From Armatimonadota bacterium (GTDB taxonomy: Bacteria > Armatimonadota > Fimbriimonadia > Fimbriimonadales > Fimbriimonadaceae): a stretch of 64,000 bases of DNA. Shown piece by piece: positions 1 to 64,000 of the stretch. Both the position numbers and the translations under genes were made by a program. Where the stretch lies: assembly GCA_016789105.1 (NCBI GenBank), contig JAEURN010000004.1:434001-498000 (forward strand), written 5' to 3'. Positions within the stretch are counted from its first letter, which is position 1. Each line of letters starts with the position of its first letter. The notes beneath the pieces were generated by a model. It saw nothing but the letters and a program-made list of their open reading frames with translations, was not told the origin of the DNA and made no database searches.

Positions 1-291
1 CCGGGTTTCTGCCGAATCGATGTTGGCGACGATGACACTGAGCCCGGGGTTATCGGCCGAGATCTGCCTAATCGTGTCCGCATCGTATTCAAGCGAATCG
101 AAATTGGCTTGAGACCAAAAGTAGAGAAGGTAGTTTGTACCCCGTTGCAAGGTGGGGGCTGGATGGCCAAGGATGACGCTCCCGAACTCGAATGTCGGGG
201 CTTTGTCCCCGGGTAGCAAAACTTCGGATTCTTGGGCAAAGGCACCAACAGAGGCGAACACGCAAAACAAACAGGCAAGAAACCGCGACAT
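1..291 (-). CDS. TlpA/AhpC-like thioredoxin-fold secreted protein (partial, N-terminal part)
   Basis: The reading frame starts with ATG at 291 and stays open to the window edge, giving 97 residues without a stop; the C-terminus lies outside the window. It begins with a signal peptide (hydrophobic stretch then AFAQ) followed by LLPGDKAPTFEF, the same entry motif as the next gene's LLPGDKAPAIKV, and a beta-strand NYLLYFWSQANFDS where TlpA-like proteins carry the redox site. Here the active-site position reads WSQANF, so the CxxC cysteines appear to be absent in the visible part. Likely a periplasmic thioredoxin-fold protein of unknown partner, probably cotranscribed upstream or downstream with its paralogue. 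Function is inference from fold motifs. Confidence 0.7.
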   Translation of the reverse strand, partial: MSRFLACLFCVFASVGAFAQESEVLLPGDKAPTFEFGSVILGHPAPTLQRGTNYLLYFWSQANFDSLEYDADTIRQISADNPGLSVIVANIDSAETR

Positions 292-348
292 GTGCGGAAA
301 TTACCTATGCCAGGCGCGGTCGTGCCGCAAACTTTTCCCCAAGGGCGT

Positions 349-1443
349 TCAGCCCCCGATCGCTGCCTTTTCCTTGGCAGCCGCGTTTTCAATTTCCTTG
401 CGGAGGCTCTTCATCTGCTCGTCTTGGGCATAGGGTGAAGAGTCAAAGGCCTTGAGTGCACGGTTAAGGATTTCGAGGGCCTTTTTGTGCTCCCCAGTAA
501 CACTGTAGGCGGGGGCGACGGAAAACAGCACCAAGGCGTCGTCGTGTTTGAGGTTTTCCAGGATCTGGTCGGATGTGAATACGGCGAGCTCCCGGTTGCC
601 GGCCTTATCGATCGCTTGCTCGTAGCTAAAAAACGCCAAATTGGCGATGTCCCCAAACTCGCCCTTCGCCATGGATTTGATCATTTCCTTAGCGGCCGGG
701 ATGTTGTCCCCGGCGTAGAGGCCGAGTTTGGCCATCTTGGCGTTGCCTCCGACGGTTTCATTCTCTGCAAGGGCATCCAGGATTTTGATTGCTTCGTCCT
801 TTTTGCCTTGCTTGTAAAGTTCTTCGGCTCCCGTGATCTGGTCGAGCAGTTCGTTTTGCTCGATTTGCTTCTTGACTTCGGCCTCCCTGGCCGTGCGGGC
901 GGCAGTTATGTCGAACTTCTTCTCAACCACTTGCATGAGTGGTGTTTCAATCTCCATCGGGTGGCCGATCCATGCGACGAGACCCTCTTGGTTGATGATG
1001 AACGCGGTAGGGATTCCGTCGCTGTAGCTGGCTTCCATCCATTTGGAAGTCATATCCATTTGCGGTGTGTCCACGGCGACTCGGTAGCTCATCTTGGCCG
1101 CCATTTTCTTCACAAACCCGCTGATCCGGGCATCTTGGCCATCCTCTTCATCCCAGATGTTGACCCCAACAAATTCGGCTTTGCCTTTGAGCTTGAGGCT
1201 AAGGTCGTTGAGATGGGGGATCGATTCGATACAGGGACCGCACCAGGTGGCCCAGAACTCGACGACGTAAACCTTGCCCTTTTCAAAAGCTTTGATTTCT
1301 TGGCCTTGGTAATACTTGGCCACTTTGATCGCCGGGGCTTTGTCTCCCGGCAGCAAGATTTTGGGGTCTTGCGCCGGCACCCCTTGGTTGGCCCATACGG
1401 CAGCAGCGCAGGCAAAAATCGTGGCGGCGGTCAAAGTTTTCAT
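349..1443 (-). CDS. TlpA-like thioredoxin with C-terminal TPR-like region
   Basis: A 364-aa secreted protein. Start chosen at ATG 1443 because it opens a clear signal peptide (MKTLTAATIFACAAAVWA); a longer frame upstream has no such signal. A TlpA/ResA-type thioredoxin domain follows, with WCGPC at residues 67-71 and the GIPTAF cis-proline strand. The C-terminal half is helical (EELYKQGKKDEAIKIL, EHKKALEILNRAL) and looks like tetratricopeptide repeats. Such proteins reduce or monitor disulfides in the periplasm; the TPR part suggests a protein partner. It lies 57 bp upstream of the truncated paralogue at 1-291 on the same strand, with a shared LLPGDKAP motif, so the two probably form a tandem pair. 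Confidence 0.85.
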   Translation of the reverse strand: MKTLTAATIFACAAAVWANQGVPAQDPKILLPGDKAPAIKVAKYYQGQEIKAFEKGKVYVVEFWATWCGPCIESIPHLNDLSLKLKGKAEFVGVNIWDEEDGQDARISGFVKKMAAKMSYRVAVDTPQMDMTSKWMEASYSDGIPTAFIINQEGLVAWIGHPMEIETPLMQVVEKKFDITAARTAREAEVKKQIEQNELLDQITGAEELYKQGKKDEAIKILDALAENETVGGNAKMAKLGLYAGDNIPAAKEMIKSMAKGEFGDIANLAFFSYEQAIDKAGNRELAVFTSDQILENLKHDDALVLFSVAPAYSVTGEHKKALEILNRALKAFDSSPYAQDEQMKSLRKEIENAAAKEKAAIGG

Positions 1444-1498
1444 GAGGATTTGGTTACGATACCTGGACGCGCGGTAGGCTCTGGCGGTTGGTGGCAGC

Positions 1499-2245
1499 AT
1501 GGTTGGACTCTTGATTTTGGGCCTGATGGCGACCTTGCCCTCGCCGGTTGTCAGGGGCCATTCGCACAACGATTACGCCCAATCCAAGCCCCTTTGGGGG
1601 GCATTAGAAGCAGGGATGTGCTCAATTGAGGCCGATGTGTTCCTGATTGATGGCGAACTCCGGGTGGGGCACGAAAGGGCCGACGCCGCAAAAGGCGGCA
1701 CCTTGGGCGACATATATCTAAAGCCGTTGGCGGATTTAATGAAGGTCGATGGAAAGCTTGCCAAAGACTGGCCGGAAGTCACCCTCCTGGTCGACATCAA
1801 AGAAGAAGGGGAAAGGGTGTATCCGCTGCTGGTGCGGCAGGTGTCCGCCCACCCGGAGACATTTTCGACCGATTCTGCCATCCGCGCCGTCCGGGTCGTG
1901 GTGAGCGGAGACCGGCCTGTCGACTTGATTTTGAAAGACCCGACGGGGTGGTTGGCCCTGGACGGACGACGCGATGATCTGGGAAAAGGGATATCCGTCC
2001 GCCGCATGCCCCTAGTCAGCGAAGCGTGGTCTTGGGTTGGCTACAACAAAAACGTTGAGCTTCCACCAGAGAACTTCAACAAAGCCAAGGGGTTTGCCGA
2101 TTCCGTTCGCAGCGAAGGGCGGAAGAGCCGGTTTTGGGGTGTGCCGGATCGGGCCGATTTCTGGGGGCTGATGGATAAGGTGGGGGTCGATTGGCTGAAC
2201 ACCGACCACCCGGATGCCTTGCGGGCGTGGACACTGAAAAAGTAG
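1499..2245 (+). CDS. AIM6-like secreted phosphodiesterase-fold protein
   Basis: 248 aa with an N-terminal hydrophobic signal. The mature start carries RGHSHNDY, then ALEAGMCSIEADVFLIDGEL and VGH: the His, Glu/Asp and second His arrangement of the AIM6 / GDPD-PLC-like TIM barrel family (HSHNDY is the family hallmark). The C-terminal VDWLNTDHPDAL matches the family's closing strand. Enzymatic activity in this family is largely uncharacterised; phosphodiester hydrolysis of a lipid or sugar phosphate is an inference. Divergently transcribed from the TlpA-like gene, with 55 bp between starts that must hold both promoters. Confidence 0.8.
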   Translation: MVGLLILGLMATLPSPVVRGHSHNDYAQSKPLWGALEAGMCSIEADVFLIDGELRVGHERADAAKGGTLGDIYLKPLADLMKVDGKLAKDWPEVTLLVDIKEEGERVYPLLVRQVSAHPETFSTDSAIRAVRVVVSGDRPVDLILKDPTGWLALDGRRDDLGKGISVRRMPLVSEAWSWVGYNKNVELPPENFNKAKGFADSVRSEGRKSRFWGVPDRADFWGLMDKVGVDWLNTDHPDALRAWTLKK

Positions 2246-2251
2246 GTTTGG

Positions 2252-2324
2252 CCCGGCTGGAGGGATTCGAACCCCCGACACCTGGTTCCGAAGACCAGTG
2301 CTCTATCCACTGAGCTACAGCCGG
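2252..2324 (-). tRNA. tRNA-Arg (anticodon TCG)
   Basis: Read on the minus strand, 73 nt fold as a full cloverleaf: acceptor CCGGCTG with CAGCCGG, GCTC/GAGC D-arm, anticodon stem CTGGT/ACCAG with loop CTTCGGA, and T-arm GGGGG-TTCGAAT-CCCTC. Positions 34-36 are TCG, which reads CGA-type arginine codons. The 3' CCA is not encoded (GCC follows the discriminator region). It sits 6 bp downstream of the convergent AIM6-like gene's stop. Confidence 0.97.
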
Positions 2325-2355
2325 ATTTGGGTTAGGAATTGTACCGGCCCGTAAT

Positions 2356-3228
2356 TTAGCGCATGAGGCTTGCCCGCTCCAGGGTTTCCAGGGTTTGCTT
2401 CCCGATCTCGCCATGGCGGGGCTGGCCGTGTTCCCCATGCCGTAGGTGGGTCACGCCAAAGTGGAGCGCCCATCCCTGAGCCCGGCGGACGACCCCAGGG
2501 TCGCGGGTGGCCGCCCAAATGGCATCGGGATCTTGGAAAAACATATAGAACCGGGCGAGGTCGCAAGCCGGGTCGCCAGATGTGAGGTCGCCCCAATCGA
2601 GGATTGCCGCAAATCGGCCTCCTTCTGTCAAGGCATTCATCGGGTGGAGGTCGCCATGGATCCACAAAGCTGATCCGGGGCAATCCTCTTCCAGGGACAG
2701 ATTCCACTGCTCAATCTGGTGCCGGGTGAGGTGCGGTTCGATGGGATCTCCCGATGATTGGCGGCGTCGATCCATATCCGGGAGCGGCACCCCCCGGTAG
2801 GGGTTAACGGGCGCATTCGCGGGCGCTGGTTTATGCAAGGCCTCAAAGAACCGGGCCAGGGCAGCCGGCTCCGAAGCAGCGGGAGGGAACAAATCGGCCG
2901 GCTTTCCAGGGAGCCAAGGCACAATCGTCCACGGATGGGGGAAGTCGCGGTCTGGTTGCCCGAAATGGAGGGGGGCCGGCGTTGGGAGCGGGAGCTGCTT
3001 TGCCAACAAAGGGAGCCACTCGATTTCAGCTTGGGTGCAAGCCAGCGAATCCTCCCTGCGAGGCAAGCGAACGGCAAGGTCCTTGCCAAGCCGGAACATG
3101 GAATTGTCCCAACCCGATTCGACTTCTTGCAAAGCCAGCCCAGAATATTGGGGGAACTGCGATGCAACAAGCCGCTGCACAAGGCCGGCCTCTACGGGGA
3201 AGTCTGCCGGGGGCTTTCCAAACTCCAC
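2356..3228 (-). CDS. Aminoglycoside phosphotransferase (APH)-family kinase
   Basis: 290 aa from GTG 3228. The APH/choline-kinase fold is clear: WDNSMFRLG nucleotide loop, catalytic loop WIHGDLHPMN (Asp base, Asn metal ligand) and ILDWGDLTSGDPACDLA metal-binding DFG-equivalent. Substrate cannot be told from sequence; many family members phosphorylate small alcohols or sugars rather than drugs. A GTG at 3261 in the same frame would overlap the upstream MotE-like gene by 29 bp; GTG 3228 gives 4 bp spacing after that stop, so it is preferred, though neither has a good Shine-Dalgarno. It is the last gene of the flagellar transcript by position, probably by read-through rather than function. Confidence 0.88.
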   Translation of the reverse strand: MEFGKPPADFPVEAGLVQRLVASQFPQYSGLALQEVESGWDNSMFRLGKDLAVRLPRREDSLACTQAEIEWLPLLAKQLPLPTPAPLHFGQPDRDFPHPWTIVPWLPGKPADLFPPAASEPAALARFFEALHKPAPANAPVNPYRGVPLPDMDRRRQSSGDPIEPHLTRHQIEQWNLSLEEDCPGSALWIHGDLHPMNALTEGGRFAAILDWGDLTSGDPACDLARFYMFFQDPDAIWAATRDPGVVRRAQGWALHFGVTHLRHGEHGQPRHGEIGKQTLETLERASLMR

Positions 3229-3232
3229 AGGG

Positions 3233-3754
3233 TCAGTATGGCTGTTCGGGCGGGATGGCACTGGCTTGGCTTTCGATCAGCCGACTGATGGCAGCCGCTT
3301 TTTTGGAGTCTTTGATTTCTGCCAACACTTTCGCCACCTTTTCGGAATCCATCTTGCTCAAAACCCGGGCAAAGTTGGCGTCCTCATATGTCGCCGCGAT
3401 CCGCACGATATCTGGGGCGTTGAGGTTGTTCCAGATACCGGCAAGCTTTTTTGCCCCGAGGTCAGGATCGGTTTCCGGTTTGGGGGTGGGCGCGAGCTCA
3501 GCCTTTGGTTCAGGTTCGATGGTCGCCTGGGGTTCAACCGGCTTAGCCTCGGGCTTTTTGTCTTCCTTGTCCGTGTAGTTGGCAGCGGCTGTTGATGCCG
3601 CCTTCATACCAGGGAGTTTGAGCCCGGGGATTTTGACAACGCCGGCGTAGGCGGCCCCCACCACTCCGCCAGCAATAAGAAGCGGGAGGGCAACGGCAAG
3701 GGCGATCACCAGCCCCTTCTTTCCCTTAGGTTTGGTTTTGGCTTCTTCGGACAT
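3233..3754 (-). CDS. MotE-like membrane protein with MgtE-N/FliG-like C-terminal domain
   Basis: 173 aa: a short basic cytoplasmic tail, one membrane segment (VIALAVALPLLIAGGVVGAAYAG region, about residues 15-37), a Pro/Glu/Lys-rich linker, then a helical domain with WNNLNAPDIVRIAATYED and ARVLSKMDSEKVAKVLAEI. The repeated 'MDxxKVAKVL' pattern is that of MgtE N-terminal and MotE domains. MotE in other bacteria is a periplasmic chaperone for the stator protein MotC; MotE-like genes commonly follow fliJ. The start ATG shares one base with the upstream stop (TGATG), and GGAGGTAA just before it is a strong ribosome-binding site. Role is inferred from architecture and position. Confidence 0.78.
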   Translation of the reverse strand: MSEEAKTKPKGKKGLVIALAVALPLLIAGGVVGAAYAGVVKIPGLKLPGMKAASTAAANYTDKEDKKPEAKPVEPQATIEPEPKAELAPTPKPETDPDLGAKKLAGIWNNLNAPDIVRIAATYEDANFARVLSKMDSEKVAKVLAEIKDSKKAAAISRLIESQASAIPPEQPY

Positions 3755-4386
3755 CAGTTACCTCCAATCCGCCCCAAGATTTTGCGGACATAGTCTTGGG
3801 TTTCAGAAAACGGGGGGATCCCCCCAAACCGCTTGACGGCCCCGGGTCCGGCATTGTATGCGGCCAAGGCAAGGCTGCGGTCACCGCCGAATTCTTTGAG
3901 CATCTGGGAAAGGTATTTGGCACCGCCGTTCAGGCTTTGCACGGGGTCATAGGGGTCGGCGACACCCATGGCCTGAGCCGTTTTGGGCATCAGTTGTGTG
4001 AGCCCCATGGCCCCTGCCGAAGAAACGGCGCGGGGGTTGAACGAACTCTCTTGTTCGACGAGAGACTGGAACAAAGCGGGGTCGATCCCGTACTTCTCGG
4101 CGATTTGGGTGGCCAAGGTCCGGAGGTCGCCTCCTTCTGGCCCCTGCGGTGGGGCGATCTGGCCCAGCATCATCGGGTTAAGCGGGGCGTTGCCATCCAT
4201 GGGGAGGGTGAACCCGGCTCCAAGGCGGCTCGGCGCACCCGATCGCTTGTCGATCTGCCCGCCCATGGAGGGTTGGGCGACCGGGGCAGGCGTGGGAGTC
4301 GTCCTTTGTTCGAGTTGTGCGAGTCGGGATTTGATTTCGGCGATCCGGGCTTGCGTGCCCTCAAACCCCCGCACCCTCAGGTTCAT
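3754..4386 (-). CDS. Lytic transglycosylase (SLT family) in flagellar operon
   Basis: 210 aa. The N-terminal ~80 residues are a Pro-rich, coiled, low-complexity linker; residues ~88-205 are a Slt70-type domain with YGIDPALFQSLVEQESSFNP (catalytic Glu about 113), AMGLTQLMP and LALAAYNAGPGAVKR. No signal peptide is visible, so export would have to use the flagellar secretion system, as for FlgJ/SltF-type rod-cap muramidases; this is inference. Start ATG 4386 overlaps the fliJ stop as ATGA. It likely opens peptidoglycan for the rod. Confidence 0.88.
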   Translation of the reverse strand: MNLRVRGFEGTQARIAEIKSRLAQLEQRTTPTPAPVAQPSMGGQIDKRSGAPSRLGAGFTLPMDGNAPLNPMMLGQIAPPQGPEGGDLRTLATQIAEKYGIDPALFQSLVEQESSFNPRAVSSAGAMGLTQLMPKTAQAMGVADPYDPVQSLNGGAKYLSQMLKEFGGDRSLALAAYNAGPGAVKRFGGIPPFSETQDYVRKILGRIGGN

Positions 4387-4796
4387 GCCACCCTCCGCAT
4401 GGTTGCCCATTCGTCCAGAGCGGCTTGTTCCTTGCGGTTGACCTCCGCATTGTGCTCGGCTAGAGCCTTTTCCCTCAGGTTTTCAAGAGCTTTGACTTCT
4501 TTTCGGGCCTCGATCCACTTTGCCTCAGCCTGTTCCTCTTCGGCTCTGAGGACACTGGTTAGGCTGTCCAACGCCCTTGCTTCGTCTTCCAGCCGGTCGT
4601 TGTAGGCGCAGGCGTCTAGCCGCCCTTGGAATGTGGATGGGTTGGAGCCTCTCAACTGCGCCATGAGCCGGTCAATCCCTTGGCGGTCGCTTTCCGCGTC
4701 CAACCTCTTTCCTCGGGCAAGTTGGAGAGCCAGTTCGGTTTCTTCAAGTTCCTTTTGGCGGAGTTCAAGAACGGTTTGAAGTCGGAATTTGAACAT
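4383..4796 (-). CDS. fliJ: Flagellar export chaperone FliJ
   Basis: 137 aa, almost entirely charged heptad-like helix (FKFRLQTVLELRQKELEETE at the start, RAEEEQAEAKWIEARKEVKALENLREKALAEH later), the typical FliJ coiled coil that couples to the FliI ATPase ring and FlhA. Sequence conservation in FliJ is low; the call rests on size, coiled-coil character, the N-terminal F-x-F-x-L-x-x-V-L-x-L-R pattern and position directly after fliI with a 1-bp gap. The stop overlaps the following transglycosylase start. Confidence 0.88.
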   Translation of the reverse strand: MFKFRLQTVLELRQKELEETELALQLARGKRLDAESDRQGIDRLMAQLRGSNPSTFQGRLDACAYNDRLEDEARALDSLTSVLRAEEEQAEAKWIEARKEVKALENLREKALAEHNAEVNRKEQAALDEWATMRRVA

Positions 4797-4797
4797 A

Positions 4798-6111
4798 TCA
4801 GTTGACGAGTTGGTTCAAGACGAGTTGCACGTCGGCCATCGGGGTGCTTTCCGATTTCCCCTGCCGGAGCATGGCGTTGATGCGGTCCCATTTATCCAAC
4901 GCCTCGTCGGCAATGGGTTTGGATCCTGGTTTGTAAGCGCCGACGGACACCAGGTCTTCAATGTCGGCATAGGCGGCGATGAGTTCCCTCAACCGGGCGG
5001 CGTTGCGGACATGACCTTCGTCGGTGACCATCGGCATGACCCGGCTGAGGCTTTGCAGGATAGAAATCGGGGGGTAGTGGCCCTTGGAGGTGAGCTTGCG
5101 GTCCAAAACGACGTGGCCGTCCAGGATGGATCTGGCTGCGTCGGCGATGGGTTCGTTGGTGTCGTCCCCATCAACCAAGATCGTGTAAATCGCGGTGATG
5201 GCCCCTTTTGGTCCGCAACCCGCGCGTTCCATCAATTTTGGCAAAAGGGCGAAAACGCTGGGCGTGTACCCCTTTGTGCTCGGCGGCTCGCCGATCGCCA
5301 GCCCGATTTCGCGCTGGGCCATGGCAAACCGGGTCACGGAGTCCATCATCAGCATCACGTTCAGGCCTTGATCGCGGAAGTACTCGGCGATTGCGGTGGC
5401 GCTCAGGGCCGCCTTGATGCGCATAAGGGCCGGCTCGTCGCTGGTGGCGCAAATGATGATGCTCCGAGCCAACCCTTCGGGGCCGAGGTCGTTTTCGATG
5501 AATTCGCGGACTTCGCGTCCGCGCTCGCCGACCAAGGCGATGACGTTGACATCGGATTGCCCATTCCGAGCGATCATCCCGAGCAGAGTTGATTTCCCGA
5601 CGCCGGATCCGGCAAAGATTCCGACCCGTTGCCCAACGCCCATCGTCAAGATGGAATCGATGGCCCGGACCCCGGTTTCAAAAGGATGCTGGATCATCTG
5701 CCGCTCCATCGCGTTGGGCGGTTGCGCAATAACGGGGTAGTGGTTGTGGACGGCCAGCGGCCCTTTGCCGTCGATCGGGCGGCCGAGCGCATCCATTGTC
5801 CGGCCGAAGAGCCCTTCGCCAACGGGGACGCGCAGGCAATGCCCCGTGCCTTTGACGAGGCACCCGGATTTGACCCCGCTGATTTCGCCCAGGGGCATCA
5901 TCAAGACCTTTTCACCGCGGAATCCAACGACTTCGCAACGGATTCCGGGCTGGCCGGGTTCGGCTTCGATGATGCATAGGTCTCCAATCCGGGCCGACGG
6001 CCCGGCGGATTCGATGACGAGCCCAACGACTTGGGTGACGCGCCCCATCACCTCGAACCGGTGCACGGAGTCGATCGCGCGCATTGCGCTCTTGAATTGG
6101 GGAGCCTGCAT
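4798..6111 (-). CDS. fliI: Flagellum-specific ATPase FliI
   Basis: 437 aa, normal family length. Walker A GIFAGSGVGKST (about residues 163-174), Walker B VMLMMDSVTRFA, and the FliI/SctN signature ALPKLMERAG-type segment (LLPKLMERAGCGPKG). The N-terminal F1-beta-like barrel and the GLFGRTMDALGRPIDGKG motif are present. It powers export of flagellar rod, hook and filament proteins with FliH and FliJ, which flank it here. The ATG at 6111 follows the fliH stop by 3 bp. Confidence 0.97.
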   Translation of the reverse strand: MQAPQFKSAMRAIDSVHRFEVMGRVTQVVGLVIESAGPSARIGDLCIIEAEPGQPGIRCEVVGFRGEKVLMMPLGEISGVKSGCLVKGTGHCLRVPVGEGLFGRTMDALGRPIDGKGPLAVHNHYPVIAQPPNAMERQMIQHPFETGVRAIDSILTMGVGQRVGIFAGSGVGKSTLLGMIARNGQSDVNVIALVGERGREVREFIENDLGPEGLARSIIICATSDEPALMRIKAALSATAIAEYFRDQGLNVMLMMDSVTRFAMAQREIGLAIGEPPSTKGYTPSVFALLPKLMERAGCGPKGAITAIYTILVDGDDTNEPIADAARSILDGHVVLDRKLTSKGHYPPISILQSLSRVMPMVTDEGHVRNAARLRELIAAYADIEDLVSVGAYKPGSKPIADEALDKWDRINAMLRQGKSESTPMADVQLVLNQLVN

Positions 6112-6114
6112 CGC

Positions 6115-6819
6115 TTATGCCGCCTCTTCGGAGATGTGATCGGCCATGCGGTGGAGATAAGTCTCCACCCTGGCATCGACGACGCCGCTGTCGGATTCAA
6201 CAACAATGCCGTTTTCGATCTTTGGGTCGCTAACCACTTCGATGTCGCGGATATGCGAGACCGAGCGGATGATCTCCTCGCGACGGGCTTCTAAGGTTGC
6301 GGATTGAACCGGGTTGACCCGGAGCCGGACATGGTTCCCGGTCGTGACTTCTTGAAGAACCTGTTTGCTGATTGCGACGACCACGTCAGGGTTGAGGGAC
6401 AGTTCCTGGCTGACGGCCCGCCGGGCGATTTCGACCGCGAGGACGGCGAGTTGCTCCTCGGTCTCCTGGTACCACTGCTCGATGTTCCTTTGGGTTTCCG
6501 AGAGCAACCGAGACAAATCTTGGGCGAATGCAGCAATCGCCTCCGCATGGCCCGCCTCGTGTTCTTCCCGGATTCTCATCTCGCCGATTTCAAGCCCGGC
6601 TTCGATTCCCTTGGCTTCGCCTTGGGCAAATCCGGCGGCATAACCGAGCCGGACGCCTTGGTCGTGCGCCTCGGCAAATTTTTGGTCGATTTGGGATTTG
6701 GTGAGCTTGGCCGTGGGGTCTTGGGCGGCCACGGCATGAGTGGTCTGCAGCTGATCCAAGAACGTCCCGTGGGGGACGGCTTGCCGCAGGATGTTCCGCC
6801 CGATAACGGCCCTAGACAA
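6115..6819 (-). CDS. fliH: Flagellar assembly protein FliH
   Basis: 234 aa from TTG 6819. The middle is a long Glu/Ala-rich helix with GxxxG-like repeats (GYAAGFAQGEAKGIEAGLEIG), and the C-terminus has LAVEIARRAVSQELSLNPDVVVAISKQVL followed by VRLRVNP, matching FliH/V-ATPase E-type stators that regulate FliI. Start choice: a TTG at 6843 would also open the frame, but the TTG at 6819 is preceded by AGGAGGAG at good spacing and gives an 8-bp overlap with fliG, so it is preferred. Minor uncertainty at the N-terminus only. Confidence 0.92.
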   Translation of the reverse strand: MSRAVIGRNILRQAVPHGTFLDQLQTTHAVAAQDPTAKLTKSQIDQKFAEAHDQGVRLGYAAGFAQGEAKGIEAGLEIGEMRIREEHEAGHAEAIAAFAQDLSRLLSETQRNIEQWYQETEEQLAVLAVEIARRAVSQELSLNPDVVVAISKQVLQEVTTGNHVRLRVNPVQSATLEARREEIIRSVSHIRDIEVVSDPKIENGIVVESDSGVVDARVETYLHRMADHISEEAA

Positions 6820-7822
6820 GGATCTCCTCCTCGTCCCGTCCAATTTCGATTTCCCCGGATTCTTCCAGACGGCGGATGACGGCCACGATCTTTTGTTGGG
6901 CTTCCTCGACCGTCCGCATCTTGACCGGCCCCATGAATTCCATGTCTTCTTTGAGCATGTTCACGGCCCGTTCGGACATGTTACGGTAGATCTTTTCTTG
7001 GACTTCTTGCTTGACGCCTTTGAGGGCGGTGCCGAGATCCTTGGAATCGACTTCCTTGAGGATGGATTGGACGGCGCGGTCGTCAAGTTGGACGATGTCC
7101 TCAAAGACAAACATCATGTTCTTGACTTCATCGGCGAGTTCGGGGTTGTTCTCGGTGAGGGCATCCAAGATCAGGCGCTCCGTCTGCCGGTCGACGCGGC
7201 TCAGCAGATCCACCAGCGATTTGGGCCCCCCAGCTTTAGTCATTTCGGTGTTGATGACGTTGGAGACCTTTTTTTCCAAGATGGATTCGACGGACCGGAT
7301 GACTTCCGGCGGGGTTTGGTCCATGGCGGCGATGCGTTCGGCTACTTCGCCTCGCAAATCGGCCGGCAGTTTGCTGATGATGGTCGCCGCCTGGGTTGTG
7401 TTCATGTAGGCCAAGATCAAGGCGATTGTTTGAGGATGCTCCTCTTGGATGAAGCTGAGGAGCTGTTGGGGGTCGGCTCGTTTGAGGAATTCGAACGGGA
7501 CGACCTGCATGGCCGAAACGATTTTTTTGGTCAGTTCACCGGCTTTGTCCTCACCAAATGCGGCGATGAGGGCCTTTTTAGCACTGTCCACCCCGCCTTC
7601 GGCAATGAATTCTTGGGCTTGGGCCATCTCATGGAATTCAGAGATGATGCGGGCTTTGAGCTCTGGCGAGACCTTTTCCAACCGGGCGATCTCCATCGAG
7701 ATGGCTTCGACTTGGTCTTCGTTGAAGTGTTTGAGGATTTCCCCGGCAAATTCCGGCCCCATGACGGCCAAGATGATTGCCGCCTTGCGCCTGGGGGTGA
7801 GTTCGATGGCTTTCTTGCGCAT
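6812..7822 (-). CDS. fliG: Flagellar motor switch protein FliG
   Basis: 336 aa, usual length. N-terminal LTPRRKAAIILAVMGPEFAGEILKHF binds FliF; the middle has the EHPQTIALILAYM motif for FliM contact; the C-terminal torque domain has MFVFEDIVQLDDRAVQSILKEVD with the conserved charged residues facing the stator. FliG links the MS ring to the C ring and sets rotation direction. Its ATG is immediately adjacent to the fliF stop (0 bp), and its own end overlaps fliH by 8 bp. Confidence 0.97.
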   Translation of the reverse strand: MRKKAIELTPRRKAAIILAVMGPEFAGEILKHFNEDQVEAISMEIARLEKVSPELKARIISEFHEMAQAQEFIAEGGVDSAKKALIAAFGEDKAGELTKKIVSAMQVVPFEFLKRADPQQLLSFIQEEHPQTIALILAYMNTTQAATIISKLPADLRGEVAERIAAMDQTPPEVIRSVESILEKKVSNVINTEMTKAGGPKSLVDLLSRVDRQTERLILDALTENNPELADEVKNMMFVFEDIVQLDDRAVQSILKEVDSKDLGTALKGVKQEVQEKIYRNMSERAVNMLKEDMEFMGPVKMRTVEEAQQKIVAVIRRLEESGEIEIGRDEEEILV

Positions 7823-9529
7823 CTACTTCGCCTCCTCCATCATCCAGCTTTTCAGGAGCATGGCAACGGCTTCTGGGTTGTTGCGCGACATCTTGCGGAT
7901 CTGTTCGAGCGGCACGTCGACTTTGCGTTTGATGGATTCGATATCGGGGTCCTCTTCGCCTTCGTCTTCGTACATCCCTTTCTTGCGTTTGCGGGTCGTC
8001 ACCACGACATCGCCGTTCTCGTCGACGGACTCTTCGATGATCTCTTCGAGTTCCTGATAGTCGGGGAGGGCTTCTGGGGCGGGCCGGGTTGCCTGGTCGA
8101 TGAGGGCCAACAGTTTGGGGTCGCTGTTGACGGGGATGGTGAGTTTGTCGCCGTTGGAAAGCACCAGGGTTTGGTTCTGCGACCTTTTGATGGTGCCGGT
8201 CAGGGATTTGATGAGGATTGCGGCAACGGCAATGAGCGCTCCAATGGGGAGGAGCGAGATGACCTGTTGCATTTGGGCAGCGCTGGCGGCGGCGTCGCTC
8301 GCGGCCTTTTGGGACTTTGCCGCCTCATTGCTGAATTCAGCCGCGGTGACAGATTCCGTGAATTTGGGGTTGCCCTTCCAAGGCGCGACATAGTTGGCGA
8401 CCCGGCTCTGCAGCGGTTTTAGATCCTTGATGACTCCGCTGTTGGCAAACACGCTCACGTTCATGCCAATGATCTCCCCCGCCGCCTTTTCAATTTCCGT
8501 CTGGGTGTTGGTCGTGGGGTAGTGCTTGGTTTTTTGGTCGCTTTGGTAGTTGGAATTCTTGTCCGAGTTGACTTTCGCGTTGTTCTGGCCCGGGATGTTG
8601 CTTTCTGCACCGACGCCATTGAGCGGTTCCGAAGTGCTGGAGACCATCGTCTCCGTAGCCGACTCTTCTACCGTCGGATCTCCGGTGCGCACCGTTTCAT
8701 CCTTTTTGATGGTAGTCGTGTCCATGTTGAGCTGGACATCGACTTGGACGATGGTGTTGCCCTTGCCAAAAACCATGTCGAGTTCTCGCTGGAGTTCGGC
8801 GGCCCTCCTTTTGGCTTCGGCCGATTCGGCCTCCATCTTCTTGCTGGCCAAAGTTCCGGAAGAATTGGCTTCTTCGCCGTCGTAGATCATGCGGCCGGAA
8901 TCTGTAACAACGGTGACGCTCTTGGGGGTCATCCCGGTAATGGCGTTTTGGACCAACCGGGCGATCGCTTTGCCGTTGTCTTGGGTGAGCGCCCCGTCGT
9001 TGGATTCGGTGATGCGCACAGCGGCCGTCGGCGGGATGGTTTGGTCGCCAAAGGGCGAATCTTTTCCAGCGGCAAGGTGAACCTGGGCGTTGGCCACCCC
9101 GGGCATGGTCATGATGGACTGGGCAAGCTCGGCGGTTTTGGCAGCGATGATTTTTTCATTCTCCTTCTTCTGGCTATCGCCGATTCCGATGGAGTTGATG
9201 AGGTCCATGCCACCCGTGCTTGTTTTCGGGAGCTTGTTCTTTGTGGCCAAGTACATCTTGGCCCTGGGGACATCTTGGTTGGGGACGACGACTTCTCCCT
9301 GGGGAGTGATTTCCACTTGGAACCCGCCCTTGGTGAGCTCATCGTAAATGCCGCCTCGCTCCGCATCGCTGAGCCCGGGTATGACGGGCTGCATCTTCGG
9401 CTTTCCGGCAAAGAAGATTGTGAGTCCAAGCAAAAGCGCAAGAAACGCCCCGCCGAACACCGTGACCATTTTCTGCGTTCGGTCGGCGGTGTCCCACCAT
9501 TGTCTGATTCGGTCGAGTAAGGCACCCAT
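7823..9529 (-). CDS. fliF: Flagellar MS-ring protein FliF
   Basis: 568 aa. Two membrane segments flank the periplasmic ring-building part: residues ~20-42 (TVFGGAFLALLLGLTIFF) and a second near 430 (VISLLPIGALIAVAAILI). Between them are the YscJ-like motifs VVPNQDVPRAKMYLATKNKLP and ARLVQNAITGM. The C-terminal tail (EQIRKMSRNNPEAVAMLLKSWM) is the FliG-binding helix pair. It forms the first flagellar structure in the membrane. Transcribed just after fliE with a 35-bp gap. Confidence 0.97.
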   Translation of the reverse strand: MGALLDRIRQWWDTADRTQKMVTVFGGAFLALLLGLTIFFAGKPKMQPVIPGLSDAERGGIYDELTKGGFQVEITPQGEVVVPNQDVPRAKMYLATKNKLPKTSTGGMDLINSIGIGDSQKKENEKIIAAKTAELAQSIMTMPGVANAQVHLAAGKDSPFGDQTIPPTAAVRITESNDGALTQDNGKAIARLVQNAITGMTPKSVTVVTDSGRMIYDGEEANSSGTLASKKMEAESAEAKRRAAELQRELDMVFGKGNTIVQVDVQLNMDTTTIKKDETVRTGDPTVEESATETMVSSTSEPLNGVGAESNIPGQNNAKVNSDKNSNYQSDQKTKHYPTTNTQTEIEKAAGEIIGMNVSVFANSGVIKDLKPLQSRVANYVAPWKGNPKFTESVTAAEFSNEAAKSQKAASDAAASAAQMQQVISLLPIGALIAVAAILIKSLTGTIKRSQNQTLVLSNGDKLTIPVNSDPKLLALIDQATRPAPEALPDYQELEEIIEESVDENGDVVVTTRKRKKGMYEDEGEEDPDIESIKRKVDVPLEQIRKMSRNNPEAVAMLLKSWMMEEAK

Positions 9530-9564
9530 GTGTGTCCCGCTGACCGGTGTTCATTTCCTAGCCG

Positions 9565-9858
9565 CTAGACTTGCATGCGGCTGATCTCTTGATAGGCTTC
9601 CAGCGTTTTGTTCCGGACTTGCATCATGAGTTGCAAGGCCGTGCTGGCCCGTTCCATTGCGATCAATAGGTCGTGTGTTTCCACCGGTCGATTCGCCATA
9701 AGGTCGTTTTGCAGCTTGGTCGCGTCGGACTGGGCTGAGTTGACTTCCTTGATGGCGTCCATCAACATTTGGCCGAAGTTTTCAGACTTTTCGCCTGTTT
9801 CGGCTTGCGGTGGCTTCGCAAGGGTTTTGGCGGGATTGATCGAGGCATCGATGCGCAT
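9565..9858 (-). CDS. fliE: Flagellar hook-basal body complex protein FliE
   Basis: 97 aa. The C-terminal helical pair NRPVETHDLLIAMERASTALQ and MQVRNKTLEAYQEISRMQV is the FliE signature; the N-terminus is variable as usual. FliE joins the MS ring to the proximal rod. It lies between flgC (9-bp gap) and fliF, the standard order flgB-flgC-fliE-fliF-fliG. Confidence 0.96.
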   Translation of the reverse strand: MRIDASINPAKTLAKPPQAETGEKSENFGQMLMDAIKEVNSAQSDATKLQNDLMANRPVETHDLLIAMERASTALQLMMQVRNKTLEAYQEISRMQV

Positions 9859-9867
9859 GGCTCAGCC

Positions 9868-10260
9868 TTAAACCTTCCCAATGTTCAGGGCCGCCATCAT
9901 CATCCCCTTGGTGGAGTTGAAAGCGGCGACGTTTGCTTCGTATGCCCGGGTGGCGGACATCATGTTCACCATCTCGAGCACGGGGTTGACGTTGGAGTAA
10001 TAGACCTTTCCTTCGGCGTCGGCGAGCGGGTTATCTGGCTCGGTGACGGCACGGAGGTCCGAAGGGTCATCGACGATTCTTTCGATCCTCGGCCCCTCGT
10101 CAGTCGGTTCGAGGACGACGATTTTGCGGCGGTAGGCTTCTTTGCCCGGGGTGCTGACGCTGTTGGCGTTGGCGATGTTTGCCGAAACGACATCAAGTCG
10201 CATCCGCTCGGCGTGGAGGCCGGAAGAGCTGGACCGCAATGCTGAGCCCAGTGTCATCAT
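9868..10260 (-). CDS. flgC: Flagellar basal-body rod protein FlgC
   Basis: 130 aa. N-terminal rod signature SSSGLHAERMRLDVVSANIANANS and C-terminal NVNPVLEMVNMMSATRAYEANVAAFN identify FlgC. The central segment is short, as expected. The start at ATG 10260 overlaps the flgB stop as ATGA; a second in-frame ATG at 10257 is less well placed. Rod protein exported by the flagellar type III apparatus. Confidence 0.96.
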   Translation of the reverse strand: MMTLGSALRSSSSGLHAERMRLDVVSANIANANSVSTPGKEAYRRKIVVLEPTDEGPRIERIVDDPSDLRAVTEPDNPLADAEGKVYYSNVNPVLEMVNMMSATRAYEANVAAFNSTKGMMMAALNIGKV

Positions 10261-10631
10261 CTACCCTCCCGGATCACGCTTTTTAATCCGGAGAAGTAGC
10301 GGCTTGTGATTTCGGTCATCAATTGATAGCGGACTTCCATCTCGGCCATCGACATGACTTCGTCCTCCAAGTTCACGCTGTTGCCATCCAACCGCACGGG
10401 TCGGGACTCGTTGTCTCCATCCATGCGGGAGCGCCGCGTCCGGAGGGTGGAAATACTGCTTTGGTCTTCACCTTCGGGCTCAATGCCGAAGTCGATGTCT
10501 TGGCGCTTGTAATTGGGGACGTTCACATTGGCCAAGTTCCGCGTGATGAGGCCCGCCCGTTGCGTGGTCAGATCCATCGCCCGGTTCAGGTTGCGGGATT
10601 GCGGCCCGAAAAGCTTGTCCAGTAATTGCAC
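10257..10631 (-). CDS. flgB: Flagellar basal-body rod protein FlgB
   Basis: 124 aa from GTG 10631. Rod motif LTTQRAGLITRNLANVNVPNYKR and a C-terminal MAEMEVRYQLMTEITSRYFSGLKSVI. The open frame extends further upstream to 10730, but that extension has no FlgB similarity; the GTG is preceded by AGGAAA at suitable distance and gives normal family length. First gene of the flagellar operon; its promoter should lie between 10631 and the terminator at 10771-10803. No clear sigma-54 or TTGACA-type match was found there by eye. Confidence 0.93.
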   Translation of the reverse strand: MQLLDKLFGPQSRNLNRAMDLTTQRAGLITRNLANVNVPNYKRQDIDFGIEPEGEDQSSISTLRTRRSRMDGDNESRPVRLDGNSVNLEDEVMSMAEMEVRYQLMTEITSRYFSGLKSVIREGR

Positions 10632-10770
10632 GGCAGTTTCCTGTTCTGTCGCGCCGTCCGTTGCGTTTCCCACCCCGATCCTTGGGGTGGAGTGGCCGGG
10701 CAGAACCCGGCACATCCCCATCTTCGGCATGAATACGAGAGGCTTGAGGGCTGGTAGCCCCGTTCAGCAC

Positions 10771-10803
10771 AAAAAATGCCCCCAGCGATTTTGCCGGGGG
10801 CAT
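10771..10803 (-). terminator. Rho-independent terminator of the outer-membrane protein gene
   Basis: On the minus strand ATGCCCCC ... GGGGGCAT forms an 8-bp stem followed by TTTTTT. It lies 22 bp after the stop of the beta-barrel gene and separates it from the flagellar operon. Confidence 0.85.
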
Positions 10804-10824
10804 TGCGGGCCAAGAACTAGTGGG

Positions 10825-11532
10825 TCAGAATCCCGCTGTGAACCCGATTCCGAAGGTGAAATTGGTGCGGTTCGGCGCGCCCTGCAGGTTTTTGGAGTCC
10901 AGAAAGCCGGCGTATCCGACCTTGAGGTAGCCGTCCGTCCCCCGGAAGAGGGTGCGGGTAAAGGTGGCCTCCAAACCGAAGTCGGCAAAACCGCTCCGAC
11001 CGTTGCCATAGTAATAGCTGTTGTGGGTTCGGTTGCCGTACCCGACCCAGCCTCCCAAACCGATCGCGCCAACCGGCGTCTCGAGTTGGCGGCTGGCCCC
11101 AAAGCGGCCATAGACCGCCTTGTCGGCCTCGTCGACATCCATGTTGACCTGGATCGTTGGGCTGAAGTCCCCGCTGAAGGTGAAGCTGCCGTAAAACTCG
11201 GCCGTTCGAATGGGGCCGAGAGGAAAGGCATAGTCGATGTAGCCAAGGCTCCAAGAGCCTTGGGGGCCGCTAGCCGAATAACTGACCGTCGTATCCCACT
11301 CGTCAAACCTCTTTGAGCCGTTGATGTCGTAATCACCCCAGAAGTTGAGGTTCCATCCGTGCCAGGCCAGGTTGGCTGAAGGTTGGAAGACGGGGTCGTC
11401 GATGAAGTTGATGCCGCGCCAGACGTACTTGCTGTAAACCGGCATATCCAATTTGGCGGTCACCGGTTCGTCGGCACAGGCGGCGCCGCATGTGGCCGCA
11501 AGGGCAACCAGCGTAAGGTTCTTGAAATCCAT
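10825..11532 (-). CDS. Outer-membrane beta-barrel protein (Gcw_chp/TorF-like)
   Basis: 235 aa from ATG 11532, which is preceded by GGAAGAGAG and opens a signal peptide ending ...GAACADEP. The body consists of alternating hydrophobic/polar strands rich in Tyr, Trp and Gly, with YSKYVWRGINFIDDPVFQPS near the start (the SxYxWRG pattern of the Gcw_chp/TIGR02001 family), and it ends in an aromatic residue (GFTAGF), the usual barrel-assembly C-terminus. Suggests a diderm envelope. Transport substrate unknown. It has its own terminator and is not part of the flagellar operon. Confidence 0.82.
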   Translation of the reverse strand: MDFKNLTLVALAATCGAACADEPVTAKLDMPVYSKYVWRGINFIDDPVFQPSANLAWHGWNLNFWGDYDINGSKRFDEWDTTVSYSASGPQGSWSLGYIDYAFPLGPIRTAEFYGSFTFSGDFSPTIQVNMDVDEADKAVYGRFGASRQLETPVGAIGLGGWVGYGNRTHNSYYYGNGRSGFADFGLEATFTRTLFRGTDGYLKVGYAGFLDSKNLQGAPNRTNFTFGIGFTAGF

Positions 11533-12032
11533 CTCTCTTCCCAGAGGTGCCGATCCATCGGCAACCAGGAAATATTTTCGGGTTGTCGAATCCAGAACGG
11601 TAGGCCGTTGGGCGGGCAAGAGGCCCTATTGGCAAAGATTGAGGAACTTTAGCTTCTAGCAACCGGTAAAGGTCTGTGTTCCAAGGGGGATCGGTTAGAC
11701 CAATCGAAAAAGGTCGAAAAGGCTGTCTCCAACAATCCTTTCCCGCTCCCCTTGGTGCCTAAGTTGTTATATATCATGTAGGCAATTGGAAAAACATATA
11801 AGAGAACTTATTATCAATATATACGACATTAAGTTCTTCTGTAAACTTGGCAAACCCGGCACGGGATTGTGGGACGATTCACCCAAGAATTTGCGCTTCC
11901 ACCACGGTCATCCGGATCAGATCCAAAGCCTGTGGGTGATTCAAAGGCGGTGCGCCGCCAAATGTTTACATGGCGGCGGATGCAAAGCAGTTTGTCTGAA
12001 CCGCCGCAAAGATCTCAGGTGCGTGCAACCAA
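11533..12032. other. 500-bp intergenic stretch with an AT-rich core
   Basis: No convincing gene. An open frame at 11786-12139 on the plus strand has no recognisable motif and runs into the GlmL-like gene, so it is not called. About 11760-11850 is strongly AT-rich (TTATATATCATG, ATTATCAATATATACG) against a GC-rich background. At 11953-11978 there is an inverted repeat CGCCGCCA ... TGGCGGCG with a 10-nt loop, 55 bp beyond the end of the GlmL-like gene, without a T-tract; it may still end that transcript. The promoter of the outer-membrane gene must lie at the low-coordinate end. Confidence 0.6.
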
Positions 12033-13877
12033 TTACTTGGGCAACGGCAATCCCATGGCTTCCAACCATTCGCGGAGTTTGGCGATTCGGGTGGCGTTTT
12101 CCGTGGGGAGGACGAGTGGCCGGCCGCGGCCGTCGATGACGATGCCGACCGTACCCCCTTCCAATTTCGCTTCAACCCTGTTGCCTTTGCCCGCCCCGAC
12201 ATCGAAGTTTTTGGTCGGGGTGACGGTCACGTTTTTGAACTCGTGCCGCCCGAGTGGGATGACTTTGATCTGCCCAACTTGGACGGATTCGTTGATGCCG
12301 TCGCCGGTAACAGTGACCATGGGTTCACCTTCTTTGCCGGTGCCGACCGGGCTGATGCAGTGGCCGCATTTGACGATGCAGTCATAGTCGAACACTTGTT
12401 TGGCGGCTTCAAAAAAGTGCTCGCTCAACACGCCGAGGTGGGGCATCATGAAGATGCTGTCCACCGTGAGCATGGTGATGCCTTCGGGTTGGTAGGCGTC
12501 CATCATCATCAGGGCGCTTTGGGCGCGCATCGGGGCGTGGCTGAGCACCCCTCCGGAGCCGATGATCATGTCCAACTTCATCATTTTGATGAGCGTCGAG
12601 CCCGATTCTTGCTGTTCAAAGATCTGTCCGACATCGCGCTGTTGTTGGACGCCTTTGAGCGACCGGGCGAGCGATTTGTGGTGGTCGAATGCAAGGCGCA
12701 GGGCCTCGCGGCTGACCGCCTGTTCAATCAGCAGGTCCTCATAGGCCTGCGGGATCGTCGTGGGGCGGATCATTTTGTTGCGCAGGCGGTTCCGAACTTC
12801 GTACGGGTCGATTTCGAACGGCAACCAGCGGGCGATGTTGGTGGTGCCGGTTTCCTTGAGCACGTTGCAGATCGAGTAGCTCATGCCGAGGTTGGCCGAG
12901 ACCGTCCGGTTATAGATGCCGTCGAATACGGAAAAGACGTCGGTGGTTGCCCCGCCGATATCGACTCCGAGGATGTTGATCCCTTCTTGATCGGCATACG
13001 ACTTGAGCAGTTTGCCGACTGCGTTGGGAGTCGCCATTACGTCGTAGCTCGCCCATTCCAACAGCTTGTTGTAACCAGGAGCTTGTTGCATGACGTGCTC
13101 CAAGAACAGCTCATGGATTTCTTCCCGGGCCGGGTCGAGGTTTTCGCTGTCCAGGGTCGGCCGCAAATTGTCGACCACGTTGAGGGCGATGGAGTCGCCG
13201 AGAACTTCGCTGACTTCTTCCCGGACATCCTTGTTGCCGGCGTAGATGACGGGGAGCTTCATGTCGCCGAACCGCGGCTTGGGGTCAGCCCGGCGGATGA
13301 CTTCGGCCATGTCGATGAGGTGGATTTTTGTGCCGCCATCGGTTCCGCCGGACATGAGGATGATGTCGGGGCGAAGTTTGCGCAACCGCTCAACCTTTTG
13401 AAAGTCTTTGCGGCCATCGTCGACGGCCAGAGTGTCCATCAGGATGGCTCCGGCCCCGAGGGCGGCCCGCTCGGCAGATTCGGCGGACATCGATTTGACA
13501 ACTCCGGCGACCATCATTTGCAGCCCGCCCCCGGCGCTGGATGTGCTGACATAGAGGTCGCTGCCGTCGAATTCGCCGGCACGTTCTTGATCCCTTTTCC
13601 CGTCTTTGACCATGCGCCAGACGTGCCCGTCTTTGAGGAGGTTTCGCCGCTTGGCAGTGAAACCATCTGGAACCTTGCCTTCGCTGACCTCTTCGAGTTC
13701 GGTCATGGCGTTGGTGACGCCGATCGTGACGTCTTCAAAGGGTTTTTCGACCGTGGTTGGGGCTTCGCCCCGGGCAACCAACCGGTATTGGCCTTCGGCG
13801 TTCCGCTCGATCATGATGGCCTTGGTGGTGGTGGAGCCACAGTCGGTGGCAACGATGCGCAGGATGTCTTGAGACAT
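12033..13877 (-). CDS. GlmL/MutL-family ASKHA ATPase
   Basis: 614 aa from ATG 13877 (a GTG two codons upstream is possible). N-terminal phosphate-1 loop VATDCGSTTTKA, second ASKHA half with GVDIGGATTDVFSVFDG, and a C-terminal beta-rich domain. ILMSGGTDGG and IIGSGGVLSHAP are further family motifs. GlmL (MutL) accompanies coenzyme-B12-dependent glutamate mutase, probably as a reactivating chaperone, but no glmS/glmE mutase genes are adjacent here. Solitary members of this family exist and their role is not established. Single-gene unit: upstream is the hairpin of the prepilin/lipoprotein unit, downstream the AT-rich gap. Confidence 0.85.
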   Translation of the reverse strand: MSQDILRIVATDCGSTTTKAIMIERNAEGQYRLVARGEAPTTVEKPFEDVTIGVTNAMTELEEVSEGKVPDGFTAKRRNLLKDGHVWRMVKDGKRDQERAGEFDGSDLYVSTSSAGGGLQMMVAGVVKSMSAESAERAALGAGAILMDTLAVDDGRKDFQKVERLRKLRPDIILMSGGTDGGTKIHLIDMAEVIRRADPKPRFGDMKLPVIYAGNKDVREEVSEVLGDSIALNVVDNLRPTLDSENLDPAREEIHELFLEHVMQQAPGYNKLLEWASYDVMATPNAVGKLLKSYADQEGINILGVDIGGATTDVFSVFDGIYNRTVSANLGMSYSICNVLKETGTTNIARWLPFEIDPYEVRNRLRNKMIRPTTIPQAYEDLLIEQAVSREALRLAFDHHKSLARSLKGVQQQRDVGQIFEQQESGSTLIKMMKLDMIIGSGGVLSHAPMRAQSALMMMDAYQPEGITMLTVDSIFMMPHLGVLSEHFFEAAKQVFDYDCIVKCGHCISPVGTGKEGEPMVTVTGDGINESVQVGQIKVIPLGRHEFKNVTVTPTKNFDVGAGKGNRVEAKLEGGTVGIVIDGRGRPLVLPTENATRIAKLREWLEAMGLPLPK

Positions 13878-13928
13878 TAACACCCATTATGCGTGAAGGG
13901 GGTTCCGGAGTGCCACGAAGTTTTGTTA

Positions 13929-13950
13929 GGGGGATGGCTAGCCATCCCCC
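13929..13950 (-). terminator. Hairpin after prepilin/lipoprotein unit 2
   Basis: GGGGGATGGCT/AGCCATCCCCC is a perfect 22-nt palindrome 22 bp downstream of the lipoprotein stop. It occupies the same place as the hairpin at 15288-15310 in unit 1. No T-run follows, so termination efficiency is uncertain. Confidence 0.55.
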
Positions 13951-13971
13951 ACTTTGGCAATTTAGAGCGTC

Positions 13972-14202
13972 CTAACGACCGCCTTCGGTCTCGCCCTGAT
14001 CACCCTTTGAGGCTTCGCCACTAGCCCCCCGGGCTTTGGCAAGTTCCTGTTGTTGAGGGGTGAGCTTGCTGGAGTCGGTCAGGTCGACTGATTCCGGTTT
14101 GGTGCCTTTTGGCGCCGGCGCATCGGAGCCAGCATCACTGCTGCAACCAATGGAAGCGAATGCGGCCAGGGTTGCAAAAGCCATGAAAACGAACTTTTTC
14201 AT
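13972..14202 (-). CDS. Small lipoprotein of prepilin unit 2 (76 aa)
   Basis: 76 aa from ATG 14202: MKKFVFMAFATLAAFASIGC gives a signal peptide with lipobox ASIGC, then a charged, disordered tail (SSDAGSDAPAPKGTKPESV ... GDQGETEGGR). Same length and layout as the paralogue at 15334-15564 (lipobox, acidic start, APKG, P-E-rich middle, Gly/Asp/Gln end). It starts 4 bp after the prepilin stop, so the two are cotranscribed. Function unknown; a pilus-associated anchor or chaperone is a guess from neighbourhood only. Confidence 0.8.
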   Translation of the reverse strand: MKKFVFMAFATLAAFASIGCSSDAGSDAPAPKGTKPESVDLTDSSKLTPQQQELAKARGASGEASKGDQGETEGGR

Positions 14203-14206
14203 CAAC

Positions 14207-15127
14207 CTAGAAGATGGTCCTCGGGCCGAAGTTTGCAAAGTCGAATTCCGGTCGGAACAGGTAGGGGTGGCAGAAGTACTGATCCCAAGACCGGTTGGCG
14301 ACAAATTGACCGCTATAACGGGCAAATGGGTCCGTCCGCGGGTCTTGGTCGCCCGTTTGGTTGACACCAATTCTCCGGGCCTTTGCGTGGCTGTCTGCGT
14401 AGTTAAAAGTCATGACACCGCTAAACAGGTCGTACCCTTGGCCGCTGGAATTGGACGTGTAGGAGCTTGCCTGGCCGTTGACGGCCGTCGAACATGTGGG
14501 AGTCTGAGGCTGATAAACGCAGGGAACACCGGCTTGAGGGCAGATGAGCCAGGGGCTGGCGTAGCCGCCACCGATCAGGGAGCGTTTGCCCTGACCCGGC
14601 CACCAGACGATCAAGTCGGCAACGCTGCCAATAGCAGTTGCACTATATGCATTCAGGAGTCCGTTGTAGGTATAGGTCAAATCCTTGGAATCTCCCGGCG
14701 GTTTGAGTCCACCCATCATCGAGAAGGTGCCGCCATCAAAACGGTTTGCTACAGGGTCGTGAATGATATCAATGTTTTTCATATACGGCTGAATTGCATT
14801 TGTTACAAATGACCGCGCCGTGTTGACCAAGGATTGGTTGACACCGAGATTGGTTGCAATGCTGTCGGGGGTCGGGACGAACCGGTTGGCCGTAGTGGCG
14901 CCAACTGCTATCCCTGGCGCTTCAACGGTCCCTTGCGGGTAGTAGTCGTCGTAATCGCTGAGGTAGATCTGAGTTGCGGTTCCCATATTCTTCAGATTGC
15001 TGAGCGACTGCGTCTTTTTGGCAGCCAATTTGGCTTGCGCGAAGACGGGGAACAATATTGCGGCGAGGATCGCGATGATCGCGATCACCACCAGCAGTTC
15101 GATGAGGGTGAATGCTCTTGTTTTCAT
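14207..15127 (-). CDS. Type IV prepilin / pseudopilin-like protein, unit 2
   Basis: 306 aa. Class III leader is minimal: MKTRA then [19 protein letters not shown] (cleavage before Phe, Glu at +5) and [14 protein letters not shown]. After the helix the [25 protein letters not shown] segment and a C-terminal [12 protein letters not shown] motif match the large DUF1559-like / H-X9-DG-type pseudopilin families expanded in Armatimonadota and Planctomycetota. Probably assembled or secreted by a type II/IV pilus machine encoded elsewhere. Paralogue of 15564-16502 with almost identical first 30 residues and the same downstream lipoprotein. Confidence 0.9.
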
Positions 15128-15225
15128 GGCTTCAAAACAGGTCGTTGATGACCGGGCGGAAACCCGCCGTTCTCAATCATACGTCAAAAAGGCTCTGGCT
15201 CGGCGGCATAGTCGAGTGGCGGGAC
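15128..15225 (-). promoter_or_regulatory. Conserved upstream block of prepilin unit 2
   Basis: Nearly identical to 16503-16605: the first 41 nt upstream of the start differ at one position, containing CGGGTTTCCGCCCGG, which can pair with itself. Further up, TATGAT (minus strand, 15181-15176) sits 49 nt from the ATG, exactly as TATCAT does in unit 1, preceded in both by CTTTTTxACG. Likely promoter plus a conserved 5' leader. Confidence 0.6.
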
Positions 15226-15280
15226 CTTGCTTTTTTGAACGGGGTTCCGGAGTGCCACTGAGTTCTCACTGAGGCAAAAA

Positions 15281-15310
15281 TGGGGGCGGGCGGGGGACAA
15301 TCCCCCGCCC
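15281..15310 (-). terminator. Terminator-like hairpin after prepilin/lipoprotein unit 1
   Basis: Arms GGGCGGGGGA (15288-15297) and TCCCCCGCCC (15301-15310), 3-nt loop, 24 bp past the lipoprotein stop; on the minus strand it is followed by a C-run then ATTTTTG. Equivalent in position to the hairpin of unit 2. Confidence 0.65.
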
Positions 15311-15333
15311 GTCTCAATAGATCCGGCTTACGG

Positions 15334-15564
15334 CTACTTGCCGTCTTGGCCGCCGCCATCCTGGTCGCCAGGTTGGCTGGTGCCTTGTTTGCGCATTTCT
15401 TCCATCCCGCGTTCTTCGGGGTTTTTGGCCCCTGGGGGTGCGGTGGTAGTTTCAGGCGCATTGCCTTTCGGCGCGGCATCGGTTGATGCAGTGTCCGAGG
15501 CGCACCCGGCAATCATGCCGCACATGAGCGCGGCGAGCATTGCGATGGCAAGGAGGTTCTTCAT
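15334..15564 (-). CDS. Small lipoprotein of prepilin unit 1 (76 aa)
   Basis: 76 aa: MKNLLAIAMLAALMCGMIAGC carries a signal peptide and lipobox MIAGC, followed by an acidic, Thr/Ser/Pro-rich tail (ASDTASTDAAPKGNAPE) and a Gly/Asp/Gln-rich end. Paralogue of 13972-14202, same length. Its ATG shares a base with the prepilin stop (TAATG), so translation is coupled. Unknown function; the constant pairing with a prepilin implies a role in display or stability of that protein. Confidence 0.8.
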   Translation of the reverse strand: MKNLLAIAMLAALMCGMIAGCASDTASTDAAPKGNAPETTTAPPGAKNPEERGMEEMRKQGTSQPGDQDGGGQDGK

Positions 15565-16502
15565 TACAGGGCGACCGCCGTGTCCCAGGTTCCGAAGTCC
15601 AGGTCGGGCCGGAAGAGGTAGGCGTGGCATCCGGCGGGGTCTTCTGCCGACCACCAGCGCTTCATGAGGTTGGTGCCACCGTTGGTGCCTTGCCAATCGG
15701 TGAACGGGTCGATCCGCGGATCGGTGGGGCCGGTGGATCGGGAACCGATCTTGCGGGTTTTGGCGTGGCCATCCACAAACGTGACGATCCAGTGGCCGCT
15801 ATACATGTCCCAACCGGCGCCACCCGTGGAGCGCGAGACGAACGAGGTGGAGCCGTTGTCCAGCGTGTTGCAGCCGGCGTATCCGGGTTTGTAGACGCAG
15901 GACGTCAGGCGGTTGGCGTTTTCGCAACCCATGTACGGGTTGGCGAACCAAGCACCGGGGGTTTTGCGGTTGCCGTCTTGCGAGAACAGGATCAAGCCGG
16001 CCGGGTTGGTGACGGCCGTTGCGCTGTAGCTGTTCAACAAGCCGTTATAGGCATACGCGTAGTTGTTGTTGATGTTTTGGTAGGGCATGCCGTTGGCAAT
16101 GCTCAACGTGTAGATCGAGGTGGTCGAGGAGGCGACGGGGTCGTCGTAGATCTGCTCGTTTTTGAGGTAGGGCCGCATCGAATTCACGTAGAACGTGTTA
16201 AACGCGTTGATCCCGCTTTGATCGGTGAATGCTGCTGCCTGCTCAGCCGGAACCGGGCAGAACCGGTTATAGAGGGTGCGGTTGTTCTGCGGGTTCCAGA
16301 TATTGGTGATGGGCATCGTGTCGTCGTAGTCCGACAGATAGATCTGGGCAGCCGTGTTGATGTTTTTGACGTTGGAGATGGCTTGCGCCTTCTTTGCGGC
16401 AACTTTGGCTTGCGCGAAGACGGGGAACAGGATGGCGGCGAGGATTGCGATAATGGCAATGACCACCAGCAGTTCGATGAGGGTGAATGCACGTGTTTTC
16501 AT
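15564..16502 (-). CDS. Type IV prepilin / pseudopilin-like protein, unit 1
   Basis: 312 aa. Leader MKTRA, then [19 protein letters not shown] and [16 protein letters not shown], followed by [19 protein letters not shown] and, near the end, WIVTFVDGHAKTRKIGSRS. Several Cys residues in the C-terminal globular part (ENANRLTSCVYKPGYAGC) are partly shared with the unit 2 protein ([17 protein letters not shown]), suggesting a conserved disulfide. Closely related paralogue of 14207-15127 with divergence mainly in the globular domain. Confidence 0.9.
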   Translation of the reverse strand: MKTRAFTLIELLVVIAIIAILAAILFPVFAQAKVAAKKAQAISNVKNINTAAQIYLSDYDDTMPITNIWNPQNNRTLYNRFCPVPAEQAAAFTDQSGINAFNTFYVNSMRPYLKNEQIYDDPVASSTTSIYTLSIANGMPYQNINNNYAYAYNGLLNSYSATAVTNPAGLILFSQDGNRKTPGAWFANPYMGCENANRLTSCVYKPGYAGCNTLDNGSTSFVSRSTGGAGWDMYSGHWIVTFVDGHAKTRKIGSRSTGPTDPRIDPFTDWQGTNGGTNLMKRWWSAEDPAGCHAYLFRPDLDFGTWDTAVAL

Positions 16503-16605
16503 GGCTTCAAAACAGGTCGTCGATGACCGGGCGGAAACCCGCTAATGTCAATGATACGTTAAAAAGCCTCTAACTTGGCTGCATATTCCAGTGTCTGGCC
16601 TGCAT
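16503..16605 (-). promoter_or_regulatory. Conserved upstream block of prepilin unit 1
   Basis: Counterpart of 15128-15225. TATCAT on the minus strand (16556-16551) lies 49 nt from the ATG, preceded by CTTTTTAACG; the leader between contains the conserved GCGGGTTTCCGCCCGG segment. A farther block (CACTGGAATATGCAGCC against CACTCGACTATGCCGCC) is also shared. Confidence 0.6.
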
Positions 16606-16642
16606 TTTTTTTGAAGAGGACGTAGCGTGCGGCACGATTGGC

Positions 16643-16648
16643 TATAAT
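16643..16648 (+). promoter_or_regulatory. -10-like hexamer upstream of ABC ATPase
   Basis: TATAAT in GGCTATAATCCC, 54 bp before the TTG start of the ABC ATPase. No convincing TTGACA-like element at the right distance. Confidence 0.45.
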
Positions 16649-16701
16649 CCCTTCCAGTCAGGCAACGGCGCCTGGACCAAAGGCAAAGGAGAATTCACAG
16701 T

Positions 16702-17832
16702 TTGGCCGGGGTCAGCTTCAAAGGCGTCACAAAGATTTTTGGCAAAGATGTCAAAGCCGTCGATAACTTGAACTTGGAGATTCGAGATAAAGAATTCATG
16801 GTTCTCGTCGGCCCTTCGGGTTGTGGGAAGACAACGGCCCTCCGCATGATCGCGGGCCTGGAAGAGGCGACCGAAGGCGATTTGAACATCGGTGACCGCC
16901 GGGTCAATGATGTCCCTCCGAAAGATCGGGATATCGCCATGGTGTTCCAAAACTATGCCCTTTATCCGCACATGTCGGTTTACGACAACATCGCGTTTGG
17001 GCTCCGCCTTCGTGAACTAAAGGGTTTCCTCTGGCAAATTGCCAATGCTGCAGAAGCCAAAAAGGTCAAAGCCGATATCGACAGCCGCGTCCATGAGGCG
17101 GCGAAGATGCTCGACATCGACCATTTGTTGCACCGCAAACCCAAGGAGCTTTCTGGCGGGCAACGCCAGCGGGTGGCCTTGGGCCGCGCGATTGTGCGCA
17201 AGCCGAAAGTCTTTTTGATGGATGAGCCGCTTTCCAACTTGGATGCCAAGCTCCGCATCCAAACGCGGGCCGAGCTGATCCGGCTCCACCGCGACTTGGG
17301 AATCACAACGATCTATGTGACCCACGACCAAGTGGAGGCGATGACGATGGGCCAACGCATCAGTGTCATGTCCAACGGGGTGCTCCAACAGTGCGACGAA
17401 CCGGAAACGGTCTACAATTTCCCGGCGAACAAATTCGTTGCCGGGTTCATTGGCGCCCCGCCCATGAACTTTGTTGAAGGATCTATCCAAGCCGGAAAGT
17501 TCGTTTCCCCCAACCTGACCCTCCCGTTGCCAGCGGGTCATGCCGCCGCGGGAATGGAAGGCAAAAAGGTGACCCTGGGGATCCGGCCGGAAGATGTTTC
17601 CGACGCCTCGCTTGCTGGCAAAGTCGACGAATCCCACTGCTTCACGGCAACGGTCGATGTGCTCGAAAAGCTCGGGGCGGAAGACACCGCCTACCTGAAG
17701 GTCGGGGATGTCGCCATGATCGCCACGCTCGATCCGGCAAACCGCTTGGAGATGGGGAGCGAGCACAAGTTTGTTGCCACCATCGAGAAGATCCACATTT
17801 TCGACGGCGAGACCGAACAGGCCATCCGCTGA
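16702..17832 (+). CDS. Sugar-type ABC transporter ATPase (MalK/UgpC/MsmX family)
   Basis: 376 aa, full family length. Walker A GPSGCGKTT (about residues 37-45), Q-loop VFQNYALYPHMSVYDN, signature LSGGQRQRVALGRAIVRKP, Walker B VFLMDEPLSNLDAKLR, switch His in YVTHDQVEAM, and a C-terminal OB-fold (LGIRPEDVSDA ... FDGETEQAIR) as in MalK. The start is TTG with AAAGGAG 10 nt upstream. No permease or binding protein lies next to it, so it may be a shared ATPase energising several carbohydrate importers, as MsmX does. It carries an insertion of about 20 residues after FGLRLRELK compared with MalK-type proteins. Confidence 0.93.
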   Translation: MAGVSFKGVTKIFGKDVKAVDNLNLEIRDKEFMVLVGPSGCGKTTALRMIAGLEEATEGDLNIGDRRVNDVPPKDRDIAMVFQNYALYPHMSVYDNIAFGLRLRELKGFLWQIANAAEAKKVKADIDSRVHEAAKMLDIDHLLHRKPKELSGGQRQRVALGRAIVRKPKVFLMDEPLSNLDAKLRIQTRAELIRLHRDLGITTIYVTHDQVEAMTMGQRISVMSNGVLQQCDEPETVYNFPANKFVAGFIGAPPMNFVEGSIQAGKFVSPNLTLPLPAGHAAAGMEGKKVTLGIRPEDVSDASLAGKVDESHCFTATVDVLEKLGAEDTAYLKVGDVAMIATLDPANRLEMGSEHKFVATIEKIHIFDGETEQAIR

Positions 17833-17895
17833 AAATCCGGTTGCCAGGGCGTAGTGAGGGCGCGACAGCCTGCGCCCAAGGCAGGGGAACGCCTT

Positions 17896-18654
17896 CTAGT
17901 GCCCTTTGCACTCGATGGTGACCGTCACCGGCTGTTCGCCGGTTTCGCCACGGGCACGAGACCGCGAAGCAAACGTTCCGCAGTAGGCGGTGAGGAAACT
18001 GTTTTGGTCTCGCTGGGTCAGCGGTTTATCTAGACTCGAAGAGCCTTGGTAGTACATATTGTCCAGACTGTCGTCGCTGTGACCCTGGAGGAAGAGCGCA
18101 TGGCCGAATTCGTGCGTGCATGTGGCCTTCAGCCCATCTTGGAACTGGGCAGCCGTCATCCCAGGCCACGTGTTGATCGTCACGTGGGCGCTGACGATTT
18201 GCCCGGTCGAGGGGTAATAGGTGACTTGAGTGAATCCGAGCGTGCCCCCGCCCCCGGGAGCCGTGGAAAGCTGGTTGACATCGACGGTGATATCGGCGCC
18301 TGAAGAAGAGCCTACCTGGGTCACCACCATGTTTCCGCTGCTTGCCGCCACCCACCGTTGCATGGCCGCCCAAAAAATATCGTTTGTGTCATAGCTGTTG
18401 CCGCCGTAGGTGTTGACCTGGTTGGAGGCAAAGTAGACGTTGATGGGGAAGCCGGGCCAAGTCAGGATCTTGTTCGGCTGGTTGTCGCCGGGGTCGGTCG
18501 CCTGGACGTAGTTTGGGGTGAGGAAGTTGGGCCCGCAGGCAAGCGGCGTGGTGTTTCCGCCGGGCGTGCTGTTTCCTCCGCCTCCGCAACCGATTGCAAA
18601 AAGAACGATGGCGGCCGAAACCACTGCCACAAATGCGGGGTGCAACTGCTTCAC
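17896..18654 (-). CDS. Secreted lipoprotein with matrixin-like zinc protease motif
   Basis: 252 aa from GTG 18654. Signal peptide with lipobox FAIGC (Cys about 23) followed by a Gly-rich linker. The zinc site THEFGHALFLQGHSDD matches HExxHxxGxxHxxD of metzincin (M10 matrixin-type) proteases, and a Met-turn candidate MYY follows. Upstream strands (TVDVNQLSTAP, IVSAHVTINT) fit the metzincin fold. Probably an extracellular, membrane-anchored protease; substrate unknown. Convergent with the ABC ATPase gene, 63 bp between stops. Confidence 0.82.
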   Translation of the reverse strand: MKQLHPAFVAVVSAAIVLFAIGCGGGGNSTPGGNTTPLACGPNFLTPNYVQATDPGDNQPNKILTWPGFPINVYFASNQVNTYGGNSYDTNDIFWAAMQRWVAASSGNMVVTQVGSSSGADITVDVNQLSTAPGGGGTLGFTQVTYYPSTGQIVSAHVTINTWPGMTAAQFQDGLKATCTHEFGHALFLQGHSDDSLDNMYYQGSSSLDKPLTQRDQNSFLTAYCGTFASRSRARGETGEQPVTVTIECKGH

Positions 18655-18705
18655 ACTTACAATAGTTGGACGGCCGCCGCCGGTTTCTCAGGCAAAAAAG
18701 CGGAC

Positions 18706-19482
18706 TCAGGTCCCGCTGACTTTGTTTTCGGCGACGCCCTTGTGAACGGCAATTTGGGCGGTCAAGAGCTCCGCTTTCTTTTTGGGGATCCCGGTCAGCA
18801 GGGTTTGTGGAAGTTCATCCAACAATTCTTTCACTTGGTTTCGGTTCAAGGCCAACATCTGCTGAAGGCAGGAGATCATTTCGTTGCTGTCGGGCGCCTT
18901 GACCAAAATGAGGTCGTACGGTTGGTCGTCGTCGTGGATGGTATAGGCTTCAAAGACCTTTTTGGCCGCCGTTTGTTCGTCGGTTGCGATGGGGATCTCC
19001 CGGTCGCAGGATTCGCAGATCAACCCAGTGGATTTTTCGCTGTAGTAATTGAGCGTGTTGCAGTAACCGCAGCGAACCTGATAGACGTTGAGGATCTTGC
19101 CGCCCTCGATGGGCACTTCCCGGTTGCAATGGATACATCGGAAATCACTTTCGGGGGCGGCCGTCAAAATGTTGGTTTTCTGGCAGAACGGGCATTCAAC
19201 CGGATGTCCTTCGACTTCCCGGACTTTGGTGAGTCGGTAAATGCCAAAACCGAGTAACCCGATGCCGATCACTCCCAAAACAACGCCAAGTCCCGAAAAA
19301 AGCCCGCCTTGGCTCCGTTGGTAATAGAAGACGACCGCGGCGATCAGCAGAATGACCACGCCGGGGGCGAGGCTGAACACGGCATCGGCGGCAATCCGCT
19401 CTTTGGCGTCGGCCGCTTGCATCAAAACCGGTTCGATTTCCGCGCTTTGTCCTTCTTGGGAGATGTTTTCGTCTTCGCTCAT
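18706..19482 (-). CDS. Membrane zinc-ribbon protein with C-terminal L7/L12-like domain
   Basis: 258 aa. Two membrane segments (about residues 38-53 and 61-82), then two to three treble-clef/zinc-ribbon modules with paired cysteines (CPFCQKTN, CIHCNRE, CGYCNTLN, CESCDRE). The last ~65 residues, starting YDLILVKAPDSNEMISCLQQ and continuing NRNQVKELLDELPQ then GIPKKKAELL, align by eye with the ribosomal L7/L12 C-terminal domain (FDVIL ... VIKAVR ... GLKEAKDLVE ... GVSKDDAE). Such domains occur outside ribosomes in a few membrane proteins of unknown role. Cytoplasmic placement of ribbon and L7/L12-like parts is inferred. Confidence 0.82.
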   Translation of the reverse strand: MSEDENISQEGQSAEIEPVLMQAADAKERIAADAVFSLAPGVVILLIAAVVFYYQRSQGGLFSGLGVVLGVIGIGLLGFGIYRLTKVREVEGHPVECPFCQKTNILTAAPESDFRCIHCNREVPIEGGKILNVYQVRCGYCNTLNYYSEKSTGLICESCDREIPIATDEQTAAKKVFEAYTIHDDDQPYDLILVKAPDSNEMISCLQQMLALNRNQVKELLDELPQTLLTGIPKKKAELLTAQIAVHKGVAENKVSGT

Positions 19483-19516
19483 CGTCGGTCGGCCCTGAAA
19501 CCGATAGTGTATTGAC

Positions 19517-19546
19517 GCGGCCGGACGCTGTCAAGTGTCCGGCCGC
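19517..19546 (-). terminator. Hairpin between third prepilin and zinc-ribbon gene
   Basis: Arms GCGGCCGGAC and GTCCGGCCGC (10 bp, loop of 10) lie 24 bp past the prepilin stop. No T-run on the minus strand, so this may be a weak or factor-assisted terminator. Confidence 0.45.
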
Positions 19547-19570
19547 TAATTTTACCGGTTGGGAGCCCCG

Positions 19571-20377
19571 TTACCGGAATCGCCAGATCACGTTGCCAAA
19601 TGTGTTCAAAGATTTGGCACTGTAAACTTTGGCGTGCCCGTCGGCAAAGATGACCGGTGCCCGCCCGTTATTCTTCTTGTCAGCTCCAAAGGGGCACTTG
19701 ATCGGCTTAAGTGCGCCGGCGCTCAAGCTGGGAGAGGCCGGATAATTTTCGTCGCCAGTTTCGGTGACCAAGTCCCGGTCGCTGATCATCGGGAGGCCTT
19801 TTTTATAGTCGCCGCCTGGGTCGTTGAGGCCGTTGTACGGATTGAACACGTAGCCCCGGTGTTTGGTCGTTGTGACATCTTTGGGCGCGTTGGCCGTCAC
19901 CGCGAACAGTCCGGTTTTGGCGGTTTCTTCGGCTTGGCTGAAGTTGGCCGCAGAGGTGAATCCTTCGGTTCCTGGGAGCGCGGCTCCGGGGACGGCGGTA
20001 CTGTTGGGGTCGACCCCGGTCGCATCACTGTAGCCAACCGACTGGTGCCGACGGGTTGCCCAACTGGCGGCGAATCCCCCGCCTGAGTCGGGAGTGATGA
20101 AAATCTGTTCATTTTTGACGTAGGGTGAGAGCCCTTGCGTCCAAATCGTCGGATCCAAGGCCGGATTGACGTCGCGCATAGAAGCCGGGACGAAAAAGTC
20201 GTCGTAGTCGCCGGCATAGATCATGACGCTCATGCCTAATTGCCGCATTTGGGAAAGCGATTGGGTTTGCTTTGCCGCCACCTTCGCCTGGGAAAAAACG
20301 GGGAAGAGGATAGCCGCCAAGATGGCGATGATCGCGATCACGACCAAGAGTTCGATGAGGGTGAATGCTTTTCGCAT
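19571..20377 (-). CDS. Type IV prepilin / pseudopilin-like protein (third copy)
   Basis: 268 aa from ATG 20377. Leader MRKA, then [19 protein letters not shown] and LFPVFSQAKVAAKQTQS; SLSQMRQLGMSVMIYAGDYDDFF replaces the YLSDYDD segment of the other two copies; the end has APVIFADGHAKVYSAKSLN. No lipoprotein follows it. The frame stays open far upstream of 20377, but that extension is out of family and would overlap the sigma-factor partner gene. A TATCAT hexamer on the minus strand at 20406-20401, preceded by CTTTTTGTGT, resembles the -10 block of the tandem copies but lies only 24 nt from the start. Confidence 0.9.
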   Translation of the reverse strand: MRKAFTLIELLVVIAIIAILAAILFPVFSQAKVAAKQTQSLSQMRQLGMSVMIYAGDYDDFFVPASMRDVNPALDPTIWTQGLSPYVKNEQIFITPDSGGGFAASWATRRHQSVGYSDATGVDPNSTAVPGAALPGTEGFTSAANFSQAEETAKTGLFAVTANAPKDVTTTKHRGYVFNPYNGLNDPGGDYKKGLPMISDRDLVTETGDENYPASPSLSAGALKPIKCPFGADKKNNGRAPVIFADGHAKVYSAKSLNTFGNVIWRFR

Positions 20378-20432
20378 GTTGATCCTAAATACTGACTGCA
20401 ATGATAACACAAAAAGTTTGAAACGGGGCTCG

Positions 20433-21275
20433 TTACCGGTTAGCCGAGCGGTCGGCTGGCTCTCCGGCGCCAGGGCGGCCGGTCGGGATCGGCTGGAGCC
20501 CGGAATCCGGATCACCTGGGCCGGAATTCGGCTCCACAAATCCGGGGAGCGTGCCTGCCCCGGGGGCGTTGGGGTCTCGCGCGGGAATGAGGAGGATCGA
20601 ATCGGGGGACTGCACCGAGGCGGTGAACCCGAGTTCCGCCCCCAGTTTTTCCAAGACTTGGAGGGCGGGCAGGTCGCGGAAATCAACCGCAATGGTCGGG
20701 TCGGGCATGCCTGGGGCCGATTCCAACCGGATGCCCGCTTGGATCCCGACATCGTTGAGGGCGGCCGAAAGCGAGGTCTGCCGGGCGACAAGGGTCACAC
20801 GCCGGTCAACTGGTCGTTCGGCTTGGATGGGCGGCGTATCCCCCGGGCCGGTCGTCGTTGGCGGATTGTTCACCGGATTCGGCAGGGAGTTTCCGCCGGA
20901 TTGGGGGTTGCCGTTGTTGGCCTCGATTCCCGGTTTGATCTGCCCAGGGTCGTAAGTGGGTTCGGGCGCATTGCGGGATTCGATAAACCGAAGTGTGCCG
21001 AGGGTGGCAAAAACGGCACCGGCCACCAAAATAGCGGCGGCAAGCGCGGCCGCCCAGCGGGGCGGCCCGGCAGAAAGGGGTCTGGCCGAAGGCATGAACC
21101 GCTCGGGCTTTCGCTTGGGTGCCGCCGTGACACCTTTGAGCCCGGCGATCATATTGATGCGCGATTGCAGTTCTCCTTTGAGCTCAGGATGCTGCTTGAG
21201 GAACGCGTCGATCTGCTTGGCATCTTGGTGCTCGGCCAATTGCCACAAGATGTCGTTGTATTCGGTGGCGCTCAC
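20433..21275 (-). CDS. Membrane partner of ECF sigma factor with STN-like domain
   Basis: 280 aa from GTG 21275, which overlaps the sigma-factor stop as GTGA. Residues 1-55 are helical and acidic (YNDILWQLAEHQDAKQIDAF), as in anti-sigma N-termini, though no zinc-binding HxxxCxxC is seen. One membrane segment (WAAALAAAILVAGAVFAT) follows near residue 80, then a Pro/Asn-rich linker and a domain with RRVTLVARQTSLSAALNDVG and IAVDFRDLPALQVLEKLGAE, the pattern of secretin/TonB short N-terminal (STN) domains. Likely an anti-sigma factor whose periplasmic STN domain senses an envelope signal. The C-terminal tail is Pro/Gly-rich. Confidence 0.75.
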   Translation of the reverse strand: MSATEYNDILWQLAEHQDAKQIDAFLKQHPELKGELQSRINMIAGLKGVTAAPKRKPERFMPSARPLSAGPPRWAAALAAAILVAGAVFATLGTLRFIESRNAPEPTYDPGQIKPGIEANNGNPQSGGNSLPNPVNNPPTTTGPGDTPPIQAERPVDRRVTLVARQTSLSAALNDVGIQAGIRLESAPGMPDPTIAVDFRDLPALQVLEKLGAELGFTASVQSPDSILLIPARDPNAPGAGTLPGFVEPNSGPGDPDSGLQPIPTGRPGAGEPADRSANR

Positions 21276-21865
21276 AGTCCCACTCCGTCGATGGTTTCCC
21301 CAGAAATCTTCTCGTAGGCTTCGCGCAACCGTTCGCGGGCTCGGAACAGCCTGGTTTTTGCCGCGTTGGCCGAGCACCCCATGCTATCGGCGATTTCTTG
21401 CAGGCTGAGTTCATCGCCATAAAACAAAGTGAGGATCGCCCGGTCGTTGGGGTGGAGTTGCCCCATGGCTTCATTGATCCTGGGATCGTTGTCTTCGGTG
21501 GGCGGGACTCGCTCCGGAATGGATTCGATTCGGTCGTCGAATTCGGCTTCCCGTTTTTTGTATTTGAGCTTGCGCGCTTGCTGGATCGATCGGTTGACGG
21601 CGATGCGGAACAGCCAGGTCGAGAACTTAGACCTGCGATCGAACCGGCCGAGGTTCTTATAGACGAGGGTGAAGATCTCTTGGATGGCGTCGGCGGCTTC
21701 GTCGGCGTCTCGCAAAACACCGTAGGAGATGCCGTAGACCCGGTCGTAATACTTTTCGTAGAGGGCTTGGAAGGCATGGGGGTCTGACGACAAAACCCTA
21801 TCGACCAGCAAGAGATCCTCGTCGAATTGTTCAGGTTTCACGTGGTCGTATGCCTTAGACAACAC
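21272..21865 (-). CDS. ECF-type RNA polymerase sigma factor
   Basis: 197 aa. Region 2 with LYEKYYDRVYGISYGVLRDADEAADAIQEIF and SKFSTWLFRIAVNRSIQQAR; region 4 with LHPNDRAILTLFYGDELSLQEIADSMG and AKTRLFRARERLREAYEK. Start is GTG 21865 (a TTG next to it is possible). Translationally coupled to the STN-domain membrane protein, the standard sigma/anti-sigma arrangement. It probably autoregulates from the 84-bp gap upstream. Confidence 0.92.
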   Translation of the reverse strand: MLSKAYDHVKPEQFDEDLLLVDRVLSSDPHAFQALYEKYYDRVYGISYGVLRDADEAADAIQEIFTLVYKNLGRFDRRSKFSTWLFRIAVNRSIQQARKLKYKKREAEFDDRIESIPERVPPTEDNDPRINEAMGQLHPNDRAILTLFYGDELSLQEIADSMGCSANAAKTRLFRARERLREAYEKISGETIDGVGL

Positions 21866-21949
21866 CTTGAGTTTGGACGAAAAGCTGATTTAGCGGGTTA
21901 CCGGGATGGGTACCGCACAATTGCGGGAGTGCCCTTTTCGGCATCGGGG

Positions 21950-23305
21950 TCATTGCCCAAGCCTTAGCGGGAACCCTTCGGAAATCGCTTGAAGGGCCGC
22001 CAAATTCAACAGTCCGAGGAATACCGCGGGGACGATCCAGGCGGATTGAGGTTTATCCTTGGTCAGCCTCACCGCTCCAAAGGCGAAAAAGTAGGAAAAG
22101 GCGACGAGCGCGGGGAACAGGTATCTTGCCTGGCCTTGGAAATATTGCATGTTGAACCGGATGAACAAGGCCGTCGCGAAAACTAGGAGCACAGCTGACA
22201 GGATCAAAAGGTGGGATGGCGCGGGCAAATCTTCTTCGGCGGCTTTTGCCGATTCTGCCTTTAATCCCAGCAAACCCAAGATCACAATCCCGGCGAGGAT
22301 GGCAAAGATGGCCGAATAGAGGGCGCCGGATTGGTCGGGCCGCATGGAATCGAAGAGGAACACATCCATGTATCCGAATGCGCCGACGAACGACCGGGCT
22401 GTCCACCACAGCACCATGTTCAACCAATACCCCCATGCCCCCAATGCCCCGATGAAGAGTGAGGCTTGCGGCGAACCGGTGAAGGCCGCGTTGAAGACGG
22501 ACAACGCAAAGAAGTCCCCGTAAAGCGATTTGTTTCGCATTAACCAGGGAGAGGCCAAAATTGCCGGCAACACCAGCGCCAACGCAACGGCTTGCAACCC
22601 CGGCTTTGCCCCATTTTTGCGCCAGGAGATCAGGAACGCGCCAAGGATGACGGGGAAACAAACAAGGGCCGTGGTCTTGGTGAGCAATCCGAGCCCAGCG
22701 AGCAGCCCGATCGTGAGGGCGACCTTGTTATCCCAACCTTCATGGATGCCCTTGAGGGACAGCGCGAACACCCAGGTCACCAAACAATAGAGGAGGGGAT
22801 CGTTTGAAACCGCGGCGTGGAGGGCGATGTTCATGGGCAACAGGGCGGCAAAGGCCGTTGCGGCCAAGGCGACATCTTGCCGGCGCAACCCCCAGATCCC
22901 GGCGAAATAAATGCCGAGCAAAGTGCCAATGCCGATCAGCGAGTTCAAGAATCGGAGCCGGAATCCCGCTCCAGGGTCCGTCGGGTCGGCTCCTGTCACG
23001 GTGGACCATCCCGCAGCCAAGATGTAATAAAGGGGTGGTTGGTGGGCCTGGTAATTCTCGTAGGCGTCTGGTGAGCCGGGGACAAGCACGGGGAAACCCT
23101 TTCCCGATTTGACAAACGCGATGTAGTTGGCATGCTGCCGTTCGTCTGGGGCACCGATATCTTCGGCCCGCTGGGGCCCGCCCGTGGCCGGATCGCGCTG
23201 ATGCTTGAGGAAACCGCCTTGGCGATACGGGGTCAGGGAGCTATAGACCCCGGTCAAGATCAGGAAGACGGCGAGAACCGCATAAAGGGCGGGAGGCAGC
23301 TTCAT
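21950..23305 (-). CDS. Multi-pass membrane glycosyltransferase-like protein (GT39/DUF2142 type)
   Basis: 451 aa from ATG 23305, which opens a membrane helix (LYAVLAVFLILTGVYSSL); upstream codons in frame are non-family. About 10-11 hydrophobic segments. The first periplasmic loop has the family layout APDERQHANYIAFVKSGKGF with Asp-Glu and ENYQAHQPPLYYIL, as in PMT/ArnT-like and DUF2142 enzymes that use polyprenyl-phosphate sugars. Acceptor unknown. Divergent from the LolA-thioredoxin fusion gene. The C-terminus lies 84 bp downstream of the sigma-factor start. Confidence 0.82.
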   Translation of the reverse strand: MKLPPALYAVLAVFLILTGVYSSLTPYRQGGFLKHQRDPATGGPQRAEDIGAPDERQHANYIAFVKSGKGFPVLVPGSPDAYENYQAHQPPLYYILAAGWSTVTGADPTDPGAGFRLRFLNSLIGIGTLLGIYFAGIWGLRRQDVALAATAFAALLPMNIALHAAVSNDPLLYCLVTWVFALSLKGIHEGWDNKVALTIGLLAGLGLLTKTTALVCFPVILGAFLISWRKNGAKPGLQAVALALVLPAILASPWLMRNKSLYGDFFALSVFNAAFTGSPQASLFIGALGAWGYWLNMVLWWTARSFVGAFGYMDVFLFDSMRPDQSGALYSAIFAILAGIVILGLLGLKAESAKAAEEDLPAPSHLLILSAVLLVFATALFIRFNMQYFQGQARYLFPALVAFSYFFAFGAVRLTKDKPQSAWIVPAVFLGLLNLAALQAISEGFPLRLGQ

Positions 23306-23386
23306 CGGCGTTTTGCAGTTTAGTCGAGCCTGGCGCGGATTTTCTCCCGCTCTTGGGAAACTTTCTGTCCAGATCCAGATTCCCGG

Positions 23387-23392
23387 TAGAAT
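23387..23392 (+). promoter_or_regulatory. -10-like hexamer upstream of LolA-thioredoxin fusion
   Basis: TAGAAT in GGTAGAATAGGG, 45 bp before the ATG at 23437; no good -35 match. Confidence 0.4.
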
Positions 23393-23436
23393 AGGGGGAA
23401 CGATCCCCAACGGGTCCCCGTTACGTAGAGGCAACC

Positions 23437-24438
23437 ATGAAAGGAAATCGCATCCTATTCGCCCTTCCGGTTTTGGCGGCAGCGGTCGCGGCGACCGCGC
23501 TTTTGTCCGCTCCGGCATTCGATAGTTTCAAAACGACCCTCTTGAAGGCCGATGGCCTCTCGGCCGACGTCCAGGTTTCGGTGGTTGGCGGCACAACTTC
23601 TGCCTATTCGATCCAACTGGCTAAGCCCGATATGTTGCGCCTGGAGACTGCCGATAAATTGATCGTTGCCGACGGCAAGGAGATCACGACCCTGCTGAAG
23701 GATAAGAACGAATACTTCACCGCCGAACAAACTCCGCAAGGGCTTGCGGAAATCCTGGGTCAGGCCGACCTGCAGGTGTGGCAGCCGTTCTTCAACGAAA
23801 AGGCTTATGGCAAGGTCGCCCGGGTTGAAAAAACCGGCGAGAAGAAGGTCGGTGGCGAATCCACGGACGTCATCCGCGTGGAAGCGGATGCCAAAGGTGA
23901 AACGATCATGGATTTCTATCTGAGCCAGAAGTCGAAAATGCCGGCCCGCTTGGCGATCAACACCAAAGGCATCTCCGGAACTGAAAGCAAAGTGTTGGCA
24001 ATGTCCAACGTTCAAGTGGGCAGCCGCCCGGCCGACCTGTTCACTTTCAAGGCCCCGAACGGTGCCCAAAAAGTCGACCTGAGCGTGATGAACCTGGGCA
24101 AGTGGCTTTGGGATTACGACCAAGCATTCAAGCTGGCCAAAGCCAGCGGCAAGATGGTGATGATCGACTTCATGGCCAGCTGGTGCGGCCCCTGCCACAT
24201 GATGGAAGACCAAGTCTTTTCCACGGACGAGTTCAAGAAGGCGACCGCGAACATGATCCTGCTCAAAGTCGACGTCGACAATTCGCCCGACCTGGCCCAA
24301 AAATATGCGATCGAAGCCATGCCTTCGGTCAAGTTCATCAAACCGGACGGAACCATTGTCCACGAGTTCCTTGGTTATGGCGGCTTTAGTCAAGTGATGA
24401 ACGAAGTCGAAACGGCTAAGTCCAAGTACGGCAAGTAA
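23437..24438 (+). CDS. Secreted LolA-like/thioredoxin fusion protein
   Basis: 333 aa with an N-terminal signal peptide (VLAAAVAATALLSAPAF). Residues ~28-205 look like the LolA/DUF2092 lipid-carrier half-barrel: SIQLAKPDMLRLETADKLIVADGKEITTL, EYFTAEQTPQGLAEIL, MDFYLSQKSKMPARL. Residues ~225-333 are a thioredoxin domain of the DsbD-gamma type with MIDFMASWCGPCHMMEDQVF (CxxC at 250-253), the cis-Pro AMPSVKF and GYGGFSQVMNEV. A single chain joining an outer-membrane lipid/lipoprotein carrier fold to a disulfide module is unusual. It may thiol-reduce or fold a lipoprotein client. Monocistronic, with its own promoter-like element and terminator. Confidence 0.88.
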   Translation: MKGNRILFALPVLAAAVAATALLSAPAFDSFKTTLLKADGLSADVQVSVVGGTTSAYSIQLAKPDMLRLETADKLIVADGKEITTLLKDKNEYFTAEQTPQGLAEILGQADLQVWQPFFNEKAYGKVARVEKTGEKKVGGESTDVIRVEADAKGETIMDFYLSQKSKMPARLAINTKGISGTESKVLAMSNVQVGSRPADLFTFKAPNGAQKVDLSVMNLGKWLWDYDQAFKLAKASGKMVMIDFMASWCGPCHMMEDQVFSTDEFKKATANMILLKVDVDNSPDLAQKYAIEAMPSVKFIKPDGTIVHEFLGYGGFSQVMNEVETAKSKYGK

Positions 24439-24466
24439 CCCTATCCGTTGATTGAAACGGAAGTTG

Positions 24467-24497
24467 GCCCCGGAGTCGCTTGGCTCCGGGGCTTTTT
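24467..24497 (+). terminator. Rho-independent terminator
   Basis: GCCCCGGAG ... CTCCGGGGC, 9-bp stem and 8-nt loop, followed by TTTTT, 28 bp after the fusion gene's stop. Confidence 0.93.
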
Positions 24498-24559
24498 ATG
24501 CCGAGAATGTTGGAATGGCCCCAGTTCGGCAATGCCTAGGCAGGGCAGTAAGCCGACGG

Positions 24560-24565
24560 TAAAAT
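24560..24565 (+). promoter_or_regulatory. -10-like hexamer upstream of E1 alpha
   Basis: TAAAAT in GGTAAAATCCACGG, 52 bp before the GTG at 24618. Confidence 0.35.
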
Positions 24566-24617
24566 CCACGGACTTTCAACCTGGGAGCACCAATCCGGCG
24601 AGAAGGAGAAATACGTA

Positions 24618-25748
24618 GTGGCGACCACGACAACGGACACGGAGAGTGCCCAGAACCAAGGGCAGCAAAGTCCGGTGAGCCGGCCGAGCGATCGGCTCAC
24701 CCCTGACGATTACCGCGAGCTGTTGCTCCAGCTTTATTTGGCCCGGTATTTCGACGTCCGCTTGATTAAAGAAAAGAAGCGCGGCCGTTTGAGAGGCACG
24801 CTTTACAGCAGCCACAACCAAGAGGCCGTGCTCGTCGGATCGCTTTTCGGGTTGGAACCCATGGATTGGATCTCGCCGATCCACCGGGACATGCCCGCCT
24901 TTTTCCTCAAGGACTTTCGGTCAGGTTGGGAAAACCCAGACCGGATGGGGATGACGATCGAAGAAGTTTGCAGCCAAGTTTGGGGCAAAGCCACGTCGCC
25001 TGGCCGTGCCCGCGACAACTGGAGCCACATCGGCAGCAAGGCCAAACGGATCATCCACTCGACATCGATGCTGGCCGGGACGATCCCCGCTGCAACTGGA
25101 GTCGTGTTGGCCGACCGCTTGAACGGGCTGAACACGGTTGCGGTCACGTTTAATGGGGAAGGTTCTACGGCCCAAGGCGTCTTCCATGAGGCCATCAACT
25201 TTGCCGCGGTCGAAAAACTGCCGGTGGTGACGATCATCGAAAACAACCATTGGGCTTATGGCACCCCCACCCACTACGAATATCCGCTGGCGGATTTTGC
25301 GCGGCGGGCGGACGGCTACGGGATCCCGGGATTCATCGCCGACGGCCAAGATGTCATCGATGTGTACGACAAAGTCATGATGGCCGTGGAGCACGCCCGG
25401 GCTGGGAACGGCCCCAGCATCGTGGAATGCAAGACATTCCGCGCCTATGGGCATGGCGACCACGATGACGACCGGGCGGAAAAATACCGCCCGAGCGAAG
25501 AAGTCGAAGCCGGCCGCAAGCGGGATCCATTGGCGGTGATGAAGGCGAAAATGATGGAACTCGGGTACCTCACAGTTGACGAAGCGATGCAACACCAAGC
25601 CGAAGGGAAAGGTGCTGGCGAAGTCACTGACCATGATTTCCCCCAAAAAGTTGTCGACTACCTGACCAAGGGTGTCCAATTCGCGATCAAGGCTCCATTG
25701 CCCGATGAAACCGAGGCGGCGATGTGGGTCTTCCGGGAGGCCAACTGA
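24618..25748 (+). CDS. 2-oxoacid dehydrogenase E1 component, alpha subunit
   Basis: 376 aa from GTG, AAGGAG upstream. Thiamine-diphosphate E1-alpha family: YLARYFDVRLIKEKKRGRL, HIGSKAKRIIHSTSMLAGTIPAATG, the ThDP motif GEGSTAQGVFHEAINFA ... IIENNHWAYGT (GDG ... NN variant) and the phosphorylation-loop-like YGHGDHDDD. Together with the beta subunit it decarboxylates pyruvate, acetoin or a branched-chain 2-oxoacid; substrate cannot be assigned from the sequence. The beta gene follows after 1 bp. No E2/E3 gene is adjacent. Confidence 0.92.
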   Translation: MATTTTDTESAQNQGQQSPVSRPSDRLTPDDYRELLLQLYLARYFDVRLIKEKKRGRLRGTLYSSHNQEAVLVGSLFGLEPMDWISPIHRDMPAFFLKDFRSGWENPDRMGMTIEEVCSQVWGKATSPGRARDNWSHIGSKAKRIIHSTSMLAGTIPAATGVVLADRLNGLNTVAVTFNGEGSTAQGVFHEAINFAAVEKLPVVTIIENNHWAYGTPTHYEYPLADFARRADGYGIPGFIADGQDVIDVYDKVMMAVEHARAGNGPSIVECKTFRAYGHGDHDDDRAEKYRPSEEVEAGRKRDPLAVMKAKMMELGYLTVDEAMQHQAEGKGAGEVTDHDFPQKVVDYLTKGVQFAIKAPLPDETEAAMWVFREAN

Positions 25749-25749
25749 T

Positions 25750-26757
25750 ATGGCGGCACCCGTTGCAACCGAACTCAAAAAGAATTACCTCACGGCGCTC
25801 AAAGAAGCGATTGCCGAAGAGATGGATCGGAACCCGGACATGATCTGCATGGGCGAAGACATCGGTGCCCTTGGCGGGGCGTTCGGCGTCACCGACGGCC
25901 TGGTGGCCAAACATGGCCGATCGCGGGTTTACGACATGCCGATCAGCGAGGCGACCATTGTGGGAACCGCCTGCGGACTTTGTCTAAATGGCAAGACCGT
26001 GATGGTCGAGATGCAATTTATCGACTTCATTTCGTGTGGATTCGACCAGATCGTCAACATGACGGCGACCTACCATTACCGGACGGCCGGCGAAGTCAAC
26101 ATCCCAATGGTCATCCGTGGCCCTGCTGGAGCCTACGGCGGCGGCGCGCTTTACCACAGCCAGATGAACGAAGCATGGTTTGCTAACTCACCTGGGCTGA
26201 AAATCATCTGCCCAAGCACGGTCTATGATGCCAAAGGTTTGATGAAAGCGGCCCTCCGCGACCCGAACCCCGTTTTGGTTTACGAAATCAAAGACCTTTA
26301 CCGTCGGCGCGAAATCGAAGAAGTGCTGCCCGAAGAGGATTACATCGTCCCCATCGGCAAAGCACGGATCGCTCGCGAAGGCGATGACGTCACGATTGTT
26401 ACCTACGGGCAAAACGTCTACCACGCTCTTGCGGCGGCCGATGAGATCCAAAAGGAAGGTTTTTCGGCAGAAGTTATTGATATCCGGTCGCTCGTTCCGT
26501 TGGATGAAGAGACCATCATCGAGTCCCTGAAGAAAACCAACCGTCTTGTGGTCGTCAACGAAGCCCCAATGACCTGTGGGTTTGCTGGCGAGATCATGAG
26601 CCGGATGACGGAAAAGGCCTTTGAATACTTGGATGCCCCGCCGGCGAGAATCACCCGTATGGATACGCCGGTGCCTTGGGTCAAACCGTTGGAACTCTAC
26701 GTTCTGCCCAGCGTTGCCAAAATCACCGAAGCGGCCGTCAAGGCTTGCCGGTACTAA
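25750..26757 (+). CDS. 2-oxoacid dehydrogenase E1 component, beta subunit
   Basis: 335 aa from ATG 25750. Transketolase pyrimidine-binding domain with MICMGEDIGALGGAFGVTDGL, YDMPISEATIVGTACGL, VMVEMQFIDFI, and the C-terminal transketolase domain (DVTIVTYGQNVYHAL, EVIDIRSLVPLDEETI). Normal length for PdhB/BkdB/AcoB. Forms an alpha2beta2 heterotetramer with the upstream gene. Its TAA overlaps the convergent serpin-like gene's stop by 4 bp (26754-26757), leaving no room for an intergenic terminator. Confidence 0.94.
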   Translation: MAAPVATELKKNYLTALKEAIAEEMDRNPDMICMGEDIGALGGAFGVTDGLVAKHGRSRVYDMPISEATIVGTACGLCLNGKTVMVEMQFIDFISCGFDQIVNMTATYHYRTAGEVNIPMVIRGPAGAYGGGALYHSQMNEAWFANSPGLKIICPSTVYDAKGLMKAALRDPNPVLVYEIKDLYRRREIEEVLPEEDYIVPIGKARIAREGDDVTIVTYGQNVYHALAAADEIQKEGFSAEVIDIRSLVPLDEETIIESLKKTNRLVVVNEAPMTCGFAGEIMSRMTEKAFEYLDAPPARITRMDTPVPWVKPLELYVLPSVAKITEAAVKACRY

Positions 26758-27794
26758 GGCACAAATCGGCCGATGGCCAATGGTAGGGAAGTCCGCCGGT
26801 CGTAGAGGGCCCAACGGAACGGCTCGCCCTTGGAGGGCGGCCCAGTGGTTCCATCGATTTTGATTGAGAGATACTGGCGCATGATGGCCACCCCAATCTC
26901 GTCGCCTTGCGGGATGATTTCAACGCTTAGGTTGCGGAGGTCGTTCGGGCCGGTGATGAGCTTTTCAAGGCCGAGGGCTTTTGCCATTGGCAACAAATCG
27001 GCTTCTCCTTCGATCACGGTTTCCACCGGGCTAGGCCCAGGGGCGGATTCAAAATTGACAACCTGTTTAAGATAAGATTCCGCAGGTAATTGCCATAAAT
27101 CCTTGTCTTCCCAAGCCAAAAAGATCAGGTTGCCGTCCTTGGCTCCCCAAATGTCACCATTCTTGGCCAGCGGCGAATTAAACGTGACGGAAAGTGCGCC
27201 GGTGCAAACAATTGGGTCGGATTTATCAAAGTCCGGAGCTTTTGCCTTGTAGATAAACTGGTGGATCCACGCGGCCATGGCATTGTGCGGGGTGATGCCG
27301 GCGCTCCCAAGCCGGACGACGTCGCTGCCGATCCGTTCAGCCATTTCCGTTTGGAATTCGGTTTGCATGGGGGTTGGCCAGATCATCCAAACCGCGCTCC
27401 CGAATTTCATTTGGTGATTTTCTGGTTGGACAAGCGGGATGTAGAGGTCGTTAAATCCCTGAACCAGCGGGTATTCATCGGGAGAGTCGGTGTGCAAAAA
27501 GGTGGCAGCCTCGGTGAATGTCTTGCCTTCGGATGCCGCTAGCAGGGTGAGCCCGGTCTGGTAGGCAGTGACGATGGGGAATGCAAAGCCCCCATCTTGG
27601 CGCGAGAATTCTGATCCGCAATATTGTGAAAACGCCAGGTAACTCCTGCGAAACTGGGCTAAATCGTCGGCATCGGCTTGGCGTGCCGTCGGGGCATAAA
27701 TTTGGGTGGGGATCTTATAGGTTGTGTTGGAGCGGCAACTGGCCAGGCAGAAGAAAGCGAAGACCAGGAGCGGCATGGTTTTCGCCGTCCGCAT
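26754..27794 (-). CDS. Serpin-like lipoprotein (degenerate serine-protease-inhibitor fold)
   Basis: 346 aa with lipobox CLASC near residue 20. Weak but ordered serpin landmarks: TGLTLLAASEGKTFTEAATFL (helix D/shutter region), AWIHQFIYKAKAPDF, a strand SVTFNSPLAKN in the 'F.N..yFk..W' place, and the closing FRWALYDRRTSLPLAIGRFVP that mirrors the serpin 'F.F.I.D..TG..LF.GRV..P' end. Before it, IIPQGDEIGVAIMRQYLSI stands where the reactive-centre loop would be, with no typical EEGTEAAAAT hinge, so inhibitory function is doubtful. Gene overlaps the E1 beta stop convergently. Confidence 0.68.
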   Translation of the reverse strand: MRTAKTMPLLVFAFFCLASCRSNTTYKIPTQIYAPTARQADADDLAQFRRSYLAFSQYCGSEFSRQDGGFAFPIVTAYQTGLTLLAASEGKTFTEAATFLHTDSPDEYPLVQGFNDLYIPLVQPENHQMKFGSAVWMIWPTPMQTEFQTEMAERIGSDVVRLGSAGITPHNAMAAWIHQFIYKAKAPDFDKSDPIVCTGALSVTFNSPLAKNGDIWGAKDGNLIFLAWEDKDLWQLPAESYLKQVVNFESAPGPSPVETVIEGEADLLPMAKALGLEKLITGPNDLRNLSVEIIPQGDEIGVAIMRQYLSIKIDGTTGPPSKGEPFRWALYDRRTSLPLAIGRFVP

Positions 27795-27880
27795 GGTTCC
27801 AGTTTAATCCTGGGGTGGGGATTTCTTTAGGCCGTTGAGCGGTTTGTTCCGTTGGGGGGAATCATGCGGGAAAATTCCTG

Positions 27881-27886
27881 TATACT
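27881..27886 (+). promoter_or_regulatory. -10-like hexamer upstream of branched-chain amino acid ABC operon
   Basis: TATACT in CTGTATACTCGGCGG, 57 bp before the ATG at 27944; no clear -35. Confidence 0.4.
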
Positions 27887-27943
27887 CGGCGGCACCAAAG
27901 CGGCCGGGTGGATTGGGGCCCGCCGCGCTTGCTTGGATTGACT

Positions 27944-29203
27944 ATGAAAAACGGATTGCTTCAAATCGCAGGGCTCACGCTTGCCATCGCCGGCATGAGC
28001 CTTTTCGGCGGATGCAAGGATCCCGGCAGTGCCGGGTCTACGGGCAGCACCACCGGCTCATCGACTTCGGGTTCGGGCGGCACGGGCGGAACTGCCAGCG
28101 GCGACACGATCAAGATCGGGATGGTTGCCAGCCGCAACGGTGAACTCAGGCCCTGGGGCACTGACTGTGAATCGGGCGGCGTTTTGGCCGTCAAGTTAAT
28201 CAACGACGCCGGAGGAATCGGCGGCAAGAAGATCGAGCTGATCGTCGAAGATTCCAACTCCAAACCGGAAGAAGGGAAATCGGCCGCGGCCAAGCTGGCG
28301 GGCGACGGGGTTGTGGCCATCATCGGCGAAGTTGCGAGCGGCATCACCAAACAAATGAAGATCGTGGCGCTGGAAAAGGGCATCCCGATGGTTGCCGTCG
28401 GGGCCACCAACCCGGACATCACGAAAGATGGAAAAGGGCTCATCAGCCGCGTGTGCTACACCGACGACCTGCAAGGGCCGGTGATGGCCAAGTTCGCCTA
28501 TGACCGGGGCCTGCGGCGCGTGGCCGTCATGACCGACAAGAAGCAGCCTTATTCCACGGGCCTCACCGCCACGTTTAAAAAGAAATTCGAGGAGTTGGGC
28601 GGCAAAATCGTCGCCGATGAGAGCTATCAATCCGGAGACACGCAGTTTAATGGCCAGCTGACCCGGATCAAGGGCCTTAACCCAGACGGCATTTTCATGT
28701 CGGGTTACTTTAACGAAGTGGGCCCCATGTCTCGCCAGGTGCGCCAGCTGGGCATGACGGCCGACAAGGTCACCCTGATGGGTGGCGACGGGTGGGATAG
28801 CGCCGACCTCATTTCAAGCGGCGGCGACGCCATTGTGGGCGGCTTCTTCTGCAACCACTACAACGACAAGGAAGAGCGGCCGGAAGTCAAAAAGTTCCTG
28901 GAAGATTACAAGGCGGCCAACAACGGCAACTTGCCCGGCACCACGATGGGGGCATTGGGTTACGATGCGACGGCTCTTGTCCTCGATGCGATCAAGCGCG
29001 TCGCCGACTCGGGCAAAGAGATTAATTCGGCCAATGTGGCGGCAGCGATCATGGAAACCGAGAACTTCCACGGCGTCAGCGGCGATATCACGCTCAAGGG
29101 GACGACTGGCGACCCGGCAAAGCGGGCCCTGATCGTCGAAGTGAAGAAAGACGGGTTTGTTTTCTCCAAGGAATACACCCCCGCCGAAGTGCTGGGCCAA
29201 TAA
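27944..29203 (+). CDS. Branched-chain amino acid ABC transporter substrate-binding lipoprotein
   Basis: 419 aa from ATG 27944. Signal peptide ending SLFGGC, a Gly/Ser/Thr linker, then a Peripla_BP_6 (LivJ-like) domain: IKIGMVASRNGELRPWGTD, VKLINDAGGIGGKKIELIVED, VVAIIGEVASGITKQM, GYFNEVGPMSRQVRQLG, YDATALVLDAIKRV and SGDITLKGTTGDPAKRALI. A frame start at 27908 exists but would place a non-signal extension first. First gene of the liv-type operon; binds amino acids, urea-like or other small polar solutes outside the inner membrane. Confidence 0.93.
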   Translation: MKNGLLQIAGLTLAIAGMSLFGGCKDPGSAGSTGSTTGSSTSGSGGTGGTASGDTIKIGMVASRNGELRPWGTDCESGGVLAVKLINDAGGIGGKKIELIVEDSNSKPEEGKSAAAKLAGDGVVAIIGEVASGITKQMKIVALEKGIPMVAVGATNPDITKDGKGLISRVCYTDDLQGPVMAKFAYDRGLRRVAVMTDKKQPYSTGLTATFKKKFEELGGKIVADESYQSGDTQFNGQLTRIKGLNPDGIFMSGYFNEVGPMSRQVRQLGMTADKVTLMGGDGWDSADLISSGGDAIVGGFFCNHYNDKEERPEVKKFLEDYKAANNGNLPGTTMGALGYDATALVLDAIKRVADSGKEINSANVAAAIMETENFHGVSGDITLKGTTGDPAKRALIVEVKKDGFVFSKEYTPAEVLGQ

Positions 29204-29228
29204 ATTTGGCCCAGCCCCTTAACTGAGC

Positions 29229-30278
29229 ATGGCGATGGATTCGGTTCTCCATTTGGTGGCTGGCTTCACGCTGGACTTTTCATCTCTTCCGCAACAGCTT
29301 GTAAATGGCCTGGTGATCGGCGCAATCTATGCGCTGATCGCCCTGGGCTACACCATGGTTTATGGGGTGTTGAGGTTGATCAACTTTGCCCATGGCGAAG
29401 TGTTCATGTTGGGTGCCTACACGGCCCTGTTGACGTCGTACACGATGGGCTTTACGCCGGAATTGGTGAAGAAGGGCGTGATGCAGGGCCACCCCCTTAC
29501 CAGCAGCCCGTTCAACCTGGTGATCCTTATTTTGGCTTCGATGGCGGTTTGCGCGGTCATCGGTGCCGTGATCGAATTCCTCGCCTACCGTCCGATGCGG
29601 AACCAATCGCGGATTGCCGCATTGATCACGGCCATCGGGGTCTCGCTGTTCCTGCAATATGGAGGGCAACTCTTTTTGCCGGCAAACCCCCCGCCAAGCG
29701 TGGTTCAGGAAGTGAATCCGTTCCAAGGGGTCATCAACCATTCCTTCCGGAAGGCGGTGATCGCCCAGGATGGCAGCGTAACCAGCCCGGCAATCGAGCT
29801 GACGGTGACCCAAGGCAAAGTGATCATGCTGGTGACCGTGGTCGTTTTGATGGGCCTGCTGACTTACCTGGTGATGTACACAAGGGCCGGCCGGGCGATG
29901 CGGGCGGCTAGCCACGATTTCGATTCAGCTTCTTTGATGGGGGTGAACGTCAACCGCGTGGTCACCTTCACGTTCATGCTGGGTTCGGCTTTGGCGGGAG
30001 CGGGGGCCATGATGCTAGCCACGTTCGAAGGGACTCCCCTGCAGCCGTTTTATGGTCTTTTGCCGGGTGTCAAGGCGTTTGTGGCGGCCGTTTTGGGCGG
30101 CATCGGCAACATTCCCGGAGCGGTGCTCGGCGGAATCGTCATGGGGTTGGCGGAGACCTTGGTCGTCTGGTTGGGATTTAGCCAATACAAGGATGCGGTG
30201 GCATTCGTCATCCTGATCTTTGTGCTCTTGCTCAAGCCGGGCGGACTCTTGGGGTCTGACAAGGTGGAAAAGGTATGA
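29229..30278 (+). CDS. livH: Branched-chain amino acid ABC transporter permease LivH
   Basis: 349 aa, about eight membrane segments. Family landmarks: QLVNGLVIGAIYALIALGYTMVYGVLR, INFAHGEVFMLGAY, YRPMRNQSRIAALITAIGVS and RAGRAMRAASHDFDSASLMGVN (the EAA-like loop contacting the ATPase). A periplasmic insertion around residues 155-195 is longer than in E. coli LivH. Follows the binding protein by 25 bp and overlaps livM as ATGA. Confidence 0.95.
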   Translation: MAMDSVLHLVAGFTLDFSSLPQQLVNGLVIGAIYALIALGYTMVYGVLRLINFAHGEVFMLGAYTALLTSYTMGFTPELVKKGVMQGHPLTSSPFNLVILILASMAVCAVIGAVIEFLAYRPMRNQSRIAALITAIGVSLFLQYGGQLFLPANPPPSVVQEVNPFQGVINHSFRKAVIAQDGSVTSPAIELTVTQGKVIMLVTVVVLMGLLTYLVMYTRAGRAMRAASHDFDSASLMGVNVNRVVTFTFMLGSALAGAGAMMLATFEGTPLQPFYGLLPGVKAFVAAVLGGIGNIPGAVLGGIVMGLAETLVVWLGFSQYKDAVAFVILIFVLLLKPGGLLGSDKVEKV

Positions 30279-31483
30279 GCCTCGGCAAGATCCTAGGCGT
30301 CCGGGCGGTTTCAGTGGTGGTGACCGTGTTGCTTTGCATCGGCGCCGAAGTCTTACTGAAACAATTGATCCGCGACGACTATTACTTGCGCTTGTTCTTT
30401 TTGGCGGGCGTTTACGTAACGTTGTCGGTCAGTTTGAACCTGATCAACGGGATCACGGGCCAGTTCTCGATTGGGCATGCGGCGTTTTACATGGTGGGGG
30501 CTTATGCGGCTGGCCTTTCCAGCAATGCCCTTTTTGCAAAGCAACCACTGGATATGCCCGCCTATCTCGTGGTCTCCACCGTGATCGGCGCGGCGGCGGC
30601 GGCTGTTGCCGGCCTCATAGTTGGTTTGCCGTCGTTACGGTTGAAAGGCGACTATCTCGCCGTCGTCACGTTGGGGTTTGGAGAGATTCTGCGCATCACC
30701 ATGCAGAACCAAGAACAGTGGGGCGGCTCCTACGGTTACAACTTGGATAACAAATACCGATCCATTGCCCTGGTGTTCATGTTGGCGATCTTGTGTATCG
30801 CCGTTTGCCGGAACCTCCTCAAATCGGTTCACGGGTTGCCGTTCTTGGCGGTGAGGGAAGATGAAGTGGCCGCCCAGGCCATGGGGATCAATCTGACCAA
30901 GACAAAGGTCGTGGCGTTTGTCGTTGGGGCTGCTTTTGCCGGTGCCGCCGGAGCGCTGTTTGCCCACGAAACGCAGTTCATCAACCCAGATTTGTTCAAG
31001 ATGGACGTTTCTTTCTTGATCTTGACGATGGTCGTTCTCGGGGGCACGGGCTCCATCACCGGTTCGACCATTGCCGCGGTCTGCCTCTTCATGATCCCAG
31101 AAATGGGCCGGATCGCCAAGTTCCAAGTCTCGCAGGCCATGTTGGTCTCGCTGCTGGTTGTCGGGATTGGCGCGATGGTCTATGCGGTTCGCTATGTTCA
31201 GAACCGGGTTCATTTGGAAAAGGGGCCCCAAGCCATGGCCTTCGCCGGGGCGGTTTTTGTGCCGCTGACTTTGGCAACAGTGGTGGGGAAGATTTTGGAA
31301 AGGTTCACCATTCTGGGCGACAAGGTGTATGAATCTGCAGATATCCGGTTGATGATCTTGGCCGTTGTGCTTTTGGTGGTCATGTTGATCCGGCCAACTG
31401 GTTTGCTTGGCCATCATGAGTTCAGTTGGGACGGCGTGAGGCGGCTCTTCAAGGGCCGGGCGTCTCACCAGGAGGCTGCATAA
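30275..31483 (+). CDS. livM: Branched-chain amino acid ABC transporter permease LivM
   Basis: 402 aa, about ten membrane segments. SVSLNLINGITGQFSIGHAAFYMVGAY and LKGDYLAVVTLGFGEILRI are LivM hallmarks, and FLAVREDEVAAQAMGINLTKTK is the ATPase coupling loop. After the core permease, two extra C-terminal hydrophobic stretches (around residues 310-375) precede TGLLGHHEF. Pairs with LivH to form the channel. Start overlaps the livH stop; livG starts directly after its TAA. Confidence 0.95.
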   Translation: MSLGKILGVRAVSVVVTVLLCIGAEVLLKQLIRDDYYLRLFFLAGVYVTLSVSLNLINGITGQFSIGHAAFYMVGAYAAGLSSNALFAKQPLDMPAYLVVSTVIGAAAAAVAGLIVGLPSLRLKGDYLAVVTLGFGEILRITMQNQEQWGGSYGYNLDNKYRSIALVFMLAILCIAVCRNLLKSVHGLPFLAVREDEVAAQAMGINLTKTKVVAFVVGAAFAGAAGALFAHETQFINPDLFKMDVSFLILTMVVLGGTGSITGSTIAAVCLFMIPEMGRIAKFQVSQAMLVSLLVVGIGAMVYAVRYVQNRVHLEKGPQAMAFAGAVFVPLTLATVVGKILERFTILGDKVYESADIRLMILAVVLLVVMLIRPTGLLGHHEFSWDGVRRLFKGRASHQEAA

Positions 31484-32248
31484 GTGCCGCTTTTGAGCAT
31501 GAAAGATGTGACGATCCGCTTTGGCGGGTTGACGGCCGTGAACAAGGTCAACTTTGATATTGAAAAGGGAGACCTTTTTGGCTTGATCGGGCCGAACGGG
31601 GCCGGTAAGACGACCTGCTTCAACATGATCACGGGCGTTTACAAGCCGACCGAAGGGAACGTGATTTTCGAGGGCCGGGACATCTCTGGGCTCCCGCCGA
31701 ACCGGATCGCGCAAACGGGGATTTGCCGGACGTTCCAGAACATCCGGCTTTTTAGCGCGCTCAGTGCTTTGGAAAATGTGATGGTGGGGGCCTATCTGCG
31801 GCACCAGACATCCCTCCTGAGCGGATTCCTCCTCACGCCTCGGGCCATCAAAGAAACCGCTGAACTCCGTAAGAAGTCGATGGAGCTTTTGAGCGTGGTC
31901 GATCTGGCCGAAGAGGCACACACGCGATCGGCAGACATGAGTTATGGCAAACAACGCCGGCTAGAGATTGCCCGGGCGATGGCGACCGACCCCAAACTCA
32001 TCCTGCTGGATGAACCGGCCGCCGGGATGAACCCCCAAGAAAAGGACGAGTTGCGGGCCGTGGTCCACCGCATCCGGGACGAGTTCGAGAAAACGGTTCT
32101 CCTCATCGAACATGACATGAAATTCGTCATGAACCTGTGTGAGAAGATCGTGGTGCTTGACCACGGCGAGGAGATCGCCTATGGTGGCCCGGACGAGATC
32201 CGCAACGACCCCAAGGTGATCGAGGCGTATCTGGGCGAGCCCGTTTGA
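31484..32248 (+). CDS. livG: Branched-chain amino acid ABC transporter ATPase LivG
   Basis: 254 aa from GTG. Walker A GPNGAGKTTCFNMITGVYKP, the long LivG-type Q-loop region (ARTFQNIRLF variant CRTFQNIRLFSALSALENV), signature MSYGKQRRLEIARAMA (LSYG-like), Walker B LILLDEPAAGMNP and switch LIEHDMKFVM. The operon ends here: livF, the usual second ATPase, is missing and a convergent gene begins 13 bp later. Either LivG works as a homodimer or LivF is encoded elsewhere. Confidence 0.95.
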   Translation: MPLLSMKDVTIRFGGLTAVNKVNFDIEKGDLFGLIGPNGAGKTTCFNMITGVYKPTEGNVIFEGRDISGLPPNRIAQTGICRTFQNIRLFSALSALENVMVGAYLRHQTSLLSGFLLTPRAIKETAELRKKSMELLSVVDLAEEAHTRSADMSYGKQRRLEIARAMATDPKLILLDEPAAGMNPQEKDELRAVVHRIRDEFEKTVLLIEHDMKFVMNLCEKIVVLDHGEEIAYGGPDEIRNDPKVIEAYLGEPV

Positions 32249-32261
32249 CCCTTGAAGCGCG

Positions 32262-33545
32262 CTATTGCTTTTTCATTGGGATTTTGGCGATCACGGTGCT
32301 GCCTTTGCCTTGGGAGTTGGCATAACTTTGAATCGTCCACAGGTCGGTGAGATTGTCGCCATCGACAACTGAGCCGCTGTAATCGCCCCAGGCCCCGCCT
32401 TCGGTTGCTGCAATCCCTTCGGCCAGATTGTAAAACCGCCCCAAAGTGCCTGGCTCGTCGCCGGCTTGGCGAATTGCCGCCCTGGCACTGATGAACATTT
32501 CGGGGCTGGTTTCCTGGAATCCAACAAGGACATCGTTTTGGCGGTTGACGGCCAAGGTCGTTTGGATGTAGCTGCTGGTCGGGCTTGCCAGTTGCCCAAA
32601 CTGGATGCGGGAGCCATCGAGCCCATATTGGTGCCATTGCACGCCGGCTCGGCCGCTGACATTGACAGTTTGCGAGAACCAAAGCGATCCGCTTTGGATG
32701 ACGAGATTTTTGGGGTTCCGGTCGCCGGAAGCAGTGCGAACCGCGACGCCTTTCATCGGGGAGGCTGGGGGATAGGCAAAGTTGGGGATGGAGTGCGGCT
32801 TTCGGGTGACGGAGACGATGTATGGGGTTCCGTCCCGGCTCTCGGATACCCGAGTCAAGACGATGTCTTGGTCCGTGAGTTTGACAAAGTAAAGGTCATC
32901 CTGGCTGTCTTGGGTGTAGACAGGATGGCCGAGGCTCCCAGAAAAGTGGAAGACGGTGGCGGGCTTGCCAGCCGTCACCTCGCTGACCTTCATCACAAAG
33001 GTCTGTTCCGATCCTCCCGGGAACGAAACCCCAATCCATTTGCCGCTATAGCCAATGGCACCGCCATCCACGCCATTGGGTGCCGGGACGGCATAGGTGT
33101 TCCAGGGGCCGGTCGGATTTTGGCCTTGCGATATGGAGACGTTCACGGGCTTTTTCCCTTCTTTATCCCAAGGGTTCCACAGTTCGAATCCAAAAAACCG
33201 GCCATGAATGCTATAGATGAGTTTAGGATCTATTCCTGAATTGAACTCAGATTGGGGGACGCCTTGGACGTAATTGCCTTTCTTATCGTAGATGACAAGG
33301 CCGCTGTTTGTCCCGTGGAGGACATATCCTCCCCCGACAGCAATCTGGGGGTCGACTTGCCGGTTCCCATCGGTGCTCCCATCAAAAGTCAAGATTCCGC
33401 CGGTGGTGCGGGGGTTCCCCCCTTGCTTGCGGACTTTGGCGGTGCCGTTTTTGTTAAAGCTTTCCGAATGAATCGGAGTGATGACTTCTATCCGCGCGGG
33501 CTTGGTTTCGGCAGTTTGGGCAAGGATTAGGGCGAGGGTGACCAT
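32262..33545 (-). CDS. Secreted protein of unknown function, beta-propeller-like
   Basis: 427 aa. Very short N-terminal signal (MVTLALILAQTAE). The body is beta-rich with repeated Trp/Gly/Asp strand-turn patterns: GRQVDPQIAVGGGYVLHGTNSGLVIYDKKG-type blocks (seen around residues 62-88), FGFELWNPWDKEG, KWIGVSFPGG, YFVKLTDQDIVLTRVSES, and WGDYSGSVVDGDNLTDLWTIQSY near the end. This resembles extracellular beta-propeller proteins of the 'sialidase-like/WGDYS' kind, where WGDYSG is a recurring motif. Enzymatic role unknown. Follows the CBS gene by 6 bp. Confidence 0.75.
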   Translation of the reverse strand: MVTLALILAQTAETKPARIEVITPIHSESFNKNGTAKVRKQGGNPRTTGGILTFDGSTDGNRQVDPQIAVGGGYVLHGTNSGLVIYDKKGNYVQGVPQSEFNSGIDPKLIYSIHGRFFGFELWNPWDKEGKKPVNVSISQGQNPTGPWNTYAVPAPNGVDGGAIGYSGKWIGVSFPGGSEQTFVMKVSEVTAGKPATVFHFSGSLGHPVYTQDSQDDLYFVKLTDQDIVLTRVSESRDGTPYIVSVTRKPHSIPNFAYPPASPMKGVAVRTASGDRNPKNLVIQSGSLWFSQTVNVSGRAGVQWHQYGLDGSRIQFGQLASPTSSYIQTTLAVNRQNDVLVGFQETSPEMFISARAAIRQAGDEPGTLGRFYNLAEGIAATEGGAWGDYSGSVVDGDNLTDLWTIQSYANSQGKGSTVIAKIPMKKQ

Positions 33546-33551
33546 GGAGTT

Positions 33552-33944
33552 TCAGCTGGCAGAATCCATGAGCAGGGCCTGCATCAAATCGATGCGGAGG
33601 ACGACCCCGAGGAGGACTCCAGATTCGACTACGGGCAGGATTGTCAAACCCTGGCCGAGCATTTGGTGCAGGGCGTCGCTGATTTCGGAGGCGGCGCTGG
33701 CAACGGTCGGCTTTTCTGTGGCAAAGAGGTAAGCGGGCTCCTGGCCGATGGCGGTGACTTTGCCGGTTTTCAATGTTGCCCGAGCGAGGTCTCCCTCCGT
33801 GAGGACATGGGTTGGGCGCAAATCGTGGTCGACGATGACGAGGGCGGGGAACTGGTAGATGTCCATTTTGTCCACCGCGTCACGGACGGTGCTTTCGGCC
33901 GTGAGGGTCGGGATATGGGCATGGAGGACTTCCCGCAGGGTCAT
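33552..33944 (-). CDS. Tandem CBS-domain protein
   Basis: 130 aa made almost wholly of two CBS motifs: TVRDAVDKMDIYQFPALVIVDHDLRPTHVLTEGDLAR and SDALHQMLGQGLTILPVVESGVLLGVVLRIDLM. Stand-alone CBS pairs bind adenosyl nucleotides and regulate partners. No target gene is obvious; the downstream secreted protein 6 bp away is probably cotranscribed but unlikely to be a direct partner because it is exported. Confidence 0.9.
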   Translation of the reverse strand: MTLREVLHAHIPTLTAESTVRDAVDKMDIYQFPALVIVDHDLRPTHVLTEGDLARATLKTGKVTAIGQEPAYLFATEKPTVASAASEISDALHQMLGQGLTILPVVESGVLLGVVLRIDLMQALLMDSAS

Positions 33945-33973
33945 CGGATGAGATTATGGCCGCTTTGGCCGGA

Positions 33974-34034
33974 GCCGCCCGGCCCGGGGCCACTCCCTCG
34001 TCGGCCCTTGCGGGCCTCCTCCGCCCCGGGCGGC
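33974..34034. repeat. GC-rich nested inverted repeat
   Basis: Outer arms GCCGCCCG...GGGG (33974-33989) and CCCCGGGCGGC (34024-34034) with a 4-nt bulge, inner hairpin GGCCC-TTGC-GGGCC (34003-34016). Lies between the CBS gene and the membrane protein gene, 40 bp beyond the latter's stop; no T-run. Confidence 0.5.
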
Positions 34035-34074
34035 ACCGTTGCCGGCCGTCGGAAGCGCGAAGAGTGCGGCGGAG

Positions 34075-34539
34075 TTACCAATAAGGCGGAAAGGTCACGC
34101 CGTCTTTGCCCCGGTCGAACGAGTCGACGATTTCGAACGTATCGGCTTTCCAACCCTTTTTCGGGTCGCGTTTCAGCGTGGCCTGAATGACGATGCTTTC
34201 GTTGTCGTTGATCGAGGTCTTTTCTTTGCCGACGACGATGATTTTGGCGACTTTGTCGTCGCTTTGCATCACTTTGTAGTAACTGACCTTGCCATTAACC
34301 TTTGCGGATTTGAAGACGGCGGCGGCGGCGTCGGCCATCCCTTCGCCGTTCATTTGTGTCCTGACTTCGGCATAGACGTAGGGCCCGACAGCGGCGATCA
34401 GGGCGAAAAGGGCCATCCACCGCCAAGAGCGGAATTCGTCGTGCTTCTTAACGCTGCGGAAGATGGACATCACGATTGTGGCGGCTCCGCCGACGATCAA
34501 GGCGCCGACCAAGTAGGCGATCATTCCAAGTGCGCTCAT
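34075..34539 (-). CDS. Small membrane protein of unknown function
   Basis: 154 aa. Two membrane segments (MIAYLVGALIVGGAATIVMSIF, then WRWMALFALIAAVGPYVYAEV) followed by a soluble beta-rich domain with VSYYKVMQSDDKVAKIIVVG, IVIQATLKRDPKKGWKADTFEI and VTFPPYW. The end looks like a compact sensor or assembly domain but has no family that I recognise. The start ATG 34539 gives the first helix at once. Flanked by the GC-rich inverted repeat downstream. Confidence 0.75.
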   Translation of the reverse strand: MSALGMIAYLVGALIVGGAATIVMSIFRSVKKHDEFRSWRWMALFALIAAVGPYVYAEVRTQMNGEGMADAAAAVFKSAKVNGKVSYYKVMQSDDKVAKIIVVGKEKTSINDNESIVIQATLKRDPKKGWKADTFEIVDSFDRGKDGVTFPPYW

Positions 34540-34659
34540 CTTCTAGGGCTCCAATCGGGATTATCGGTTCGGGGCCTACTTCCGCATTAGGGTGGTTTTT
34601 GGGTCCGCAAATCTGCTGAGGAACAAAACATCCCCCGCCAAAAATCTAAGAAAGACGCA

Positions 34660-34968
34660 ATGCCAAAAACGCGACTCACCCACACGACGATGGCCCACCT
34701 GCGGGATTGGAATTCCATCAAAAAGCTCAAGGCCTGCCCCTTGTGCGGGTGTTTGAATGTTTCTGAAAACGACGAGTGCTTTGCGTGCCGGTGGTCTGGC
34801 CAGTTTGAAACCGATGGCCGACTGGTCAGGTTGCGTTTGGCGGAGCTGGCGCTCAGGCAGCCGGAGCTCCGCGAACTTTGGCGGCCCGCCAATCGGGCCA
34901 ATCTGTTCCAACGAATCATGACCGCCCTCCGGCAGGCGGTGCGTCGTCCCGTCGATTACCGGATCTAG
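34660..34968 (+). CDS. Small zinc-ribbon protein
   Basis: 102 aa. One zinc ribbon: CPLCGCLN ... CFACRW (residues 28-44), preceded by a basic helix HLRDWNSIKKLKA and followed by a long Leu/Arg-rich amphipathic helix (RLVRLRLAELALRQPELREL). No recognised family. Coding is supported by the paired cysteines and by codon bias like the neighbours. It overlaps the end of murQ convergently by 4 bp. Confidence 0.65.
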   Translation: MPKTRLTHTTMAHLRDWNSIKKLKACPLCGCLNVSENDECFACRWSGQFETDGRLVRLRLAELALRQPELRELWRPANRANLFQRIMTALRQAVRRPVDYRI

Positions 34969-35783
34969 AATGAAGCGTTCTGTTTGAGCGCTTGGATGGC
35001 GGCCCGGACTTGCCACCCGTTTTGTTCAAGCAGATCGCGAGCTTCTTCTTGGGTGCAGGGCGTGAGGTCGCACAAAATCCGGATGCATCGATCCTTGAGC
35101 TTGGCGTTGGTGGCTTTGACATCGACCATCAAATTCTCAATAACTTTTCCGCTGAGAACCATGGCGCCCGTCGAGATCCGGTTGAGGACGAGTTTTTGGG
35201 CAGTGCCGGCTTTGAGGCGGGTGGAACCGGTGAGAACCTCGGGGCCGGTCTCGATGAGAATGGCATGCTCCACTTGGTCGAATAGCGGGGCTTTGGGGTT
35301 ATTGGCAATGCCGCAAGTCCACACTCCCTTTTGCCGGGCGTGGCGGCAAGCCGCCAACACGTAAGGGGTCCGGCCAGAGGCGGCGATGCCGATCACGATG
35401 TCGTTCCGGGTGAGGTTGAGCGCATTCAAGCTGCTGATGGCGGTGTGTTCTTCGTCTTCAGCATTTTCGATGGCCTTTCCACCGGCATCCCCGCCACCGG
35501 CCATCAGAGCGACAAACCGGTCTGGCTCAATGCCAAAAGTGGGCGGCATTTCGGCAGCATCCATTGTCGCGACCCTCCCGGAGGTGCCGGCGCCGACATA
35601 GATGATCCGGCCCCCGCTCTGGAACGCGGCGGCGGCCTTTTCGATTGCGACGGCAATCGGTTTTTCCGCTTGCTGAAGAGCCCGCATAACCGCCTGCTCC
35701 TCTTCGTTCATCAAACGCACGATTTGTTCGGCGCCGAGCTTGTCGAGTCCGATGGACCGGGGGTTCCGCGATTCGGTGTTCAT
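34965..35783 (-). CDS. murQ: N-acetylmuramic acid 6-phosphate etherase MurQ
   Basis: 272 aa, slightly shorter than the usual ~300. SIS fold with RIIYVGAGTSGRVATMDAAEMPPTFG, MAGGGDAGGKAIENAEDEE and DIVIGIAASGRTPYV; TGSTRLKAGTAQKLVLNRIST is a strong MurQ signature; the C-terminal CUE-like helix ends the protein. It cleaves the D-lactyl ether of MurNAc-6-P to give GlcNAc-6-P in peptidoglycan recycling. Start overlaps the kinase gene stop as ATGA, so the two are translationally coupled. Confidence 0.95.
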   Translation of the reverse strand: MNTESRNPRSIGLDKLGAEQIVRLMNEEEQAVMRALQQAEKPIAVAIEKAAAAFQSGGRIIYVGAGTSGRVATMDAAEMPPTFGIEPDRFVALMAGGGDAGGKAIENAEDEEHTAISSLNALNLTRNDIVIGIAASGRTPYVLAACRHARQKGVWTCGIANNPKAPLFDQVEHAILIETGPEVLTGSTRLKAGTAQKLVLNRISTGAMVLSGKVIENLMVDVKATNAKLKDRCIRILCDLTPCTQEEARDLLEQNGWQVRAAIQALKQNASF

Positions 35784-36709
35784 GCTCTGTTGTCTTTTTC
35801 GGCGAGTTTCTTCGCCAGGGCCACCGCACCTTCGACAGGTTCGGCCGACAGTCTTTCAACGGCAACTGGCCGTTGGAGGTTCCGGGGGGCAAGGGTATCC
35901 ATTTGCGCTTTGAATCCGCGAACCATGGCCTCGTCGTCGATTTCCCAAAGCCCTCCGGAGAGTCTGAGTTGGATGGGGTTGCCTTCGTCATCGGCGGGGA
36001 TGTGCTTTTGGATGTGTTGCCATGTGGCTTGGGCAAGGGAACTCAACGCTTGATCCACCGAATCCCTGGCGTATTGCAGGCCGCGTGCGGCATCCAGGGC
36101 CACGGCGGGGGCCAGCCGGGCGACCCGGGCTGCCGGCGAAACGGAGCGGTAGACGGCGGCCAAAACCTGGTTTGGCTCATCGGTACCAAACACCTCGCTT
36201 ACACTTTGCCAAAAGATCGGGCTGGCTTCGGCCGGGTCGGCGGCGAGGACGGTTTTCCCAAGCGCCCGGCGGCCGATGTCGAATGCCGAACCGAAGTCGC
36301 CGAGTAGGGGGCCTCCCCCTCCGGATTTGATGCAACCGCCATCAGTTTTGGAGGCAATCAAGGAACCGGTTCCGGCGATCACAACGATATCGGTGCCAGG
36401 TTCGGCTTCCAGGCTCCCCCAGTAGTCAGCATAGGCCTGGATCTTTGCCCCCGGCAAGATGCTTTCCAAAAGGACGAGGGCCCGTTGCCGGTCGGCATCC
36501 GTCAGCAGCCCGGCAAAGCAAGCGACGGCGTAGTGGGGTGCGGGGCCCTCGCCGACGGCTTCGCGGATGTGGCGTTCGATTTCGACTTGGGGTGTGGATG
36601 CCAAGTTGCCGGGGCCAGATCGGCCTCGGTGAAGGGCGGCATTGCCCGCGTCTACGAGCAAGGCCCTGGTTGTCGAGCCGCCGCAGTCGATTCCCAAAAA
36701 GGTGGGCAT
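35780..36709 (-). CDS. BadF/BcrA-type sugar kinase (GlcNAc/MurNAc kinase, MurK-like)
   Basis: 309 aa from ATG 36709. ASKHA fold: FLGIDCGGSTTRALLVD phosphate-1, IVVIAGTGSLIASKTDGG with GGGGPLLGDFGSAFDIGRRAL (the BadF/NAGK signature), and LSGGLWEIDDEAM for adenosine. Family members phosphorylate N-acetylglucosamine or MurNAc. The overlap with murQ argues that MurNAc, arriving from wall turnover, is phosphorylated here and then cleaved by MurQ. An in-frame extension to 36769 has no family match and would run into the divergent gene's start. Confidence 0.88.
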   Translation of the reverse strand: MPTFLGIDCGGSTTRALLVDAGNAALHRGRSGPGNLASTPQVEIERHIREAVGEGPAPHYAVACFAGLLTDADRQRALVLLESILPGAKIQAYADYWGSLEAEPGTDIVVIAGTGSLIASKTDGGCIKSGGGGPLLGDFGSAFDIGRRALGKTVLAADPAEASPIFWQSVSEVFGTDEPNQVLAAVYRSVSPAARVARLAPAVALDAARGLQYARDSVDQALSSLAQATWQHIQKHIPADDEGNPIQLRLSGGLWEIDDEAMVRGFKAQMDTLAPRNLQRPVAVERLSAEPVEGAVALAKKLAEKDNRA

Positions 36710-36763
36710 TGGACTCGCGGAATTTACCTGAGTGCCGGTTCGGCCCGTGATAGACTGGGGCAT

Positions 36764-37789
36764 ATGCACCGCTACTTGGGCGAAGGGTTGCCCAACCGAC
36801 CGCGCATCGCGCTCATCGCCAACGATGCGCTAGGGAACTTTGCGGTGTCGAGCCCGGTTGCCCAGGTGTTGCGGGAAATGTTGAATCCGGCAGTTTTGGA
36901 TGGCTTCACGGGGAACCGCGTTTTGGAAATCGCCTCGGAATGCCCCTGGTTTGATGAGGCGATCCCTGTTTATGGCGACGGGCCACGCGAAGTCGCCCAC
37001 CGGGTTTTGGCACGGGAACCTTATGACCTTGTTGTCAATATGGAAAACGCCGCGTGGGCCAAGAGCCTGGTGCCCATTTTGGCTGGCGATGCCGGATTTG
37101 CGGTTGGCCCGGCCGCGAACTCAGACGGGCGTGGCGATCTGCCCTTTGGAAACTCTCCGGAGGGACGGTTGTGGTCTGACAAAAAGTGGACGCGAGAAAA
37201 CCTGCGCATCGACTATCCCTTTCTCAGCACCGGACATATTGCCGAGATCGTTTGCCGGTGCTGCTATTGGGACGGCCCGATCCCGCCATATCGGCTGCCC
37301 CAACATGACCCCGCCCGCGACGTTCCGGATGTGATCATCTCGGCTTCGGCAAGCTTGCCGGAAAAGCTGTGGCCGTTGGAGAACTGGCTGGATCTCGTGC
37401 ACCGAGTGGCCGAATCGGGGCGGACGGTTGGCTTGGTTGGGGCCAAACCCAAGCAGGGGAGCCAATTTTGGCAAGGAGGCGACGATGAAAGCCGGCTTGT
37501 TGCCGAGGCCCCAGTCGAAGACTTGCGCGGAGAATTCACCCTGCCGCAGGTTGTGGGGGCGCTGGCTCACACCCAGCTGGTGGTGACGCTGGACAACGGA
37601 ATCCTGCATTTCGCCTGTTCCACCGAAACCCCGGTTGTCGGGCTGTTCCGCCACGGCATCCACCGCCTTTGGGCCCCGCCCGTCCGCAACCTAAGGGTGA
37701 TCGAACCGGGTTTGGATGGGTCGGTGAGCGACATCACCGTGACAAAAGTCTGGGATTCGATCAATAATTTTCAGATACAATTGGCCTGA
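36764..37789 (+). CDS. Glycosyltransferase family 9 (heptosyltransferase-like) protein
   Basis: 341 aa from ATG 36764. GT-B layout of the ADP-heptose:LPS family: RPRIALIANDALGNFAVSSPVAQVLREM at the N-terminus, VNMENAAWAKSLVPILAG in the middle, then the donor site VIISASASLPEKLWPLENWLDL, TVGLVGAKPKQGS and VVTLDNGILHFACSTETPVVGLF (SDSGPLHLA equivalent is TLDNGILHFA). Likely adds a sugar to an envelope glycan. The first ATG lies only 8 bp after a TAGACT hexamer, so the mRNA may be leaderless or nearly so. Divergent from the murK-like gene. Confidence 0.85.
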   Translation: MHRYLGEGLPNRPRIALIANDALGNFAVSSPVAQVLREMLNPAVLDGFTGNRVLEIASECPWFDEAIPVYGDGPREVAHRVLAREPYDLVVNMENAAWAKSLVPILAGDAGFAVGPAANSDGRGDLPFGNSPEGRLWSDKKWTRENLRIDYPFLSTGHIAEIVCRCCYWDGPIPPYRLPQHDPARDVPDVIISASASLPEKLWPLENWLDLVHRVAESGRTVGLVGAKPKQGSQFWQGGDDESRLVAEAPVEDLRGEFTLPQVVGALAHTQLVVTLDNGILHFACSTETPVVGLFRHGIHRLWAPPVRNLRVIEPGLDGSVSDITVTKVWDSINNFQIQLA

Positions 37790-37857
37790 AGTTCAGGAAT
37801 TCTCAAGTTGGCACGCATCTTTCTGAGAATGTTCGAAGTAGAAGGAGCATGGTGCGA

Positions 37858-38262
37858 ATGAAAGGAAAAGACACGTTGCACCCGATTCCCAAGGCTTGCC
37901 CGGTCACCGGCGAAAAGATGTACGTCTCGGAGCTGACTTCGGAAGAGTCGGGAGTGGTGATTCGGGGCCGGTTCGCAATGCCGGAATCAGCAGAACTGAG
38001 CGACGAACAGAAGGAGTTCCTGACGGTTTTCCTGCGGGCCCGAGGGGTGATCAGCACAATCGAAAAAGAGCTGGGAATCAGCTACCCTACGGTGCGGAAC
38101 CGCATCGACGCCTTGTTGCACGACATGGGCCTTGAACCCTACAAGGGGGATCGCCGCACGGACCGGGCCGAAGAGAAGGCGAAGATTTTGAAACAGCTGG
38201 AAGAGGGCGAGATCAGCGCCGCCGAAGCAAAAGAACAACTCAAAAAGGTAGGGGCAAAGTGA
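37858..38262 (+). CDS. DUF2089-family regulator-like protein
   Basis: 134 aa from ATG 37858; an ATG at 37849 lies only 1 nt behind GGAG, too close, while 37858 is 10 nt behind AAGGAG. DUF2089 layout: an N-terminal ribbon-like CPVTGEKMYVSELTSEESGVVIRGRF, then the helix-turn-helix DEQKEFLTVFLRARGVISTIEKELGISYPTVRNRIDALL. The canonical zinc cysteines (CPxC ... CxxC) are reduced to a single Cys here. A basic/acidic helical tail follows. Overlaps the DUF4097 gene as GTGA. DUF2089 plus an adhesin-like DUF4097 protein is a recurring pair of unknown function. Confidence 0.85.
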   Translation: MKGKDTLHPIPKACPVTGEKMYVSELTSEESGVVIRGRFAMPESAELSDEQKEFLTVFLRARGVISTIEKELGISYPTVRNRIDALLHDMGLEPYKGDRRTDRAEEKAKILKQLEEGEISAAEAKEQLKKVGAK

Positions 38263-39533
38263 AGGACGAAATCCGCAGGATCATGCAATTGGTGAAGGAC
38301 GGGAAGCTCTCGCCCGAGGACGCCGCCGAGCTCATCGAGGCATTCCAAGAGGCTCCTGAAGAGGGGCCCGCCGAAGATTTGGGGCAAAAAGAAGCCCCCG
38401 GGGCAACACCCGGGCCAGAAGGCGCGGCTGCGGAAGCCCCGCCGAAGGCCGAAAGCCACCAGGATCCGTTTTCCAAACTAATCGGATCAATTGAAAAGGC
38501 GACGAAAGAAGTGGCTGGCTCGATCGATTGGAAGGAAATCTCCAACCAGGTCAGGCTTGGGGTCGGCAAAGGTGTGGATGCCATCAAAGAGGCAGCCAAT
38601 GACGCTAGCAAGGGCAAGGGGCCGTTTGGTTCCATGTTCACCCCCCAAGTGACTCGGACGGTTGAGTTGCCCCTGCAAGTTCCCGAAGGCAAAACGTTTA
38701 TCGTTGAGGCGTACCACGGCGACATCCGGATCGAAGGCGGCCACGAAATTGGATCGGTCCACATCGAAGCCGGTTTCCGCAGCTACAACAATCAAGAGGC
38801 GAACGAGATGGCCGACCGTTTCACGCCCAGCTTGGAAGAAAGCGATGATTCCGTGACGCTTAAGCAGCTCGACCAAAACGGCGTCGTGGCCGATATCGTG
38901 GTCAAGTTGGCCAAGGGGATCCCGGTCACCGTGCGCACTGCCAGCGGGGACACCTTTGTCACCGATACGTTTGCCAGCGTCAAGGTCACGGCAGCCAGTG
39001 GCGACGTTAGGATCGAGCAGGCAGCGGGCACCGTTGAGGTGGTTTTGAGCTCGGGCGAAGTGAGGCTGCGGCACAGTGTGGTCAAATCGTCGCAGGTGGA
39101 AATCAAGAGCGGGGACATCGTCTACGACCATGTGCAGGGCCCGGCCAATATCCGGACAGCCAGCGGTGACGTCACGCTTTACGGTTTCCGCGGCCGGACG
39201 CTCTCTGTGGAGGCGGCAAGCGGCGATGTGACGGCTGATTTCCTTGAGCCGGTGACCGGATCTGTGAACATCCGCACCGTCAGCGGGGATGTGACATTCC
39301 ATGTTCCCGATGGTTCCGACGCCCGCGTGAACCTGAGCACATTGCGTGGGCACGTGGATTGCAAACTCCCACTGGCAGATTCGAACATTGAACCGATGAA
39401 ATGCTCGGGAACGCTGGGAGAAGGCACGGGAGTCCTGGATGTCAGCGCGGTCAACGGCGACTTGTTCGTCGCCCTTGCCGGCGCAGAATTGAAGCCAGAG
39501 GAACCTGCTCCGGCCGGCGACCCAACCGAATAA
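38259..39533 (+). CDS. SHOCT-like / DUF4097 repetitive beta-solenoid protein
   Basis: 424 aa from GTG overlapping the previous stop. Residues 1-32 are a SHOCT-like helix pair (IMQLVKDGKLSPEDAAELIEAF), then an Ala/Pro/Glu linker and amphipathic helices. From ~150 on, DUF4097 repeats of about 20 residues: VRTASGDTFVTD, VTAASGDVRIEQ, EVVLSSGEVRLR, VEIKSGDIVYD, IRTASGDVTLY, VEAASGDVTAD, IRTVSGDVTFH. The SGDV turn repeats suggest a beta-solenoid. No signal peptide or membrane helix is seen, so it is probably cytoplasmic despite the 'adhesin' family name. Likely works with the DUF2089 regulator. Confidence 0.88.
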   Translation: MKDEIRRIMQLVKDGKLSPEDAAELIEAFQEAPEEGPAEDLGQKEAPGATPGPEGAAAEAPPKAESHQDPFSKLIGSIEKATKEVAGSIDWKEISNQVRLGVGKGVDAIKEAANDASKGKGPFGSMFTPQVTRTVELPLQVPEGKTFIVEAYHGDIRIEGGHEIGSVHIEAGFRSYNNQEANEMADRFTPSLEESDDSVTLKQLDQNGVVADIVVKLAKGIPVTVRTASGDTFVTDTFASVKVTAASGDVRIEQAAGTVEVVLSSGEVRLRHSVVKSSQVEIKSGDIVYDHVQGPANIRTASGDVTLYGFRGRTLSVEAASGDVTADFLEPVTGSVNIRTVSGDVTFHVPDGSDARVNLSTLRGHVDCKLPLADSNIEPMKCSGTLGEGTGVLDVSAVNGDLFVALAGAELKPEEPAPAGDPTE

Positions 39534-39590
39534 TTCTGGCCGCTTCCTTAGGCCACCTGCTTAGGTGAACGAGGATAGGGTTGGATATTC

Positions 39591-39631
39591 AGGTATGCGG
39601 CCCTCCCCACTATGGGGAGGGCCGCATACCT
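39591..39631. terminator. Perfect 19-bp palindromic hairpin between convergent genes
   Basis: AGGTATGCGGCCCTCCCCA and its exact complement flank a 3-nt loop (CTA at 39610-39612). It lies between the DUF4097 stop (39533) and the DUF4349 stop (39646). No T-run on either strand, so it is a possible bidirectional terminator or a dispersed palindromic repeat. Confidence 0.6.
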
Positions 39632-39645
39632 TGGGGATTTCAGTT

Positions 39646-40818
39646 TCACCGCCGGTTCTTGCGACGGCTCCACCACCAGATTGCGAGGGCGAACGGTCCC
39701 CAGAAGGGGGCCAAGACCACGATGTTGATGGCAGCCGAAACCACAACCCGGCCAAAGTCGCCAAATCGGTTCATGGCCCTGATCCACGTGTTGGACAGCC
39801 AATCGGTGCGCGGGGCCGGGCTGACGGTTTCGCGTTGCTCCAACGTGACGCCGATAGTGCTCAGGTTGCTCAACGATTTGAGGGTTTTGAGCTGGGCTTC
39901 TGTCGCTTCGATCTCTTGGCGGATATCGCTGATGTACTGTTTGACTTGCAAGATGTCGTCGATCTTCCGGGCGGACTTGAGGACTTCTTGGTATTGGGCT
40001 TCTTCCAAGCGCATTTGCTTGAGCCGGGCTTGGGTGTCGGCGACTTGACCCGTCACATCTTGTCCGGTGACCGACTCGTTTGTGACGTCCCCGAGATCGC
40101 GGAGGCTCTTCATGGCCTGGTCAAAGAACCGGCTGTCCACGCGAACTGTGAAGCTGGCATATTTGCTCGCGCCACTCCCGCTGACGGATTTGGATTCCAG
40201 ATAACCGCCATACTGTTTGGCGATGGCTTCCACCCGGTCTGCTGCCGGGTTGAGTTCTTTCACCCGGACATTCAAGTTGCCGGTTTTGATGACTTGCCGG
40301 TTCGGTACCGAAATCTCCGGCGCGGCCGGCTTGGATTCTTGCGTTCGGGTAGGCACATTGCCGACGGCACCCGCCATCTCACCGCCTTTAGCCAGGTCCT
40401 TGTCGGCAGATGCGTCGGCCGCGGGGTTCGCCTGGTTGAACGACTCTTCCGGCATCGGGGCGGCAGACTTCGACATGACAGGGCTGGACGCCGTTGCCCC
40501 GGTATCCTGGGCCATTCCGGAGAGGCCCTGGGGCAGCATGGCCATGCCCAAGGCGACAACGCAAGTGGCCCCGGCCAGGACGGCATAGGGCGTCCGATAC
40601 CACGGCACGCGCTTGGCCTTGCCACCAAGGGCGGCGAGCGTCTTTTCCAGACCTTTGATTTCGATGGGCTTGGCACTCGCTTCCAAATAGTGCCCGATTC
40701 CCCTAAGCTCGTCAAGCTCGGTCAACAGGGCGGCATTGTCCGAAAGCTCGGCATCGAGTTTGGCGCGGTCGTCGTCGGAGATCTCGTTGTCGATGTAGAA
40801 TTTGAGGTGGTCGTTCAT
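39646..40818 (-). CDS. DUF4349 membrane protein, likely anti-sigma partner
   Basis: 390 aa. N-terminal ~60 residues (HLKFYIDNEISDDDRAKLDAEL ... AALLTELDELRGIGHYLEASA) resemble the cytoplasmic anti-sigma zinc-finger-like domain without cysteines. A membrane helix (YAVLAGATCVVALGMAMLP) follows, then a disordered linker and a DUF4349 domain: RQVIKTGNLNVRVKELNPAADRVEAIAKQYGGYLES, FTVRVDSRFFDQAMKSLRDLGDVTNES and a coiled coil EAQYQEVLKSARKIDDIL ... IRQEIEATEAQLKTLKSLSNLS. A second membrane helix is at the C-terminus (NIVVLAPFWGPFALAIWWW). Translationally coupled (ATGA) to the ECF sigma factor. Confidence 0.85.
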   Translation of the reverse strand: MNDHLKFYIDNEISDDDRAKLDAELSDNAALLTELDELRGIGHYLEASAKPIEIKGLEKTLAALGGKAKRVPWYRTPYAVLAGATCVVALGMAMLPQGLSGMAQDTGATASSPVMSKSAAPMPEESFNQANPAADASADKDLAKGGEMAGAVGNVPTRTQESKPAAPEISVPNRQVIKTGNLNVRVKELNPAADRVEAIAKQYGGYLESKSVSGSGASKYASFTVRVDSRFFDQAMKSLRDLGDVTNESVTGQDVTGQVADTQARLKQMRLEEAQYQEVLKSARKIDDILQVKQYISDIRQEIEATEAQLKTLKSLSNLSTIGVTLEQRETVSPAPRTDWLSNTWIRAMNRFGDFGRVVVSAAINIVVLAPFWGPFALAIWWWSRRKNRR

Positions 40819-41330
40819 GCGCTGGCCCCCGGGTGGACGCAGGACTTGCGAAGGTTTTGGAAGGCGTGGTGGAGTCGGGATTTGACCGTTCCTTGGGGTA
40901 CTCCGAGGAGTTGGGAGATTTCTGGGTAGCTCAGGCCATCGAGTTCATGCAAGACAACAACCTCCCGGTGTTCGGCGCTAAGTTTGGATAGGGCGGCATT
41001 GACGAATTCTCGGTCGATGACGCGGCTTTCGAATGTGGCACTCGGTTCGAACCAGTTGTCGAGGGAGAGCCATTCGGTCTTTTTCGTCCGCGAGAAGGTT
41101 CGGCAATGGTTGTTGGCGATTCCCAACAACCAGGTCGAAAAACTCGAACGTTCTTCAAATCGTTTGATTGACTGTTGCATGGTGAGGAAAACCTCTTGGG
41201 TGAGGTCGGCGGCCGCCTGCGGCCCGACGCGTCGGGCACAGAACCGGAAGACTTGCGCATAGTGTTCGCACACCAATTTCCGCAAGGCTTCGGGGTCGCC
41301 GGTTTTGGCTTGATCTGCAAGTGAGCTCAT
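40815..41330 (-). CDS. ECF-type RNA polymerase sigma factor (second)
   Basis: 171 aa from ATG 41330; a TTG five codons upstream is possible. Region 2: HYAQVFRFCARRVGPQAAADLTQEVF, SSFSTWLLGIANNHCRTFSR; region 4: LSAEHREVVVLHELDGLSYPEISQLLG, TVKSRLHHAFQNLRKSC. Distinct from the sigma factor at 21272-21865 (different linker and region 4). The stop overlaps the DUF4349 gene start, arguing for a sigma/anti-sigma pair. Confidence 0.93.
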   Translation of the reverse strand: MSSLADQAKTGDPEALRKLVCEHYAQVFRFCARRVGPQAAADLTQEVFLTMQQSIKRFEERSSFSTWLLGIANNHCRTFSRTKKTEWLSLDNWFEPSATFESRVIDREFVNAALSKLSAEHREVVVLHELDGLSYPEISQLLGVPQGTVKSRLHHAFQNLRKSCVHPGASA

Positions 41331-41373
41331 TGGGCCGATCCGCAAAGTGAGTGTCCCGGAGGGAGGCGGCGGT

Positions 41374-42351
41374 TCAGATGATTTCTGGGTTTTGGGCCAG
41401 GTGGCTCCGCAACCGGTAGGACTGCATGGCCGTGAGGATCAGGCGGAGGGAGAAGTAGAGCAAAACCAAATGGAGGATGGTACAGATCGCCACGAACGGC
41501 GTTGCCGATGACCGGTAATCCACGCCGACATTCATCAAGACGACAATGGCCAAGTTGACCGCGCAAAGAGCGGCCCCGGCAAAAACGGGTTCCTTGGCCT
41601 GACGGGTGCCAGGCCAAAAGCCGGGGTGGAGGTCGGTCGGCGGGAGGAGCGATTCCCACGACCCTTCGGGCCGGGTGCCCAGCCAATTGACAAGTGAATT
41701 GTAGAAGTGGGATGCTTGCCGGCGCGTTCCAAAGTCTTCTTGCGAATCGAGGATGGCGTACCGGATGTGCAGATCGGTGTCTTTATATGGGATTGGCAGG
41801 ACTTCGGGCATTTTGTTGAGCCGCAGGTTTGGGCGGTCCTTTTTGGCCCAAAGCGACGTGGCGGGGATGTCATCCCGGTTCAAGCGGAATGTTGTCTGCC
41901 TCCCTTTGTAGAACAGCGTTCCTTCTTGGAACCAGGCGTACCCCTCGTCAATGCCGGTGACGACGGATCGTTGGGTCACAGTGATGCGCACCGGAACTGC
42001 CGAATCGTCGGGCAGTTTGTGTTTGAGCCGCTTGAGCCCGGGCCCCAAATGCAAGTGGTTGAGCATGCGGTAATAGATGTAGAACAGGGCCGAATCCAGG
42101 ACGGCCGAAACGAAGTAGGCTTTGAGGTGCAAGATCCAGACGGCGTCTTCGCTCAGGTCGGACCGCCGGAGAAACGCGAGGATATAGACCGTTGCCACGG
42201 CCAAAAGCGACCACAGGATGACGCGGATCCCGACCGTTTCATTCTTGGTGTTGAACAGGTGGTCTTCCACCCGTGCACTCAACCGCCAGTGCGATATTGG
42301 GCGGGCCGGGATATCCGACTCGTCCAATCCCAAGCCTTCGGTCAGCCTCAC
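41374..42351 (-). CDS. Multi-pass membrane protein of unknown function
   Basis: 325 aa from GTG. Two membrane helices near the N-terminus (VILWSLLAVATVYILAFL, AYFVSAVLDSALFYIYY) and two near the C-terminus (AGAALCAVNLAIVVLMNVGV, FVAICTILHLVLLYFSLRLIL), with a 150-residue soluble beta-rich domain between (SAVPVRITVTQRSVVTGIDEGYAWFQEGTLFYKG, HIRYAILDSQEDFG). The soluble part looks like a PH-like or GRAM-like membrane domain, but the match is only by shape. No family name is claimed. Codon use is like the neighbours. Confidence 0.72.
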   Translation of the reverse strand: MRLTEGLGLDESDIPARPISHWRLSARVEDHLFNTKNETVGIRVILWSLLAVATVYILAFLRRSDLSEDAVWILHLKAYFVSAVLDSALFYIYYRMLNHLHLGPGLKRLKHKLPDDSAVPVRITVTQRSVVTGIDEGYAWFQEGTLFYKGRQTTFRLNRDDIPATSLWAKKDRPNLRLNKMPEVLPIPYKDTDLHIRYAILDSQEDFGTRRQASHFYNSLVNWLGTRPEGSWESLLPPTDLHPGFWPGTRQAKEPVFAGAALCAVNLAIVVLMNVGVDYRSSATPFVAICTILHLVLLYFSLRLILTAMQSYRLRSHLAQNPEII

Positions 42352-42370
42352 AGAATTAGTCTATCACGCC

Positions 42371-42700
42371 TTACCCGAACATGTGCCCCAGCCGGACGAT
42401 TTGCCCGCCCCATAAAAGGGCATAGAATCCAAAGGCGACCCATGTCCCGGCTTCGGCACTAGCCGGGCTTTTTGTGCGGACGTATTCGAGCAACGCCAGC
42501 GGGCCAGCCAAAAAGGCCACTTTTGCCAACGCGAATGTGGCGACTCCGTGGTGCAGCAAGTGGGCAAAAAGCGGATTCCCTTCCATTCCGCCGAGCCGGA
42601 TGAGGGCAAGCGTGCTCAACAAATCGGCTAGGCCGATGGTGGCGACCAGCACTGTGCTGAGTTTGACCGGGTTGCGCAGGAATCCTTTGCCCATGCCCAT
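42371..42700 (-). CDS. Small DUF5658-like membrane protein
   Basis: 109 aa, three to four membrane segments: LSTVLVATIGLADLLSTLALIRLGGMEGNPLF, GVATFALAKVAFLAGPLALLEYV, WVAFGFYALLWGGQIVRL. The D-x-x-S-T ... GG-x-E-x-N-P pattern followed by K in the next helix is that of DUF5658-type proteins. Function unknown. It ends 20 bp before the start of the membrane gene at 42351 and is likely cotranscribed with it. Confidence 0.75.
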   Translation of the reverse strand: MGMGKGFLRNPVKLSTVLVATIGLADLLSTLALIRLGGMEGNPLFAHLLHHGVATFALAKVAFLAGPLALLEYVRTKSPASAEAGTWVAFGFYALLWGGQIVRLGHMFG

Positions 42701-42772
42701 TGAAAGATCTGCCGGTGCCGGACTGTTCCCGAAAGGGCATAAAGGTCTGGGCCTTGGGGGTAAACACGGGGG

Positions 42773-43783
42773 ATGGAATATCGAACCCTGGGCCGGACCG
42801 GGCTCAAAGTCAGCAACCCTTGCCTTGGCACGATGACATTTGGCTGGGCCCCCGACGATTGGGGTTCGACGGAGCGCGATTCCTTTGCGGTAGCCGATGA
42901 AGCTTTGGAGTTGGGGATCAATTTTTTTGACACGGCCGATGTCTACGCCCGCGGGGTAAGTGAAGAGGTTTTGGGCCGATGGATAAAATCAAAGGGAGTG
43001 CGGCAGCAGCTCGTCATTGCATCCAAATGTCACGGGAAAATGGACGATGCCGATCCCAATATGTGGGGGAACAGCCGCAAGCACGTGGTTGAGGCGTGCG
43101 AAGCCAGCTTGAAGAGGTTGGGCACAGATTGGATCGACCTGTACCAAATTCACCGCCCCCAGCCCGAAATCCCGATTGACGAGACGTTGCGGGGGCTGGA
43201 TGATTTGGTCCGGGCCGGCAAGATCCGTTATGCGGGCTGCTCGACCTTCGCCGCTTGGCAGATTGCCGAAGCCCACTACGTCGCCAAGATGTTGGGCACC
43301 GCGGGATTTGTTTGCGAGCAACCTCCCTATAACCTCATGGATCGGCGGATCGAAAGGGAATTGCTCCCGTTCTGCCGCACATACGATTACGGGGTGATCC
43401 CGTGGTCACCTCTGGCAGGCGGGCAACTCAGCGGAAAGTATCTGGACGACAAGGCAACAGATGGCCGGTACAGCAAAAGCGACCCGATGGGCCGCATCAA
43501 CGCCGGATCAAGGAAGTTGGTCGAACGGTTGGCCGCAGTGGCAAAGAAACATGGTCTGACACTGACTGAAATGAGCCTTGCCTGGGTTGCTAATCAACCG
43601 GGAGTGACAGTCCCCATCATCGGCGCAAAAAACCCGGCCCAACTGCGCCAGAGCGTCGAGGCTTGCGCCAAGACCCTTTCCGGCAAATGCTTGGAGGCCA
43701 TCGACAAGGTGGCCGCCCCGGGGAGCTTCACCACCAACTACTATTCGGCGAACTTTGGACCAAATGCGCGGCCGAATGTCTGA
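42773..43783 (+). CDS. Aldo/keto reductase
   Basis: 336 aa. AKR (beta/alpha)8 barrel with YRTLGRTGLKVSNPCLGTM, catalytic set GINFFDTADVYARG (Asp, Tyr), LVIASKCHGKM (Lys) and LYQIHRPQPEIP (His), and the NADPH site MSLAWVANQPGVTVPIIGAKNPAQL. Closest in style to the yajO/tas or Kv-beta-like branch. Substrate unknown. The following HD gene starts inside its last codons (8-bp overlap), so the two are an operon. Confidence 0.93.
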   Translation: MEYRTLGRTGLKVSNPCLGTMTFGWAPDDWGSTERDSFAVADEALELGINFFDTADVYARGVSEEVLGRWIKSKGVRQQLVIASKCHGKMDDADPNMWGNSRKHVVEACEASLKRLGTDWIDLYQIHRPQPEIPIDETLRGLDDLVRAGKIRYAGCSTFAAWQIAEAHYVAKMLGTAGFVCEQPPYNLMDRRIERELLPFCRTYDYGVIPWSPLAGGQLSGKYLDDKATDGRYSKSDPMGRINAGSRKLVERLAAVAKKHGLTLTEMSLAWVANQPGVTVPIIGAKNPAQLRQSVEACAKTLSGKCLEAIDKVAAPGSFTTNYYSANFGPNARPNV

Positions 43784-44354
43784 ATTCGCCCAGTTGACGA
43801 AGGCATTGGACTTTTGTGTGGACGCGCACCGGGGCCAATACCGGGATGGCGAGGCCGCCGTGCCTTATGCTTGCCATCCAGTTGAGGTGATGCTGACCAT
43901 GCGGCACCGGGCCGGAGTGACGGACGAAGAGGTGCTTTGCGCGGCCCTCCTCCACGACACGGTTGAAGACACTCAGGCCACATTGGAAGACCTTCAGCGC
44001 GAGTTTGGCCCGGTCGTTGCGGGATTGGTCGCCGAGGTCACCCGGATCGAACCGGAGCGGGAGCCGGGAATGGGGAAGGAAGAGTTCTGGACTTTGCGGA
44101 CTGGGCTCCTCCTGGAGGAAATCGGGCGGATGTCTCGGATGGCCCGGCTGATAAAGCTCTGCGACCGCCTCAGCAACATCGTGGAAAGTGAGCGGACGCG
44201 CACGGGGCCGAAACGAGACCGTTACCGGCGGCAAACCGTGTGGATCCTCCAGACGATCCCTCGCGAGACCCATGTTGGGCTGTGGGATGCGGTTGCATCT
44301 GCCGTTGGGTTCGACGGGGCCGAGATTGCCGCCTATCCAAAGTTTCCGGGCTAG
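43776..44354 (+). CDS. HD-domain protein, RelA/SpoT hydrolase-like
   Basis: 192 aa from ATG 43776. Resembles a single-domain (p)ppGpp hydrolase (SAH/MESH1 type): ALDFCVDAHRGQYRDGEA, VPYACHPVEVMLTM, VLCAALLHDTVEDT (HD pair), then LIKLCDRLSNI (ED/KxxDR region, here KLCDRLSN). No synthetase or TGS/ACT domain. Likely hydrolyses ppGpp-like alarmones or a related nucleotide. Longer in-frame starts at 43755 and 43764 exist; 43776 gives the minimal overlap and the family-like N-terminus. Confidence 0.85.
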   Translation: MSEFAQLTKALDFCVDAHRGQYRDGEAAVPYACHPVEVMLTMRHRAGVTDEEVLCAALLHDTVEDTQATLEDLQREFGPVVAGLVAEVTRIEPEREPGMGKEEFWTLRTGLLLEEIGRMSRMARLIKLCDRLSNIVESERTRTGPKRDRYRRQTVWILQTIPRETHVGLWDAVASAVGFDGAEIAAYPKFPG

Positions 44355-44404
44355 AAAAATCAAAAAGCCGCCAATCGGCTGGAGAGGACAAGGCCGACTG
44401 GCGG
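44355..44404 (-). terminator. Rho-independent terminator ending an unassigned minus-strand transcript
   Basis: On the minus strand CCGCCAGTCGGC ... GCCGATTGGCGG (12 bp with one G-U) is followed by CTTTTTGATTTTT. It lies downstream of no called gene: the nearest minus-strand gene, rpsT, already has its own terminator at 44624-44662. Confidence 0.85.
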
Positions 44405-44623
44405 AACGGCTGCAAAAAATGCAGGATGTTTGTGCGGGCCAGATGGGTTTCGAACCCGCTTGCCTCGAACGTTGCGGAGGCTTTGTGGCTTCCGAGGGAG
44501 GGCTAACCCTCGTCCCACATATTATTAAACTCTATTAAGGGCAAAAAAGTTCTCGCCTTCGCCGTCCAGGGTCGGCGACATTTTGCGGTGTTGGGCACAA
44601 GGCCTGGATTGGCGTTGGCCAAA
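44405..44623 (-). ncRNA. Candidate structured RNA with tRNA-like T-arm
   Basis: A minus-strand segment between the rpsT terminator and an independent terminator. It carries GCGGGTTCGAAACCCAT, which reads like a tRNA/tmRNA T-arm (GTTCGAAAC loop, stem imperfect: one C-A mismatch and one G-U), a hairpin GAGGG-TTAG-CCCTC and a short frame ending GENFFALNRV followed by TAATAA. The T-arm plus tag-like frame recalls tmRNA, but the tmRNA 5' end and acceptor are missing. May be a relic or an unrelated small RNA. Confidence 0.4.
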
Positions 44624-44662
44624 CGCAAAAAAAGTGGCCCTTGCGATGCAAGGGCCACTTTT
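44624..44662 (-). terminator. Rho-independent terminator of rpsT
   Basis: 15-bp perfect stem AAAAGTGGCCCTTGC / GCAAGGGCCACTTTT with a 3-nt loop, followed by more T on the minus strand, 22 bp after the rpsT stop. Confidence 0.95.
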
Positions 44663-44684
44663 GCCCACCTGCCAAGAATCTGGC

Positions 44685-44951
44685 TTACTTTGCAACCGCG
44701 TTCGCGGCTTTTGCGGCACGGCTTTTGCGCCGGGACGCCTGGTTTTTGTGGATGATCCCGCGTTGGGCCGCTTTGTCGATGTTCTTAACGGCCAGAGCGA
44801 GAGCTTCGCTGACCGCTTTTTGATCCCCACCGTCGACGGCGAGGCGGACTTTTTTGACGTATGTCTTCAGCGAGGTCTTAACGCTTTTGTTAACGGCGGC
44901 TTTTTTGCTGGACCGCTTGACGTCTTTCTTGGATGATTTCAGGTTGGCCAT
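44685..44951 (-). CDS. rpsT: 30S ribosomal protein S20
   Basis: 88 aa, normal length, very basic. MANLKSSKKDVKRSSKKAAVNKSVKTSLKT at the start and the closing GIIHKNQASRRKSRAAKAAN are S20 signatures (HKNxAARxKSRL equivalent). Binds 16S rRNA near the base of the 30S body. Monocistronic with a strong terminator. S20 often autoregulates; nothing specific is visible. Confidence 0.97.
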   Translation of the reverse strand: MANLKSSKKDVKRSSKKAAVNKSVKTSLKTYVKKVRLAVDGGDQKAVSEALALAVKNIDKAAQRGIIHKNQASRRKSRAAKAANAVAK

Positions 44952-45030
44952 GGAATGGTTCGCTGGGTGAGCCTAGAGATGATGGCAGAGGGTTGGCTGA
45001 AAGTCAACCCTCGTGGGGCGATGGTCGGGG

Positions 45031-46845
45031 TCACGGTTTGATGAACTTCTTCTTCGACTTGTCGAACCCCTGTTCCACCTTTTTGTGGTCGTAATGCCAC
45101 ACAGGCGATCCCGACCGTTGGTAGAAACAGACATAGCTGCTGAGCAGGGAGGCCAGCATGCGCCGGCTTGTTCTGCGGACAACGTTGAGCTCCCAAAGAA
45201 CGGTGAGGAAGTCTGCGCCTTTGGGCCAGTGCGCCATCACTTCGGTGAGCAGTTCAAACGTGGATTTGTCAGCCGAGCCGCTGGCGATTTCGCGGAGTTC
45301 TTCAATCCTTTGGTTGGAGATGTAGACGACGGGGTCGGTTTGCTCCAGCCAGTTGAATTCCAAGACGTTGGGCTCGTCGGTTTTGGTGAGCTGGAAGACC
45401 GCGCCGGATTCCACGGGTTGGTCCAACCACCATTCGAACAGGTTGAACATCAGCCTGGCTTCGTGGTTCAGCCAAACCTGGAGTTCGCGATCTTGGGAAT
45501 CCCTGAAGATGACTTCTTGGATTTTTGGTTCAATGCCGAACCACCCAGTTGGGAACTGGCTGAGCGGGAATGTGCCGAGTTCACGGTGGATCGGCTTGAG
45601 GACAAGCCGCAGCGATTCCGGCATGGTTTTGGGCGAAGGCAGAATTTCTTCATCCAAGACGTCGGTGGCTAGCGGGTGAACCATCAGCTTCCGAAGCGAG
45701 CTGCTGAGCCCTTCATCGGTGAGTTCGATGTCCACGGGATCGCCGTCTTCTTGCTTGTGGGCGGTTTGCAGGAATTGGAACGGCTCGGGGACTTCGTTGA
45801 TGAAATCGGGGGCAAGCCCTGGTTTTTGGAACCGGTCGCCGCCGACCCAACTGACACGGGAGTCCGCCTTGAGGGCGTTCATCATGTTTTCCAGGTCGTC
45901 CGGGAAGGTCTTGATGTTTTGGGTGACTTCGAACTTTTCGGCCAGGAGGCTTGTCGCGGTGAGGGAGCCATCGGCTTTGACGATATCTTTGATGACGCCT
46001 TCGATGTCATCTTTTTTGAGTTCCAGCGGGGCTGCGTCTTCGATCTCGATGACGGCGTCGAGTTTGCCGGCGATTTTTCCCGCCGTGGCGAGCCAGCCTT
46101 TCGCTTCAGATTCCGGATAGAGGTAACCATCGACGGAGAAGATGAACCCTGGGATGCTCAACAGTTCCGAGTTAAAGGCCTTCCAATCATAAAGCAGGTG
46201 TTTGAATGAATCTTGCGGGTTGAGTTGCAGCCATGCCGCCGCCCCAAGTGCTTTGACACTGACGGGTGAAGCCTTTTCCACCGCCTTGACAATGGCGTCC
46301 TCATCGCGCCAATCGAACTTGCCAAGCGCTTTCTGAACGTCTTCAACCTCTTCTGCGGTCACGCCGTTGATGGCAAACGCCCGCTCGATGGATTCGTCTT
46401 TGGCGGCAAAAACCAGGCTGGCGGCAACCACGTGGTCATCCATGGTGAGAACCAACCGAGGATCGGACCCGGCGTGTCGGCGGACGACTTCTTCAGCCCG
46501 GTCTTCGTCTTCGATACCGATGGTGCGGGAGAGTTCGATGCCAATGAGGGAAACGGGCATGGGTGCCCCGAACCTTGTGGCCATTTCAACGATCTTCTCG
46601 GCAACCGGTCGTCCCTCAGATTCGATCCTCGAGGCCGGGATCCAGCGCCGTTCGGCATAGGCGAACCGGCCGGGGTTGGAGGCAAGGAGGGCGCGGATGG
46701 CGGCAATCCCGATTCCTTGGCCGCTCAGTTCGTCAGCGATTTCGCTCGGCTTGACAACTTCATAAAGTTCTGTCAGCTTTTGCAAGACAAGGCGATCGGC
46801 ATAGTCGCGTGCGATTGATTCTTGGGCGTTCGTCGTTTTGGCCAA
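45031..46845 (-). CDS. Large cytoplasmic protein of unknown function, multiple winged-helix-like modules
   Basis: 604 aa from TTG 46845 (GGAG 9 nt upstream); ATG 46953 and longer starts are open but lack clear features. The N-terminus LVLQKLTELYEVVKPSEIADELSGQG and NPGRFAYAERRWIPASRI resembles a winged-helix (HARE/HB1-like) module that ends in an 'F ... rW' wing. Similar helix-helix-wing patterns recur (VKADGSLTATSLLAEKFEV ... DSRVSWVGGDRF; ALLSIPGFIFSVDGYLYPES region). No signal peptide or membrane helix. The C-terminal 250 residues are Trp-rich with WPKGADFLTVLWELNVVRRTSRRML and end in Lys. No family is recognised. Confidence 0.8.
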   Translation of the reverse strand: MAKTTNAQESIARDYADRLVLQKLTELYEVVKPSEIADELSGQGIGIAAIRALLASNPGRFAYAERRWIPASRIESEGRPVAEKIVEMATRFGAPMPVSLIGIELSRTIGIEDEDRAEEVVRRHAGSDPRLVLTMDDHVVAASLVFAAKDESIERAFAINGVTAEEVEDVQKALGKFDWRDEDAIVKAVEKASPVSVKALGAAAWLQLNPQDSFKHLLYDWKAFNSELLSIPGFIFSVDGYLYPESEAKGWLATAGKIAGKLDAVIEIEDAAPLELKKDDIEGVIKDIVKADGSLTATSLLAEKFEVTQNIKTFPDDLENMMNALKADSRVSWVGGDRFQKPGLAPDFINEVPEPFQFLQTAHKQEDGDPVDIELTDEGLSSSLRKLMVHPLATDVLDEEILPSPKTMPESLRLVLKPIHRELGTFPLSQFPTGWFGIEPKIQEVIFRDSQDRELQVWLNHEARLMFNLFEWWLDQPVESGAVFQLTKTDEPNVLEFNWLEQTDPVVYISNQRIEELREIASGSADKSTFELLTEVMAHWPKGADFLTVLWELNVVRRTSRRMLASLLSSYVCFYQRSGSPVWHYDHKKVEQGFDKSKKKFIKP

Positions 46846-47002
46846 AATTACGGACTCCACCGACCGAAGTGTCGGATTGCGGCTCAATAGTTTGGCATGT
46901 CGGGGCGCTTTGGTGTGGGACTCGGCCGATTTGAAATCGCCGGGCCCCAACATCCCTTTTGAGGAGTGGGGCCCAACTGCTTTACCCTCGGTGAAAAATC
47001 GC

Positions 47003-47560
47003 TTATGTTTCTTGCGGGAGGGGCGAGATGATGGCTTCTGGTTCGTTGGCGGGGCCGGAATATTGGGGTCGGGCCGCAGGCGACCGGAACTCAAAGATTT
47101 CAGACCGGTTCCCTCGTCGCGTCAGGTGGCGGAAGTCGTCCCCCGTGTAACGATAGATGACCTTGGCCCAGAACTTCGCCGCTTCTTCGTGCTTGCCGTA
47201 GATTTCCAAATGCCAAAGGCCGGGCGATTGGTCAAAGACCATGCGGGCGACCTCTTCGCCGATCCCAAACCCCCGGTAGGTTTCCAGAAGGAAAAGGTCG
47301 GTGAGGCTGCGAGCCACGATTTCGCCGCCCTGAAAAGTTGGCTTGACGATGGCAAATCCGGCGATCTTCCCTTTGATCCTCACCAGGTAGGCATCGACTT
47401 CCGGGGTCAGTAACAATTTGGTGAAAGGGCTGGTGTCGAACTTGCCGTCTTCACCGATTTCTACGGGGTCAAACCGAGATGCTTCGTGCAGGTAGAGCTG
47501 CAACAGGTTTTCTAAAACCTGCAGATCCTCCCCTGTCACCAAGCTAAGTGTCAATGGCAT
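47003..47560 (-). CDS. GNAT-family N-acetyltransferase
   Basis: 185 aa. GNAT fold: VRIKGKIAGFAIVKP (strand 4), SLTDLFLLETYRGFGIGEEVARMVF (the acetyl-CoA pyrophosphate loop R-G-x-G-I-G), WHLEIYGKHEEAAKFWAKVIY (strand 5/helix 4). The N-terminus ENLLQLYLHEASRFDP matches a small GNAT subgroup. The last 30 residues are Pro-rich. Substrate unknown. The stop lies 157 bp upstream of the TTG start of the next gene on the same strand. Confidence 0.87.
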   Translation of the reverse strand: MPLTLSLVTGEDLQVLENLLQLYLHEASRFDPVEIGEDGKFDTSPFTKLLLTPEVDAYLVRIKGKIAGFAIVKPTFQGGEIVARSLTDLFLLETYRGFGIGEEVARMVFDQSPGLWHLEIYGKHEEAAKFWAKVIYRYTGDDFRHLTRRGNRSEIFEFRSPAARPQYSGPANEPEAIISPLPQET

Positions 47561-47640
47561 GCGACTGGCCTCGATAAAACCCCGTTTGGGTTAGACCTGG
47601 GGCCGGCAAGATTTGTTCCAACAAAAGGGAGAATTTCCCA

Positions 47641-48942
47641 TCAACCATTGCCGTAGGCCGATTCGAGCGCTTCTTCAAGGTCGCGCAAGATGTCGCGGAC
47701 GTCTTCGAGTCCGATCGAGAGCCTGATCCCTCCGGGGGCGATCCCGGCTTTGGCCTGGTCTTCTGGCGGCACGACGGCGTGGGTCATGGAAGCGGGATGC
47801 TCGACAAGAGTCCGGATTTGCCCCAGCGAAACCGCCAAAGTGATGCTCAAAGAATTCTGAGCGATATGGTTGATGACGCGGACAGCTCGGCTGTAACTTT
47901 CTTCCGGGCTACCGGCGACTTCAAAATAGATCATGGCGCCGGGGGCAAAATCGCCATCGATGTCCCTCATCTGCACATGGGCCAGCTGCTTTTGGGGGAA
48001 AGAATCCAAGCCGGGATAGGCGACCCGTTGCACCCGTGAGTTGAGGTCTAAGAATTCTGCGACGCGCATGGCGGATTCCTCTTGCCGTTCCATGCGGACA
48101 GCGAGGGTTGGAATGCCATAGGTCAGGATGTGCCAAGCGGCATCCGGGCTGAGCGACCCGCCGAAATCCTTGCGGTAAAGCAGGAGGTCCTTTTCTTTTT
48201 TCTTGGGACCGATGACAACTCCGCCCATTGTCGCCCCAAACCCGCCGATGTGCTTGGTGAGACTGTGGACGACAAAGTCGATCCCGAATTCCAATGGTCG
48301 CTGGGCATAGGGCGAGGCGAATGTGTTGTCGACGACGGTGACGACTTGGTCAGAGTCGCCGCGTCCGGCGTTGATCTCCCGCACAAGTTCGACAACCGCT
48401 CGGATGTCGACTAACTCCATAGTCGGGTTCGAAGGGGTTTCAAAGTAGAGGACGCGGGTTTCCGGTCTCACGGCCCGGCGCAAAGCTTCGGCATCGTTGA
48501 AGTTGACACTGTCGTTGTGGACCCCGAACCGTTTGAGCCAGTGGGTGATATGCCCATGGGTGCAACCATAGATGGCCGGATGGAAGAGGACATGGTGGCC
48601 GGATTCGACATGGATGTCGATAGCAGCGGCGACGGCAGCCATTCCGGTGGCAAAGCTCACGGCACACTCTCCCTTTTCGCTGAAGGCCAGCGTCTCTTCC
48701 AGGAGTCCTTGGCAGGGCTCATCGAGCCGGTCATAGATGTAGATCGGGGTGGTGGTGTTCCGGTCAAACTCTGGGTTGGCAAACTGTTGGAACCCCTGGG
48801 CTCCGCGTTCGGCAGACCGCAAGCGGAAGGAGACGGCGGTTGTGATCGGGGGCAAGATGTGGTCTTGGAAGTCCCACTTTTCCGAACGGAACTTTCCGTG
48901 GATCAACACAGATCGATCGCGGTAACGGCCTTCTTTTGCCAT
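47641..48942 (-). CDS. Cys/Met-metabolism PLP-dependent enzyme (methionine gamma-lyase / gamma-synthase type)
   Basis: 433 aa from ATG 48942. Fold-type I PLP family: TPIYIYDRLDEPCQGLLEETLA (Tyr-x-R contact), VSFATGMAAVAAAI, LYFETPSNPTMELVDI, VVDNTFASPYAQRPLEFG and the PLP lysine in VVHSLTKHIGGFGATMGGVVIG. RLSIGLEDVRDILRDLEEAL closes the fold. Could be methionine gamma-lyase, cystathionine gamma-synthase/lyase or O-acylhomoserine sulfhydrylase; sequence alone does not decide. It stands alone; upstream is a strong terminator and rpmE. Confidence 0.92.
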   Translation of the reverse strand: MAKEGRYRDRSVLIHGKFRSEKWDFQDHILPPITTAVSFRLRSAERGAQGFQQFANPEFDRNTTTPIYIYDRLDEPCQGLLEETLAFSEKGECAVSFATGMAAVAAAIDIHVESGHHVLFHPAIYGCTHGHITHWLKRFGVHNDSVNFNDAEALRRAVRPETRVLYFETPSNPTMELVDIRAVVELVREINAGRGDSDQVVTVVDNTFASPYAQRPLEFGIDFVVHSLTKHIGGFGATMGGVVIGPKKKEKDLLLYRKDFGGSLSPDAAWHILTYGIPTLAVRMERQEESAMRVAEFLDLNSRVQRVAYPGLDSFPQKQLAHVQMRDIDGDFAPGAMIYFEVAGSPEESYSRAVRVINHIAQNSLSITLAVSLGQIRTLVEHPASMTHAVVPPEDQAKAGIAPGGIRLSIGLEDVRDILRDLEEALESAYGNG

Positions 48943-49062
48943 GGGTCGATTATTGGCTAATGTTGCCCCTGTTTGCAAATAGACGGCGTTTAGTTCATGC
49001 GAGTGCAAGAGTCGAAATGACTAATGAAATGCGGTTTTGGGGTGGAACATTCTAGGCAAAGC

Positions 49063-49095
49063 AAAACCCGGGGCGGAATGATCCGTCCCGGGTTT
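49063..49095 (-). terminator. Rho-independent terminator of rpmE2
   Basis: 14-bp stem AAACCCGGGGCGGA / TCCGTCCCGGGTTT (one G-U) with a 4-nt loop, then TTTT on the minus strand, 26 bp past the L31 stop. Confidence 0.92.
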
Positions 49096-49121
49096 GAAAC
49101 GTCCCGTTGTTTTTGGCGAAA

Positions 49122-49367
49122 TTACTTGCGCTTGACGTTGGCGTAGCGGCGCATGAATTTTTCGACCCGGCCAGCGGTGTCGACGATTTTCTTTTGTCCT
49201 GTGTAAAACGGGTGGCTGAATGCGCTGATTTCGACCTTGATCACGTAGTGGTCGATACCGTCGATCGTGCGGGTTTCATTGCTCTTCATGGTCGAGATGC
49301 CTTGCCATTCATGCTCGCCATCGATGAAGAGCACGGGATGGTTGACGGGATGGGTGTCGGTTTTCAT
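49122..49367 (-). CDS. rpmE2: 50S ribosomal protein L31 type B
   Basis: 81 aa from ATG 49367. [18 protein letters not shown] at the start and [31 protein letters not shown] at the end identify bacterial L31. The zinc-binding cysteines of type A (CxxC ... C) are absent, so this is the zinc-independent type B paralogue, which many bacteria use under zinc limitation. If it is the only L31 in the genome, regulation by zinc would not be needed; no Zur-like box is evident upstream. Confidence 0.95.
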
Positions 49368-49535
49368 GGCTAAAACCTCGGCGCAATGAGGCGGCCCTCT
49401 ATTATGTCCGGTCTGGGACGGCAGTTCCAAGCCCGATGGGACCGCATTTCAGAATATCGTCTCAAGTCCCTTGCTTGGGCTTATGCTTCGGGCATCGGTG
49501 ACCGAAACTCTTAGTTGGCAGTTGGGATTGTCGGA

Positions 49536-50618
49536 ATGGAGAAGAGCAAAGTCCTGATCATCGACGATACCTTCGTTGGGTATTCCTCGATTGAGGAGCA
49601 CTTGGTTTTGGAAGAGGTTGTCTGTACAACCGAGCCGGATCCCCGCCGGGGGCTCGAACACATCATTGCCGACATGCCCGACATCCTCATCATCGATGTG
49701 GCCTATGCCGGGATCGATGCTTGGTCGCTGATCGACACCGTCCGCCGGAACAAGCTGATTGAGGACTTGCCCGTCGTCATGGTCACCGGGGTCGCCGATG
49801 TCGAGATGCGGGTCAGGGCCTACGAAATGGGGGCCGACCATGTGGTGACCAAACCGTACAGCAATGCGGAGCTCACGGCCATTGTTCGGAGCATGTCCAA
49901 GCTCAACCGGTTCCGCAAACTCGCCGAACAACGAAACGAAATCCAAAAGTCGCTGATGGCGGTGCAGCAGGCTTACGACAAGACGATCCAGGGGTGGGTG
50001 AAGGCGCTAGACCTGCGGGACCATGAGACGGAAGGCCACTCCGTCCGGGTTGCCCAGATGACCGTCCACTTGGCCCGAGCGTTTGAAACCCCGGCAAGCG
50101 ACATGCAACACATTTGGCGCGGGGCCTTGCTCCACGATATCGGCAAGCTGGCCATCCCCGACGCGATCTTGCGGAAACGGGGCCCGCTGACCAGCGAGGA
50201 GCGACGCATCATGGAAAAGCATCCGCTACACGCCCACGAGATGCTCTACCCGGTCGAATACCTCCGGGACTCCCTGCCGATCCCGGTTTACCACCACGAA
50301 AAGTTTGATGGCACGGGTTACCCGTTCAAGATCAAGGGCGAGAGCATCCCCTTGGTGGCCCGGATGTTCTCGGTTGTGGACGTGTGGGATGCGCTGAGCT
50401 TCAACCGGCCGTACCGGGAGGCTTACCCGCAAGACAAAGTCCGCGGCATTTTGGCGGAAGGCTCGGGGAGCCATTTCGATCCCGATTGCGTGGGGCTCTA
50501 TTTGGAATTGCTAGATTATTTCGACCAAAATGTCCCTTCGATTTCAAAGATTTGGAATGGGGCAGAAGGCACGGCGCCGATGCGGCCTCCAGAAGAAGCA
50601 GAGAAGCCCGCAGCCTAA
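49536..50618 (+). CDS. Response regulator with HD-GYP domain (c-di-GMP phosphodiesterase)
   Basis: 360 aa from ATG 49536 (an upstream TTG is possible). REC domain residues ~5-120 with acidic pocket VLIIDDT, phospho-acceptor Asp about 54 (ILIIDVAYAG) and KPYSNAEL Lys. A coiled linker leads to an HD-GYP domain with VKALDLRDHETEGHSVRVAQ, GALLHDIGKLAIPD, YHHEKFDGTGYPFKIKG and RMFSVVDVWDALS: all metal and GYP residues are present, so it should hydrolyse c-di-GMP. No cognate kinase adjacent. Its stop codon sits in the loop of a terminator-like palindrome. Confidence 0.94.
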   Translation: MEKSKVLIIDDTFVGYSSIEEHLVLEEVVCTTEPDPRRGLEHIIADMPDILIIDVAYAGIDAWSLIDTVRRNKLIEDLPVVMVTGVADVEMRVRAYEMGADHVVTKPYSNAELTAIVRSMSKLNRFRKLAEQRNEIQKSLMAVQQAYDKTIQGWVKALDLRDHETEGHSVRVAQMTVHLARAFETPASDMQHIWRGALLHDIGKLAIPDAILRKRGPLTSEERRIMEKHPLHAHEMLYPVEYLRDSLPIPVYHHEKFDGTGYPFKIKGESIPLVARMFSVVDVWDALSFNRPYREAYPQDKVRGILAEGSGSHFDPDCVGLYLELLDYFDQNVPSISKIWNGAEGTAPMRPPEEAEKPAA

Positions 50619-50632
50619 GCTGCGGGCTTCTC
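50601..50632. terminator. Bidirectional terminator-like palindrome containing a stop codon
   Basis: GAGAAGCCCGCAGC / GCTGCGGGCTTCTC, a perfect 14-bp stem; the 4-nt loop CTAA contains the TAA stop of the HD-GYP gene. It separates two convergent genes. T-rich on the minus-strand side only. Confidence 0.75.
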
Positions 50633-50652
50633 CAATTGATCCCTTAACGCAA

Positions 50653-51336
50653 TTACTTGCGCTTGCGGCGCAGAGCCGCAGCAGCGCCCAGGCCGAGGAT
50701 GGCCATGGTTGCCGGTTCGGGCACCGCGTCGGTGTAGGAGGCTTTGTCGATTCCGATGTAGTCGGAGTTGGCGCCGGAGGGGCCGCCATTTTCGACGAAG
50801 TAGCGGAAGGCCAAGCGGCCGGTGGTTGCCGAGCCGAGCCCGCTAATGTTGACCGTGAATTGGGTCCAGTTATTGGGATAGCCTGCCGTGGTGTAGGTCG
50901 GGTTGATGTCGAGCAACAAGGTGGTGAAGTCACCGAGGTCGGTGGGGAGAACGCCCGTGTTGCTGCTGGCACCGTTGGTGCTCATGCGGACTTGGAGCCG
51001 GTCCGGGAACGCCGGGCTGCTGACGGTTCGGGTGTAGAACGAGAAGGTCGCGCCGTTGTCGAGCGTGACGGTCGGCGTGACGAGCCAGTTGCTAATAGTG
51101 TTGGCACCGGTCGTGTTGTTGAAGTTGGTGCCAATGTAGCCGGCCGGAGCGCCCGAGAAAGCGTTGAAGACCGTAGTGTTGCCCTGGAACCAGTTGGTGG
51201 TGCCGAGGGGGGTGGATTGGTTGGATTGAACCCATCCGCTACCCGGGAGGGTGGTGATGTCTTCAAACTCTTCGGTAAATGATGCAAACGCGCTCGCGCT
51301 GACTGCCGCGAGGGCGAGGAGGAGGACTCTTTTCAT
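50653..51336 (-). CDS. PEP-CTERM sorting-domain secreted protein
   Basis: 227 aa. Signal peptide VLLLALAAVSASAFA, then a jelly-roll-like domain with FEDITTLPGSGW, NWFQGNTTVFNAFSGAPAGYIGTNF, WLVTPTVTLDNGATFSFYTRT and LAFRYFVENGGPSG (the choice-of-anchor-J style). The C-terminus is VPEPATMAILGLGAAAALRRKRK in parts: PEP motif, membrane helix and basic tail, i.e. a PEP-CTERM substrate for exosortase. Such proteins are tied to exopolysaccharide or surface layers. Exosortase itself is not in the window. Confidence 0.9.
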   Translation of the reverse strand: MKRVLLLALAAVSASAFASFTEEFEDITTLPGSGWVQSNQSTPLGTTNWFQGNTTVFNAFSGAPAGYIGTNFNNTTGANTISNWLVTPTVTLDNGATFSFYTRTVSSPAFPDRLQVRMSTNGASSNTGVLPTDLGDFTTLLLDINPTYTTAGYPNNWTQFTVNISGLGSATTGRLAFRYFVENGGPSGANSDYIGIDKASYTDAVPEPATMAILGLGAAAALRRKRK

Positions 51337-51525
51337 TTTTTGTTTTCTCTCTTTCGCAAGATTAGGAGAGCCGGTTCCAGACGAACCAGTGCAATCTCTT
51401 CATTAGGAGTCTGACAGAAAAATCCGGCGAAAGTTGACTTTCCCGGCAACAATCAGGGTAAAGGCTAGTATTTTTGCGGGTTGGGGTTCTGTTTTGGCGT
51501 CCTGAACCTGAAAACGGCCCGTGGA

Positions 51526-51531
51526 TATACT
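51526..51531 (+). promoter_or_regulatory. -10-like hexamer upstream of ppdK
   Basis: TATACT in GGATATACTCGGGGC, 75 bp before the ATG at 51607. The same GTATACTCGG-like context occurs upstream of the ABC operon at 27881. Confidence 0.35.
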
Positions 51532-51606
51532 CGGGGCGCAATCCCCACCGTTTTGTCAGCGGCGCCAGGGCGGGTGGGCATTCCAGTTTACAAACAGGAA
51601 CCACCC

Positions 51607-54303
51607 ATGAGCGACAAGCGAGTTTATCTGTTCCGAGAAGGGAACCAATCGATGCGCGACCTGCTTGGCGGCAAAGGCGCCAACCTCGCCGAAATGACCA
51701 ATATCGGCCTACCGGTCCCCCCGGGATTCACCATCACCACCGAGGTTTGCGGCGAATATTACGCCAACGGTCGCCAGTTGCCCGCCGCCCTCAAAGGCGA
51801 ATTGGAAAGCGCGGTTAGGGATGTCGAATCCCAAATGGGTCGGACTTTCGGCGGATCCAGCAAGCCGTTGCTGGTTTCTGTCCGTTCTGGCTCCAAATTC
51901 TCCATGCCGGGGATGATGGACACGGTTTTGAATCTGGGTTTGAATGAGACGACCGTCCAGGCGATGATCGCGGAAACCGGCAACCCCCGCTTTGTCTACG
52001 ACAGTTATCGCCGGCTCATCATGATGCTCAGCGACGTCGCGTTCGGGCTGAGCAAACACCACTTTGATAACGAGATTTTTTCGGCATACAAGAAAAAGGT
52101 GGGGGCTAAGGGCGACCTCGACTTGACGGCGGACCAACTGAAAGAGGTTTGCGATGAATTTTTGGCCTATGTCAAGGCCGAAACGGGCAAAGAGTTCCCG
52201 AGCGACCCGTGGGATCAGCTCATGGCCGGGATCGAGGCAGTTTTTGCAAGCTGGAACAACGACCGGGCCATTGTTTACCGCCGGACAGAAAAGATCCCCG
52301 ACGAGATTGGCACCGCCGTCAACATCCAATCGATGGTTTATGGCAATGCCGGCGAGGATTGCGGGACGGGGGTTGCCTTCACCCGCGACCCGAGCACGGG
52401 CGAAAACGAGCTATTCGGCGAATATTTGATGAATGCTCAAGGCGAAGACGTCGTGGCCGGCGTCCGCACCCCGGTGCCCATCAGCGAGCTGGAAAGGCAA
52501 AACCCGGAAGTGTTCAAGCACTTCACCGACACCTGCGCGATCTTGGAAAAGCACTACAAGGACATGCAGGATCTGGAATTCACCATCGAGCATGGCAAGT
52601 TGTTCATGCTCCAGTGCCGCAATGGGAAGCGAACCGGCCCGGCGGCCGTCCGGATTGCGGTTGAAATGGTTCACGAAGGGCTGATCACCCGCGAAGAGGC
52701 GATCCAGCGGGTCACCGGTTCCCACTTGGACCAGTTGCTCCACCCGCGAATCGATCCTTCGGCCCTGGAAAATGCGACCGAATTGGCAAAAGGGCTGCCG
52801 GCTTCGCCGGGGGCTGCCGTCGGCAAAGTGGTTTTCACCGCCGATAAGGCCGCCGAACTTGGGGTTCACGGCGGGGCTGGTCAAAAAGTGCTGCTCGTCC
52901 GCGAAGAAACCAACCCCGACGACGTCCACGGCATGCTGGCGTCACAAGGCGTTTTGACCGCGCGCGGCGGAAAAACCAGCCACGCCGCCGTTGTGGCCCG
53001 TGGGTTCGGGATTCCTTGTGTTGCCGGGGCCGAGGAGTTGCACATCGACGAGAAGGCGCATTTTTTCTCCGTTGGCGGCCACACGGTCAAGGAGGGAGAG
53101 ACGGTCACGATGGATGGGTCGAGCGGAAAGGTCTATCTGGGCGAGCTCCCGCTCATCGCCCCCGAAGTCAGCGGGTCATTTGGAGAGCTGATGGCCTGGG
53201 CGGACGAATTCCGCACCCTCAAGGTGCGAACCAACGCCGACAACCCGCGCGACGCCCAACAAGCGATCGAATTCGGGGCCGAAGGGATCGGGTTGTGCCG
53301 GACCGAACACATGTTCTTTGAAGCCGACCGGCTCCCCTTGGTCCAGGAGCTCATCCTGACCAAGGATCCAGCCATCCGGCAAGACATGTTGGACAAATTG
53401 CAAGTGGTTCAGCAGGGCGACTTTGAGGGGATTTTTGAAGCGATGGACGGCAAGCCGGTGACCATCCGCTTGATCGACCCGCCCTTGCACGAATTCCTCC
53501 CGAGCAAGGATCAGCTGATCCACGAAGTCTGCGACCTCGGCTACCGATCGATGACCAATTCCGAGCTCAAGCTGAAGTTGGAAGAAAAGCAGAAGCTGCT
53601 TCACGAAGTGGAGGCGATGAGCGAGGCCAACCCAATGATGGGTCTGCGCGGTGTGCGACTGTCCATCATCCTCCCCGGGATGGTGGTGATGCAAACGCGG
53701 GCGATTTTGCAAGCGGCGGCAACGGTTGCCAAACGAGGTGTGAAAGTGTTCCCAGAGATCATGATCCCGCTTGTTTCCACCGTCAACGAATTGCGAGTTG
53801 TGCAAGGGCTCTTGGAGACCGAGGCGAAGAAGATCGTGGCCGAGCAAGGGGTCGACATCCCATACATGTTCGGCACGATGATCGAAATCCCACGGGCCGC
53901 TCTGACCAGCGGCGAGATCGCCGAATACGCCCAGTTTTTCAGCTTTGGCACCAACGACCTGACGCAAATGACTTTTGGCTACAGCCGGGACGATGCGGAA
54001 GGAAAGTTTTTGCAACGGTATGTTGAGCAAAAGATCTTGCCGACCAATCCGTTTGAGTCGATTGACCAGACCGGGGTTGGCCGCCTGATGAAGCTCTCTG
54101 TGGAAGAGGGCCGCGGAGTCCGGCCCGGCTTGAAGTGCGGGATTTGCGGCGAGCACGGGGGAGACCCGGAATCGGTTCATTTCTGCCACGCCATCGGCCT
54201 GGATTACGTGAGTTGCTCCCCATTCCGCGTGCCGATCGCGCGCTTGGCCGCCGCCCAGGCCGCGGTGAAAGATCGCGTCAAGGTCGGCACGGCTGATAAG
54301 TGA
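51607..54303 (+). CDS. ppdK: Pyruvate, phosphate dikinase
   Basis: 898 aa from ATG 51607 (AGGAACC upstream); the frame is open earlier without homology. N-terminal ATP-grasp: RDLLGGKGANLAEMTNIGLPVPPGFT, LVSVRSGSKFSMPGMMDT, EIGTAVNIQSMVYGNAG; central phosphohistidine domain with LTARGGKTSHAAVVARGFGIPCV (His about 459); C-terminal TIM barrel with GLCRTEHMFF, PMMGLRGVRL, SFGTNDLTQMTFGYSRDD and GICGEHGGDPESVHFC (catalytic Cys). Interconverts pyruvate + ATP + Pi with PEP + AMP + PPi. Stand-alone with its own terminator. Confidence 0.98.
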   Translation: MSDKRVYLFREGNQSMRDLLGGKGANLAEMTNIGLPVPPGFTITTEVCGEYYANGRQLPAALKGELESAVRDVESQMGRTFGGSSKPLLVSVRSGSKFSMPGMMDTVLNLGLNETTVQAMIAETGNPRFVYDSYRRLIMMLSDVAFGLSKHHFDNEIFSAYKKKVGAKGDLDLTADQLKEVCDEFLAYVKAETGKEFPSDPWDQLMAGIEAVFASWNNDRAIVYRRTEKIPDEIGTAVNIQSMVYGNAGEDCGTGVAFTRDPSTGENELFGEYLMNAQGEDVVAGVRTPVPISELERQNPEVFKHFTDTCAILEKHYKDMQDLEFTIEHGKLFMLQCRNGKRTGPAAVRIAVEMVHEGLITREEAIQRVTGSHLDQLLHPRIDPSALENATELAKGLPASPGAAVGKVVFTADKAAELGVHGGAGQKVLLVREETNPDDVHGMLASQGVLTARGGKTSHAAVVARGFGIPCVAGAEELHIDEKAHFFSVGGHTVKEGETVTMDGSSGKVYLGELPLIAPEVSGSFGELMAWADEFRTLKVRTNADNPRDAQQAIEFGAEGIGLCRTEHMFFEADRLPLVQELILTKDPAIRQDMLDKLQVVQQGDFEGIFEAMDGKPVTIRLIDPPLHEFLPSKDQLIHEVCDLGYRSMTNSELKLKLEEKQKLLHEVEAMSEANPMMGLRGVRLSIILPGMVVMQTRAILQAAATVAKRGVKVFPEIMIPLVSTVNELRVVQGLLETEAKKIVAEQGVDIPYMFGTMIEIPRAALTSGEIAEYAQFFSFGTNDLTQMTFGYSRDDAEGKFLQRYVEQKILPTNPFESIDQTGVGRLMKLSVEEGRGVRPGLKCGICGEHGGDPESVHFCHAIGLDYVSCSPFRVPIARLAAAQAAVKDRVKVGTADK

Positions 54304-54323
54304 ACCGGGATCAAGAGCAGTAT

Positions 54324-54357
54324 TGGGGGGCGGTTTGGAACCGCCCCCCACTTGTTT
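54324..54357 (+). terminator. Rho-independent terminator of ppdK
   Basis: 12-bp stem TGGGGGGCGGTT / AACCGCCCCCCA, 3-nt loop, then CTTGTTT, 20 bp after the stop. Confidence 0.88.
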
Positions 54358-54377
54358 CGGCTGGCGCTTGCCGAATG

Positions 54378-54914
54378 TTAGTTGACGGCCTTTTGCCCGA
54401 ACTCTTTGAAGACGGGAAGATAGAAAGCCCAGTCGTCCCTTTCGATGGCGGACATGTATTTTTGTAAGCTGAGATAAGGCACGTAGTGCGGCTGTTTAGG
54501 GACTTTTTTGAGCTTCATGTTGGCCTGCTGCGGGGTTTTGTCTCCCTTTTTGAGGTTGCACCGGCGGCAGCAAGCCACCAGGTTGTCCCAGGTGTGGGGC
54601 CCACCCACCCACCGGGGGATGACGTGATCCAGGGTGAGGTCGCGGGTGGAGCCGCAATACTGGCACTCGTATTTGTCGCGGGCGAGGATGCTGTGCCGCG
54701 AAAGGCGCAACCGGGGGATGGGTCGGCGGACTTGGTAGCGCATGCGGACAACGGACGGCGTCGTGTGTTCGCCGCATGAAGTGAGGTAGGCGGCCCCGGT
54801 GTCTTCGATGACTTCGGCCTTGCCCAGGATGATGAGCGTGACGGCCCTTCGGAGGTTGCAAACGTTGAGCGGCTCGTAGTTGGCGTTGAGTAGCAAGACT
54901 TCGTGTTTCGGCAT
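54378..54914 (-). CDS. HNH endonuclease
   Basis: 178 aa. N-terminal segment HEVLLLNANYEPLNVCNLRRAVTLIILGKAEVIE is typical of a widespread chromosomal HNH family; the nuclease site is YECQYCGSTRDLTLDHVIPR (first CxxC, then DH) with VGGPHTWDNLVACCRRCNLKKGD (Asn, second CxxC, final His position as Lys/Asp-rich). Basic C-terminal tail. In this family the biological substrate is not known; it is usually found alone and is not linked to mobile elements. It is preceded by a long untranslated leader with its own terminator (54950-54983). Confidence 0.93.
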   Translation of the reverse strand: MPKHEVLLLNANYEPLNVCNLRRAVTLIILGKAEVIEDTGAAYLTSCGEHTTPSVVRMRYQVRRPIPRLRLSRHSILARDKYECQYCGSTRDLTLDHVIPRWVGGPHTWDNLVACCRRCNLKKGDKTPQQANMKLKKVPKQPHYVPYLSLQKYMSAIERDDWAFYLPVFKEFGQKAVN

Positions 54915-54949
54915 GGGTCACATCACCTGGTTGATTGCGCTTGGCGTAC

Positions 54950-54983
54950 AAAAAAGCCCGCGCCTGTTGGGACAAGCGCGGGC
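54950..54983 (-). terminator. Terminator between the HNH gene and an upstream leader/small RNA
   Basis: On the minus strand GCCCGCGC stem (54956-54963 with 54976-54983, 12-nt loop) followed by TTTTTT. It lies 36 bp upstream of the HNH start and therefore either ends a separate small RNA or acts as an attenuator for the HNH gene. Confidence 0.88.
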
Positions 54984-55115
54984 CGGATGGTCTCCGACGG
55001 CCGGGCGTATCAGGGTGTCGAAGCATATGGGTGGGCACCCACAGTGGCGTACCAGATAGCTGCCGCAGAGTTGCATGTCTCTGCTTTTCATACGGACGGC
55101 GGATAAGATTTGCCG
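54984..55115 (-). ncRNA. Candidate small RNA or regulatory leader upstream of HNH gene
   Basis: About 130 nt on the minus strand with several potential stems (CAGAG-ACATGCAA-CTCTG; GGGTG ... CACCC; GGCCG ... CGGCC) ending in the terminator at 54950-54983. No open reading frame of note. A TTGCCA element at 55148-55143 with TAAAAA at 55127-55122 (15-bp spacing) could be the promoter. It does not match SRP RNA, RNase P RNA or tmRNA motifs that I can recognise; 6S RNA or a metabolite-sensing leader are possible. Confidence 0.4.
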
Positions 55116-55197
55116 CTCGAATTTTTATTGTCTTAACAGACTTGGCAACGAATCCTCCACTTGACCTGAAAAAAACTGGCGGGCCGGCCTCGTCCGG

Positions 55198-55203
55198 TAG
55201 AAT
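55198..55203 (+). promoter_or_regulatory. -10-like hexamer upstream of murA
   Basis: TAGAAT in GGTAGAATGGACAGG, the same GGTAGAAT context as at 23385-23392; 66 bp before the chosen murA start. Confidence 0.45.
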
Positions 55204-55268
55204 GGACAGGTTGAGCCGGTGCGAATCCGGCTGCTTCGGAAAAGACCATGGATGGTGGAAACGGGGAA

Positions 55269-56558
55269 ATGAACGTATTGCGGATTGTCGGTGGCAGCCC
55301 ATTGAAGGGCAATGTCGATGTGGCGGGCAGCAAAAATGCCGCCTTGGCGATTTTGGCCTCGGTGCCGTTGGTCGATGGCCGGGTTGAGCTGACGAATGTG
55401 CCAGATATCAGCGACATTCGCATCAAGTTGGCGCTCCTCAATCAACTGGGGGTGGAATCGGTCTTCGAAGGTGACCGACTGACCCTCGATACGGCCGGGT
55501 TGAAGCAGGCCGAGCTCCCCGAAGAAGAAGTCCGCAAGATCCGAACTGGCTTTTACATGTTGGGACCGCTGACGATGCGGCTTGGCAAAGTGCAACTCCC
55601 CATGCCGGGTGGTTGCAAAATCGGGGCCCGCCCCGTCGATTTCCATCTCAAGGGCCTGCGGGCGCTGGGCGTCCAAATCGAAACGGTGGCTGGCACTTAT
55701 GTCTCCGAAGTCGAAGGTGTAGATGGGTGCGAAATCTACCTGGACGCCCCAAGCGCCGGGGCCACCCAACACCTGTTGGCAACGGCGACCTTGGTGCCAG
55801 GGAACACCGTGATCCAAAACGCTTCCGTGGAACCCGAAGTGGTGAGTTTGGCCACATTCCTCACCGCCGCCGGGGCAAAGATCGAGGGAGCAGGGACGAG
55901 CACGATCACTATCGCAGGTGTCGATCGGCTTGAAAGTTGCCGGTTCCGCATTCCGGCCGACCGCATGCAAGCCGGCACCTATCTGCTGGCGGGGGCCATC
56001 ACTGGCGGGGACGTGACCTGCCGGGGGATTTTGCCCGAAGAGCAGACGGCTTTGGTGAACAAGCTGCGCGAAGCTGGTTTCAATTCAGAAGAAGGGAACG
56101 ACTGGGTGCGGGTTTGGGCCGAAGGCCGGGGCCGGGGGATCCGGGTGAAGACCATGCCCTACCCGGGCTTCCCAACCGATATCCAGCAGCCGATGTCCGC
56201 CCTCTTGTGCCTTTGCGATGGGCCGAGTTCGATCGAAGAGACCATTTATGAAAGCCGAATCGGGCACGTCGACGAACTCCGGCGGATGGGGGCGAACATC
56301 CGGGTTGAGGGCCGTTCGACCTTGATTGACGGGGTTGAGAATTTGACGGGGGCGACCGTCGTTGCGAGCGACCTGCGGGCGGGTGCCGCCCTTTGCCTGG
56401 CGGCCTTTGCTGCCCAAGGCGAGACCGTCATCAAAAATGTCCACTATATCGACCGCGGCTACCAGAACCTCGAACGAAACTTCGCGCAACTGGGCGGCCA
56501 GATCGAACGTTTAGCAGAAGGGGAATGGCTGAAGGCGACTGGCTCGGTCAGTTCATAA
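55269..56558 (+). CDS. murA: UDP-N-acetylglucosamine 1-carboxyvinyltransferase MurA
   Basis: 429 aa from ATG 55269; an ATG seven codons earlier is possible, but MNVLRIVGG aligns with the usual start. GNVDVAGSKNAALAIL, LPMPGGCKIGARPVDFHLKGL with the phosphoenolpyruvate-reactive Cys at residue 116, the SAGATQHLLATATLVPGNTVI segment and PYPGFPTDIQQPM are MurA hallmarks. The active-site Cys is the fosfomycin-sensitive type. First committed step of peptidoglycan synthesis; followed by mreB after 19 bp, a sensible cell-wall operon. Confidence 0.97.
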   Translation: MNVLRIVGGSPLKGNVDVAGSKNAALAILASVPLVDGRVELTNVPDISDIRIKLALLNQLGVESVFEGDRLTLDTAGLKQAELPEEEVRKIRTGFYMLGPLTMRLGKVQLPMPGGCKIGARPVDFHLKGLRALGVQIETVAGTYVSEVEGVDGCEIYLDAPSAGATQHLLATATLVPGNTVIQNASVEPEVVSLATFLTAAGAKIEGAGTSTITIAGVDRLESCRFRIPADRMQAGTYLLAGAITGGDVTCRGILPEEQTALVNKLREAGFNSEEGNDWVRVWAEGRGRGIRVKTMPYPGFPTDIQQPMSALLCLCDGPSSIEETIYESRIGHVDELRRMGANIRVEGRSTLIDGVENLTGATVVASDLRAGAALCLAAFAAQGETVIKNVHYIDRGYQNLERNFAQLGGQIERLAEGEWLKATGSVSS

Positions 56559-56577
56559 TGATCCAGGCAGAACCATC

Positions 56578-57591
56578 TTGAGACTCGTCCCACAAATCGG
56601 AATCGACCTCGGCACGGCCAATCTTTTGGTATTCCGGCGCGGAAAGGGCATCGTGTTGAACGAACCGACGGTTGTCGCCATCAACAGCAAGACCAAAAGG
56701 GTCTTGGCCGTCGGCAACGACGCCCGCGAGATGCTGGGCCGGACCCCCGGCAACATCACCGCCATCCGGCCGATGAGGGACGGTGTCATCGCGGAATACA
56801 CCGTCACCGAAAAGATGTTGGAATACATCCGCAAAAAGACGGTTCCCGGCCCGGGGTTCGTCAAGCCGGTGGCCCTAATCTGCGTCCCCAGCGGCGTGAC
56901 CAATGTAGAACGCCGGGCCGTGCTCAAGGCCGCCCAGGCCGCTGGGTTTTCCCGGGCCAGCACCATCGAAGAACCGATGGCGGCCGCGATCGGCGCCGGG
57001 CTCCCAATCGCCCAACCCGGCGGCAACATGGTGGTAGACATCGGAGGAGGGACAACCGATATTGCCGTCATCAGCCTGGGGGGGATCGTCCGGTCGGCCA
57101 GCCTCCGGGTCGGCGGCAACAAGATGGACGAGGCGATCATCCGCCACATCCGCAATGTCTACAACCTGGGCATCGGCGAACCCACGGCCGAGGAACTCAA
57201 AATCAGGATCGGCAGCGCGTTCCCCATGGATCCCGAACTCCAAATGGAAGTCCGCGGCCGGGACATGGTAGCCGGGCTCCCCAAGACTGTCGAAGTCAGC
57301 AGCGTTGAAATCCGGGAGGCGCTGAGCGAACCCGTGCGCGCGATCGCAGAAAAGCTTTGCCAAGTCCTGGAAGAAACCCCGCCGGAACTTTCGAGCGACG
57401 TCATCGAGCGCGGCATCGTCCTCACCGGAGGCGGCGCGTTGTTACGCGGCCTGAGCACGCTCTTGGAAAAAATGACCCAGATCCCCGTCCGTGTGGCGGA
57501 CAACGCTTTGGATTGCGTGGCCATTGGCACCGGCCGCGCGCTTGAACACATGGACGACATCGAACGGTCGGGGGCAGTCACACGGATATGA
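56578..57591 (+). CDS. mreB: Rod-shape-determining actin homologue MreB
   Basis: 337 aa from TTG. Actin fold: QIGIDLGTANLLVFRRGKGIVLNEPTVVA (phosphate 1), AVGNDAREMLGRTPGNI, PVALICVPSGVTNVERRAVLKAA, MVVDIGGGTTDIAVISLGG (phosphate 2), GIVLTGGGALLRGLSTLLE (adenosine). Organises lateral wall synthesis, consistent with murA directly upstream. mreC/mreD are not next; a small secreted protein follows with ATGA overlap. Confidence 0.97.
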   Translation: MRLVPQIGIDLGTANLLVFRRGKGIVLNEPTVVAINSKTKRVLAVGNDAREMLGRTPGNITAIRPMRDGVIAEYTVTEKMLEYIRKKTVPGPGFVKPVALICVPSGVTNVERRAVLKAAQAAGFSRASTIEEPMAAAIGAGLPIAQPGGNMVVDIGGGTTDIAVISLGGIVRSASLRVGGNKMDEAIIRHIRNVYNLGIGEPTAEELKIRIGSAFPMDPELQMEVRGRDMVAGLPKTVEVSSVEIREALSEPVRAIAEKLCQVLEETPPELSSDVIERGIVLTGGGALLRGLSTLLEKMTQIPVRVADNALDCVAIGTGRALEHMDDIERSGAVTRI

Positions 57592-58133
57592 GCCGGGCTG
57601 TAGCAGCCATTGGGCTCGCAATCCTGCTCGGTTGCCCGGTTTGCGCCCAACAAGGGCAAAAGCCGGCTCCCAAAGCCGTTCCGCCACGGCCCCAATCCGC
57701 CCAACCGCAGACGGCTTTGCGCTCAGATTTTGCGCTGGTTTTGAACGGGCTCGATTCGGCCGCCAGCAAGAAACTGGGAGTCCGGGCGACCCCCTATCAA
57801 GGCGGGGAGGGCAAGGTCACTCGGGATGAGGTGGTCGCCGAACTGGCCAAGCTATTTGCCAAGTACAAGCCAAAATTCCGGGTGACACCCCGGCCCGGCG
57901 ACGTCTACCCAGATGTTGTGGACAAGTTCAACGCGGATCCCAAGACACGGGAGACCCTGAAAATGTTTTCCAAGTGGCTGGTTGTGAGCCCGGTTGGGCC
58001 GCTTGTGGCCGGAAACAGCCCCGAAATCGGGGAAGAAGAGCTTGGCGACGCCCTTGGCTACTTCTTCACCCGGGTGATGATCTACTCTCACCAGCCAGAT
58101 CCGGCTTGGACACCTTCTTTGCAAGGCGGTTGA
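57588..58133 (+). CDS. Small secreted protein of unknown function, possibly SLH-like
   Basis: 181 aa. Signal peptide AVAAIGLAILLGCPVCAQ, then a Pro/Gln-rich linker and a helical domain with VTRDEVVAELAKLFAKYKPKF, GDVYPDVVDKFNADPKTRETL and GEEELGDALGYFFTRVM. The 'DVYPDV ... LGDALGYFF' pattern is loosely like an S-layer-homology domain, but too weak to claim. ATG overlaps the mreB stop. Probably envelope-located; role unknown. Confidence 0.7.
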   Translation: MSRAVAAIGLAILLGCPVCAQQGQKPAPKAVPPRPQSAQPQTALRSDFALVLNGLDSAASKKLGVRATPYQGGEGKVTRDEVVAELAKLFAKYKPKFRVTPRPGDVYPDVVDKFNADPKTRETLKMFSKWLVVSPVGPLVAGNSPEIGEEELGDALGYFFTRVMIYSHQPDPAWTPSLQGG

Positions 58134-58175
58134 ATCGGCTGGCGAAGTGGCTGCGATCCGCCGAAAATCTAGTCG

Positions 58176-59672
58176 GTGGCGGCGCAACCTCGTTGGTCTC
58201 AGGCCGACCTGTGGGATCTTTTCGACCTCGGGCCGGTTTCAGAGACGGATATCGGAAAATACCTGGCAGTGACTTTAGCCAAATGCGTCAGCTGGTTTCG
58301 TGCCAGTGGCGGGTCGATTTTCTTGGATGACGGCAATGGTTGCTTCCGGTTGATGGCCAAGTCGGGGGATCTGAGCCGGCTCCCGGTCGGCGCGGTCATC
58401 GAACCCGGAGTTGGGATTGCGGGAATTGTTGCTTCCAGCCGCGTCGCCCGTTTGATCGACGACCCGCAGATTTACCCCGATTTGGCCGGGGTTGCCGGAG
58501 ATTCGCGGGTTGCCAGTTCGATGGTCATCCCGCTCGCGGATACCGGACGCCGGGTCATTGGGGTGTTAAATATCAGCCGGCAATCCGGTGAGCAACCGTT
58601 CCGGGATCAGGATCTGGATCAGGCGGTCGCTTTGGCGGCCCATGTGGCGCTCGCCGTCGGCAATGCCGCCTCTGTGGCCTCATTACGGGATAGCCGGGAC
58701 GCCATTGTGCGGGCCAACGAGCAGTTGGTCGCCGTTTTGGATTCCGTCGGTTCAGCGGTTTGGGTTTTGGCACCGGATGGGAGCGTGGTCAACCAGAACT
58801 TGCAAGCCCTAACGTGCATGTCTGACCCGACCGATTTGGTAGCGAGCTCTTTGGCCCGCTTTGCCGCCGAGGCATTTGCAGGGCCGGCTCCCGAACCGGT
58901 GAGGTTGTTCGATCCGCAATCGGGCCGCGCCTGGCTTGTCCGGACCGCGGCGCTGGAAAGCGGTGGGGCCGTGGTCTCATCCCAAGAAGTGACCGCCCAC
59001 GAAAGCCAACAGCGTGAGCTTGCGCGCGTCAAGCGCCTCGCGGAGATCGGCCAAATGACGGCGGCCATCGCTCACGAGATTCGTAACCCGTTGACCGGGA
59101 TCCGCAGTGCGGCCCAAATGATCCGGCAGCACCCTGAAATGGTGCCGGACTTCATCCCGTTAATCGAGGAGGAATCGTTGAGGTTGAACGACCTTTGCGA
59201 CGAATTCCTGGAATTTGCCCGGCCTCTTCAGCTGAATTTGGCCCCTCACCGGGTTGGCGAGTTGGCGGGCCAAATCGTCAACGTGCTTGCCCCCCTTGCC
59301 GGAGAAACCGGGGTTTCGTTGGAATTTGTGCAGATCGGCCCGGATTTGCCGATATCAATCGATGTCCGGCGGATCGGGCAGGTTGTCCACAACCTTGTTC
59401 GGAACGCCATCGAGGTGACTCCTGCCGGCGGCAAAGTCCTCATTAAGGCCGAACCGGGTGTCCTTTTGGTACGGGATTGGGGTCCAGGGATGGAACAAGA
59501 CGTGATAGAGAAGCTGTTTTCGCCGTTCTTCACAACCAAGCCGAATGGAACGGGGCTGGGGTTGTGTAATTGCAAGAAAATAGTGGACGCCCATGGAGGG
59601 GAATTGGGTGTTGAATCGGCACTCGGCGAGGGCACGACATTGACCGTCCAACTAAACCGAGAGACAGTATGA
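58176..59672 (+). CDS. Soluble sensor histidine kinase with GAF and PAS-like domains
   Basis: 498 aa from GTG 58176 (no strong ribosome-binding site; N-terminus uncertain). No membrane helix. GAF domain residues ~25-170 (GKYLAVTLAKCVSWFRASGGSIFL ... RRVIGVLNISRQSGEQPF); PAS-like ~185-270; HisKA with EIGQMTAAIAHEIRNPLTGIRSAAQMI (His about 300); HATPase with VVHNLVRNAIEVTPAGGK (N box), DWGPGM and GTGLGLCNCKKIV. Partner of the regulator that overlaps it by 4 bp. Such cytosolic kinases respond to internal cues, e.g. flagellar export state in FlgS-type systems. Confidence 0.93.
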   Translation: MAAQPRWSQADLWDLFDLGPVSETDIGKYLAVTLAKCVSWFRASGGSIFLDDGNGCFRLMAKSGDLSRLPVGAVIEPGVGIAGIVASSRVARLIDDPQIYPDLAGVAGDSRVASSMVIPLADTGRRVIGVLNISRQSGEQPFRDQDLDQAVALAAHVALAVGNAASVASLRDSRDAIVRANEQLVAVLDSVGSAVWVLAPDGSVVNQNLQALTCMSDPTDLVASSLARFAAEAFAGPAPEPVRLFDPQSGRAWLVRTAALESGGAVVSSQEVTAHESQQRELARVKRLAEIGQMTAAIAHEIRNPLTGIRSAAQMIRQHPEMVPDFIPLIEEESLRLNDLCDEFLEFARPLQLNLAPHRVGELAGQIVNVLAPLAGETGVSLEFVQIGPDLPISIDVRRIGQVVHNLVRNAIEVTPAGGKVLIKAEPGVLLVRDWGPGMEQDVIEKLFSPFFTTKPNGTGLGLCNCKKIVDAHGGELGVESALGEGTTLTVQLNRETV

Positions 59673-60862
59673 GCAAGAAGCACCGCGTCCTGATCGTAGA
59701 CGACGAGTTGAACATCCGCCGGATTTTGCAAGCGTCGTTCGACAAAAACGGCTGGCTGGCCATGACGGCCGAATCGGGCGAAGAGGCTTTGCGCATCTTG
59801 GCGAGGGAACAGATCGATTGTGTTTTGACCGATGTGACGATGCCGGGCATGAGCGGCTATGAGATCCAAAAGGAAGTCGCCGAACGGTATCCCGACATCC
59901 CGGTGGTTATCATGACGGCGTATGGCACGATCCCCCAGGCCGTGGAAGCGATCCGGAGCGGCGCCTTTGAGTTCGTGACCAAACCGTTCGATCTCGATTC
60001 GGTGAAAAAGACGATCCAGCTGGCCTTGGACGGTTGTGAACCCGGCGCCAAAAAGCCGGGTGGTCGCGTGCGGAAGAAGGAAAGCGGCGGCGTGCAGCGT
60101 ACGTTCATCGCCGAATCGCCGGCCATGCGCGAGATTATGGACATGGTCGCGCAAGTGGCCGACAGCCGCGCCACGGTTTTGGTGACAGGTGAAAGCGGTA
60201 CCGGAAAAGAGGTTGTGGCCCGCATGATCCATTCGCTCTCTGGCCGGAGCGCCAACCCCTTTGTCGCCATCAGTTGCGCGGCCCTGCCCGAAACGCTGCT
60301 TGAATCCGAACTGTTCGGGCATGAAAAGGGGGCCTTCACGGGGGCCGACTCAGCCAAGGCGGGCCGGTTCGAATTGGCGGACACGGGAACGTTGTTCTTG
60401 GATGAGGTGGGGGACATCCCCATGCCCATCCAAATCAAGCTGTTGCGGGTGCTCCAAGAGCGGGAATTCGAGCGGTTGGGTTCGACCAAACCGACACGGG
60501 TGGATGTTCGGCTTGTGACGGCTACGAACCGCGACCTCCAGGAAGCAGTGGATGACGGCACGTTCCGGCTTGATCTGCTTTACCGGTTGCAGGTGGTGGA
60601 AGTGCATCTCCCGCCACTCCGCGACCGCAAGGAGGACATCCGGGCGTTGTGCGAGCACTTTTTGGCCAAGTACTCGGCCGAAAACGGCCGCGGTTTGGCC
60701 ACCGTTAGCACGGAGGCTTTGGAACTTCTTCACCGCTACGAGTGGCCGGGCAATGTTCGGGAACTGGAAAACACCATGGAGCGGGCAACGGTCATGGCCC
60801 GCCCAGAAGAAGTCGAACTATCGATCCAACACCTGCCCCACAAGATGCGGTCAGCGGCTTGA
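59669..60862 (+). CDS. NtrC-family sigma-54 response regulator lacking the DNA-binding domain
   Basis: 397 aa. REC domain with Asp55 (CVLTDVTMPGMSG) and KPFDLDS; AAA+ domain with Walker A GESGTGKE (about 174), GHEKGAFTGADS (sigma-54-contact loop about 221), Walker B LFLDEVGDIP and sensor-II WPGNVRELENTMERA. The protein stops 20-30 residues later (SIQHLPHKMRSAA), so the Fis-type helix-turn-helix found in most NtrC proteins is absent. This matches the FlgR design of epsilonproteobacteria, which activates flagellar sigma-54 genes without DNA binding. Coupled to the kinase gene; its end overlaps the convergent CHAP-like gene by 12 bp. Confidence 0.95.
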   Translation: MSKKHRVLIVDDELNIRRILQASFDKNGWLAMTAESGEEALRILAREQIDCVLTDVTMPGMSGYEIQKEVAERYPDIPVVIMTAYGTIPQAVEAIRSGAFEFVTKPFDLDSVKKTIQLALDGCEPGAKKPGGRVRKKESGGVQRTFIAESPAMREIMDMVAQVADSRATVLVTGESGTGKEVVARMIHSLSGRSANPFVAISCAALPETLLESELFGHEKGAFTGADSAKAGRFELADTGTLFLDEVGDIPMPIQIKLLRVLQEREFERLGSTKPTRVDVRLVTATNRDLQEAVDDGTFRLDLLYRLQVVEVHLPPLRDRKEDIRALCEHFLAKYSAENGRGLATVSTEALELLHRYEWPGNVRELENTMERATVMARPEEVELSIQHLPHKMRSAA

Positions 60863-61372
60863 CGCGGACTTGGGTTGCGGCCGGTAAACCCAAATCGTGC
60901 CGGCTTGCAATCCATTCAGGTCGATGGTTCCCCGGGTGACGTAGGCGCGGCCCTGCGAATTCTGCTCCAAGATTTTGACTAGCCCGGAACTGGGCTCATA
61001 ACTTTCGACCACGGCCGTGTGGTGAACAGCGCGGAAGGTGAATTTTGCGTTGCCGGCCTTTGTGACGATGACGACGTCCCGGAATTGCAGAACCTCGCCT
61101 GGTTTGAGTTGGCCGGCGTGCGATTCAGCGGTCAGGGTGGCCGTGCGGCGCCCCCAAACATAGTCGCCTTCGTCAGGGTAATCCGGCCAAGTCCCGAAAG
61201 GTTTGGAATTAGTTGAGGTCAGCCCTTCGGCCGGGAGGTCGGCGCATTGGCCATCTCCGACTTTTTTGCCCAGGTTCCGGCTTGCAAACCCCACCATCGC
61301 CGCCATGGCTTCTTGCTCCGCCGTTTCGTTGCAGGTGAGCGTGATTGCGATAACGGCGAGGGCCAAGCTCAT
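60851..61372 (-). CDS. Secreted CHAP/NlpC-like cysteine-peptidase-fold protein
   Basis: 173 aa from ATG 61372, which opens a signal peptide (LALAVIAITLTC). Putative catalytic dyad: Cys in LGKKVGDGQCADLPAEGL and His in RAVHHTAVVESY, spaced as in CHAP/NlpC-P60 and BBC1/AIM3-like cysteine-protease folds; YVWGRRTATL and PGEVLQFRDVVIV are the intervening strands. The C-terminus ends with TIWVYRPQPK. Likely a periplasmic amidase or a binding variant. Stop codons of this gene and the NtrC-like gene overlap convergently. Confidence 0.75.
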   Translation of the reverse strand: MSLALAVIAITLTCNETAEQEAMAAMVGFASRNLGKKVGDGQCADLPAEGLTSTNSKPFGTWPDYPDEGDYVWGRRTATLTAESHAGQLKPGEVLQFRDVVIVTKAGNAKFTFRAVHHTAVVESYEPSSGLVKILEQNSQGRAYVTRGTIDLNGLQAGTIWVYRPQPKSASSR

Positions 61373-61520
61373 AGCAATTCCACCAGTCTGTATTTTGAAC
61401 GATCCAGGCGGTTGGCTGGTACCGTCCCTAACCAAAAGGGAGGGCATTTTGACGCACTCCCGCGCTTTGTGGCGTAGAGAGCCCACAGGTACACTTGCAG
61501 AACCGCCCAACGGAAGCCCG

Positions 61521-62588
61521 ATGCTGAATTACGACAAATCAATTGTAGAAGAACTGGAATCGGATCGGCCCCGGATCCCGGTCGGGCTGTTGAGCCGTGA
61601 AGAAAAGGATCGTTTGATCGAACGGGGTTTTTTGGCCCTTTACCGCTGGTATGTGGACCGGAGCCAGGCGTTGCGCAACTGGTCGCCCGACCGCGACGTG
61701 CTGTGGAAGAACATCCGGCGCGACCACAGCTATGAGGTCAACCGGATTTTGGAAGGGTTTTTTGCCGTTGAGCAATATGTCCCCGACTATGTGGAAGACA
61801 TGGTCAACTTGATTCGGCGAAGCCATGGGCGCAGCCATTTTCAGATCCGCTGGGGAAGCGAAGAGGCTAAACACGCCGATTTGTGGCACAACGCCTGTCT
61901 GTTCAGCCGGTTCAGAAGCCCGGAATGGCTGCGCAACTATATGGGTGAACTCCGCGGGAACCAATGGCGGTTGCCGTGGGAAGGCGACCCGATGCGTATG
62001 ATTTTCTATACGGTGTTCCAAGAGCGGGCAACCCAGATCAACTATCTCAACATGGGCGTGATTGCCAAGGGCCAGAGCAAGCTGGAGGCCTACAAAGATT
62101 CGGCCGACCCCGTTTTGGTTCAGGCATGCCGGCTGATCGCGATCGACGAAGCCGCGCACTACAACTTTTTCCTTGAAGGGGCGCGACTGTTCCTTTACTA
62201 CTACCCGGCCCAGGCGCTGGAAGCGATGCACGACGTCATCAAGTATTTTTCGATGCCGGCGGGCAAGATCATCCCAAATTACGACGAGTTCAGTTCGATT
62301 GTGCACAAGGCGGGGATCTACGGCCCTCGGGAACACGCCAAAGACGTGATTCAGGTCGCCCTCAATAATTTGGGGATGGCCAGCAAAAAACTTCTGGAGG
62401 ACGGAATCCGCAAAACCCGATTGGTTCCGGATGCGGATGGCAACTTGCGGGAGACGGCGATTTTCCCCGGACTGGACTTTTCCCACGTGGAGGAGGCCGT
62501 AAGGCGCATGTTCGACCGTACGGCCAAGTTCGAAGCGGAAATCGGGTTTGACGAGGTCGACCCGTTCGGATTCAAACCTGCCTACTGA
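61521..62588 (+). CDS. Acyl-ACP desaturase (diiron, ferritin-like)
   Basis: 355 aa from ATG 61521 (GGAAG upstream); the open frame extends earlier without homology. FA_desaturase_2 family: NIRRDHSYEVNRILEGFFAVEQYVPDY, first ExxH set WGSEEAKHADLW, FYTVFQERATQINY, and second set AIDEAAHYNFFLEGAR. These are the E/EExxH ... E/DExxH diiron ligands. Soluble stearoyl-ACP-type desaturase; the exact chain length and double-bond position are not predictable. Requires ferredoxin from elsewhere. Confidence 0.93.
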   Translation: MLNYDKSIVEELESDRPRIPVGLLSREEKDRLIERGFLALYRWYVDRSQALRNWSPDRDVLWKNIRRDHSYEVNRILEGFFAVEQYVPDYVEDMVNLIRRSHGRSHFQIRWGSEEAKHADLWHNACLFSRFRSPEWLRNYMGELRGNQWRLPWEGDPMRMIFYTVFQERATQINYLNMGVIAKGQSKLEAYKDSADPVLVQACRLIAIDEAAHYNFFLEGARLFLYYYPAQALEAMHDVIKYFSMPAGKIIPNYDEFSSIVHKAGIYGPREHAKDVIQVALNNLGMASKKLLEDGIRKTRLVPDADGNLRETAIFPGLDFSHVEEAVRRMFDRTAKFEAEIGFDEVDPFGFKPAY

Positions 62589-62645
62589 AGCAGCGCATGG
62601 CCCCGGCAGAAACCGGATCAGCCAGGTACCATGCGGCATTCAAGC

Positions 62646-64000
62646 ATGAGCACAACCGGCCTTTCCGAAATGCAGGTCACTCGAGAAGACATCAACCCGG
62701 CGACGGTGCGCCTCGCCATCTCCTGTACCGCTGAACAGATTTCCGCTGGCTTCGACCGGGCCCTCCGTGAACTCGGGAAACAAGTCAAGGTCCCCGGATT
62801 CCGTCCCGGCAAAGCCCCCCGGAAGATGGTCGAGGAGGCCGTAAACCCGCAGGCCCTTTACGAAAATGCCGCGGACATGATCATCCGCAAAGCGTATGAG
62901 CAAGCGGCGAAGCAATTCGATTTGAAACCGGAAGGCGTGCCCAGCGTCGACTTGCAACAGTTTTACCGGGGAGGTGAAACCACCGAAGACGGGAAGACGG
63001 CTGACCCGACGCTCCAATTCACAATCAAAATCCCCTTGGCCCCGGTTGTGGAATTGGCCGACACCAAAGGGTTGCAGGCGCAACGCCCCGCCGTCACGGT
63101 CAGCGAGGAAGAGGTCGATTACCAGATCGAGGAGTTGCGGCGCGGCCAAGGGACGAAGCGCGAAGTTTCCGACCGGGGGATCCAAGATGGTGACGCCGTT
63201 GTTTTGAGCCTTTCCGCTGACGACGCCGATCCGAGGAGCTTCATGGTCATTGCTGGCCAGACGTTCCCCGACCTCGACAAGGCCCTGCAGGGCATGGCCG
63301 GAGACGACGTCAAGTCTGAAACGCTCAGTTTTCCTGACAACTTCCAACACGAAGCTTGGAAAGGCAAGAAGCTGAAGACGAAAATCGCCGTCAAATCGGT
63401 CACATCGTTCCAGCTCCCGGAACTCAACGACGAATTCGCCAAAGGCTACAACATCGACAACGTGGAGGCCTTGCGAGAACGCGTCCGGGAAGGCATTCAA
63501 AGGGTCAAAGACAATGCGGTGCGGGACATGGTCCGGGATCAGCTCCTGGATACATTGCTTGAAAAGAGCACTGTCCATGTCGCCGAGAACACCTGGGAAA
63601 GCGTTGTGGATCGCCGGATCCGGGAGCTGGGGGCCGAACTCCAGAACCGGGGGATGGACTACGAACAGCACTTTAAGGCCAACAACCTGACGGAAGAAGA
63701 GTTCTTGGAGCAGTTGCGGGCCGATGCCAAGCTTAACGTGCACCGGGCAGTCGTGATCCAAAAGATCTTCCAAGACAATGGGATGACCATCAGCCAGGAT
63801 GACCTGAACGGATTTTTCCGGCAAGTCTTGGCCGAAAACAATGTGGCCCCGGAAAACACGGAATCGTTCACCAAGGAGTTTGGTGCCCAAATCCGTGAAG
63901 AAGTGATCTTCCGGGCGATGACGAGCAAAGTCACGGATTACCTGATCGAACATGCCGAGATCTCCGAATCCGGGTCTCCGGCCGAAAAGCCGGCAAAGCC
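62646..64000 (+). CDS. tig: Trigger factor (partial, 3' end beyond the window)
   Basis: 451 codons from ATG 62646 to the window edge with no stop; the C-terminus is cut off. N-terminal ribosome-binding domain with the signature VKVPGFRPGKAPRKMVEEAV; a compact FKBP-like PPIase domain (IQDGDAVVLSLSAD, MVIAGQTFPDLDKALQGM, LSFPDNFQHEAWKGKKLK) ending SFQLPELNDEFAKGYN; then the C-terminal chaperone arms (LRERVREGIQRVKDNAVRDMV ... HFKANNLTEEEFLEQLRADAK). ATP-independent folding of nascent chains at the ribosome exit. clpP/clpX often follow tig and may lie beyond the edge. Confidence 0.95.
   Translation, partial: MSTTGLSEMQVTREDINPATVRLAISCTAEQISAGFDRALRELGKQVKVPGFRPGKAPRKMVEEAVNPQALYENAADMIIRKAYEQAAKQFDLKPEGVPSVDLQQFYRGGETTEDGKTADPTLQFTIKIPLAPVVELADTKGLQAQRPAVTVSEEEVDYQIEELRRGQGTKREVSDRGIQDGDAVVLSLSADDADPRSFMVIAGQTFPDLDKALQGMAGDDVKSETLSFPDNFQHEAWKGKKLKTKIAVKSVTSFQLPELNDEFAKGYNIDNVEALRERVREGIQRVKDNAVRDMVRDQLLDTLLEKSTVHVAENTWESVVDRRIRELGAELQNRGMDYEQHFKANNLTEEEFLEQLRADAKLNVHRAVVIQKIFQDNGMTISQDDLNGFFRQVLAENNVAPENTESFTKEFGAQIREEVIFRAMTSKVTDYLIEHAEISESGSPAEKPAK

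Follow-up and report, generated by a model that had tools for sequence, protein, structure and literature searches.

In the 64,000-nt stretch of DNA from a member of the Fimbriimonadaceae (Armatimonadota) that was analysed here (the window), we found a gene encoding a membrane zinc-ribbon protein with an L7/L12-type C-terminal domain (CTD), which we label L12L (Table 1). The CTD of this protein is a true homologue of the CTD of the ribosomal stalk protein L7/L12, beyond what chance would produce. The site in helices 4 and 5 has not decayed in L12L but has been swapped for a different set of conserved residues. On balance, we think it probable that L12L is a membrane-anchored adaptor, with an L12-type head re-tuned to a cytosolic partner other than the translation GTPases. 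L12L is a clear example of a core domain of translation that, with its fold intact and its binding site rebuilt, has been moved to the membrane, and it has been conserved there through much of the Armatimonadota. The partner of L12L would show what the L12 fold recognises besides translation GTPases, and would also assign a role to an unannotated gene that nearly all Fimbriimonadales carry.

Table 1. Features of L12L and its surroundings (window positions unless a contig or locus is named; G000 is the genome of the window)
Feature	Positions	Strand	Basis
L12L coding sequence (258 aa)	18706..19482	minus	ORF; ATG at 19482, TGA at 18706
Two-helix membrane hairpin (residues 23-58 and 63-89)	19216..19416	minus	AF2 helices, pLDDT >90
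Zinc ribbon 1 (residues ~93-130; C97, C100, C116, C119)	19093..19206	minus	Invariant cysteines; strands in model
Zinc ribbon 2 (residues ~133-166; C138, C141, C156, C159)	18985..19086	minus	Invariant cysteines; weak PF18912 match
Flexible linker (residues ~167-187)	18922..18984	minus	pLDDT 51-80; residues 172-175 <50
L7/L12-type CTD (residues 188-254)	18721..18921	minus	1ctf superposition; profile match to PDB L7/L12; profile-profile match to RplL
Helix 4-helix 5 hairpin (residues 199-222), equivalent of the bL12 translation-factor patch, residues changed	18817..18888	minus	Per-site and charge comparison with RplL
Sigma-70-like promoter TTGACA-17-TACACT, 23 nt ahead of the start codon	19506..19534	minus	Consensus scan
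Type IV pilin-like protein with N-terminal signature, upstream neighbour	19571..20377	minus	ORF and start; there in part of the family
Protein with one TM and a weak match to STN, anti-sigma-like by position (start uncertain)	20433..21275	minus	PF07660 E 2.8e-4, below cut-off
ECF-type sigma factor, upstream neighbour	21272..21865	minus	Sigma70_r2 2e-16; Sigma70_r4_2 4e-15
Pyrophosphatases with a TM8-TM9 insert	L031, L034, L036, L043, L048-L050 and others; own copy G000:C3:190628-193585		

Domain organization and predicted topology

An AlphaFold2 model of L12L was made with 39 orthologues as input and has a mean pLDDT of 90. The hydrophobic stretches of the protein fall within its two long helices, and the CTD follows the order strand-helix-helix-strand-helix-strand over residues 189-255. 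The eight ribbon cysteines are invariant, both in the 39 orthologues and in 25 diverse orthologues. L12L has two consecutive ribbons with two CxxC pairs in each, the arrangement by which DZR and DZR_2 domains are recognised; the Pfam scores lie below the curated cut-offs, and PF18912 (DZR_2) is matched weakly at residues 134-166. Two membrane helices and cysteine-paired ribbons had been proposed in the first-pass annotation, and both are recovered in the model.

The distribution of basic residues gives a prediction of the topology. Across 46 orthologues, the flank ahead of the first helix has on average 2.39 K+R, the loop between the helices 0.52 and the flank beyond the second helix 2.76. By the positive-inside rule, this bias places both ends of L12L, including the CTD, in the cytosol, in agreement with the earlier reading.

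Two NCBIfam matches were rejected as zinc-ribbon or TM look-alikes far under their cut-offs. These were PRK02935 and the DmmA family (NF041259), the latter with 27.6 bits versus a curated cut-off of 60 and its best stretch at residues 87-125, a match to the cysteine ribbon. PADLOC and searches of phages and plasmids returned no match for L12L.

Homology of the C-terminal domain

In the Pfam scan, PF00542 scored weakly against L12L as a single sequence (E=0.021, below the cut-off). Since this score is indecisive, a family profile was needed. PF00542 is matched by 36 of 39 L12L orthologues at E up to 1, the best at 1e-7. A profile of the L12L family, built without any ribosomal seed sequence, reached the L7/L12 chains in the PDB (E. 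coli L7/L12) at E=5e-7 with the whole domain aligned, and a profile of the CTD by itself reached the RplL proteins of the same genomes, again over the whole domain, at E 5e-13 to 2e-5. Comparison of the L12L CTD with RplL by hhalign gave a probability of 96.5 (E 7.5e-10). The fold evidence, which comes from a predicted model and not an experimental structure, consists of a superposition of the CTD on 1ctf (Z 11.7, rmsd 1.2 Å over 67 residues, 25% identity) and of a Foldseek search in which the best 12 matches are all L7/L12. The first-pass annotation had seen the L7/L12 CTD pattern in the last ~65 residues, had asked for a profile search, and had named beforehand the result that would refute it, a predicted C-terminal fold failing to superpose on that CTD. 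The superposition on 1ctf is the opposite of this refuting result, and together with the family profile and the hhalign comparison it bears out the assignment.

The same fold is found in ClpS. In the model, the L12L CTD has the beta-alpha-alpha-beta-alpha-beta order and superposes on both 1ctf and ClpS, which places L12L in the L12/ClpS fold group outside the ribosome. ClpS chains superpose on the model with Z of about 9-10, the best with Z 10.4, 3.0 Å and 8% identity. However, hhalign against 37 ClpS-family sequences of relatives and three seeds gave a probability of 1.0, versus 96.5 for RplL, and the L12L alignment shows no NDD-type motif following strand 1. Identity with ClpS was rejected on these grounds. 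A tandem pair of ClpS-family genes is present in the genome at G000:C6:107603-108198 and also in relatives, where the NDD motif is changed to NNE or similar in some of the ClpS-family copies.

The genome also has an ordinary rplL gene (G000:C10:50094-50294; 100.6 bits versus PF00542), preceded by an L10-like ORF that was recognised by eye, and a normal rplL was present in all 41 genomes scanned. With an ordinary rplL elsewhere in the genome, the stalk role is already filled, and the possibility that L12L is itself the ribosomal stalk protein was rejected.

Replacement of the translation-factor site

In bL12, GTPases bind at a patch on helices 4 and 5 that is conserved and positively charged (PMC6753160), and mutants in K65 and K70 bind EF-Tu less (PMC10602876). 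We compared the corresponding positions in 35 RplL of the same group and 45 L12L orthologues, using the numbering of E. coli bL12. In the RplL set, K65, K70, R/K73, G79, L80, K81 and K84 are nearly invariant. L12L replaces K65, V66, K70, R73, G79, L80 and K81, and retains only K84 (42/45). Taking the five basic positions K65, K70, R73, K81 and K84 together, 4.97/5 are kept in RplL versus 1.18/5 in L12L. The residues conserved in L12L instead are E66 (40/45, with E or D in 44/45), Q73 (39/45), N79 (41/45), R80 (44/45), N81 (36/45) and Q82 (37/45). The mean net charge of helix 4 is +1.97 in RplL versus -1.53 in L12L, and this helix is likewise acidic in the more distant L12L orthologues (-1.50).

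Such strong new conservation in the former binding hairpin speaks for continued binding of some partner, which we infer is not a translation GTPase bound in the manner of bL12. Loss of the basic site makes the recruitment of a translation GTPase less probable; a GTPase of another kind may remain as the partner.

Distribution and selection

Orthologues of L12L are single-copy and occur in 60 of the 61 relatives sampled. Among the genomes of the family without L12L are those of genus g30, which are reduced to 1.5 Mb. In a sample of the phylum, L12L was also present in several other families of Armatimonadota. Many further families of Armatimonadota gave weak profile matches (E 1e-5 to 1e-14); judging by the few places listed, these appear to be matches to RplL or zinc ribbons, and they were not counted as orthologues. 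A scan across genomes with short conserved patterns of the close orthologues gave 69 loci, nearly all in records titled Armatimonadota or one of its subgroups, a few in records titled "bacterium" and one in a record titled "Methanoregulaceae archaeon", which we take to be mis-binned. No relatives were found outside the Armatimonadota, the only wide scan being this pattern-based one, which would miss distant relatives in other phyla. In genus g22 (G028 and G153-G155), the membrane and zinc-ribbon part is found without the L12 CTD, as in the G028 copy at C3:215909-216325 (L043), so the L12 head is not always needed.

L12L is under purifying selection, its CTD included. When the most similar pairs within the genus are compared, dN is far below dS in each of the three regions; for example, the CTDs of L003 and L004 have a dN of 0.013 and a dS of 0.615. 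Conservation of the CTD is roughly as strong as that of the zinc ribbons, and the CTD is kept almost everywhere.

Gene neighbourhood and promoter

Of 25 Fimbriimonadaceae loci examined, 22 have an ECF sigma factor gene and an STN-like gene ahead of L12L on its strand, with or without the pilin-like gene in between. An H+-pyrophosphatase gene lies downstream on the same strand in 11 of these loci and in three loci of another family of the order. A glutaredoxin gene is directly downstream of L12L in 12 loci, nearly all of them from other families of Armatimonadota, and in family f19 the gene upstream encodes a DUF4097 protein with a SHOCT-like domain. The neighbourhood, which varies by lineage, weakly suggests a role of L12L in envelope-linked regulation. 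A functional link with the H+-pyrophosphatase was not adopted, the gene being elsewhere (G000:C3) in the genus of the window and present in genus g30 without L12L. In the genus of the window, the downstream neighbour of L12L (window 17896-18654, minus strand) encodes a candidate secreted matrixin-like metalloprotease (PF00413 E 0.0014, motif HEFGHALFLQGHS) that has an N-terminal signal and a lipobox-like cysteine.

The consensus scan for promoters found two sites versus 1.2 expected, which makes the site listed in Table 1 weak when taken by itself. Comparable promoter-like sites precede several orthologues, those of L003 and L004 included, and a search for shared upstream motifs turned up no more than a -10-like TATACTG at some loci. 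With promoter-like sites adjoining L12L, co-transcription with the sigma factor may not hold. The -35 hexamer TTGACA is enclosed by an inverted repeat, GCGGCCGGAC...GTCCGGCCGC (window 19517-19546), which could be either an operator-like site or the terminator stem of the upstream gene; it was not seen in those upstream sequences of close relatives that were inspected.

Other L12-like domains in membrane proteins of relatives

The H+-pyrophosphatases of the Fimbriimonadales have an insert of ~260-390 residues between TM8 and TM9 that is predicted to be periplasmic. In the two copies scanned, no Pfam match was found in this insert, bar an L12-like stretch in G044 (QEUM01000009.1, isolate ATM1), where the pyrophosphatase adjoins L12L (L216:2051-5446, L190:7501-7716) and the TM8-TM9 insert contains an L7/L12-CTD-like domain. 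This extra stretch of ~60 residues, which the G042 and G046 pyrophosphatases lack, matches PF00542 at E 1.4e-4 and E 0.0026 in two scans. A single-sequence model of the stretch by itself (pLDDT 76) has the fold of an L7/L12 CTD, superposing on 1ctf at 1.5 Å with a Foldseek E of 4.2e-4. Its best counterparts in the genomes of that family are mostly L12L CTDs, in weak matches. Membrane pyrophosphatases have 16 helices and a cytosolic active site. By this topology the G044 insert would be periplasmic, on the opposite side of the membrane from the predicted location of the L12L CTD, and therefore no functional conclusion is drawn.

Two short 2TM proteins of the Fimbriimonadaceae, L213:373-990 (plus strand) and L214:1052-1699 (minus strand; PF13239 2TM), likewise join a membrane part to a portion of an L12 CTD, and they come from the same bacterial family as L12L. 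Their C-terminal ends match just the first half of that domain, and the hairpins mostly keep the basic translation-factor residues, for example AKLTVVKELRERSGLGLKEAKDAV, which is the reverse of L12L. These proteins are better candidates than L12L for the recruitment of a GTPase or ribosome.

Proposed role of L12L

We propose that L12L is held in the inner membrane by its two predicted helices, with both ends in the cytosol, and that the tandem zinc ribbons would form a small, rigid cytosolic stalk. A linker of ~20 residues would then bear the L7/L12-type head, which is assigned by homology and by its computed fold. Tethered in this way, the head could use its helix 4-helix 5 hairpin to catch a soluble partner, in the general manner of the ribosomal stalk, the residue change in the hairpin having re-tuned it away from translation GTPases and toward a putative partner of another type. 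From its neighbours, such an adaptor might have a part in envelope-linked regulation. That the neighbourhood differs between lineages was counted against the adaptor reading, as were the promoter-like sites beside the gene and the genus that lacks the CTD.

Rather than binding a partner, the conserved NRNQ residues could mediate self-association, in which case the CTD would mainly be a module that makes L12L a dimeric or oligomeric membrane protein. The L12/ClpS domain has been called multimerizing where it is inserted (PMC7159879), and the conserved hairpin could be a self-interface. However, bL12 dimerises through its N-terminal domain (PMC6753160), which is absent from L12L, and we consider this alternative unlikely. 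A second alternative is that L12L senses zinc or redox state at the membrane through its ribbons, with the CTD as a passive or structural terminus. This would accommodate the eight invariant cysteines, the glutaredoxin gene directly downstream in the 12 loci, and the one genus that lacks the CTD and keeps the remainder. It is rather improbable, given that none of the Fimbriimonadaceae loci examined has a glutaredoxin neighbour and that the CTD matches the ribbons in conservation.

The first-pass annotation had suggested that the CTD could act at the membrane as L7/L12 does on the ribosome, recruiting a GTPase or a ribosome there. True L7/L12 homology, the predicted cytosolic location of the CTD and the retention of K84 would agree with this suggestion. 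However, four of the five basic contacts are gone, together with the hydrophobic V66 and L80, helix 4 is acidic, and binding by bL12 depends on the positively charged site (PMC6753160), including K65 and K70 (PMC10602876). This part of the annotation is therefore not supported, and we regard it as very improbable. It is highly improbable that L12L acts as a ClpS-like adaptor handing substrates to an AAA+ protease, since the common fold (Z 10.4, close behind 11.7 for L7/L12) is offset by the profile-profile probability, the missing NDD-type motif and the tandem ClpS-family pair already in the genome.

The membrane-anchored adaptor is thus the reading that we prefer, and it can be tentatively extended to the history of the domain. 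The stalk head may have been co-opted early in the Armatimonadota as the general membrane docking head of a regulatory system, with its GTPase site charge-inverted for a new class of partner, and in one lineage the neighbouring H+-pyrophosphatase may later have acquired a copy of the head. We regard this scenario as possible but doubtful.

Comparison with known systems

The closest known relative of the L12L head is bL12 (L7/L12, RplL; PF00542 CTD, TIGR00855), with which it has the CTD fold and homology in common; the whole domains align with one short gap, and a flexible linker precedes the CTD in both. Ahead of the CTD the two proteins differ, in that bL12 has an N-terminal part for dimerisation and L10 binding, whereas residues 1-182 of L12L comprise the membrane hairpin, the two zinc ribbons and the linker. 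The bL12 N-terminal family is absent from the Pfam matches listed for L12L and its orthologues. L12L has also lost the positively charged GTPase site of bL12 (K65, K70, R73, K81, K84), and unlike rplL, which follows the L10-like ORF, the L12L gene is outside the ribosomal-protein locus. The ClpS adaptor (PF02617) has its overall fold in common with the L12L CTD, but no sequence relationship was detected and L12L has no NDD motif.

L12-type domains outside the ribosome, including some in membrane systems, are already known. L12/ClpS insertions occur in vWA proteins, and the domain has been described as multimerizing when inserted in other proteins (PMC7159879). Lipocone genes have been reported to adjoin genes for single-TM proteins that contain either a zinc ribbon or an HTH to which a ClpS-ribosomal L7/L12 domain is fused (PMC12419801); no Lipocone neighbour was recognised for L12L. 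Compared by description, the membrane ZnR/HTH proteins coupled to the Skillet-2 Lipocones have the L12-ClpS domain in the cytoplasmic region, as predicted for L12L, but they have one TM with the L12-ClpS domain on an HTH (PMC12419801), whereas L12L has two TMs, two ribbons and the CTD in one chain. As far as we searched, what is new in L12L is this combination of an L12 CTD with two TMs and two zinc ribbons, together with its deep conservation within a single phylum and its re-tuned patch.
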